Shown here one piece after another: positions 1 through 32,764 of a DNA stretch of 32,764 nucleotides. The stretch's first letter is position 1. Each line of letters begins with the position of its first letter. This stretch comes from a virus: positions 1 to 32,764 of the IMG/VR virus record IMGVR_UViG_3300031576_000225, one strand, 5' to 3'. Under the pieces are notes generated by a model. That model was not told the origin of the DNA. It ran no database searches and was given only the letters and a program-made list of their open reading frames with translations. The translations under genes and the position numbers were made by a program.

Positions 1-29
1 TCGAGGCTGAGCGCGCCGCGCGCGTCCTG

Positions 30-56
30 TGTAAGAATCCGGATCGTTTTTCCCAG
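30..56 (+). repeat. Left-end terminal transposase-binding site (L1 candidate)
   Basis: Bases 42-55 read GATCGTTTTTCCCA, differing at one position from the core shared by the palindrome at 122-159 and the right-end array. It points inward, as the right-end sites do, and TG lies 12 bases outside the core. This is the position Mu L1 would take. Confidence 0.6.
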
Positions 57-121
57 GTGAGACAAATCGGGATATGCGGGGTTTGGCGGAAATCACCTGT
101 GCTTTCCGCTAGTTGTGACAC

Positions 122-159
122 TGGGAAAATCGATCGTGCCGGCACGATCGATTTTCCCA
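122..159. repeat. Perfect 38-bp palindrome: two opposed transposase-type sites (L2/L3 candidate)
   Basis: Two 19-base arms, TGGGAAAATCGATCGTGCC (122-140) and its exact complement (141-159), meet without a spacer. Bases 139-160 are the exact reverse complement of 32641-32662 at the other end, a 22-bp perfect inverted terminal match. The roughly 65-bp gap to the L1 candidate recalls the Mu L1-L2 gap. The palindrome would fold as a 19-bp RNA hairpin, but no U-run follows on either strand, so a terminator role is not supported. Confidence 0.8.
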
Positions 160-289
160 CAAGAGCAGCGCCACCGAGGGGGACGCGCCCGCCGCGACCC
201 CGTTTCGTCTCACCAAAACGTTGATCTTTCCCGCCCCTTGTTGTCTCATTGTCCCATTGTCTCACGGGATCTACTGCTTATGGCTGGGC

Positions 290-388
290 GTGAAGGTGAT
301 CTTGGTGTGGATGGACGGGGAGCTGGTCGCGGTGGTGGAGGAGGAGGATGGTTGGGTCATCTCGTGGCTGGACGCAGCGGATCACTGA
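290..388 (+). CDS. Possible small acidic protein, 32 aa
   Basis: A GTG-started frame encodes 32 residues with an alternating hydrophobic/acidic pattern (motifs WMDGELVAVVEEEDG and WVISWLDAAD near the end). The frame stays open upstream to about 161. It runs opposite to the early operon and overlaps the stop of the lipoprotein gene by a few bases. No clear ribosome site is seen. The pattern looks protein-like, but the ORF is short and in GC-rich DNA, so it may be chance. The rest of 160-381 holds no other feature I can support. Confidence 0.22.
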   Translation: MKVILVWMDGELVAVVEEEDGWVISWLDAADH

Positions 389-1389
389 AGTCGGTAAATC
401 TCATCCTCTCCTGATGTGCCAGCCCGCCCGATCGCGTACAGCCCCCACCCCGGCTCCACGCCGAGTAGGGAAAGAGGGGCGATCCACTCCGTCCTCCACC
501 GACCAAGGAACCAGCGGAGGATGATGCCCCCCTGCCCACCGGGCCCGGTGCCAACGGCAACCCCAGGGCCTACCCCGAAGAGATTCAGCGCCGTGCCACT
601 CACCTGCCGTTCCCAGGAGCGCCCGCCGTCGGCGGAGTGAAAGATGGCGCCAGCCGCCCCAACGGCCCAGAGGAGCCCGCGCCCATCCCCCGAGAGGGCA
701 TAGAGGCCACCGTCGGGGTAGAGCACGACGCGAGGCGACCAGAACATGCCGCCGAAGCGCCACAGGTTACCCAAGGAGCCGACGGCGAAGAGATCCTTTT
801 CGCTCGTTCCCCACAGCGCGGCGATGATCTCCTTCCTCACGTCGAAGATGGGGAGCAGCTCCCAGGTGCGCCCCGCGTTCTGGGAGCGAGAGACTTCACC
901 GGCCTCGCCACCGATAAAGATCGTCGACCCCCCCGGCCTGCCGAAGCCGAAGATGGCGTGCAGGCCCCTCCCGACCCCGAAGCCATGCCGCAGAATCCAA
1001 GACTTGCCCCCGTCGACGGAGTGGTAGACACCCTCCCCGGCCACCCAGACGTCGTCAGGGCCGGAGCCCCAAATGGCGCGATGGGTGCCGATGTTGCGGG
1101 TGCTCACGACCCAGGACTTGCCCCCGTCGACGGAGTGGTAGATACCCTCCCCGGCCACCCAGACGTCATCGGGCCCGGAACTCCAGACGGCATAAAGGCT
1201 GGCCTTGGTGGCGTAGACCGATCGCCACATCTTCGTGGCGGCGTCGCGCACCGGCGAGGCGAGGTCGGCGCCGGCGTCGCGCACCGGCGAGGCGAGGTCG
1301 GCGCCGGCGTCGCGCACCGGCGAGGCGAGGTCGGCGCCGGCGTCGCAGCCGAGGATGGTGAGGGCGGTGATGGCGAGGGCGATGAGCAT
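382..1389 (-). CDS. YCF48/BNR-type beta-propeller lipoprotein
   Basis: A 335-residue product. The start at 1389 gives a compact lipoprotein signal (MLIALAITALTILGC), with lipobox Cys about residue 15. Next come three perfect copies of the 11-residue unit DAGADLASPVR, a flexible tether. The rest carries propeller blades of the form (W/G)SSGPDDVWVAGEG-(I/V)YHSVDGGKSW, seen twice almost identically, then more blades ending in SADGGRSWERQ and a C-terminal GLYAIGRAG strand. YCF48/BNR-like surface lipoproteins of this style are abundant in myxobacteria. Here it is the last gene before the left end, reading with the early operon. It could be a lysogenic-conversion gene acting at the envelope (for example receptor masking or superinfection exclusion), which is inference. 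The longer frame open from 1797 is explained by the DUF1643 remnant upstream. Confidence 0.75.
   Translation of the reverse strand: MLIALAITALTILGCDAGADLASPVRDAGADLASPVRDAGADLASPVRDAATKMWRSVYATKASLYAVWSSGPDDVWVAGEGIYHSVDGGKSWVVSTRNIGTHRAIWGSGPDDVWVAGEGVYHSVDGGKSWILRHGFGVGRGLHAIFGFGRPGGSTIFIGGEAGEVSRSQNAGRTWELLPIFDVRKEIIAALWGTSEKDLFAVGSLGNLWRFGGMFWSPRVVLYPDGGLYALSGDGRGLLWAVGAAGAIFHSADGGRSWERQVSGTALNLFGVGPGVAVGTGPGGQGGIILRWFLGRWRTEWIAPLSLLGVEPGWGLYAIGRAGTSGEDEIYRLQ
1241..1339 (-). repeat. Three perfect 33-bp tandem repeats
   Basis: Units at 1241-1273, 1274-1306 and 1307-1339 are identical and encode DAGADLASPVR three times in the lipoprotein tether. Identity at the DNA level implies recent slippage or expansion; copy number may vary between strains. 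Confidence 0.95.
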
Positions 1390-1797
1390 GGTGAATCTTA
1401 CCAGGTGCAGCAGGCCGCGCGCATCCGGGGGGGCCGAGGTTGCGCTCGTAGCCGTCGCAGGCGTAAGCGGCACGAGCTGCGCGTCGTTGGGCACGCGGGA
1501 CCGGCCGCGCGCGAGCGGGTGCTTCGGGTCGCCAGCGCCCGAGAGCCCGAGTGCAAACACCGCGCGGATAGCGAGCTGCGCGCGCACCTGCGCGATGCGC
1601 CAGCGCAACGGCGCGGCGACGACCCCCCACGCGCATATGATCGGCTCACAGTCGCGCGCCGCCTCGACGATCGCGTCATCGTTCTCGGGTCCAACGATGT
1701 CGACGCCGCAGTGCGTGTGCGACCCACGCCACGCGCTCCGCGTGGTTACTTGTTGGCGCATGCAACGGGCACTTCTCGTCGGTGAGCGAACGCTCAC
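1390..1797 (-). pseudogene. C-terminal remnant of a DUF1643 protein
   Basis: The frame encodes DIVGPENDDA, then IICAWG, then FALGLSGAGDPKHPLARG, which line up with DPVGPRN, HVAAWGAF and LVLGLTKRGEPRHPLFLP of the intact DUF1643 gene at 3627-4235. The N-terminal half with the LNPSTA motif is missing, and the frame runs without a stop into the downstream lipoprotein gene. The two copies are diverged, so this is not a recent duplicate. Between it and the zinc-ribbon gene, 1798-1991 holds only tiny ATGA-linked ORFs (37 aa from about 1987, 23 aa from 1877) and a frame with a C-x-C...CPLH pattern but no ordinary start. The stretch looks like decayed early-operon genes. An expressed short protein from GTG 1797 or ATG 1761 cannot be excluded. 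Confidence 0.6.
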
Positions 1798-1991
1798 CGT
1801 TCAGCTCAACTTGGCAAGCGCAGTTCCCCGTGGACCGGGCACCACGACGCGGATATGCCCGAACACACGTCGGTCATGGTGCGAGTCGCCCGGCATATGG
1901 TTGGCGCGACGTGGTCGACGGGTAGCGCCCGCACGACGAAACGCGGGCCGTGCTGCGAGTGAAGAGGTTGTGCGCGATGGCGGTCATCGGC

Positions 1992-2258
1992 TCACAGGAT
2001 CCCCTTCGTGATGCGAGAGCGCATCGCGCGCGCCGAGGCGACCCAATCGGCACACTCCGCCGGGCGTCGTGCCACGCACAAAGGGCAGAGGGGCAGACCG
2101 TGCGCGAGATAGATCGGCGCACCCTCGCGATGCCCACGCTGGCAGGTCGGGCATCGTCCTGCGTGCTTGGCCAGCACGAGCCGCAACGTCCACGCCCTCG
2201 CATCCGAGGCCCGGACCATCACTCGCTCGGCGAGCGCACCGGACTCGCGGCGGTTCAT
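1992..2258 (-). CDS. Small zinc-ribbon protein
   Basis: An 88-residue protein. Two CxxC pairs, CPTC (about 36-39) and CPLC (about 58-61), sit 18 residues apart as in a treble-clef or zinc ribbon, with a basic helical N-terminus and a basic C-terminus. The start at 2258 lies 10 bases after the dnaB stop and has a TAGGAT ribosome-binding sequence upstream, which favours it over the longer open frame overlapping dnaB. It is the last clearly intact member of the early operon before the decayed stretch. The partner is unknown; nucleic-acid binding is a guess from the Zn ribbon. Confidence 0.7.
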   Translation of the reverse strand: MNRRESGALAERVMVRASDARAWTLRLVLAKHAGRCPTCQRGHREGAPIYLAHGLPLCPLCVARRPAECADWVASARAMRSRITKGIL

Positions 2259-2268
2259 GGCGTGTATC

Positions 2269-3630
2269 CTACCCCACCGCGCGCCCTTCAGCGAGGTTCT
2301 CAAAGCGCGTGTACTGGTTCAAAAACGCGAGCTTCACCATCCCGGTCGGCCCGTTCCGCTGCTTGCCGACGATGATCTCCGCTACCCCCTTGTCCCCCGA
2401 CTCTTTGTTGTAGACCTCGTCGCGATAGATGAACGCGATCAGATCCGCGTCCTGCTCGATGGCGCCGGACTCGCGCAGATCCGAAAGCTGCGGGCGCTTG
2501 TCGGCGCGCGCCTCGACGCCGCGGTTCAACTGCGAGAGCGCAAGCACGGGCACGCGCAGCTCCTTGGCCAGCGCCTTCAACCCGCGGCTGATCTCCGAGA
2601 TCTCCCGCTCGCGGTTGTGATCCCTGCCCCCCGGCCGCCCCTGGATGAGCTGGAGATAGTCGATCACGATGAGCCCGTGCTGGTTCGGCGCAGAAAAGAT
2701 CTTCGGGTCGGCTCGCCAGCGACGACACTTGGTGCGGATCTCGAGCAGGGTGGGCGCACCCGAATCGTCGATCCAGATCGGCGCCTCGGAGATCCGGCTC
2801 GCCGCGCGCGTGAGGTTGATCCAGTCGCGCTGGTCGAGGAACCCGCCGCGGAGGCGCGTGGAGTCGACGCGCGCCTCGCAGCACAGGAGCCGCCCGCACA
2901 ACGACTCCTTCGACATCTCGAGCGAAAACACGAGCACCGGCACGCTCCATTCGATGGCTGCGTTCTCGGCCGCGTTCATGGCCAGCGCGGTCTTGCCCAT
3001 CGACGGGCGCGCGGCGACGATCACGAGCTCCGAGGGCTGGAAGCCGCAGGTGAGCGCGTCGAGCTTGTGGTAGCCGGACGGTACGCCGGTGACGGCCTGT
3101 TTGCGGTCGTAGCGCAGCTCGACCGCCTTGATGGTGGTGTTCAGCACCTTCTTGATCGGCTCGTAGCCCTGGCGCTGCGTGCGGTCCGCGATCTCGAAGA
3201 TGGCGCGCTCGGCCTCGTCGAGGTAGTCGTCGACGTCGCCGTATTCGCCGTAGCCGCGCGCCGCGATCTCCTGGGCGGTCTCGATCAGCCGCCGCGCGGT
3301 GGCCTTGGCCCGCACGGTGCGCGCGTGGAACGCGATGTTCTCGACGGTGAGGACGGCGCTGGTGAGCTCGACGAAGTAGGCCTCGCCGCGCACGGCGCGC
3401 AGCTTGGCGAACGAATCATTCGCGCGCATCTGCTCGGCGATGGTGATCGGATCGATCGGCTTGCCGTCGGCGTCGAGCTCGACCATCGACTGGTAGATGG
3501 CGGTGTGCGCGGGGTGATAGAAGTCCTGCGGCTCGACCAGGTCGGCGATCTGGTGGAACGACTGGTGGTAGAGGAGCACGCCGCCGAGCACCGACATCTC
3601 GGCCTCGAGGTTGTGCGGGAGTACGGTCAC
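2269..3630 (-). CDS. dnaB: Replicative DNA helicase DnaB
   Basis: A full-length 453-residue DnaB. The N-terminal domain starts with the family-typical LPHNLEAEMSVLGG. The RecA-like domain has Walker A ARPSMGKT (207-214), VFSLEMS (234-240), Walker B IVIDYLQL (321-328), LSQLNRGVEAR (365-375) with SDLRESGAIEQDAD, and the arginine-finger region GKQRNGPTG (422-430). DnaB forms a hexamer that unwinds DNA at replication forks. The GTG start at 3630 overlaps the DUF1643 stop (GTGA), so the gene is translationally coupled to the phage early operon and is not a flanking host gene. Mu itself recruits host DnaB through the PriA primosome, so a phage-borne copy in a Mu-like element is unusual. No DnaC-type loader or primase was recognised; MuB or a small neighbour might help loading, which is speculation. 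Confidence 0.95.
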   Translation of the reverse strand: MTVLPHNLEAEMSVLGGVLLYHQSFHQIADLVEPQDFYHPAHTAIYQSMVELDADGKPIDPITIAEQMRANDSFAKLRAVRGEAYFVELTSAVLTVENIAFHARTVRAKATARRLIETAQEIAARGYGEYGDVDDYLDEAERAIFEIADRTQRQGYEPIKKVLNTTIKAVELRYDRKQAVTGVPSGYHKLDALTCGFQPSELVIVAARPSMGKTALAMNAAENAAIEWSVPVLVFSLEMSKESLCGRLLCCEARVDSTRLRGGFLDQRDWINLTRAASRISEAPIWIDDSGAPTLLEIRTKCRRWRADPKIFSAPNQHGLIVIDYLQLIQGRPGGRDHNREREISEISRGLKALAKELRVPVLALSQLNRGVEARADKRPQLSDLRESGAIEQDADLIAFIYRDEVYNKESGDKGVAEIIVGKQRNGPTGMVKLAFLNQYTRFENLAEGRAVG

Positions 3631-4235
3631 GACGCGCCGAATGCTGCGGCGACGCGGACACCGAGGGGCACGCCGCTGGTGGGGGTCAACGTTGCCATCA
3701 CGCGCTGAGTCTTGGGCAAGAAGAGGGGATGCCGAGGCTCCCCTCGCTTGGTGAGGCCGAGCACCAGCGGGTTCGTTGTCGTGGAGCCCCACTCCAAGAT
3801 TGAGGGGAGGAGCCGGCGGCGGATCTGATTGTCCTTGAAGGCGCCCCAGGCCGCCACGTGCAGCGCAAAGAACGGACCGAGACGGAGCACTTCGAGGTTG
3901 CGCGGCCCGACGGGATCCTCCACGTGCGCCAGCTCTGCCGGGTCCGTTGCGCGCCAGGCCGCGAGGTTGCGCACGAGGACGCCGCCACACCCCTCCTGCC
4001 GAGCGAAGTGGATGACCCGGCGGATCGTCGGGTCGTCGACGGAGTGATCCGCGGTACTCGGGTTGAGCATCACGATCGCCAGCACGGGGGCGGTGGCCTC
4101 ATCGAACAGCCCGCGCCCAGGTCCCGGTTCCCAGGATCGACCGAGCGCGTAGCGGTAGCGATGGTCGGGAGACATGATCGCCCACGAATACCAGTCCCCA
4201 TCGGTAACGAGCCCGTCGAGCCGCAGCGGCATCAT
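3627..4235 (-). CDS. DUF1643 family protein
   Basis: A 202-residue protein of the DUF1643 family, whose biochemical role is unknown. Diagnostic motifs are IVMLNPSTADHSVDDPTIRR (about 60-80), GGVLVRNLAAWRATDP, DPVGPRN, HVAAWGAF and LGLTKRGEPRHPLFLP. The start at 4235 is chosen because ATG overlaps the TGA of the sigma-like gene (ATGATG, 4 bases), giving a family-typical length; the frame is open further up but in the overlap of that gene. It is coupled downstream to dnaB by GTGA. DUF1643 genes are common on phages and mobile elements. A second, truncated copy lies at 1390-1797. Confidence 0.9.
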   Translation of the reverse strand: MMPLRLDGLVTDGDWYSWAIMSPDHRYRYALGRSWEPGPGRGLFDEATAPVLAIVMLNPSTADHSVDDPTIRRVIHFARQEGCGGVLVRNLAAWRATDPAELAHVEDPVGPRNLEVLRLGPFFALHVAAWGAFKDNQIRRRLLPSILEWGSTTTNPLVLGLTKRGEPRHPLFLPKTQRVMATLTPTSGVPLGVRVAAAFGAS

Positions 4236-4546
4236 CGAATGGCGGCGCGCGGCGTCTGGGCCAGTTCGAGGCGCACTCGGAGGGTCCGTTCCGCGCCGAG
4301 AGCGATCTGTCGGATCCGCTCTCGGGTGAGGCCCAACACATGCCCGATGTCCTGGAGCGTCATCCCGCCCAGATCCGCGAGGTCGAGGGCGCAGGTTTTT
4401 CCCGTGGCGGGGTTGAACTTGATGCGCCCACCCTCGGAGATGTCGAGGCTCAGGTGGTAGCGGCAGGAGACGAACGGGCAGGGCCGCGGCATCTCCAGGC
4501 ACTCACCCCGCACCCGTGGGCGAGTCCGCCGCACGGCCGCGGTCAC
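4232..4546 (-). CDS. Sigma-70 region 4-like HTH regulator with a Cys cluster
   Basis: A 104-residue protein. The C-terminal half, GGMTLQDIGHVLGLTRERIRQI (about 60-81) followed by ALGAERTLR, is a textbook sigma region 4 helix-turn-helix. The N-terminal part has RPCPFVSCRYHLSLDI and TCALDLAD, a Cys/His pattern (16, 23, 28, 52, His31) that may bind a metal. No regions 1-3 are present, so it is not a full sigma factor. The GTG start at 4546 overlaps the upstream stop (GTGA) and has GGAGG at a good distance. By position, late in the early operon, it could play the role of Mu Mor/C, a switch for late transcription; it resembles neither by motif. That role is inference. Confidence 0.8.
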   Translation of the reverse strand: MTAAVRRTRPRVRGECLEMPRPCPFVSCRYHLSLDISEGGRIKFNPATGKTCALDLADLGGMTLQDIGHVLGLTRERIRQIALGAERTLRVRLELAQTPRAAIR

Positions 4547-4740
4547 AAGGCCTCCGCGAATTCGCACGCCCCAACATCCATCTGCGCGCGGAACCTCCGT
4601 GCGGCGAGGAGGATTTTGGCGGCCAGCACGCGCTGGACGAAAAGCGGGCTGTCCCGCAGCGCACCGTCCAGGGCAGTGGCGATCTCCACTCCCCGATCGG
4701 CGATGGCGACGAGGTTCGAGAGCATCTCGTAGTCGGTCAT
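4543..4740 (-). CDS. Hypothetical 65-aa early protein
   Basis: A 65-residue, mostly helical, leucine/alanine-rich protein (motif LFVQRVLAAKILLAARRF) that I do not recognise. The ATG at 4740 overlaps the gemA stop (ATGA) and is preceded by GAGGAGA; its own stop overlaps the next gene (GTGA). Tight coupling on both sides supports it as a real gene. Confidence 0.7.
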   Translation of the reverse strand: MTDYEMLSNLVAIADRGVEIATALDGALRDSPLFVQRVLAAKILLAARRFRAQMDVGACEFAEAL

Positions 4741-5165
4741 TGGGTCTCCTCTCGCAGCATTCGCTCAAGGGGTTTGATCACGGCAGTACAGTGGGCGTGG
4801 GTGAGCAGACCCATGCTCCGCGTTTGCCGTGAAATGAAATTTGCGCGTCGCTCATCGGGCCAACCCAGGCGCCCGAACAGCGCCTGGATGCGGGCGCGCT
4901 CGGCCTCGGTGGCCAGATATACGACCTTGCCCGCGGCGCCCTCCGGCCTGCGTGGACGGCCACCGCGTGGCCCACGCGGCCTGGGCCGCAACCCCGCGCG
5001 CCGCTGGAGGTCCAGCGCCAGTTCGGCGAGCTGTGCGTCGCTGAGATCGCGCGTCGAGCGAGAGCCGCCGGCGATCATGGCCACACGCTCACGCAGGATC
5101 TCCTCTCCGTCTGGGAGTCGCCGCGCGGCGGCCCAGAGGAGGCGCATCGCCGCGGCGCGGATCAC
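4737..5165 (-). CDS. gemA: GemA-like regulatory protein (Mu gp16)
   Basis: 142 residues. The C-terminal part, LATEAERARIQALFGRLGWP, then ERRANFISRQT, then LTHAHCTAVIKPLERML, matches the Mu gp16/GemA (DUF1018) pattern of a short helix ending in LGW plus a following RQT and an AxxVIxxLE helix. The middle is a basic Arg/Pro/Gly linker. In Mu, GemA affects host gene expression and DNA supercoiling; the mechanism is poorly known. The GTG start at 5165 overlaps the previous stop (GTGA), with GGGGAGGG upstream. A longer open frame upstream is shadow coding of the neighbouring gene. Confidence 0.8.
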   Translation of the reverse strand: MIRAAAMRLLWAAARRLPDGEEILRERVAMIAGGSRSTRDLSDAQLAELALDLQRRAGLRPRPRGPRGGRPRRPEGAAGKVVYLATEAERARIQALFGRLGWPDERRANFISRQTRSMGLLTHAHCTAVIKPLERMLREETQ

Positions 5166-5461
5166 GACAGCCCTCCCCGGGGGCACTGCGCGAGTATGCT
5201 CCGCACCTCGGGCACGAAGATTTTTCGTTGTGCAACGCCGTCGAGGAGATACAGGAGCCTCTCGTTCTGCCTCACGAGGTTCCGGTTTTCCTTCCTGAGA
5301 AGAAAAACCTCTTTCTCGGCTGCCCCGGGCAGGAACATTTGCCTGGGCCCCTCGGGGGCGGCTCGTCGGCAGGGAGCGCAGACCCCGAACCATGTATGTG
5401 TGCCTGCCGGTGACGGGAGGCCGCACTTGACGCACGACCGACCCCTCTTCGCATGGGTCAC
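5162..5461 (-). CDS. Zinc-ribbon plus coiled-coil protein, 99 aa
   Basis: The N-terminus carries CVKCG (about 10-14) and CAPC (about 28-31), a four-Cys zinc ribbon. It is followed by a heptad-like charged segment (VFLLRKENRNLVRQNERLLY) predicted to form a short coiled coil, so dimerisation is likely. The GTG start at 5461 overlaps the upstream stop (GTGA) and has GGAGGAAG before it. No family recognised; a DNA- or RNA-binding accessory factor is plausible from the architecture alone. Confidence 0.75.
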   Translation of the reverse strand: MTHAKRGRSCVKCGLPSPAGTHTWFGVCAPCRRAAPEGPRQMFLPGAAEKEVFLLRKENRNLVRQNERLLYLLDGVAQRKIFVPEVRSILAQCPRGGLS

Positions 5462-5925
5462 GTTTCTTCCTCCTCAGAGAACTGTACAGAGGGCTGCTTC
5501 TCCCTGACCTGGATTGCCTGGGTGAGCTGCGGCTTGACGACCTGGATCTCCGTCGGGTGATCGGTCTTCATGAAGTTTTGCCACCCCTTTCGCATCCGGT
5601 AGGTCGGGGCGATCTTGAAGACCTCCGCCAAGTAGGCGTCGGCGACACCCTTTCGGACGGACTCGAGTACCGCGGTGACCACTTCCCCATCGAGCCGCGT
5701 CTCGATGGACCACGTCACGCGAGCAGTGCCACCCAGGAGCGACGCCAGGGTGACGCTCGACTGGTTGCGCCGGCGCTCGCTCGCACAGGCGATGGCGCGC
5801 TGCTTGGCCAGATCGAGGCGCTCCTTGGCCTTGACATATTCCGCCAGGGCGGCGATGCCCTCACGGACGATTTCGGCCTTCTCGGCATTGGCAGGGGAGA
5901 GCTTGCGGATGCGGATGGCAGGCAT
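5458..5925 (-). CDS. Hypothetical 155-aa early protein
   Basis: Starts at 5925, where AGGAGA precedes the ATG; a longer open frame upstream overlaps the next gene and lacks such a site. It has an N-terminal helical region (residues 1-55), then a beta-rich segment including VTLASLLGG, ARVTWSIETRL and IQVVKPQLTQAIQVREKQ, and an acidic tail SEEEET. I do not recognise the family. An acidic tail and mixed fold are seen in some phage single-strand DNA-binding or Gam-like proteins, but no motif here proves either. Confidence 0.75.
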   Translation of the reverse strand: MPAIRIRKLSPANAEKAEIVREGIAALAEYVKAKERLDLAKQRAIACASERRRNQSSVTLASLLGGTARVTWSIETRLDGEVVTAVLESVRKGVADAYLAEVFKIAPTYRMRKGWQNFMKTDHPTEIQVVKPQLTQAIQVREKQPSVQFSEEEET

Positions 5926-5935
5926 GGAGGTTCTC

Positions 5936-6184
5936 CTATTGGATGCGCCGCGCGCGGGCGCCGAAAACGGAGATGCGCGAGGCGTCATGCGCGCCGAGCA
6001 GCTCGCAGAGCTGCCGCAGCTGGCGCTCGAGCTCCGCGCGTTCGATGGTGTCGGGCGGGCACAGGAGCATGAGATTGCGCAGCCGAATCAGGATCTCCAC
6101 CCCCGCCCGATCACATTCGGCCAACGCGGTGGAGAGGACGCCGTCGGTGGTTAGGGTTCCTGTAGAAGCGTCGATGATCAGCAC
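5936..6184 (-). CDS. Hypothetical 82-aa early protein
   Basis: GTG start at 6184, inside the last codons of the preceding small gene, with GAGGAG 8-9 bases upstream; stop 10 bases before the next gene. It begins VLIIDASTGTLTTDG and has a central amphipathic helix (ERAELERQLRQLCELLG). No family recognised. The strong ribosome site and operon packing support it. The longer open frame in the same phase would start inside muB and is rejected. Confidence 0.65.
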   Translation of the reverse strand: MLIIDASTGTLTTDGVLSTALAECDRAGVEILIRLRNLMLLCPPDTIERAELERQLRQLCELLGAHDASRISVFGARARRIQ

Positions 6185-6342
6185 GGGCGCCACTCCTCGA
6201 ACCGCGTAGCGCCAGCGAGCATCAGCGGGGCTGCCGCGGCAGTACGCGCTCGTCGCCGCCGACGCCTTCCTCTCTCTCGGAGAGGGTAGTAGCGCCACGC
6301 ATCGGACTCGATGCACTTGCGCACGCGAAACAGGTCGCTCAT
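6178..6342 (-). CDS. Small basic protein, 54 aa
   Basis: The ATG at 6342 overlaps the muB stop (ATGA). The product begins MSDLFRVRKCIESDAWRYY, has a six-Arg run after a glycine, and ends FEEWRPC. Its stop overlaps the start of the next gene. Position and coupling suggest a real small gene, perhaps nucleic-acid binding given the Arg cluster, but it is short and has no family match I know. Confidence 0.5.
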   Translation of the reverse strand: MSDLFRVRKCIESDAWRYYPLRERGRRRRRRARTAAAAPLMLAGATRFEEWRPC

Positions 6343-7265
6343 GGCGCCGCCACCAACCGCGTGGCGGCCTCACGGATCAACCCCACGGACAGCGTCCGCC
6401 CGGAGCTCCCGAGCAGGCGCCGGCAGTGGCCGAGCAGCCGCACGAGCCGCCGCGGGATCCGCTGCGTGATGATCCGGATCTCCTCGAGTACTGCGGGGTC
6501 GTCGACCTGGCCGACCCACCGTTCGAGAAATCGGTGGAGCTCATGTTGCGTGAGGGGTTTGAGCTGCGTGAAGATCCCGATCCTCCCCTGGAGCTGTCCG
6601 AGCTCGACGGCACCACCTCCCGCGACGAGGGTGCGCTGCAAGGCGATCGATCCGGCGAAAACGATTCCGGTCTCGGTCTCGTCGTGTAGTGCACGCGCCG
6701 CCTCCAGCGCGCGTACTCCGAGGTGTTGGGCCTCGTCGATCAGGATCACTGCCGGCCGGCGGCGGATCGTGTCCACGATCCGCTCGATCTGGCTCGCCGC
6801 CGGCGGCGAGGTTGGGAGGTCGAGGGCGGCGGAGATCTGGCGGACGAGTGCGACCGGGCCCGTGGTGACGTTCGCGGTGATCGCGACGTATCGGATTTTC
6901 TCCCGTCGCGCACGCCGCGCCCACTCGCGCAGACCCACGGTCTTTCCGACCCCAGCCGCGCCGATCACCACGGCGATCTCGCCCTCCTCCTGGGCGATGG
7001 TGCACGCCTCCACGGTGGAGGCCGCCGCCTCGGTCTCGACGAACTCCCCCGGCAGATCGTCCTCGCTGATCTGGGTGCCGTGTTTGCGGAGCCACGGCAC
7101 GAGCGCGGCCTCGATCCTGTGCGGCGCGGGGTATTTGTCCTTCAGGTAGGCGGAGAGGCTGGCCGTGGAGTAGCCGATTTCCTCAGCCAGCTCACGCTGT
7201 GACATGCCCTGCCGATCGAGGGTCTGGAGGGTGAGGTCACGGACTTGCGACTTCGGAGGGTGCAT
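6339..7265 (-). CDS. muB: MuB-type transposition target ATPase
   Basis: 308 residues, close to Mu B (312). An N-terminal helix-turn-helix (MSQRELAEEIGYSTASLSAYL, about 21-41) is followed by an AAA+ ATPase with Walker A GAAGVGKT (102-109), Walker B VILIDEAQH (about 173-181), and a C-terminal helical domain (RIPRRLVRLLGHCRRLL). MuB polymerises on target DNA, delivers it to MuA and protects the phage from self-insertion. The start at 7265 lies within the end of the transposase gene (29-base overlap), preceded by GAGG. It directly follows muA, as in Mu. Confidence 0.95.
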   Translation of the reverse strand: MHPPKSQVRDLTLQTLDRQGMSQRELAEEIGYSTASLSAYLKDKYPAPHRIEAALVPWLRKHGTQISEDDLPGEFVETEAAASTVEACTIAQEEGEIAVVIGAAGVGKTVGLREWARRARREKIRYVAITANVTTGPVALVRQISAALDLPTSPPAASQIERIVDTIRRRPAVILIDEAQHLGVRALEAARALHDETETGIVFAGSIALQRTLVAGGGAVELGQLQGRIGIFTQLKPLTQHELHRFLERWVGQVDDPAVLEEIRIITQRIPRRLVRLLGHCRRLLGSSGRTLSVGLIREAATRLVAAP

Positions 7266-9441
7266 TGGTGGCCTCGATGCATTGGAGGTCGCGCGTGCGG
7301 CGGATCTCGCCCGCGCGGCGGTCCCAGTCGGCGACGGTGCGCAGCCAACGCTGGCGCGCGAGGTCGCCGTAGAAGAACTCGGGCTCCGCTGGGCGTGACC
7401 CGAGGAGGGATTCGACGTGCGCCTGATCGTCGTCGATCAGGACGGTCGCGGCAGGAGGATCGGCCGGCGGCTGCGTCGCGGGGCGGCGCGCGCGGTCGCG
7501 GATCTCGCGCACGATCTCGCGCACGCCCGGCTGGATTTGCTCGACAGCCCCGGACGGCGCGGCGGGTGTCGGTGCCGGCACCGTCCGGGGCCCGATCTCC
7601 GCGGCGACCGCCTCTTCGATGGAAGATCCGAGCAGGCGCCGCTCCTGTACCCGGAGCCAGCCGGCGACGGCCTTGCGTTCGGCCTTGCGCCGGCGCAGGG
7701 CCTCGGTGAGGATCTCGCCGGTGTCAACACCGCGCGCCGCGTAGCGGGCGAATTCGAGGTTCCCGGCGCGGCAGATGAGCGCGCCGCCCGGGATCGCGAG
7801 CACGAACAGTTCCTCGGGTCGCGCGGGATCCCACCGGCACTCGACTCGTTTCCCCTCGTGGCCGCACAGGGCGTCGTGGTGGTAGTGGCGGTCCTCAATT
7901 GAGATCAGCCCCTTCCTCACCGTGCGCACGTCGCGCCGCATCGCGAGCACGGCGAGAGCCAGCTCGTCGATCAGGATCGGCCCCCGCGCGCGTCGCGCCG
8001 CCACGTCGCGCGGCGCGAAGCGCCGCCCAGTGCCGTGTTCTGTCAGCCCGTCGTGCTCGGCCGATAGGTAGCGGACCACCCAGCCGGCGAAGCGGGCTCG
8101 AAAATCGTCGATGGCAAGGAACGCCGTCTCGACGCCTGGCGTCTTGCGCAGCCACTGTTCGTGGCCAGCCAGGAGCTCCCGGTGGCGCTCAGTGCGATCG
8201 CCCGGGGAGCGACCGCAGTACGTTGGTAGATCGCGCGAGAACTGATCGGCGACGGTCCTAAAGAACCGTTCGACGATCTTCGCCTTCGCGTTGTAGGGCA
8301 CGGCGTGGACCACCCTGGTGCCCACCGCGCCGAAGAGCCCGGGTAGCGACAGCCCCTCCGCGGGCCTGTTCCCCTCGAGCACGTGCGCACGGAAGTCCTT
8401 GCCGTTGTCGACGTAGACGTGGTCGGGCCGGCCGCATAGGTGGTTGAAGACGGGATCCCGCTTCGGCCTCACGCCATGGACGAAGGCGTCCGCGATGGTG
8501 CGCGAGGATGGCTGCAGGCTGATCGCCCAGCCGACGAGCGCGCGCGAGCGCACGTCGAGCCAGGCGGTCAGCCAGGGGCGGTCGAGTTGGCCGCCGCGAG
8601 ACGGGTTGATCACAAACGTGTCGAACATATGGTGGTCCCCGGACCACCACTGGCCCACGTCGAGATCGTCGTAGCGACGCAGGATCGGCGTGGCCACGGT
8701 GGAGTCGAAGGTGCGCGCGCCGTAGCGGTGGTAGACGTGGACCCCCCTGGGGATCCGATCGGCGAGGAAGTCGCGCACGACGCGGAGGCACGGCAAGTGG
8801 ATGGTGCCGGCGAAACGATCGACCAGGTGGCGGTAGATCGACTCGACCGATGCGTCGGGGTATTCCACCAGTCGGAGCGCGCAGAGCGCACGCTGAACCT
8901 CCCCGTGGATCGGGCGTAGCCGCGCATCGCCGGGCGCGGGCGGTGGGTGGTGGGGCACGAGCCCGATCACGCCCAGGGATCGGAGCCGCCGGAGTGAGTT
9001 ATGCAGAGTGCGCGGGTCGCAGGGTCGCCCCCACGACGGCCGCACCTGCAACAATGCCGGATCGGTCGTGGGCCAGGCGGCCAGGATCTCGCGCACCGCG
9101 GGCGATGGCTCACGCTGGCCGGCTGTGGTGATTGTTTTTTGTGGCACTGCCTCGAACCGCTCGATCAGGGCCGCGCGCCGTGAGGCCTCGCGCGCGTACG
9201 CCGCTCGCAGCTCGGGCGAGATCCGAGCCAGCCGGCGCTGATCCTCCGCGGAGGCCGGAGTCGTCGCCGCGCCAGTGCGAACATGGGCATACTTCGCCTG
9301 AAGATCGGCCGGCAGCGAGGAGAGGCAGATCTCGCGGTTTTTCCCCCGGCCGCGCGTGATCAGTCCGGGGAGGCGGCGGAACAGGGTGGAACGAGACCAG
9401 CCCAGATCGATCACGTCCTGCGCCGTCAGCCACCGCGTCAT
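7237..9441 (-). CDS. muA: MuA-type DDE transposase
   Basis: 734 residues. The N-terminal winged-helix end-binding domain begins MTRWLTAQDVIDLGWSRSTL, with RGRGKNREICLSSLP. The catalytic core holds the DDE triad: Asp269 in SGDHHMFDTF, Asp345 in HVYVDNGKDF and Glu391 in AKAKIVERFF; Mu A uses 269, 336 and 392, so spacing is nearly conserved. A C-terminal Mu_transpos_C-like region and a long charged tail (for MuB/ClpX contact in Mu) follow. It cuts and joins the phage ends in integration and replicative transposition. The start at 9441 overlaps the Ner-like stop (ATGA); the longer open frame lies in the Ner gene and is rejected. The recurrent sites at both element ends are its expected targets. 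Confidence 0.97.
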   Translation of the reverse strand: MTRWLTAQDVIDLGWSRSTLFRRLPGLITRGRGKNREICLSSLPADLQAKYAHVRTGAATTPASAEDQRRLARISPELRAAYAREASRRAALIERFEAVPQKTITTAGQREPSPAVREILAAWPTTDPALLQVRPSWGRPCDPRTLHNSLRRLRSLGVIGLVPHHPPPAPGDARLRPIHGEVQRALCALRLVEYPDASVESIYRHLVDRFAGTIHLPCLRVVRDFLADRIPRGVHVYHRYGARTFDSTVATPILRRYDDLDVGQWWSGDHHMFDTFVINPSRGGQLDRPWLTAWLDVRSRALVGWAISLQPSSRTIADAFVHGVRPKRDPVFNHLCGRPDHVYVDNGKDFRAHVLEGNRPAEGLSLPGLFGAVGTRVVHAVPYNAKAKIVERFFRTVADQFSRDLPTYCGRSPGDRTERHRELLAGHEQWLRKTPGVETAFLAIDDFRARFAGWVVRYLSAEHDGLTEHGTGRRFAPRDVAARRARGPILIDELALAVLAMRRDVRTVRKGLISIEDRHYHHDALCGHEGKRVECRWDPARPEELFVLAIPGGALICRAGNLEFARYAARGVDTGEILTEALRRRKAERKAVAGWLRVQERRLLGSSIEEAVAAEIGPRTVPAPTPAAPSGAVEQIQPGVREIVREIRDRARRPATQPPADPPAATVLIDDDQAHVESLLGSRPAEPEFFYGDLARQRWLRTVADWDRRAGEIRRTRDLQCIEATNAPSEVASP

Positions 9442-9626
9442 CGGCGCCAAGACTCGATCGGCACGCCCCCCCGGGTCGCCCGCTGGATCCGCAGGGCGTT
9501 GGTTATCCCTGGCCGCCGCCGCCCCGTCACATAGTTCGACAGGTTTGGCTGCGCGATCCCCGTTTTCCTCGCGAGCTCCGCCTGCGTGGTGTCGGTTTTT
9601 CGGAGCCATCTGCGGAGGTGATTCAT
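9438..9626 (-). CDS. Ner/Cro-like HTH regulator
   Basis: 62 residues with one helix-turn-helix, TQAELARKTGIAQPNLSNYVTG (about 13-34), and a basic C-terminal end. It is the first gene of the leftward early operon and is coupled to the transposase by ATGA, the position of Mu ner. Ner in Mu turns down the early promoter and the repressor promoter during the lytic cycle. No Shine-Dalgarno sequence precedes the ATG at 9626; the predicted transcript start is only about five bases upstream. Confidence 0.85.
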   Translation of the reverse strand: MNHLRRWLRKTDTTQAELARKTGIAQPNLSNYVTGRRRPGITNALRIQRATRGGVPIESWRR

Positions 9627-9629
9627 GGC

Positions 9630-9663
9630 GATATTAGATACTACATACTCACATCTTAATATC
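9630..9663. promoter_or_regulatory. Operator candidate: GATATTA inverted repeat
   Basis: GATATTA at 9630-9636 and its complement TAATATC at 9657-9663 face each other with centres 27 bases apart; similarity extends inward (GATATTAGAT versus GATATTAAGAT). Both arms overlap the early promoter, so binding would block it. Likely ligands are the repressor at 9716 or the Ner-like protein. Confidence 0.5.
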
Positions 9664-9665
9664 AA
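9638..9665 (-). promoter_or_regulatory. Leftward early promoter (Pe candidate)
   Basis: Minus strand: -35 TTGATA (9665-9660), 16-base spacer, -10 TAGTAT (9643-9638). Predicted start is near 9631, giving about a five-base leader before the ATG at 9626. A 19-base spacer to TATCTA is an alternative that would make the mRNA leaderless. It sits inside the inverted-repeat operator candidate. Confidence 0.55.
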
Positions 9666-9677
9666 GAAGAAAAATCT

Positions 9678-9707
9678 TTGACAGAAAAAAAAGCCCAACC
9701 ATATAAC
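9678..9707 (+). promoter_or_regulatory. Rightward repressor promoter, leaderless
   Basis: Perfect -35 TTGACA (9678-9683), 18-base spacer, -10 TATAAC (9702-9707). The predicted start is at about 9714, within two bases of the repressor ATG at 9716, and no ribosome-binding sequence is present. This points to a leaderless repressor mRNA, as for lambda cI made from PRM. Confidence 0.7.
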
Positions 9708-9715
9708 TTCGCCAT

Positions 9716-10234
9716 ATGGCGAAGAGAGTGATCAGCGACGAAGAGCGCGGGGTGGTCCGGCGAAATATCGCTGCGTTTCGGCGGGAGCTTGCCGCATCCC
9801 AGGCGGCGGTCGCGGCGCAGGCGGGGATCTCCCTCGCCGCGGTGTGTTCGTACGAAGCGGGGCGCCACGTCCCCGACATCGGCGCGCTGCGGCGGCTGAG
9901 CCGGATCTTTGGCCGGTCGATGGATGAGTTCTTCGATCCGTCGCCGGGACCGCCGAGTCGTACGCCGGCGTGGCAGGTGGGGCACGTCATCCTCGGGAGT
10001 CCGCCGCCGGAGCTGATCCGACGGCTGGAGGAGGCGATCGCCAGGATCAACAAGCAGGCCGAGGCCGCGCCTCACAAGGAAGATCCCGGGGACATGGTGC
10101 CGCTGCCCGGGAGGAAAGCTGGCAGTCGGTCCGTGATCCGCCGGGACCTCGCCGGGAAGCTGAAGATGAGGCAAGAGGCCGAGCTCGAGGCGCTGGAGAT
10201 CACGCTGGGGAAGCGTCCGCGCCCAGGGGGGTGA
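9716..10234 (+). CDS. XRE-family phage repressor (c-type)
   Basis: 172 residues. The N-terminal XRE helix-turn-helix reads LAASQAAVAAQAGISLAAVC-SYEAGRHVPDIGALRRLSRIFG (about 24-65), followed by MDEFFD, a classic Cro/C1 domain ending. The C-terminal part (about 70-172) is helical and charged, lacks a LexA-type Ser-Lys protease dyad that I can see, and may serve for oligomerisation. Divergent from the early operon, it is the expected lysogeny repressor. The ATG at 9716 has no ribosome site, matching the leaderless promoter. Without the peptidase domain, induction by RecA self-cleavage is unlikely; Mu repressor also responds to other cues. Confidence 0.85.
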   Translation: MAKRVISDEERGVVRRNIAAFRRELAASQAAVAAQAGISLAAVCSYEAGRHVPDIGALRRLSRIFGRSMDEFFDPSPGPPSRTPAWQVGHVILGSPPPELIRRLEEAIARINKQAEAAPHKEDPGDMVPLPGRKAGSRSVIRRDLAGKLKMRQEAELEALEITLGKRPRPGG

Positions 10235-10368
10235 CGGCGCATCCGGCACGCCCCCGGGGCTGCGTGAGTCGGCGCCGCGACGAGGAGATGGCGGCGCGCG
10301 CCTGGGAGCGATTGATGCGGCGCGCGCTCGCGACGGAGCGGCCCGCGCGTGTGCGTAACCTGATCTAA
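10231..10368 (+). CDS. Small basic protein coupled to the repressor, 45 aa
   Basis: A GTG at 10231 overlaps the repressor stop (GTGA) and follows an AGGGGG stretch. The product is basic and helical, containing RRRDEEMAARAWERLMRRAL and ending RVRNLI. The same overlap signature couples most early genes here, which supports it. It would be expressed in the lysogen from the repressor promoter. Function unknown. Confidence 0.5.
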   Translation: MTAHPARPRGCVSRRRDEEMAARAWERLMRRALATERPARVRNLI

Positions 10369-10450
10369 TTATTAATGTTTTAGAATAACTAATTAGTAGC
10401 AAGTAGTTTAATTAAAAGTAGAATTTGACATGTAATAAAACTCCCTCAAA
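10369..10450 (+). promoter_or_regulatory. AT-rich control region, late promoter candidate
   Basis: About 80 bases of strongly AT-rich DNA between the repressor unit and the first late gene. It contains palindromes CTAATTAG (10389-10396) and TTTAATTAAA (10407-10416), three AGTAG motifs (about 10395, 10402, 10417), TTGACA (10425-10430) and TAATAA (10433-10438). No -35/-10 pair with normal spacing is clear: TTGACA lacks a -10, and TAATAA lacks a -35. That is what an activator-dependent late promoter would look like. Repeats might be activator sites. A terminator is not evident. Confidence 0.45.
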
Positions 10451-10459
10451 GTGGCGACC

Positions 10460-10819
10460 ATGCGCTCGCCGCTACATCCCCCCGAGGTGACGCGACGCCT
10501 CCGGGGCTGGGTGCTCCAGTTTTTGGCGCAGACGCACGTGCGCGGCGACGGGGTCAAGCGCGAGCTGCCGCTCGACACGATCCGGAAGCTGGTCACGGAG
10601 ACCGCGCTCGACCTGAGTGCGATCACGGAGGTGGAGGTAGCGGAGGCGGTGTACTACCTCCGCGACAAGGGCTACGTGACGGTCATGCGGTTCGCGCCAG
10701 AACAACAGGCGCTCCTGCCCGGCCGGCCGGCGTCCGGGGCGCGGTTGACGGCGGCCGGAACCGACGTGGTCGACGGCACCGTGCAGGATCCGGGTGTGGA
10801 CCTGGGGGTGTTCGGATGA
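10460..10819 (+). CDS. Winged-helix-like protein at the head of the late operon
   Basis: 119 residues from ATG 10460; GTG 10451 would add three. The segment TEVEVAEAVYYLRDKGYVTVMRF and SGARLTAAGTDVVDG resembles a winged-helix fold (recognition helix, wing, then LTxxGxxxxDG as in transcription regulators and phage gp26-position proteins). It is coupled to the DUF3486 gene by a 4-base ATGA overlap. It could regulate late genes or act in packaging; the sequence does not decide. No clear ribosome site precedes either start. Confidence 0.7.
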   Translation: MRSPLHPPEVTRRLRGWVLQFLAQTHVRGDGVKRELPLDTIRKLVTETALDLSAITEVEVAEAVYYLRDKGYVTVMRFAPEQQALLPGRPASGARLTAAGTDVVDGTVQDPGVDLGVFG

Positions 10820-11448
10820 CGCGCCGCCGCCGGCACCACAAGACGGAACGCCTGTCGCCCGAGGCGCGCCGGATCGTCGATGACGGCCTGGGCGCCGGCG
10901 CGACCTACGACGCGATCGCGTTCAAGGTGTTCGAGGTGACGGGCGAGAAGATCGGTGATTCGTCGGTGCAGCGGTACGCAGCGGCGAAGTGGCTGCCGGC
11001 GCGCGAGGCGGCGCGCGAGGCCGACGCTGTTGCGGAGCGGATCGTCGACCGACTCCAGAACCTCGGCCACCTGGACGCAGCCTCGCTACGCGAGGCGATG
11101 AAGTTGACGGCGGCCGAGGAGCTGTTCCCTGTGCTGCGCGGCCTCGCCGCAGATGACCCCGCGTCGCTCGCGCGGTTCTTCTCGAGCCTCGACCAGAACC
11201 GGATCGGCGAGGCCCGGCTGGACGTCGATCGCAGGAAGATCGACGTCGATCTGGCGCGGGTGGAAGCAAGGAACCGCGAGATCGAGATCAAGGCCCGGGA
11301 GGCCGAGGCGAAGATCGAGCGAGTGCGCCAAGAAACGGAAGAGGCGCTGCGCCCTGGCCGCGAGCGCACGCGAGAGGATCTGGAGAGGACGATCCGGGAT
11401 CTCTACGGAATCGCCGCGCCGGCAGGCGCGGAAGAGGCCGCGGCATGA
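10816..11448 (+). CDS. DUF3486 protein (Mu gp27), putative terminase small subunit
   Basis: 210 residues. The start MTRRRRHHKTERLSPEARRI and the helix-turn-helix-like GATYDAIAFKVFEVTGEKIG-DSSVQRYA are the DUF3486/Mu gp27 signature. The C-terminal half is a long charged helix (about 130-190), likely a coiled coil. It directly precedes the large terminase, as in Mu, consistent with a packaging-initiation (small terminase) role. ATGA overlaps on both sides. Confidence 0.85.
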   Translation: MTRRRRHHKTERLSPEARRIVDDGLGAGATYDAIAFKVFEVTGEKIGDSSVQRYAAAKWLPAREAAREADAVAERIVDRLQNLGHLDAASLREAMKLTAAEELFPVLRGLAADDPASLARFFSSLDQNRIGEARLDVDRRKIDVDLARVEARNREIEIKAREAEAKIERVRQETEEALRPGRERTREDLERTIRDLYGIAAPAGAEEAAA

Positions 11449-12881
11449 CCCACCCCCTCGCGCCGCTCTACGGCTACCAGTGCCGGTGGATCGAAGATCC
11501 GTCGCCCCGCAAGGCCGGCCTCTGGTCCCGCTCGGCGGGGAAGACGCACGCCCTGATGCTCGAGGCGGCGATCGCGTGCGAGATGGCCGACGCGGAGCGC
11601 CGCGCGGACCCCTGGTTCTGCTTTGCCGCGGCGGAGGTGCAGACGCGGGAGATGGTCCGCTACGCGGCGATCCACGCGCGCGCGATCGGACTCGGGTGCG
11701 AGATCCTGGACGAGGATCACGTGGTGCGAGACGAACGCGGCGAGCGCAAGATCACCATGCTCTCCGTCGGATACGAGCACGGCTCACGGATCGTCGGCCT
11801 CCCGACGAACCCGTTCTCGATCCGCGGCAAGCACGGCAACCTCATCGGGGACGAGGGTGGCCACTGGCCGAACGCGGAGGAGATCTGGACGGCAGCGGCG
11901 CCGATCGCGAGCCGCCGACGGTACAAGGTGCGCCTCGCCGGCACGGCCGGTGAGCGGCGGGGGCCGTTCTACGAGATCCTGAACGGTGTACGCGAGGGGT
12001 GGAGCGTCCACCGGATCGACGTGCACCAAGCGATCGCAGAGGGGTGCCCGATCGATCTCACCGACGTGCGTGCGCTCGTCGGTGGAGGGCGTCGGTTCGC
12101 GACGGAATATCTACTCCAGTTTGAGGATGCGGAGTCCAGGCTGCTCGCGCTCGAGGCGCTCCTCGGCTGCGAGGATCCGGAGACGCTCGCGACGCCGTTC
12201 GTGCGCGTATCGGCTGAAGCGCCGGCCTGGCGCGCGCTGCTCGACGCGACGCCGTCCGAGCCCGTGCCGTCGGAGGGCTACGACGCACCCGAGGCATGGC
12301 GGCGGCTGTTCGCTCCCCTCCGGGGGGATCTCTACGTCGGGTTCGACGTCGCGCGGAAGCGCGACCTCTCGGTGATCTCCCTGATCGAGCGGGACGGATT
12401 GCTGCGCCGCGCGCGCGCGGTTGTGGCGCTGCACAGGAGGCGATTCGCCGAGCAACGAGCCTGCCTGTTCGCGGCGATCGAGCGCGCCCGTCGAGCGTGC
12501 ATCGACGCCACCGGCCTCGGCCAACAGATCGCGGAGGAGGCGGTGGAGCGATTCGGCGCGCACCGGGTGGAGGCCGTGACGTTCACGGCGTCGGTGAAGG
12601 AGGATCTGGTGACGCGCATCCTCCGCGGAGTCGAGGACCGCAGCCTGCGACTTCCGGCGGTGCCGGAGATCCGCGAGTCGCTGCACAGCGTGTACAAGCT
12701 CACCACCGCGGCGGGCAATGTGCGGTACGACGCGACGTCGACCGAGGAGCACGGCCATGCGGACTATTTTTGGGCGCTGGGGCTCGCGCTCCTGGCCGCA
12801 GGCGACGCGCGGGCGATGACCGCGGGACAAATCCAGAGCTGGGGCCGCGCGCGCCACCGGCGAGAGGACGCGCTCGCATGA
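11445..12881 (+). CDS. Terminase large subunit (Mu gp28-like)
   Basis: 478 residues. ATPase domain: Walker A WSRSAGKT (27-34) and Walker B NLIGDEGGHW (about 132-141), then a coupling motif LAGTAGERRGPFYE. Nuclease domain: DLYVGFDVARKRDLSVI (about 296-312), CIDATGLGQQIAEE and KEDLVTRI, the RNase-H-like fold of headful terminases. It packages DNA into proheads; in Mu-type phages it cuts outside the phage ends and takes host DNA along. ATGA overlaps couple it to gp27-like and portal genes. Confidence 0.93.
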   Translation: MTHPLAPLYGYQCRWIEDPSPRKAGLWSRSAGKTHALMLEAAIACEMADAERRADPWFCFAAAEVQTREMVRYAAIHARAIGLGCEILDEDHVVRDERGERKITMLSVGYEHGSRIVGLPTNPFSIRGKHGNLIGDEGGHWPNAEEIWTAAAPIASRRRYKVRLAGTAGERRGPFYEILNGVREGWSVHRIDVHQAIAEGCPIDLTDVRALVGGGRRFATEYLLQFEDAESRLLALEALLGCEDPETLATPFVRVSAEAPAWRALLDATPSEPVPSEGYDAPEAWRRLFAPLRGDLYVGFDVARKRDLSVISLIERDGLLRRARAVVALHRRRFAEQRACLFAAIERARRACIDATGLGQQIAEEAVERFGAHRVEAVTFTASVKEDLVTRILRGVEDRSLRLPAVPEIRESLHSVYKLTTAAGNVRYDATSTEEHGHADYFWALGLALLAAGDARAMTAGQIQSWGRARHRREDALA

Positions 12882-14245
12882 AGTTCTCCTGGCGGAGGAA
12901 TTTCGCGCCCGCGCTCGCGGCGGCCCCGAAGGAGGCGTTCACGGGCCCGCCGATTGCCCAGCCGAAGCTCTGGCGCTCGTATCCGGTGGACGGGATCTCA
13001 CCGGAGAAGCTGCGCCGGATCGAGCGCGACGCCGATCGCGGCTACACCCGCGAGCTCATGGAGCTCTACGATGACGTCGCCAAGCACCCGCACGTGGCAC
13101 GCGAGATCCGGCGAGCGAAGTTCGCGATCGCCGGCGCCGAGCTGGCGGTCACGCCAGGTGACGAGAGCGACCGCGGATCGGAGATCGCGCGAGCGGCACG
13201 GCTGTTCCTCGGGAGGATCCCGCGGCTCGCGCAGATGCACACGGATCTCCTCGACGCCGAGTTCAGGGGCGTCGCGGCCGTGTGGCCGCGGTGGGAAGCC
13301 GCGCGCGGCGCGTGGTGGGTGGTGGACTGGCAGGCCATCGACTCGCGACTATTTCGCCTCGACGCCGATGGCCGTGTGCTGATCGAGACGGCCGAGCACC
13401 TATCGGGGGAGCCGGTGCCCGCGGGCGTGATCCTGCACACGACCGGGGACATGGGGCCGGCGCTCACCCGCGGCGGCTTCGGCCGATCGATCTTGCGGCC
13501 GTGGCTATACGCCGGCTTCGCGGTGGTGGACACGTCCTCGTTCCTCGAGAGGTTCGGTCATCCCTACGTCTTCGCCGAGACGCCGCCCAATCTCCAGGAG
13601 GGCTCCCCGGAGATCGAGCGCGTCAAGGCGGCGCTCCGGGCGCTGGTGGTCGACTCGAGCGCGCTCGTGCCGCCCGGGGTCAAGATCCAGTTTCTCTCCG
13701 CCATCGACAAAGCGGGGACGGTGAGGGATGCCTTCCTCGCCTTCGTGGAGTGGTGTGAGGGCGCGATCAGCAAGGCGGTCAACGGGCAGACGCTGACCGC
13801 CCAGATCGGGGACAAGGGGAGCCTCGCGGCGGCGCGGGTGCACGCGGACGAGGCGCTCCTGATCGTCAGGGCGCGCGCGACGCGCTACGCCGAGACCCTG
13901 CGGACCCAGCTGATCGCGCCGTGGACGGAGCATCACTTCGGCGCGGGTGCTCCGGTTCCCGGCCTGGCGTTCTTGGTGGATCCGCCCGAGGACGCGCAGG
14001 CGCGCGCCCAGGCGGAGAAGACGCGCGCCGAGACGCTCGCCCTGGTGAGCGGCGCGTTGCGGGTGCCGATCGCGATCCGGCAGGTGCGCCAGGAGTTCCA
14101 CCTGGTCAAGCCCGAAAAAGGAGAGGCCCAGGTGGGAGAAATGGCACCACGGCTCTCCGCGCACGGCGTCTGCCCGCATTGCCACAGCGGGATCGATCTC
14201 GCCGTGGCCCAAAAAAAAAGCCAGGCGGTGGCCTGGGTGACCTGA
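12878..14245 (+). CDS. Portal protein, DUF935 family (Mu gp29)
   Basis: 455 residues in the zero frame. The ATG at 12878 overlaps the terminase stop; the longer open frame is a shadow of terminase. DUF935 features include LWRSYPVDGISPEKLRRIERDADRGY near the start, VVDWQAIDSRLFRLD, GPALTRGGFGRSILRPWLYA, FLERFGHPYVFAE and NGQTLTAQIGDKGSLAAARVHADE. The portal is the dodecameric DNA gate of the head. The end is odd: after CPHCHSGIDLAVAQ comes a run of nine A, then a short tail and stop. The C-terminal helices usual for DUF935 proteins seem to lie in the -1 frame beyond the A9 run (DELLSRLEETG and EQMFRAHMLGQMQ), so the full portal may need a frameshift. Confidence 0.92.
   Translation: MKFSWRRNFAPALAAAPKEAFTGPPIAQPKLWRSYPVDGISPEKLRRIERDADRGYTRELMELYDDVAKHPHVAREIRRAKFAIAGAELAVTPGDESDRGSEIARAARLFLGRIPRLAQMHTDLLDAEFRGVAAVWPRWEAARGAWWVVDWQAIDSRLFRLDADGRVLIETAEHLSGEPVPAGVILHTTGDMGPALTRGGFGRSILRPWLYAGFAVVDTSSFLERFGHPYVFAETPPNLQEGSPEIERVKAALRALVVDSSALVPPGVKIQFLSAIDKAGTVRDAFLAFVEWCEGAISKAVNGQTLTAQIGDKGSLAAARVHADEALLIVRARATRYAETLRTQLIAPWTEHHFGAGAPVPGLAFLVDPPEDAQARAQAEKTRAETLALVSGALRVPIAIRQVRQEFHLVKPEKGEAQVGEMAPRLSAHGVCPHCHSGIDLAVAQKKSQAVAWVT
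14212..14236 (+). promoter_or_regulatory. Candidate -1 frameshift site: A9 slippery run plus hairpin
   Basis: Nine A (14211-14219) include the heptamer A AAA AAA in the portal frame (14212-14218). A perfect 6-bp stem CCAGGC/GCCTGG with loop GGTG follows at 14221-14236. A -1 slip joins the portal (447 codons) to the frame that runs to 15903 with no stop, giving a portal-F fusion of about 1,008 residues. The spacer to the stem is only two bases, shorter than usual. Polymerase slippage, or a homopolymer sequencing error, are alternatives. Confidence 0.55.
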
Positions 14246-14253
14246 ACGATTTG

Positions 14254-15903
14254 ATGGAGCCGCCCGCGGATCTCGCGGCGGCCCGAGAGGGTCTGGACGA
14301 TGAACTGCTTTCACGGCTCGAGGAGACAGGGATCATGAGACTGCGCGACGCGATCTTCGCGCTGCTCGCGACGGCCGCCGTCGGCCGAGCGGCCGAAGCC
14401 CTCACCGAACAGATGTTCCGGGCGCACATGCTCGGCCAGATGCAGGCACCGAGCGCCTGGGACACCGCCGAGCTCGCGCTCCAGCCGCAGTGGACGGCGC
14501 TGCCGTTCGACCAGGCCGTGGACTTCTTCCGCCGGAAGACCCCGATGACGTCGAAAGAGTGGAGCGAGCTCGAAGACAGATACAAGTCGAAGGGCTTCCG
14601 CATCGCAGGTGACTACGATCTGGCGCGCCTCCGCCGAGCGCACGATCTACTCGGCGAGGTGCTGGCCGATGGGATACCGGAGCGCCAGGCGATCCGGCGG
14701 CTCAAGGCGGAGCTGCCGGAGGAGGGGGAGTTCCACCTCCGGACCGCATACGACCAGGCGATGCTCGGGAGCTACGCGGCCGGCAGGTGGGCGCAGCTCA
14801 CGCACCCGGACGTGCTGCGCGCCCGGCCCTACTGGCAGTACCGCACCGTCGGCGACAACCGAGTGCGCCTCTCGCACCGCGCGATGGACGGCAAGGTCTA
14901 TCCGGCCGACCATGCGGTGTGGCAGGAATGGTATCCCCCGAACGGATACTCCTGCCGGTGCGGCGTGCGCTCGATCTCGGCCTCGGAGGCCGAGGCGAGC
15001 GGTCTCGCGATCGAGGAGCGGTTGCCGGATCGCGCGGAGGTCGACGGCCAGGCGGTGATCGTGCGACCGGACCCGGGGTTCTCGGGGTCGCCGGCGACGC
15101 AGGAGACCGCGGACCGGGTGCTGCGAGCGATCGAGCGTGACGTGCACGGCCGGGGGGCACTACTCCCGACCGCCGCGGGGCTGGATCGCGCAGGCGATCC
15201 GGAGCGGCGGCAAGCGGTCGATCGGCTCGCGGGGCTGGGCGAAGACGAGCTGGAGGATCGGCTCCGGGAGCTGTTCGTGTTCAACGTGTATCCAGAGGCC
15301 GACGCAGAGCCTCCCGCGGGGCACCTCCACGTGGACTGGGCCATGTACAGCCAGGACATGCGCACCGTCGAGCAGATGGCCTGGCGGCTCGTGCAGGAGC
15401 GTGGCTTGTGGGATCTGCGGGATCGGGATCGGATCGAGGTCAAGGTGCGAGCGTCGTACCTCGCGAGCTGGGATCCGGAGCGGTGGCGAAATCCCGAGGT
15501 CGTGTTCGACGACGACCTGGCGCGGCGGCTCGGCGTGCCGGCGGGGCAGACCGCGGCGCGCAGCACGGAGCTCGTGCTACGGCTGCGCGCACGGCCAGCG
15601 GAGATCCAGACGCTGCTCGGATTCCTCGCCGGGAACGGCGAGGATCCGGTAGATGGAGAGGGCCGGCGGATCTACCCGGGACGGAGCCCGGTGAGGGGGG
15701 CCTGGGACGTGCAGGACGTGCGCGTCACGGCGGGACGCGGAGTGGATTTGCCCGGGGACGATGAGCAGTGGCGCAGGGGCACGCGGAACGTGCGACGCGG
15801 CCCAGGAGGAGGAGATGAGGTGACGCTCTCGCGCCAGGCGATGAAGGGGTTCGATCGGGCGGAGACGATCCTGGTCAACCGTCGCCTCTGGGAGTACCTG
15901 TAG
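14254..15903 (+). CDS. F-like head morphogenesis protein (Mu gp30)
   Basis: 549 residues from ATG 14254; ATG 14335 has a better ribosome site (GAGGAGACAGG) and may be the true independent start. Core motifs are LPFDQAVDFFRRKTPMT, then ARPYWQYRTVGDNRVRLSHR, KVYPADHAVWQEWYPPNGYS and CRCGVRSIS, the phage head morphogenesis (SPP1 gp7/Mu F) domain. Residues 300-549 form an extra C-terminal region with no match I recognise (includes FVFNVYPEADAE and HVDWAMYSQDMRT). Mu F is a minor head protein. The frame is open upstream to the A9 run, so it can be made as a fusion to the portal. No good ribosome site precedes 14254. Confidence 0.85.
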   Translation: MEPPADLAAAREGLDDELLSRLEETGIMRLRDAIFALLATAAVGRAAEALTEQMFRAHMLGQMQAPSAWDTAELALQPQWTALPFDQAVDFFRRKTPMTSKEWSELEDRYKSKGFRIAGDYDLARLRRAHDLLGEVLADGIPERQAIRRLKAELPEEGEFHLRTAYDQAMLGSYAAGRWAQLTHPDVLRARPYWQYRTVGDNRVRLSHRAMDGKVYPADHAVWQEWYPPNGYSCRCGVRSISASEAEASGLAIEERLPDRAEVDGQAVIVRPDPGFSGSPATQETADRVLRAIERDVHGRGALLPTAAGLDRAGDPERRQAVDRLAGLGEDELEDRLRELFVFNVYPEADAEPPAGHLHVDWAMYSQDMRTVEQMAWRLVQERGLWDLRDRDRIEVKVRASYLASWDPERWRNPEVVFDDDLARRLGVPAGQTAARSTELVLRLRARPAEIQTLLGFLAGNGEDPVDGEGRRIYPGRSPVRGAWDVQDVRVTAGRGVDLPGDDEQWRRGTRNVRRGPGGGDEVTLSRQAMKGFDRAETILVNRRLWEYL

Positions 15904-15912
15904 ATGGAGACG

Positions 15913-16194
15913 TTATGCGGCCTGCTCGGCACCGCGCTGCTTCTCGTCGCGATGGTACATCCCGGCGACGCGGGGGTGGGGGTTCCGCGAGCGGGCGAAG
16001 CCGCCCTGGTACGCCCGGAATTCCTCTCCCCGGTACAGGGCCCAGGCGATCGGCCCGTCGCGCTGGGGATCGCCGCAATCAAAGCAGATGACATCGACGG
16101 GGGCGGCGAGTCCGAGTGCGGCCCACGGCCCGAGCCGAGCCGTATCGATCTCAACCACGCCCCCGCACGCGATGCACTCGTATTGGGCGATCAT
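15913..16194 (-). CDS. Antisense zinc-ribbon protein in the late region (moron candidate)
   Basis: 93 residues, the only leftward gene among the head genes. It begins MIAQYECIACGGVVEID and has a second pair CFDCGDP, together a four-Cys zinc ribbon, then a basic end (FARSRNPHPRVAGMYHRDEK). The start at 16194 is preferred over a longer frame because the domain begins there and a TTGACA element lies just upstream. It fills the gap between F and protease genes. A gene opposed to the late operon with its own promoter is the usual arrangement of a moron expressed in the lysogen. Function unknown. Confidence 0.6.
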   Translation of the reverse strand: MIAQYECIACGGVVEIDTARLGPWAALGLAAPVDVICFDCGDPQRDGPIAWALYRGEEFRAYQGGFARSRNPHPRVAGMYHRDEKQRGAEQAA

Positions 16195-16203
16195 GACGAC
16201 AGC

Positions 16204-16232
16204 AGCATCGCACCCCCCAAAAAAGGTGTCAA
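16204..16232 (-). promoter_or_regulatory. Possible promoter of the antisense zinc-ribbon gene
   Basis: Minus strand: perfect -35 TTGACA (16232-16227), 17-base spacer, weak -10 GATGCT (16209-16204). The start would be about 16197, three bases before the ATG at 16194, and no ribosome site is seen. The arrangement resembles the repressor promoter, but the -10 is poor. The adjoining C6A6 run is unusual. Confidence 0.35.
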
Positions 16233-16382
16233 GGGGGCCTTGGGCGGAATTTGCGCCATGGACGGGATCCCTGATTCCGCCCCACATCGCGCCCAAGCCA
16301 CTTCCTCTCCACTTCCCTGCACTTCCTTCCATGGGGGAGTGGTCTACTGCCGCCCGGGGTCCGATCGGCGCCCCTGGGCCAA

Positions 16383-17390
16383 ATGGCCGGGGGCGTCCTG
16401 ATGCGGCGCATCTACTGCGCCGAAGGCGACCCGATCCTGCTCGCGGCCGGGGAGGGGGGCGACGTGCCGCGCGAGGTGCAGGTGTACGTCGAGGGGCAGT
16501 GGCTCGCCTATGGCGATGGCGCCGGCCTGCGGCTCACCAGGGGGCACTTCGTCGAAATGGCGGCGAACAAGCTCCTGCTCAAGGACGATCCACCGGTGGA
16601 TCGCGAGCATGAGTGCATGTATTTGGGTGCGGTAGCGGGCGCGCGCGGCTGGGTCAAGACACTGCGGGTGGGCGAGGCCCCCGGGAACTCGGAGCTCGCG
16701 GCGCTGTACGCCACGATCGAGTGGACCAGGGAGGGAGAGGAAGACGTGCGGGAGAAGCGGTTCCGGTACGTCTCCGGCGGGGCGATCCTCGGCGCCCGCG
16801 CGCGCACCGATCTCGAATTGATCGGGGCGGTGCTGGATCACGTCTCGATCGTCAAGCGGCCGTTCATCCAGGGGATGCGGCCCATCACCAACAGCGCCCC
16901 CCTGCGGGGGTCGGAGGAACACATGACGGATCCGCAACTCGTGACCCTCACCGCGCTCGGGCTGTCGCCCGAGACCATCGCCGCGCTCGGGCTGTCCGGC
17001 GCGGCCCGGTCGGACACGCTCGACGGGGCGATCCTGGGTCTCTCGACTCGGGCGACGGAGCTCGCGGCGCGAATCGCCGAGCTCGAGGTGGAGAAGATCA
17101 AACACGACGTGGACGTGGCCATCGCCGACTTCCGGATCACGCCGGCCGAGCGGCCGGCGATGATCGAGCTGGCGAAATCCCATCGCACACTCTTCGATCA
17201 GATCGTGGCCGCGCGATCGCCGCACCCGGCGGTCCGGCCGCCGCCGACCCTGTCGGTGCCGGCCCGCGGCACGAGCGCGGCGAGCGCGGCGATCGCGCAG
17301 TACCGGCAGGAACACCCCGGGGTCGGCTACCAGGAGGCGTATATGGCGTGCGCCGGTGAGCGCCCCGATCTCTTTACCCAGGAGGGGTAG
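16383..17390 (+). CDS. Capsid protease-scaffold protein (Mu I)
   Basis: 335 residues; ATG 16401 is an alternative with GGGGGCG upstream. The N-terminal half is a Mu I-type prohead protease: DDPPVDREHECMYLGAVAG (about 62-80) supplies the His, and RFRYVSGGAILG (about 121-132) holds the likely nucleophile Ser. The C-terminal half (from about 181) is an Ala/Glu-rich helical scaffold, DPQLVTLTALGLSPETIAAL and ATELAARIAELEVEKIKHD. In Mu the protease cleaves scaffold and itself during prohead maturation. An internal start at 16923 would give the scaffold alone. No gene but the antisense one occupies 15904-16382. Confidence 0.85.
   Translation: MAGGVLMRRIYCAEGDPILLAAGEGGDVPREVQVYVEGQWLAYGDGAGLRLTRGHFVEMAANKLLLKDDPPVDREHECMYLGAVAGARGWVKTLRVGEAPGNSELAALYATIEWTREGEEDVREKRFRYVSGGAILGARARTDLELIGAVLDHVSIVKRPFIQGMRPITNSAPLRGSEEHMTDPQLVTLTALGLSPETIAALGLSGAARSDTLDGAILGLSTRATELAARIAELEVEKIKHDVDVAIADFRITPAERPAMIELAKSHRTLFDQIVAARSPHPAVRPPPTLSVPARGTSAASAAIAQYRQEHPGVGYQEAYMACAGERPDLFTQEG
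16923..17390 (+). CDS. Nested scaffold protein from internal start (Mu Z analogue)
   Basis: An in-frame ATG at 16923 inside the protease gene is preceded by GGAGG at 16912-16916, a strong ribosome site seven bases away. Starting there gives a 155-residue protein that is just the helical scaffold domain (MTDPQLVTLTALGLSPETIA...). Mu Z and lambda Nu3 are made the same way from within the protease gene, in excess over the protease. The domain boundary and ribosome site coincide, so a nested gene is likely. Confidence 0.75.
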   Translation: MTDPQLVTLTALGLSPETIAALGLSGAARSDTLDGAILGLSTRATELAARIAELEVEKIKHDVDVAIADFRITPAERPAMIELAKSHRTLFDQIVAARSPHPAVRPPPTLSVPARGTSAASAAIAQYRQEHPGVGYQEAYMACAGERPDLFTQEG

Positions 17391-17395
17391 CAGCC

Positions 17396-17791
17396 ATGCC
17401 CGGATGGGACACCAAAGACGCGCTCATCAAAACCGTGACCTTCGAGGCGGCCGTGTCGGCCCACGCGGCCTGCGTGTGGGGCGGCGCCGAGGACAGGGTG
17501 ACGCTCCCCGCCGCCGCCAACGCCGACGACTTCGCCGGCTTCTCCGTCTACGACCAGGCGGCAGGGTCGCAGGGCCCGCTCCACATGGCGGCCGGCGTCG
17601 CCAAGGCGCGCGCCGGCGGCGCGATCGGACTCGGCAAGAAGTGCAACATCGCCGGCAACACCGGGAAGATCGCGCAGGCCGCGCCGGCCGCGGGGGCGAA
17701 CGCCCACGTCGTCTGCCGCGCGTTGCGTGCCGCTTCGGCCGATGGGGATGTGATCCCCGTGCTCGTGATCCCCGAGACCATGCAAGGCTGA
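17396..17791 (+). CDS. Head decoration / capsid cement protein (DUF2190-like)
   Basis: 131 residues, with AGGAGGGG before the ATG. A small beta-rich, Ala/Gly-rich protein with VWGGAEDRVTLPAAANADDF, AGGAIGLGKKCNI and DGDVIPVLVIPE, in the style of DUF2190 cement proteins. Its place between the scaffold and major capsid genes supports a decoration role on the capsid surface. The family call rests on position and composition as much as on motifs. Confidence 0.65.
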   Translation: MPGWDTKDALIKTVTFEAAVSAHAACVWGGAEDRVTLPAAANADDFAGFSVYDQAAGSQGPLHMAAGVAKARAGGAIGLGKKCNIAGNTGKIAQAAPAAGANAHVVCRALRAASADGDVIPVLVIPETMQG

Positions 17792-17807
17792 AAAAGGACG
17801 AAAACAC

Positions 17808-18782
17808 ATGGACGCTTCGACGCTGCAGCCCAGCCAGATCCTCACCGATCTCGCGGTCAGGATCGAGCCGCGGGCCTACCTCGCCACCAAGATCTTCCAC
17901 TCGCCCGAGGTGCCGGAGTTCTTCGAGTACCCGGTCTGGGACAAGTCGGTCATCTTCAAGCCGCAGAACGACACCTACGGCCAGGACGGGTCGGTCAATA
18001 TGATCGACACCAAGGTCACCAAGGTGACGGCCCGGCTCAAACCGCGGGCGCTCGGGGCGAAGATCGATCCCACCGAGGCGAGGCAGGCCGGTGCGGGGGA
18101 TCTGTCCCGCGGCCTGGCGCTCCTGCGCGGAGAGAAGACCTGGGCGTGCGTGAACGGCCTCTACGTGCAGGCCGAGAAGCGCGTGGCCGCGCAGCTCCGC
18201 GCCACCGCGGTCATGACCCTGAATGAGACGCTCGCCGGCGCGGCGCAGTGGTCCGACGCGACGAGCGACCCGAAGAAGTACCTCCTCGGGAAGGGCGCGA
18301 CCATCGCGCGGGCGCCGAACACGCTCGTGGTCGGCCGGCCGGTCTTCGACGTCCTGCTCACCCATCCGAAGATCCTGGAGGCGGCGAAGTTCGTTTCCGG
18401 GATCGACGTGCAGCCGGTCCTCGCCAGGTACTTCGGCGTCGATCGAATCCTGGTCGGCGAGGCCCAGGAGGATACGGCGGCGGAGGGGCAGGCCCAGAGC
18501 CTCGCGTACATCTGGGGCAAGGATGCGATCCTGGCGTACATCGATCCCTCGCCGCCCTCGTCGACGATGCGCTCCCCGACGCTCGGCTACCTCCCGCGGC
18601 TCCAGGGCATCGTGCCCAGGGACGTCCAGGGACAGGCGCCGCTCCCCTTCACCGTCTACGAGTGGACCGAACCGGGAGTGGGAACCGGCGGGGGCACGCA
18701 GATGATCAAGGCTGAGACCTGGTACGACGTGCTCGTGGCGGCGGCAGACTACGGCTTCTTGGTCAAGAACGCAGTTGCCTGA
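17808..18782 (+). CDS. Major capsid protein
   Basis: 324 residues, with AAAGGACG before the ATG. Features fit an HK97-fold capsid protein of transposable phages: RAYLATKIFHSPEVPEFFEY near the start, RAPNTLVVGRPVFDVLLTHP then KILEAAKFVSG in the middle, RYFGVDRILVGEAQE, AYIWGKDAILAYID and the C-terminal AETWYDVLVAAADYGFLVKN. This is the pattern annotated as major capsid in many Mu-like prophages, although similarity to Mu T itself is not obvious. Located after scaffold and decoration genes as expected. Confidence 0.88.
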   Translation: MDASTLQPSQILTDLAVRIEPRAYLATKIFHSPEVPEFFEYPVWDKSVIFKPQNDTYGQDGSVNMIDTKVTKVTARLKPRALGAKIDPTEARQAGAGDLSRGLALLRGEKTWACVNGLYVQAEKRVAAQLRATAVMTLNETLAGAAQWSDATSDPKKYLLGKGATIARAPNTLVVGRPVFDVLLTHPKILEAAKFVSGIDVQPVLARYFGVDRILVGEAQEDTAAEGQAQSLAYIWGKDAILAYIDPSPPSSTMRSPTLGYLPRLQGIVPRDVQGQAPLPFTVYEWTEPGVGTGGGTQMIKAETWYDVLVAAADYGFLVKNAVA

Positions 18783-18800
18783 TTGATTAGGGAGAAAGCC

Positions 18801-18956
18801 ATGCCGAAATTCGTCGTGAAGACGCCGATCCGGATCGCGAAGAAAGATCCGCAATCCCGGCAGATCATGGAGAAGGTGCTGAAGCCCGGCGACGAGATCG
18901 AGATCACCGCGGAGCTCGCCGCCACGATGCCCTGGGCGGTGGAGGAGAAGGAGTAG
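18801..18956 (+). CDS. Small protein between capsid and gp36 genes, 51 aa
   Basis: ATG 18801 with GGGAGAAAG upstream; the product begins MPKFVVKTPIRIAKKDPQSR, has KVLKPGDEIEITAELAATMP, and ends AVEEKE. It looks like a small beta-strand protein, possibly of the Mu gp35 position. Clear ribosome site, and the stop lies just before the next gene. Function unknown; head completion is a guess from position. Confidence 0.75.
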   Translation: MPKFVVKTPIRIAKKDPQSRQIMEKVLKPGDEIEITAELAATMPWAVEEKE

Positions 18957-18959
18957 CGC

Positions 18960-19397
18960 GTGGCCTACATCGTCCAGGCCGATCTGCGGTTTTCGCTCGC
19001 GCGCCTCGCCGAGCTCACCGACTCCCCGGCGACGCAGGGCGTGGTCGACGCCGCGGTCGTCGGCGCGGCGCTCGAGTACGGGGCTGCCCAGATCGACCTG
19101 GCCGCCTTCAATCGGTACCAGACTCCGATTTCGCTTCCGGCCGCCGAGATCGTGCGGGTCTGGAACGTGGCGCTCGCCCGCGCCTGGCTCTATCGCAATC
19201 GGGAGACCGTGGCGGTGCCGGAGGCGATCCAGGAGGAGGAGAAGATCGCGCGCGACCAGCTCGCGCAGGTGCGCGAGCGGAAGCTGGACATCCCGGGAGC
19301 TCCGCTGCGCAATGCGATCACGCCGCCCACGGTCACGGGGGGCGCCGTCGACGAGACCCCGCGCCTCTTTGGCCGGGTGCGGGATGGGCTCGGATGA
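18960..19397 (+). CDS. DUF1320 protein (Mu gp36), head-tail connector candidate
   Basis: 145 residues from GTG 18960, three bases after the preceding stop, with GGAGAAGGAG upstream. The start AYIVQADLRFSLARLAELTD, GAALEYGAAQIDLAAFNRYQTPIS and the helix VWNVALARAWLYRN are the DUF1320/Mu gp36 signature. This family structurally resembles head completion adaptors. Coupled to the next gene by ATGA. Confidence 0.88.
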   Translation: MAYIVQADLRFSLARLAELTDSPATQGVVDAAVVGAALEYGAAQIDLAAFNRYQTPISLPAAEIVRVWNVALARAWLYRNRETVAVPEAIQEEEKIARDQLAQVRERKLDIPGAPLRNAITPPTVTGGAVDETPRLFGRVRDGLG

Positions 19398-19918
19398 GCG
19401 TCGCGATGCGCATGGACGTGGACATGTCCGGCTGGGAGGATCCTCTTCGCCGCGCCGCCGAGCGCGTGCGGGACTTTCGGCCGGCGCACCGCGCGATCGG
19501 CGAATTACTGCTCGGCGAGGTCGGGGAAAACTTCCGCAACGAGGGCTATCCACCGGGCTCCTGGCCAGACCTGTCCGAGGTCGCGCTGCTTGCGCGCGCT
19601 CGGGGGCGGGGCGGCATGAGGAAGATCCTCAAGGGCGGGGTCGGCGGCCGAGGGAGGCAGCTCACGGCCGAGGCGCAGCGGGCGATCGAGGGAGCGAAGC
19701 CGCTCGTGTGGAGCGGGCGGCTGCTCCGATCCATGACCCACCACGCCGGCGCCGCCTACGTGGACGTGGGGACCAACCTCGTGCAGGCCGCCCGGCTCTT
19801 CTTCGGTTGGGACGGGCCCGGCCCGAAAACTCCAGCTCGAAACCCGTTCAACTTCTCGCCGGCCGTCATGGAATCGGCGAAGCGTCACTACGTCGAGTTT
19901 CTGCGAGGACTCCTATGA
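19394..19918 (+). CDS. Virion morphogenesis / tail completion protein (Mu G)
   Basis: 174 residues. Motifs PAHRAIGELLLGEVGENFRNEGYPPGSWPDLSEVAL, then MRKILKGG, LVWSGRLLRSMTHH and YVDVGTNLVQAARLFFGW are those of the phage virion morphogenesis family (Mu G, P2 S). The family helps join or complete tails. Flanked by gp36- and gp37-like genes with 4-base overlaps on both sides. Confidence 0.88.
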   Translation: MSVAMRMDVDMSGWEDPLRRAAERVRDFRPAHRAIGELLLGEVGENFRNEGYPPGSWPDLSEVALLARARGRGGMRKILKGGVGGRGRQLTAEAQRAIEGAKPLVWSGRLLRSMTHHAGAAYVDVGTNLVQAARLFFGWDGPGPKTPARNPFNFSPAVMESAKRHYVEFLRGLL

Positions 19919-20496
19919 CGCCGACGTGGGAGCAGATCCTCGACAAGATGCTGCTCGCGCTCGGGCCGCTCAAGATTCCCCAGGGCGGGGCCGCCTCCCC
20001 GAGTGCGTACTTGCGGCACCTCGATCGCTACCTCGGCGAGTTCGAGCTCGACGAAGAGGAGGCGCGGCGCTCGGGGCGAGAATATGTCAACTGCCCGGCC
20101 ATGCTGGTCAACTTCGCGGGCGAGACGGGTGCGACCGGCACGGTCGGCCGGCGCACGCAGCGCGCGACGGGGCGCTTCGCCGTGATCTGCGCCGTCGACT
20201 CGCGCCGCAGTCGCGACGATCGCGCGCGGCTGTTCGCGATGCTCCGCGACGCGCGCCGCCTGCTCGTCGGCCGGCGGTGGGCGGACCTCGAAATGGAGCC
20301 GCTCCAATACGACCGCATCCTGTTCGTCGTGGAGCGACCGCAGCTCTTCGCCTACGCCGTGAGGCTCACGACTCAATACATCCTCGACTGGACCGCGGCG
20401 CCCGCCGGCGCGGGCATGCTCGACGAGCTCCGCGGGACCGTCCAGACCATCGACCAGCCGCCGAGGCCGATCGGCGATCTGAAGGTGCTCCGATGA
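19915..20496 (+). CDS. DUF1834-like protein (Mu gp37), tail terminator candidate
   Basis: 193 residues. The ATG at 19915 overlaps the previous stop; a longer frame upstream is a shadow of the G-like gene. It contains LIKIP-like LGPLKIPQGGAASPSAYLRHL, GRRTQRATGRFAVICAVDSRRS and DRILFVVERPQLFAYAVRLTTQYILDW. Position between G and gp38 and general layout match Mu gp37 (DUF1834), thought to be a tail terminator. Coupled to gp38 by ATGA. Confidence 0.75.
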   Translation: MTPTWEQILDKMLLALGPLKIPQGGAASPSAYLRHLDRYLGEFELDEEEARRSGREYVNCPAMLVNFAGETGATGTVGRRTQRATGRFAVICAVDSRRSRDDRARLFAMLRDARRLLVGRRWADLEMEPLQYDRILFVVERPQLFAYAVRLTTQYILDWTAAPAGAGMLDELRGTVQTIDQPPRPIGDLKVLR

Positions 20497-20672
20497 GGGA
20501 GATCCGCGTCGTCGCCGTCACGAACCCCGTCCCGCGCGAGGACGATCCCACGCGCCTGATAGCCACCGATCCGGTGCAGATTCCGGAGTCGCACTACTAC
20601 GTGCGCCGCATCCTCGACGGCGAGTTGCGCGTGGTCGCGCCGGCGCCGGCGCCGACCAAAAAGGAGCAGTGA
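20493..20672 (+). CDS. DUF2635-like small protein (Mu gp38)
   Basis: 59 residues, beginning MREIRVVAVTNPVPREDDPT and containing YYVRRILDGELRVV, close to the Mu gp38/DUF2635 pattern (short, with a D-P motif, then RRxxDGxx). ATGA overlap with gp37 and TGATG overlap with the sheath gene. Role in tail assembly unknown. Confidence 0.75.
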   Translation: MREIRVVAVTNPVPREDDPTRLIATDPVQIPESHYYVRRILDGELRVVAPAPAPTKKEQ

Positions 20673-22135
20673 TGCCCCAGATCCCGCTTCCCGCCGAAAT
20701 CGACCTCACCGATCTCACGCCGCGCGTCGGGATAGGGTTCGACACGTCCGGGGTCAAGGACGACCTGCCCCTGCCCCAGGAGGTACTGATCATCGGGCAG
20801 CGCACTCCCGGCAGCCTGAAGCCCGTGCATCAGGTGCACGCCCTCCTGCGGGAGGGCGATGGTGGCGCCTTCTGGGGCCCGGGCTCGATCATGGACGCGA
20901 TGTGCCGGGCAGCGTTCAGGGCCAACCCCCAAGTGCGGCTCAAGGGCCTGGCCGTCGACGACGACGGTGCGGCCGTGAAGGCGACGCAGACGGTCACGTT
21001 CGCCAACAACGCGACCGGAGATGGCGCGGCCGAGTTGGCGCTGAAGGGCGTCACGATCCGCGTCCGGATCCTGAAGAACGACACGCCGACCACCATCGCG
21101 GCTGGGCTTGTCGCCGCCGCGGCGGCGGTGCCCCACCTGCCGGCCGCGGTCACCAACGTCGCTGGCGTCGTCACGGCGCAGGCGAGGAACGGCGGCACCC
21201 ACGGGAATCAGATCGCCATCCGCGGTATGATCACCGCCGGTATCGGCACCACGATGGCCGTCGGGGGAGCGGGCACGCTCGCGGGTGGCACGACGGCACC
21301 GGCGCTCGTCGCTGCCCTCGCGGTGGCCGCGACCAGTCGCTACCACTGGATCGCGATCGGACTCGACGACGCCACGAGCGGAGCGGCGCTGCGGGATCAC
21401 GTCAAGGCCCAGGGCGACGCGAACGGCGGGAAGGGGCAGATGGGAGTCCAGGCGATCGTCGGGACGCTGTCGGCCGCGACCACGCTCGCGGCTGCGCTCA
21501 ACCAGGAACGAAACCAGATCGTCGCGATGAACGGATCCGAGTCGATGCACGCGGAGGTGGCGGCAGCCTATGTGGGCGAGGCGTCGAAGGAGAGGAACCC
21601 GGCCCGCCCCCTGAACACGCGCGTGCTCGCCGGGATCCTCCCCCCTCCGACGGAGAAGCGGTGGATCGGCAGCGAGATGCGCACCCTCATCGAGAGCGGT
21701 GTCACTCCCCTGGTCGTACAGCCTGGCGACCTGGTCGGCGTCCTGCGCGCGGTGTCGACGCGCACGAAGAACGCCCTCGGCCAGACCGACCTCACGCTGC
21801 TCGACATCGGACCGATCCGTGCGTTCGATCGTTTTCGCGACGACGTGGCGGCGATGTTCAAAAAGAAGTACCCGGCGGCGCTGTGGGCGCAGGACGATCC
21901 GAATTCGCTCCTGCCCGCCGACGTCGCGACGCCGGCCAAGGTGCGGCTCGACATCCTCGACGTGGCGCGCGACCTCGAGCGGGCAGGGATCCTCCAGCTG
22001 GTCGAGGCGTCCAAGGATGCCTTCGTCGTCAACTACGTGCCCGGGCGGGCGGATTTCACGGCGCCGGCGCCCGTGGTCTCGGGCCTCCACTCCGCCTTCG
22101 GCACGATCGTTTACGCGCTGCCGGCGGTGAACTGA
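20672..22135 (+). CDS. Contractile tail sheath protein (Mu L)
   Basis: 487 residues from ATG 20672, with AAGGAG upstream; a GTG one codon earlier is less likely. The N-terminus MPQIPLPAEIDLTDLTPRVGIGFDTS and QEVLIIGQRTPGS, the middle GGTHGNQIAIRG, and the C-terminal RDDVAAMFKKKYPAALWAQD, DILDVARDLERAGILQLVEA and DAFVVNYVPGR are those of Mu L sheath proteins. The sheath wraps the tube and contracts on infection. The next gene encodes the tube. Confidence 0.93.
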   Translation: MPQIPLPAEIDLTDLTPRVGIGFDTSGVKDDLPLPQEVLIIGQRTPGSLKPVHQVHALLREGDGGAFWGPGSIMDAMCRAAFRANPQVRLKGLAVDDDGAAVKATQTVTFANNATGDGAAELALKGVTIRVRILKNDTPTTIAAGLVAAAAAVPHLPAAVTNVAGVVTAQARNGGTHGNQIAIRGMITAGIGTTMAVGGAGTLAGGTTAPALVAALAVAATSRYHWIAIGLDDATSGAALRDHVKAQGDANGGKGQMGVQAIVGTLSAATTLAAALNQERNQIVAMNGSESMHAEVAAAYVGEASKERNPARPLNTRVLAGILPPPTEKRWIGSEMRTLIESGVTPLVVQPGDLVGVLRAVSTRTKNALGQTDLTLLDIGPIRAFDRFRDDVAAMFKKKYPAALWAQDDPNSLLPADVATPAKVRLDILDVARDLERAGILQLVEASKDAFVVNYVPGRADFTAPAPVVSGLHSAFGTIVYALPAVN

Positions 22136-22153
22136 TCGGATCGGAGACGGCCA

Positions 22154-22540
22154 ATGCCCAAGTACGTAGACACGATCCAAGTCCAGATCGGGGGGCGGGA
22201 CATCGACGACGTGATCAACAAGATCACGGTGCGGTCGACGCGCGCGACCAAGGCGGTGGTCACGCTCTCGCGCAGCAAACGGGCCCGCGGATTCAAGCGC
22301 GGCGCTGTGCTCTACGAGCTCACGGCACAGGTCGAAGACGTCGACGATTCCAACCCCGCCTATCCCGATTGGCACGCCCTCCAGGAGGCAGGGGAGGAGT
22401 TCACGATCGTGATCAAGAAGAACACGGGCAAGCCGATCACGTTCAAGGGCGTGACCGTGACCGACGTCGACGACGACGCCACGGACGGTGACAGCGGCGG
22501 CACCGTGAAGATGTTGGCGCTCGAGCGCCTGAAGAGCTGA
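22154..22540 (+). CDS. Tail tube protein (Mu M)
   Basis: 128 residues. The start MPKYVDTIQVQIGGRDIDDV, VLYELTAQVEDVDDSNPAYP and ITFKGVTVTDVDDDATDGDS match Mu-type tube proteins; length is typical. Lies directly after the sheath, before the tail chaperones. Tube hexamers stack inside the sheath and form the DNA channel. Confidence 0.9.
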   Translation: MPKYVDTIQVQIGGRDIDDVINKITVRSTRATKAVVTLSRSKRARGFKRGAVLYELTAQVEDVDDSNPAYPDWHALQEAGEEFTIVIKKNTGKPITFKGVTVTDVDDDATDGDSGGTVKMLALERLKS

Positions 22541-22543
22541 CCG

Positions 22544-23056
22544 ATGGCCACCTACGTCGATCGCCTCATCTGCGCTCAGCGCGACCGCCGTCGCCGTGTG
22601 CCCTGGCCCGGGTGGACGGGAGGTGGCGAGCCGCCCGAGATCGAGCTGCGCGCCCTCTCCGCGCTCGAGCAGGAGGCGGCCTACCTGGCCGCCCAGGCAC
22701 ATCTGGGCAAAAAGGTCTCCCCGACCGACTATGCCTTCATCGCGCGCGAGCGCATCGAGCAGCTCTTCCGCGGGCTGGTCTCGGTCGGTGGCGAGCGGTT
22801 CGCCGACAGCGCCGCTTCCATCGCACAACTCCCCCCGGAGACCATCGCCCCGCTCTACCAGGAGTGGGCCGCGCTCCAGGCGAGCGTCGCACCGCCCCCC
22901 ATCTCCAGGGCCGAGATCGAGCGCCTGGTGGAGGGGGTAAAAAAAAATTCCCCCGAAATTCGGTTGGAAGACTGGCCTATCGACTGGCTGAGAAGGGCCA
23001 TTGTTATTTTGGCCGACCAGTCATCGACCTCGATCGTGGCCAGCTCCTCCTCCTGA
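22544..23056 (+). CDS. Tail assembly chaperone, zero-frame product (Mu gp41 position)
   Basis: 170 residues, lying between tube and tape-measure genes where tail chaperones are made. Mostly helical: ELRALSALEQEAAYLAAQAH, YAFIARERIEQLFRGLVSV and ETIAPLYQEWAALQASV. Near residue 132 the codons GTA AAA AAA AAT carry a run of nine A. Beyond it the zero frame continues only 37 codons (ending SIVASSSS), while the -1 frame is open for 79 codons. This is the classic G/G-T arrangement. Chaperones coat the tape measure before tube polymerisation. Confidence 0.88.
   Translation: MATYVDRLICAQRDRRRRVPWPGWTGGGEPPEIELRALSALEQEAAYLAAQAHLGKKVSPTDYAFIARERIEQLFRGLVSVGGERFADSAASIAQLPPETIAPLYQEWAALQASVAPPPISRAEIERLVEGVKKNSPEIRLEDWPIDWLRRAIVILADQSSTSIVASSSS
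22939..22963 (+). promoter_or_regulatory. Programmed -1 frameshift site of the tail chaperone
   Basis: A9 (22939-22947) supplies the heptamer A AAA AAA in frame (22939-22945). Downstream, CCGAAATTCGG (22953-22963) can form a short stem seven bases away, and G5 before and C5 after the run can pair around it. A -1 shift gives a fusion of about 213 residues ending at 23184. Confidence 0.8.
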
Positions 23057-23184
23057 TCGCGATGCACGCGAGTGACGTACAGATCGCGGCCGAGGATCGG
23101 GTAGACGCCGAGGATCGGCGGCGCAGCGCGATCACCTACGTCGCGCGCCGGAGGAAGCGTCGATCAAAACGCCGAGAAGAGTAA
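22945..23184 (+). CDS. Tail chaperone -1 frame extension (Mu gp42 position)
   Basis: 79 residues read only after the -1 slip, beginning KFPRNSVGRLAYRLAEKGHC and containing LLLLIAMHASDVQIAAEDR, DRRRSAITYVARRRKRR. No convincing independent start or ribosome site precedes it. Its stop overlaps the tape-measure ATG by one base (TAATG). The basic end is typical of the T domain that contacts the tape measure. Confidence 0.8.
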   Translation, partial: KFPRNSVGRLAYRLAEKGHCYFGRPVIDLDRGQLLLLIAMHASDVQIAAEDRVDAEDRRRSAITYVARRRKRRSKRREE

Positions 23185-25241
23185 TGGCCGCCGATCTACT
23201 CACTCGATTCCGCGTCACCCTGGATGGACGTGACGCACTCCAGTCGTTCTTCCGCGAGGGCGCGAGCGGGGCGAAACGGTTCGCCGGGACGGTGAAGAGC
23301 GAGATCCACGCGGCCGGTCAGGATATCGCCGGCCTCGCCGGCCAGGTCACCCGTGCACTCGGCGCGCTCACCGGGATCGGCGCCGACCTCGGCCTCGCCA
23401 GGGGGGCGCGTGACGTGCTCGAGCTCCGAGACGCCGTGGCCGGGATCGGCGCCTCGGCCGGGATCGGCGCCGGCGAGATCGCGGAGCTCAGGCGCGAGAT
23501 CGTCGCTACGTCCGTATCGTCGCAACAGTTCGGGCGTGACCTCGCGGCGGGGTTGCAGGAGTTCGTGGCCAGGACCGGCGACCTCGAGGCGGGCCGGCGG
23601 CACCTCGAGCTCTACGGCAAGACCGCGCGGGCGACGCGCGCCGACGTGCGCGAGGTCGCCGCGATCGGCGCCGACCTCGAGAAGCTGGGGATCACGGATC
23701 AGACCCGTGCCTTCGGGATCCTGGCCCGGCAGGCCGACGCGGGATCGGTCGAGCTGAAGGATCTCGCGAGCCAGGGGCCTCGTCTCCTCGCCGCGTTCCA
23801 GGGCGCGGGCCTCACCGGCGAGCGCGGCCTGCGCGCCGGCGGCGCCCTCGCGCAAGTCTTCCAGCGGGGGACGGGCAACGTCGAGCGCACATCGACCGCC
23901 GTCGAGGCGACGTTCCGCGACCTCGCCCTGCGCGCCGAGGATCTGCGAGGCGGCGGCGTCGAGGTGTTCGACGGTGAGGGGCTGCCGCGCGATCGCGCGG
24001 AGGTGCTGCTCGAGATCATCCGCAAGACGAGAGGGCGCGAGCAGGGGCTGCGCCGCATCTTCGGCGACGAGGCCATGCGCGGCGTCGGCGTGCTCGCCGC
24101 GGAGTTTCGACGGACGGGAGGCTTTGGCACCTACGAGTCGTTCCGCGACGTGGAGAGCACTCCGGGTTTGATCGATCAGAAATTTGCGACCTCGACCTCG
24201 ACGGCGCTCGGGCGGTTCCAGGCTGCCCAGATCGAGACCCAGGCCGCGTTGGATTCCGGGGTGGGCGATTCGCTCGACGGCGCGAGCGAGTATTCAAAGC
24301 TCATTCCAGGGGCAGTTGAATTTGGCTTGAATCATCCCCTCGCGGCCGGCCTCGCGGGCGGGGCGTGGATAGGCAGGCGGCTCGCCGGGCGCGGAATCTC
24401 CGCGGCATGGAGCCGGCTGTTCGGGCGAAGGGGCGGTAGCGCGCCTGGCATGGCGGCGACGGGGGCCGACGCCGCTGGAGCGGTCGGTGCCGGCGGCATG
24501 CCGGTGTTCGTCACCAACTGGCCGGGCGGGCTCGCCCCCGGTGGTGGCGGCGCGGGGGCGTCGCTCCTCGGCGGGCTCGCCCCCGGTGGTGGCGGCGCGG
24601 GGGCGTCGCTCCTCGGCGGGCTCGCCCCCCTGCTCGCACCGCTCGTCGTCGCCGGCGCGACCCTCGCGGCGGCCGCCAAGGTGCTGAGCGAGATCGGGGA
24701 GGATCGCGACACGATGGGCGCACGCTGGCGCCAGGAGCACGCTGCCCTGATCGGGATTGAGCAAGCCATCCGCCGGCCGGCGCCGGCGAGCGAGCGCGGC
24801 GGGCAGGGACGGAGCGAACCGGTCACGATCGCCGAAGCTGCGCGCGCAGGAGGAGGGCCGAAGCTCGCGCAGTTCCGCAAACAGCAGTTCGTGCTCCGCG
24901 CCCTCGCCACCGGGATGGACATCGGCCTCTCCGACGAGGCGCTGGGGAAGGAAGTCGAGGGCGGGGGCGATGTCCTGCGCACGATCGGGGAGGAGTTTCC
25001 CGAGTTCCGGCGGCTGCGAGGGCGGCGGCGATCGGACTTCCTCCGCCAGATCGTGGAGCACGGCGACCTGGCCGCAGGTACCTCCACGACGACGTCCGTC
25101 GGACAGCCAGCCTACTGGTCGAAGCCCCAGCTCAACCTCACCGTGAACGTCAACGCCGACGGCACGGCCACGGTCGAGGGGCTGGACTTCTCGACCCGCT
25201 CCCCGCGCGTCATGGTCCACCGCACGGCCGGGGTCCAGTGA
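23184..25241 (+). CDS. Tail tape measure protein
   Basis: 685 residues. The N-terminus (MAADLLTRFRVTLDGRDALQ, then a long helical region) has the TP901-type tape-measure pattern: RREIVATSVSSQQFGRDLAA, KTARATRADVREVAAIGADL, ELKDLASQGPRLLAAFQGAG. A hydrophobic/glycine middle part (about 375-495) includes AGLAGGAWIGRRLAG, a 15-residue repeat and PLLAPLVVAGATLAAAAKVL, likely a membrane-active segment. Tail length tracks this protein, so the tail should be of moderate length. It follows the frameshifted chaperones as in nearly all long-tailed phages. Confidence 0.9.
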   Translation: MAADLLTRFRVTLDGRDALQSFFREGASGAKRFAGTVKSEIHAAGQDIAGLAGQVTRALGALTGIGADLGLARGARDVLELRDAVAGIGASAGIGAGEIAELRREIVATSVSSQQFGRDLAAGLQEFVARTGDLEAGRRHLELYGKTARATRADVREVAAIGADLEKLGITDQTRAFGILARQADAGSVELKDLASQGPRLLAAFQGAGLTGERGLRAGGALAQVFQRGTGNVERTSTAVEATFRDLALRAEDLRGGGVEVFDGEGLPRDRAEVLLEIIRKTRGREQGLRRIFGDEAMRGVGVLAAEFRRTGGFGTYESFRDVESTPGLIDQKFATSTSTALGRFQAAQIETQAALDSGVGDSLDGASEYSKLIPGAVEFGLNHPLAAGLAGGAWIGRRLAGRGISAAWSRLFGRRGGSAPGMAATGADAAGAVGAGGMPVFVTNWPGGLAPGGGGAGASLLGGLAPGGGGAGASLLGGLAPLLAPLVVAGATLAAAAKVLSEIGEDRDTMGARWRQEHAALIGIEQAIRRPAPASERGGQGRSEPVTIAEAARAGGGPKLAQFRKQQFVLRALATGMDIGLSDEALGKEVEGGGDVLRTIGEEFPEFRRLRGRRRSDFLRQIVEHGDLAAGTSTTTSVGQPAYWSKPQLNLTVNVNADGTATVEGLDFSTRSPRVMVHRTAGVQ
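24528..24617 (+). repeat. Two perfect 45-bp tandem repeats in the tape measure
   Basis: Units 24528-24572 and 24573-24617 are identical and encode GLAPGGGGAGASLLG twice; a third partial copy (GLAP) follows. In-frame copy changes here could change tape length by 15 residues. Confidence 0.95.
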
Positions 25242-26173
25242 TGCCCGCGACCTGGGAAGAGATCGCTCGGCCCTGCTCGTGGATGGGCGTCGAGTTTGCG
25301 GCGCTCTCGATCTCGGCCGAGCACGGCCGCGAGATCGACAAGCGCGAGTATCCTGGCCGCGACGGCCGCGATCTCGAAGACCGCGGCCGGCAGGGTCTCA
25401 CCGTGCAGCTCCGCGCGGTCTTCTTCGGCGAGGACTACCCCGACGCGCTCGACCGCCTGCTCGCCAAGATCGACGGCGGGGGGATCGGGGAGCTGGTGCA
25501 TCCGATACATGGCCGGATGCGGGCGGCCTGCGAGCGCGCGGTGGAGGTGCACGATCCCGAAGATGCGCTCGACGCGGCGTCGCTCGACCTCACCTTCGTC
25601 GAGCACACCGAAGATGCGCTCGGCCCGTTCGTGTCTACGGAGTCCGAGCCCGCGCTCGCGAACGCGATCCGTGCGGCCTCCGACACGACGGCCACTACGG
25701 CGCGGAAGCTACAGGCCTATCTCGACTCGCTCTCCGCGCCGTCTACGCCGGCGCTCGCGGCCGCGCCGGCCCTGGCCGCCACGGCTGCCATAGCCTCCTC
25801 CGCGGCCGTGGATCGCCTCGAGGTGGGCGCGGCGGACATGTCCGCTCCCGAGATCCAGGCCGCCGTCAACGGCGCGCTCGTGCGGATCGATGAGGCCGCG
25901 CGCGCCGTCGCGAACTACGCCGCGCCGGCGGAGTACGAGCTCGGCGTGGCCCTCACCGCGCTTGCGGCGTCGCTCGCGCGGTACGGCGCGGCGCTGATCC
26001 AAGCGCGTCCACCATTGGTTGAGGTCGAGGTGTTGGCCGACGTGCCGCTCCTCGTCTGGGCGCACGCTCGGTACGGATCGAGTGCGCGCGCGGCCGAAGT
26101 GATCGCGCTCAACCCCATCGCCGATCCGCTCCGCATCCCTCGGGGCACGAGGCTCCGAGTCTATGCGTCGTAG
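25241..26173 (+). CDS. Tail/DNA circularisation protein (Mu N) with LysM-like end
   Basis: 310 residues from ATG 25241, overlapping the tape-measure stop (TGATG). The N-terminal domain, LGxxF-type GVEFAALSISAEHGREIDKREYPGRDGRDLEDRG, then FFGEDYPDALDRLLAKIDGGGIGELVHPIHGRM, is the DNA circulation protein N domain of Mu N. The middle is Ala-rich helix. The end, VEVLADVPLLVWAHARYGSSARAAEVIALNPIADPLRIPRGTRLRV, reads as a LysM-like fold (tail hub peptidoglycan-contact domain as in gpX). It likely sits at the tail hub. Confidence 0.85.
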   Translation: MPATWEEIARPCSWMGVEFAALSISAEHGREIDKREYPGRDGRDLEDRGRQGLTVQLRAVFFGEDYPDALDRLLAKIDGGGIGELVHPIHGRMRAACERAVEVHDPEDALDAASLDLTFVEHTEDALGPFVSTESEPALANAIRAASDTTATTARKLQAYLDSLSAPSTPALAAAPALAATAAIASSAAVDRLEVGAADMSAPEIQAAVNGALVRIDEAARAVANYAAPAEYELGVALTALAASLARYGAALIQARPPLVEVEVLADVPLLVWAHARYGSSARAAEVIALNPIADPLRIPRGTRLRVYAS

Positions 26174-27296
26174 CCCCGATCAGGTACAGCTCGTCGTAGG
26201 CGGCGCGGCCTACCATGACTGGTGCGAGGCCGACGTGGACTCGGACATATTCACGCCCGCCGACGCATGGCATGTGCGCGCGAAAAATCCGGGCATGGAT
26301 CTAGTGAGTGCGTTCCGCGAGGGGATGAACGCCGACATCTACATCGGAGAAGACCGCGTGATGGCGGGCGTGATCGACGACGTGTCGATCCAGGGCAGCC
26401 GCGCGGCCGAGATGATGTCGCTCTCCGGGCGGGACAAGGGCGCTTGGCTCGTCGACTCTGAGGCCGCCGCGATCAGGGCGGCGGCGTACACGCTCAAGAC
26501 CCTCGCCGAGAAGCTGCTTCGGCCATCGTTCGGGATCCGCGCGGTGGTCGACGACAACGATGCAAACCGAAAGCTCCTCCTGGGCAAGAAGGATCGCGCG
26601 ACCTCAGCCGGCCGCGCTCGGCGGCCGCCGGGACTGCCCCCCGTCTCGCCGCGCGCCATCAAAGTGGATCCCGGGCAGCGCATCGCCCAGGTTCTCGATC
26701 AGCACACGCGCCGCCTCGGGGTCACGTGGTGGATCACCGCCGAGGGAGATCTCTTCCTCGGCCGGCCCACCTACGACCAAGAGCCCGCCTACCGCTTCTT
26801 CTCCTTCCCCCTTGGCGACGCGCGCCGGCGCCAGAACAATCTTCTCGATTGGTCCGTCTCGCGGTCGCTGTCCGATCGCTATTCCGAGATCGTCGTGGCC
26901 GGCCAGGGGGCATCGGGCCGCTCGTCGATCTTCGGCGCGTCGAGCGCCACCGGGGGCTCGTTCCGAGCCAGCACGGTCGACGACGATCTCGTGCGGCGAG
27001 GGATCGAGCGGAAGCTCATCCTCACGGACGGCGACGTGCAGACGCGCGCCGAGGCGGCTCGCCGCGCCGAGCTCGAGATGGGGAGGCGCAAGATGCTCGG
27101 CGTCTCGATCCGCGTCACCGTCCCAGGATTCCGCCAGGACGGGCGGCTCTACGCGACCGACACGATCGCGGAGATGCGGATCCCCCAGGCCGGGATCGAC
27201 GGCTACTACTACGTGGCCAGCCGCCGCTTCACCGTCTCGCGCGCCGCCGCGCGCACCCAGCTCGGGCTCCATCCACGGGGGCTGTGGCTCACGTGA
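26163..27296 (+). CDS. Baseplate hub protein (Mu P, gp44)
   Basis: 377 residues. The N-terminus DQVQLVVGGAAYHDWCEADVDSDIFTPADAWHV and FREGMNADIYIGEDRVMAGVIDDVS fits the Mu P/T4 gp27-like hub family (L x V x G x x Y x x W x x V x I x x S/D). Later KVDPGQRIAQVLDQHTRRLGVTWWITAEGDLFLGRP and the C-terminal DTIAEMRIPQAGIDGYYYVASRRFTVS support this. The hub joins the tube to the spike. Overlaps N by 11 bases and the spike gene by GTGA. Confidence 0.9.
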   Translation: MRRSPDQVQLVVGGAAYHDWCEADVDSDIFTPADAWHVRAKNPGMDLVSAFREGMNADIYIGEDRVMAGVIDDVSIQGSRAAEMMSLSGRDKGAWLVDSEAAAIRAAAYTLKTLAEKLLRPSFGIRAVVDDNDANRKLLLGKKDRATSAGRARRPPGLPPVSPRAIKVDPGQRIAQVLDQHTRRLGVTWWITAEGDLFLGRPTYDQEPAYRFFSFPLGDARRRQNNLLDWSVSRSLSDRYSEIVVAGQGASGRSSIFGASSATGGSFRASTVDDDLVRRGIERKLILTDGDVQTRAEAARRAELEMGRRKMLGVSIRVTVPGFRQDGRLYATDTIAEMRIPQAGIDGYYYVASRRFTVSRAAARTQLGLHPRGLWLT

Positions 27297-27883
27297 GTGA
27301 TCTCATCGCCATCATTGACAGACGCATCGCGCTCGCCATTGTGCGCTTCCGGATCGGCGTAGAGGCCGTGCGACAGATCGCCTTCGGCACCGCGCGCGCG
27401 AGCGCAAAGGGAGTAGATGATCACGAGATCGATATGGAGGTCGTGCTGCCATATGGATTCCAGTCGTCACCCCCGGATGGAGCCGAGGGAGTGGCGCTCA
27501 AGGTCGACGGCCGCGGGGCAACGAGCCTCCTGCTCGGCTACCGCGTGCGCTCGCACGAGGTAGCCCTCCAAAAGGGCGAGCTCCGCATCTTCGACGACCA
27601 GGTCCAGGAGATCTTCGTCAGGCGCGGGGGGATCGAGATCAACTCCGGTGGCGCGACGATCAAGATCGATCGCGCGACGGGGCAGATCGACGTCACGCCG
27701 AAGCCGGGCGCCAAGGTCAAGCTCGCCGGCGGCGGCCTCGAGGTCGCGCGGCGAACGGATCCCGTGGCGGTCACCATCCCACCCGGCACCGTGCTCGTCG
27801 GTGCGACGGGGGCGGTGTTCAACGCCGCGGCGATCCAGCTCACCGGCACCGTGACCGCCGGCGATCCCCAGGTGGAGGCGTGA
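27293..27883 (+). CDS. Baseplate spike protein (Mu gp45)
   Basis: 196 residues from GTG 27293, which overlaps the hub stop (GTGA). Mu gp45 domain: VEAVRQIAFGTARASAKGVDDHEIDMEVVLPYGFQSSPPDGAEGVAL, then an OB-like segment, IFDDQVQEIFVRRGGIEINSG and a repetitive beta-helix end (GATIKIDRATGQIDVTPKPG, PPGTVLVGATGAVFNAAAIQ) that forms the membrane-piercing needle. A longer open frame upstream is a shadow of the hub gene. Confidence 0.88.
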   Translation: MSDLIAIIDRRIALAIVRFRIGVEAVRQIAFGTARASAKGVDDHEIDMEVVLPYGFQSSPPDGAEGVALKVDGRGATSLLLGYRVRSHEVALQKGELRIFDDQVQEIFVRRGGIEINSGGATIKIDRATGQIDVTPKPGAKVKLAGGGLEVARRTDPVAVTIPPGTVLVGATGAVFNAAAIQLTGTVTAGDPQVEA

Positions 27884-28269
27884 TGCTCGACCGCTACGTG
27901 AACCCAGTGACCGGCGATTACATCCCCGCGCCCGGCGGCGCCTGGCGCGAGGATGATCCCGCCCTCAACCGGATCGCCCTCTCGTGCACGGTTCCGCTTG
28001 GTCAGTGGGAAGGCGATCCGGGGATCGGGCATCGCCTCGGCGATCTCGCCCGCCTCGGCGACACGGCCGAGACCCGGCGCGAGATCGGGGCGCGGATCGA
28101 GGAGGCGCTCCGCTGGCTCCTCGACGACGGAACCCTCGCCAGGGTGGAGACGGTCGTAGAGAGCATCGGCCGTGGCCGGGCCGTCTTCTCCGTGATCGCC
28201 CACGCCCCGGGCCGCCCGCTCCCGCTCCAGGCCGGCCCGTTTTTCGTAGACGTCGGAGGAGGAAGCTGA
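27883..28269 (+). CDS. Baseplate wedge protein (Mu gp46)
   Basis: 128 residues; ATG 27883 overlaps the spike stop (TGATG). DYIPAPGGAWREDDPALNRIALSCTVPLGQWEGDPGIGHRL and EEALRWLLDDGTLARVE are typical of Mu gp46, a gp25/W-like wedge protein. Stop overlaps the J-like start (TGATG). Confidence 0.85.
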   Translation: MLDRYVNPVTGDYIPAPGGAWREDDPALNRIALSCTVPLGQWEGDPGIGHRLGDLARLGDTAETRREIGARIEEALRWLLDDGTLARVETVVESIGRGRAVFSVIAHAPGRPLPLQAGPFFVDVGGGS

Positions 28270-29600
28270 TGCTCACCCTGCCCACCCGAGAAGATCTGCA
28301 TCGCCTCTTCATGGACGAGGCGAAGATCAAGTTCCCCGCGAAAAATCTCGCGCGCGGCGGCGACCTCCACCGCCTGTCCCGTGTCGTCTCCGCCCTCGGG
28401 TGGTCGATCCTGGCGAAGCTCCACTACCTCTACCTGCAGCTCTTCCCCGACACCGCGACCGGTGAGCACGTCGCCAGGTGGGGGAATCTGTACGGCGTCG
28501 AACGCAAGGGGCCCGCACCGGCCCAGGCCGCGGCCTCCCTCCGGGTCACGGGCACCGCCGGGGCAGCGGTGCCGCAAAACGCCGAGCTCACCACGGGCGA
28601 TGGAACGCCGTTCAAGATCGCATCCGTCGGTGCGGTGATCACCGCCGGCGGCTCCGCCGACGTCGACGTGGTCGCGATCGCCAAGGGCGCGATCGGGAAC
28701 AGGCTCTCCGGGGAGGTGCTCACCTTCTCGGCGACGCCGCCGGGGCTCAACGCCACGGCGACCCTGGTCAAGGATCTGGTAGGGGGCGAGGATTACGAGG
28801 AGGAGGCTTTCTACAAGGAACGCTACCTCGAGACCATCCGCGACCCGCCAGAGGGCGGAGCGCCCAAGGACTACGTGTACTGGGCCAAGGCCGTCCCCGG
28901 CGTCTACTACGCCTATCCATTTCCTCGCCGGCGCCAGCTCGGCACGGTCGATGTGATGGTGCTCGGCAAGGGGAAGGTCGCGCTCGCGGACACGACGGAG
29001 GTGTTCAACCACATCGAAGCCCGCCGCCCGGGCGACATGAAGGATTTCCAGATCGTCCAGCCCAGTTTTTGGGTGACGGACGTGACGATCAGCGTCGCCG
29101 TCAATGAAACAAGGTTCAGGTGGGATTTCCACGACGACGGCGTGGGGTACGCGATCGGCGCGCTCAACGCCGGGGCAAAGACCATCACGGTGCCAACGCT
29201 CCCCGCGGCGGCAAGGAAGGTCGGCACGCGGATTACCGTCAACGGCCTGGAGGCCAGGATCAGTGCTATCACGGGGGACGATCTCACCGTGGATCCGTGG
29301 TTCACACTGACCCCCATGGTCAACGACAAGGTACGCGCCTCGGGCGACCTGGTCGGGCCCGTGCGCGCGGCCATCCTGGCCCACTTCGATAAGATGGGGC
29401 CGGCCCGGCAATACTGGCCCTACGGGGATTGGGAGGATGTACTCTATCGGAGCAAGCTCACGGCGATCGCCGGGTGCGTCGACGGCGTGCGCGATGTTGC
29501 GCTCGTGACGCCGGTGAACGAGGTGACCCCGGTTGATACCCTCAGCGCCACGATCCCAATGATCGTTGCCGGCAAGATTATGGTGCACCGGAAAATCTGA
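28269..29600 (+). CDS. Baseplate protein J-like (Mu gp47)
   Basis: 443 residues. LPTREDLHRLFMDE at the start, LHYLYLQLFPDTATGEHVARWGNLYGVERK, AAASLRVTGTAGAAVPQNAELTTGDGTPF, EEEAFYKERYLETIRDPPEGGAPKDYVYWAKAVPGVYYAYPFP and GTVDVMVLGKG are the baseplate J/gp47 signature (T4 gp6-like). The C-terminal part contains a DUF-like beta insertion (AGAKTITVPTLPAAARKVGTRITVNG) between the core and VRDVALVTP. TGATG overlaps on both sides. A longer frame upstream is a shadow. Confidence 0.92.
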   Translation: MLTLPTREDLHRLFMDEAKIKFPAKNLARGGDLHRLSRVVSALGWSILAKLHYLYLQLFPDTATGEHVARWGNLYGVERKGPAPAQAAASLRVTGTAGAAVPQNAELTTGDGTPFKIASVGAVITAGGSADVDVVAIAKGAIGNRLSGEVLTFSATPPGLNATATLVKDLVGGEDYEEEAFYKERYLETIRDPPEGGAPKDYVYWAKAVPGVYYAYPFPRRRQLGTVDVMVLGKGKVALADTTEVFNHIEARRPGDMKDFQIVQPSFWVTDVTISVAVNETRFRWDFHDDGVGYAIGALNAGAKTITVPTLPAAARKVGTRITVNGLEARISAITGDDLTVDPWFTLTPMVNDKVRASGDLVGPVRAAILAHFDKMGPARQYWPYGDWEDVLYRSKLTAIAGCVDGVRDVALVTPVNEVTPVDTLSATIPMIVAGKIMVHRKI

Positions 29601-30553
29601 TGCCCCTCCCCCTCTCTCACGATCGGGTTCTCGAGGCACTCCGCCGCCTGCAACCGCCGGCTCTGTACTCGCGCGACCCCAGCTCGGACGTCCAGAGGGA
29701 GCTCCACGTCGTCGCCGTCCCACTCGCCTCGATCGCCGATCACATCGAGACGCTGCTCGGCGGCTACCTCCCGAGCGAGGCGTCGGGCGAGATATTGGGG
29801 CGCTGGGAGGAGGCACTGCGGCTGCCTCGGCGTCCTCTGGACGATCTCGCCATGCGGCGTGGGCGGGTCGTGTCCACGCTCCGCCGCCCTGGTGGCTACA
29901 CGCTCGCTCGCCTCGCCCAGCTCCTCGCTCCGACCCTCGGCATCACCCCGGTCGAGGTGCAGTTCCGGGAGGGGGTATGGGCCGAGATCCAGGCCACCCT
30001 CACGCTCACCGATCTGCCGCCCACCCTGCCCATCCCGCAGGGTGGATCCGGCATCTCGCGCCTCCTCGGCGCCCCCTGGCCGGGCAGGATCGACTGGACG
30101 GGGGTCCGCGTGGAGCTCACGCTCGGCAACGTCCTATCAAAGGACGTCACCGCGTCGCTCAGGCACCCCGACGGCACGGTGTGGACGTTCGCGCCGAACG
30201 TGGACACCGGGGCGCAGTTTGGGTCGCTGGCGGTGCTTATTTCCGCGCCACACCCGTTCCAGGGGAAGCCCTCCGCCGGGGCGTGGACGCTGAATGTGAT
30301 CGCCGCGACGGCCGGTGCCACGCTCAATCGCTGGACCCTGCGGGTGTCCGACGACGTCGTCGCGCTCGAGATCTTCAAGTGGTTCGTCACGCGCCCGCCG
30401 GAGCTGTCGGGCACATCGCCCGACGTGCCGAGCGCACAGCGCCTGATCGATCTGTCCGGGCCCGCTCACCGGCGCGCGTTCGCCGGAGAGCGTACCCCCG
30501 CACGCTGCGACGATCCCTATTCGCTGTGTGATCGCGATCCCATAGGAGCGTAG
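29600..30553 (+). CDS. Tail protein gp48-like with an inserted P-domain-like fold
   Basis: 317 residues. The N-terminal 130 residues (VLEALRRLQPPALYSRDPSS, then LPSEASGEILGRWEEALRLP, RRGRVVSTLRRPGGYTLARLAQLLAP) are Mu gp48 (DUF2313, gpI-like). Residues about 137-250 look like a proprotein-convertase P domain: VRVELTLGNVLSKDVTASLRHPDGTVWTF, then HPFQGKPSAGAWTLNVIAATAGATLNRWTLRV. The P-domain pattern is V-L-I-H, SPDGT, F-G, G-WTL-V and L-W-L-V. The end, after 250, is short and unassigned. It links baseplate to fibres; an added jelly-roll may bind the fibre or a host surface. Confidence 0.8.
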   Translation: MPLPLSHDRVLEALRRLQPPALYSRDPSSDVQRELHVVAVPLASIADHIETLLGGYLPSEASGEILGRWEEALRLPRRPLDDLAMRRGRVVSTLRRPGGYTLARLAQLLAPTLGITPVEVQFREGVWAEIQATLTLTDLPPTLPIPQGGSGISRLLGAPWPGRIDWTGVRVELTLGNVLSKDVTASLRHPDGTVWTFAPNVDTGAQFGSLAVLISAPHPFQGKPSAGAWTLNVIAATAGATLNRWTLRVSDDVVALEIFKWFVTRPPELSGTSPDVPSAQRLIDLSGPAHRRAFAGERTPARCDDPYSLCDRDPIGA

Positions 30554-31453
30554 ATGCCCTTCCCCGATACCTACGCGCTCGTTCACGTCGCGAGAAACAC
30601 GGAGATCTCCGCCGCGGTGCTGAACGAGCTCCAGCGGCAGCAGATCCTCGCCTGGCTCGCCGTGCGCGGTGGCGACTTCTTGGTCGACGACGAGTTCGTC
30701 GGCGGCAGCGTCGACGCCGCCAAATGGGCCACAATCGGCGGCGCGACCACCACCGCCGACGACGGCGCCGGCGCCATGGGCAGTCTTCAGCTGGTCGGGC
30801 CCAACGCGGTCGTCTCCACCCGCTCCCTCGATTTCGGCGTGCGCGACTTGCGCTTCACCGCGCGCGCGCGCATCTCGGGGCTGCCTGTCGGCGGCGCCGC
30901 GCGCATCGGCCTCTCGGCTGGCTCCCTCAATTTTGACGCCGTTCAGACGGCCGCAAACTGGCGGGGCAACGTGGGCGGCGTGATTACCGACCTCGGCGTG
31001 GCCTGGGACACTGCTTATCATCTCTTTGAGATCTGGCGCGAGGCCGGGAGCGTGAGGTTCGTGATCGACGGCGTCCAGCGGCACTCCGTCGCACACGCCT
31101 CCGCGCTGATCACGGGGATCGAGCTCGCGGCCGATGGAGCCGGCACCGGCCTGCGGGTCGACAGGTGCAAGGCATGGGCGAGTCAGTACCCCTCGATCGG
31201 TCTGCCCACCGGCCCGCCGTTCGGCCGAATCGCTCACGACGGGATCGCGATCTTCACGAATCAGGACACCGTCGCGGTCACCTTCCCCGTGGCCTTCGCG
31301 GCCACCGCCTATCGTCTCGGCGTCGGCTCCGCCGTAGTCACCGACGGAGGCGGTGCCGTGTCGCTCGACGTGACCGGCAAGGCCACCACCGGCTTCACCA
31401 TCCGGGCCTCCCACCCCTTCTCGGGGGAGGTCTCTTGGTGGGCCTACCTGTGA
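30554..31453 (+). CDS. Tail fibre with lectin-like (LamG) domain
   Basis: 299 residues, three bases after the gp48-like stop. After an N-terminal attachment helix (ISAAVLNELQRQQILAWLAV) comes a beta-sandwich segment, FVGGSVDAAKWATIGGATTT, DLRFTARARISGLPVGGAARIGLSA, YHLFEIWREAGSVRFVIDGVQRH and LRVDRCKAWASQYPSI, in the style of concanavalin/LamG glycan-binding domains. The last 80 residues form another beta domain. Probable receptor-binding fibre; sugar target unknown. Confidence 0.7.
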   Translation: MPFPDTYALVHVARNTEISAAVLNELQRQQILAWLAVRGGDFLVDDEFVGGSVDAAKWATIGGATTTADDGAGAMGSLQLVGPNAVVSTRSLDFGVRDLRFTARARISGLPVGGAARIGLSAGSLNFDAVQTAANWRGNVGGVITDLGVAWDTAYHLFEIWREAGSVRFVIDGVQRHSVAHASALITGIELAADGAGTGLRVDRCKAWASQYPSIGLPTGPPFGRIAHDGIAIFTNQDTVAVTFPVAFAATAYRLGVGSAVVTDGGGAVSLDVTGKATTGFTIRASHPFSGEVSWWAYL

Positions 31454-31461
31454 GGTCATCC

Positions 31462-32544
31462 ATGTGCCGATCCCCTCTCGCACCGCTCCTCCTCTCCCTG
31501 CTCGCCTCGGACGCAGCCGCGGTGCCCTACCGCGCGCACGCCGTACAGATCAAGCTCGACGCGGCCTCGCCGATCCCCGCCGGCCAGGCTGGATTCTGGG
31601 GGAAGAGCGCCGACGGACTTCCATATTGGAGAAAAACCGACGGATCCGACGTCGGCCTCGGCGGGGCGGCGAGTATTGGCACCGGGTTCTTCGGGGACGG
31701 ATCGGACGGGGTGTGCGCGTTCGACGGAGTCGCGAACGTGCCCGGCACCATCAACCTCGGAGGAAACGTGTACCGGCTGGTGCGGGATCTCTACTGCGCT
31801 GCCATGACCGTGAGCGCCGGCGTCACGGTGCGCTCGGCCGACGTCGTGCCGGGCAACGCCTGGAGGATATTCGTCCGTGATACGTGCACGATCAGTGGCA
31901 CGCTGGCCGCGCGCGGAGGTGCGGGCACGGGGGCAAACGCCGGCCTGAACGTGGTGTCCGGATCGATCGAGGGCTCCGCAATCGGCGGAGCCGGCAATCC
32001 CGGGGCCGGATCGCCGGGCAGCGGGATTGCGATGTCCATCGGCGGAGCTGGCGGAGTGGGTGGAGCCGGGGGCGGTGGGGGCGGCGGAGCCGGCGGCTCC
32101 CCGACGATCCCGCCGGCGACGGCGGGCGGGTGGCGGAACCCATGGGTGGCCGTGAACGGTGCCCTGCTCGGCGCTGGGCAGGGCGCAGGGTTGGCCTGGC
32201 TGACGGGTGGCGCTGGCGGGGGCGGCGGCGGCGGCAACGGAGCCGACAGCGGGGGCGGTGGGGGCGGCGGCGGCGGGGTGTTGATCTTGGTCGCACGATC
32301 GCTCACGGTGGCCAACGGCGGCACAATCACCGCCGCCGGAGGCGCTGGAGCTGCCGGTGCCGTGAACGGATCGGGCGGCGGCGGCGGGGGGGGTGGCGGG
32401 GCCGCGCTACTCGTGTACGGCGCGATCAGCAACAACGGCACAATCACCGCCGCCGGAGGCGCCAGCGGCGCCGGGGGCGGCGGGGCGGGCCAGCCCGGCG
32501 CCGCTGGCGCCTCCGGCGCCGTGCTCTACCTTCCCCTGCAGTGA
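31462..32544 (+). CDS. Polyglycine-rich tail adhesin
   Basis: 360 residues from ATG 31462; GTG 31450, overlapping the fibre stop as GTGA, would add four. A hydrophobic start (SPLAPLLLSLLASDAAAVP) looks like a signal or attachment helix, which is odd for a virion protein. Residues 20-140 are beta-rich. From about 150 on, glycine blocks of 7-9 residues alternate with short hydrophobic strands (VLILVARSLTVANGGTITAA, then ALLVYGAISNNGTITAA); a 26-bp exact repeat (32320-32345, 32437-32462) encodes GTITAAGGA twice. Such interleaved Gly stretches recall the polyglycine II lattices of phage receptor adhesins. As last late gene it likely forms the fibre tip that decides host range. Confidence 0.75.
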   Translation: MCRSPLAPLLLSLLASDAAAVPYRAHAVQIKLDAASPIPAGQAGFWGKSADGLPYWRKTDGSDVGLGGAASIGTGFFGDGSDGVCAFDGVANVPGTINLGGNVYRLVRDLYCAAMTVSAGVTVRSADVVPGNAWRIFVRDTCTISGTLAARGGAGTGANAGLNVVSGSIEGSAIGGAGNPGAGSPGSGIAMSIGGAGGVGGAGGGGGGGAGGSPTIPPATAGGWRNPWVAVNGALLGAGQGAGLAWLTGGAGGGGGGGNGADSGGGGGGGGGVLILVARSLTVANGGTITAAGGAGAAGAVNGSGGGGGGGGGAALLVYGAISNNGTITAAGGASGAGGGGAGQPGAAGASGAVLYLPLQ

Positions 32545-32578
32545 CAATTCCGCCCGGGAGCGGGAGGATCGCGCCAGC

Positions 32579-32662
32579 GGGGAAAATCGACCGTGCCGGT
32601 GGAAAAATCGATCGTGCCGGTGGGAAAATCGATCGTGCCGGTGGGAAAATCGATCGTGCCGG
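32579..32662 (+). repeat. Right-end array: four tandem 21-bp transposase sites
   Basis: Units at 32579, 32600, 32621 and 32642, exactly 21 bases apart. The two outermost are identical over the full unit; the third has one G-to-A change before the A-run, and the innermost differs at its first base and has C for T in the ATCGATCG part. The unit is about two helical turns, so all four proteins would bind one face. Mu R1-R2 abut in the same way with a 22-bp period. Confidence 0.88.
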
Positions 32663-32673
32663 CCGCACCGACG

Positions 32674-32764
32674 TCAGGGCGCTTGCGGTGCAGGCACGAG
32701 GCTCCGCTCGAGCGCGGCGCGGTCGATGCGCGTGAGCCCAGCGCTGGTGCCCGCGTAGAGCGCA
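32674..32764 (-). CDS. 3' end of a flanking propeller-like gene (partial)
   Basis: The last 29 codons of a leftward gene, cut by the window edge: begins ALYAGTSAGLTRIDRAALER and ends PAPQAP before a stop at 32674-32676. LYAGTSAGLTRI is a typical blade end of two-component-regulator/YCF48-type propellers. The predicted phage end at 32667 lies seven bases past this stop, so insertion left the host gene intact. It is too short to name a function. Confidence 0.5.
   Translation of the reverse strand, partial: ALYAGTSAGLTRIDRAALERSLVPAPQAP

Follow-up and report, generated by a model that had tools for sequence, protein, structure and literature searches.

A putative slippage site between the portal and F-like head genes of a Mu-like phage

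The head-gene region described here raises the question of how a portal gene is decoded when its reading frame stops shortly after a run of nine A's (A9) and the sequence that follows appears to be coding in the -1 frame, through the whole of the next head gene. The window, meaning the entire stretch of DNA analysed, covers one virus record in full (32,764 bases, 69% GC) and has a Mu-like layout: leftward early genes, then rightward head and tail genes that include a tail sheath. The early region carries a DnaB helicase, identified by a Pfam match, and putative MuB- and MuA-like ORFs, so named from sequence and position only. On the minus strand, 382-1797 and 2269-3990 hold a leftward ORF that matches DUF1643 and contains BNR-type repeats, and the DnaB helicase gene of the early region. 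Repeats of GGGAAAATCGATCGTGCCGG occur as an inverted pair near the left end (124-158) and as about four direct copies near the right end (32580-32662). They may be transposase end-binding sites, in which case the window would represent an almost complete Mu-type provirus.

The end of the portal gene and the change of frame

The features at the junction, all on the plus strand, are as follows.

12878-14245, plus strand: portal ORF in the zero frame, 455 aa, from ATG 12878 to TGA 14243-14245
13058-14098, plus strand: Portal_Mu core (PF06074, DUF935; profile positions 1-334 of 336, E 1.9e-60)
14211-14219, plus strand: A9 run, with the heptamer A AAA AAA at 14212-14218 in the portal frame
14221-14236, plus strand: hairpin with a perfect 6-bp stem, CCAGGC/GCCTGG, and loop GGTG (-12.4 kcal/mol, z -2.7 for 14220-14239)
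14243-14245, plus strand: portal stop codon TGA, zero frame, read from the sequence
14218-15903, plus strand: continuation in the -1 frame, a portal C-terminal segment followed by an F-like minor head protein (from sequence, codon usage, PF04233 and phrog_220, the last at E 1.5e-51)
14221-14450, plus strand: -1-frame segment similar to the C-terminal ends of Mu-type portals (14450 is approximate; profile match of 8-11 bits, and phmmer)
14659-14967, plus strand: Phage_Mu_F domain in the -1 frame (PF04233, residues 153-255 of P0002, E 3.9e-16)

The Portal_Mu domain is full-length within the portal ORF, and the solved portals 8rka and 9khx match the portal family of the window; no solved structure was found for F. 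What is unusual is the sequence after the core. Our comparison set held 170 Mu-type portal-F junctions, 135 of them distinct, including the window and its copy L001 and some other redundant members. In the window the zero frame continues for 141 nt beyond the core, against at least 312 nt at all other unfused junctions examined, and in four fused records the core runs on into F. The C-terminal segment is thus not in frame behind the portal core, but stands in the -1 frame. As judged from this shortfall, the zero-frame portal is truncated and is without most of its C-terminal part, which from its position would be the crown.

The distance from the portal core to F is ordinary, at 399 nt compared with a median of 407 nt in the other junctions, and the portals of Mushu, Rhodovulum RhkS_P1, MMP7, LPB1 and YPCBV-1, which are 487-528 aa long, end where F begins. 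A profile built from portal ends was matched in its last part by the -1 segment with a borderline 8-11 bits, a score equalled by 1 of 400 shuffles. When the segment was searched with phmmer, the ten best matches were all genuine portal C-termini, despite the presence of five times as many shuffled decoys; the resemblance to portal ends proposed in the original prediction is therefore supported. Because the zero frame falls short, the core-to-F distance is ordinary and portal ends are matched, the usual end of the portal seems not to be lost but to lie in the -1 frame, from which F continues without a stop.

Codon usage points the same way. Over 14221-14499 the -1 frame scores 0.244 per codon, compared with 0.306 for the portal and 0.25 for F, while none of 341 out-of-frame windows from other genes scored above -0.20. 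The best point for a switch of frame is 14237, and the likelihood becomes poor before about 14207 or after about 14250. Taken separately, 14254-14334 has a clear -1 coding signal and 14221-14253 an ambiguous one. By these measures there is a true change of frame, at the A9 run or no more than a few codons away, and codon usage and similarity mark the -1 segment as real coding sequence resembling portal C-termini. We rejected the open length of the -1 frame as evidence, because most of the -1 frame is open in a genome so rich in GC: within other genes, 85% of -1-frame residues belong to open stretches of 97 aa or longer. The original prediction was nonetheless accurate in its description of the site, namely a heptamer in the portal frame, a perfect 6-bp stem after it, and a -1 frame open through the F-like gene to 15903, giving a fused length of 1,008 aa.

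Slippage and the alternatives

Across the A9 run the zero-frame codons are CAA AAA AAA AGC (14210-14221), so that the slippery heptamer lies in the correct phase and near the end of the first frame. Such runs are rare in the window, which has two of nine A's, one of eight and one of six; no run of eight or more is expected from shuffles, and only 0.3% of synonymous-codon shuffles of the late genes contained even one A9 (in this codon-choice test AAA made up 12.5% of Lys codons and CAA 9.5% of Gln codons). The second A9 lies in another late gene.

22544-23184, plus strand: presumed tail assembly chaperone, with its zero frame at 22544-23056, the A9 run at 22939-22947 and an extension in the -1 frame to 23184

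The original prediction had also pointed to this run. The A9 is present and its slip direction is the same as that at the portal, but the gene is only presumed to encode the chaperone, from its position between the tail tube and tape measure genes, and it matched no Pfam or PHROG family. Beyond the run, the -1 frame has a codon score weakly above that of the zero frame. The run is flanked by GGGGG and CCCCC (22930-22956) and would sit in a hairpin loop, unlike the portal site.

We suggest that slippage on the A9 at 14211-14219 would give two decodings of the portal gene. If no slippage occurs, translation would stop at 14245 and yield a 455-aa portal missing most of the C-terminal (crown) part. 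A -1 slip of the ribosome, or the gain of one A (or loss of two) by RNA polymerase, would instead bring the -1 frame into use and produce a protein of 1,008 aa, in which the portal, C-terminal segment included, is joined to the F-like minor head protein. We regard slippage, by ribosome or polymerase, as the best explanation of this locus, with about an even chance of being correct. Some fused product is likely whatever its purpose, because A9 tracts are prone to shifting: an E. coli reporter with A_AAA_AAA_AA showed about 40% shift (PMC3711429), and about 50% slippage by RNA polymerase was found at the A9 of Thermus dnaX (PMC1088944).

Both forms could perhaps be mixed in one ring. More tentatively, the ring may be built from crown-truncated portal and portal-F fusion in a ratio set by slippage on the A9, with only some subunits anchoring F inside the capsid. 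Slippage and its rate, the making of both forms, their entry into one ring and selection for their ratio are what we infer. Portal rings are usually treated as twelve identical subunits; slippage within the portal gene would instead lead to a ring of mixed composition and would couple the number of F copies to the number of portal copies.

A structure that stimulates a ribosomal -1 shift typically lies about 5-9 nt downstream of the heptamer, and polymerase slippage needs no stimulatory structure. Here the stem begins 2 nt past the heptamer, one base after the A9, and is therefore too near to be a typical stimulator and gives the ribosomal case no help. The 6-bp hairpin is also absent from the best fold of 14190-14260.

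Among the alternatives, the one that fares best, though we consider it unlikely, is that the two genes are separate and their boundary has moved. The portal would end at 14245 and F would start by termination-reinitiation at ATG 14254, or partly at ATG 14335, so that the N-terminus of F would now hold the former portal C-terminal helices and the A9 would be incidental. Two possible starts are relevant.

14254-14256, plus strand: ATG in the -1 frame, possible reinitiation site, 8 nt after the portal stop, with no Shine-Dalgarno at the usual spacing
14321-14337, plus strand: AGGAG 9 nt ahead of ATG 14335 in the -1 frame, possible internal start, read from the sequence

The original prediction had noted that ATG 14254 has no ribosome site. 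The observation is correct, but 11 of the 16 late-gene starts examined also have no Shine-Dalgarno sequence; coupled starts are thus normal for the phage, and reinitiation is possible. ATG 14335, which had been overlooked, does have its AGGAG; an equally good match was found at 5 of 53 internal late-gene ATGs. The codon signal can be read in favour of separate genes up to a point, as 14221-14253 is ambiguous and 14254-14334 gives a clear -1 signal, but the signal ahead of 14335 speaks against that ATG as the sole start of F, which we disfavour. Against separate genes in general, the position of the A9 exactly at the frame change is left unexplained, the other late genes of the operon mostly overlap or almost touch, and the A9 likely slips to some degree in any case (PMC3711429).

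Less probable still is that the true or ancestral gene is a single portal-F ORF with ten A's, and that the A9 arose by recent mutation or through an error in sequencing or assembly. One more A would unite both frames in one ORF, long homopolymers attract such errors and mutations, four related records do have single-ORF fusions, and there is no close kin in the collections searched to contradict it. However, the listed late genes of the window are otherwise open, and a run of ten A's would be equally improbable by codon choice and equally slippery, so that two products would still be expected.

Finally, the same stretch read leftward resembles an intrinsic terminator.

14211-14236, minus strand: intrinsic-terminator-like site, a hairpin, one base, then T9
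15913-16332, minus strand: possible ORF of 139 aa with two CxxC pairs, between the F and head protease genes

We consider it very improbable that the hairpin and run serve to halt antisense transcription through the head genes, with the frame change having another cause: although the minus strand reads CCAGGCCACCGCCTGG-C-TTTTTTTTT, a G+C-rich hairpin with the T tract almost at once behind it, the clearest such site in the window and the only one with so long an unbroken T tract, and although the nearest possible leftward ORF, at 15913-16332, scores better by codon usage than the other five frames of that stretch (its score is weak, and neither Pfam nor PHROG gave a match), the ORF ends some 1.7 kb before the site, which lies within head genes, any A run with a hairpin looks alike on the opposite strand, and the hairpin but not the frame change would be accounted for.

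Slippage yielding a short and a fused portal is thus the best single reading, as the original prediction had it, but a programmed -1 ribosomal shift is not established, because the hairpin spacing is wrong for a typical ribosomal stimulator, a leftward terminator fits the hairpin equally well, polymerase slippage would give the same products, and reinitiation or a change from ten A's to nine are also to be weighed.

Portal-F junctions in other genomes

The arrangement seen in the window has no counterpart in our comparison set: a frame change at an A9 was found in none of the approximately 166 other Mu-type junctions examined. This counts against slippage, as does the lack of any close relative in the collections searched. 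Searches of viral contigs with the portal, F, terminase, capsid and transposase found no close relatives, nor did searches with F in genomes and in 395 genomes of one phylum; phage and plasmid collections gave distant matches only. The best identity to F from all collections searched was about 40%, over the conserved domain, and the distant relatives do not have the A9 run together with a frame change.

The portal and F form a single uninterrupted ORF in four Mu-type viral contigs (L059, L061, L072 and L137). We rejected a kinship of the window to these fusions, since, in a tree that did not include L137, the window forms a deep branch far away from the fused records. A Maledivibacter junction (L163) with an A9 in the same stretch of the portal was also considered as a second example and rejected, as the portal reading frame of this AT-rich gene is unbroken and the -1 frame contains many stops. 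In one further record (L038) the portal match ends at profile position 318 of 364 and F comes 538 nt later; we take this to be a broken portal gene or an assembly error.

Comparison with known systems

Slippage is well known for tail chaperones, dnaX and tssM (PMC3711429, PMC1088944). In the partial library of literature searched, no account of recoding at a portal gene or a portal-F junction turned up, in line with the original prediction. The present case would work like a known kind, slippage, in a new gene, and its membership in programmed recoding is putative. If this is correct, recoding in phages would take in the portal as well as tail chaperones and capsid or tail proteins.

The nearest functional parallel is the -1 frameshift of tail chaperones of the lambda gpG/gpGT type, in which, as in the window, a late gene ends soon after a slippery heptamer. 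There the less abundant product is extended at its C-terminus by -1-frame sequence, and the presumed chaperone of the window has the same A9. The difference is that in the window the gene is the portal and the extension would comprise the rest of the portal and a whole second head protein. In T. thermophilus dnaX and C. rodentium tssM, also like the window, 9-11 A's lie near the end of the first frame, and there are two length variants, as would be the case here; polymerase slippage suffices there without a downstream hairpin. Slippage has been measured in dnaX and tssM, whereas in the window it is predicted from sequence alone.

Portal-MuF fusions in one ORF have been described in Microbacterium phages (PMC7302621). 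In Microbacterium clusters EA and EB, and in the four Mu-type contigs with single-ORF fusions, portal and MuF are in one chain, as would be the case for the longer product here. Those fusions are read in one frame and every portal carries F, whereas in the window a frame change lies between portal and F. Compared with Mu gp29/F, JBD30 and Mushu, the window has the same gene order, domains and core-to-core distance; in these phages, unlike the window, the C-terminal segment is still part of the portal, and F begins with a short overlap or after a short gap.
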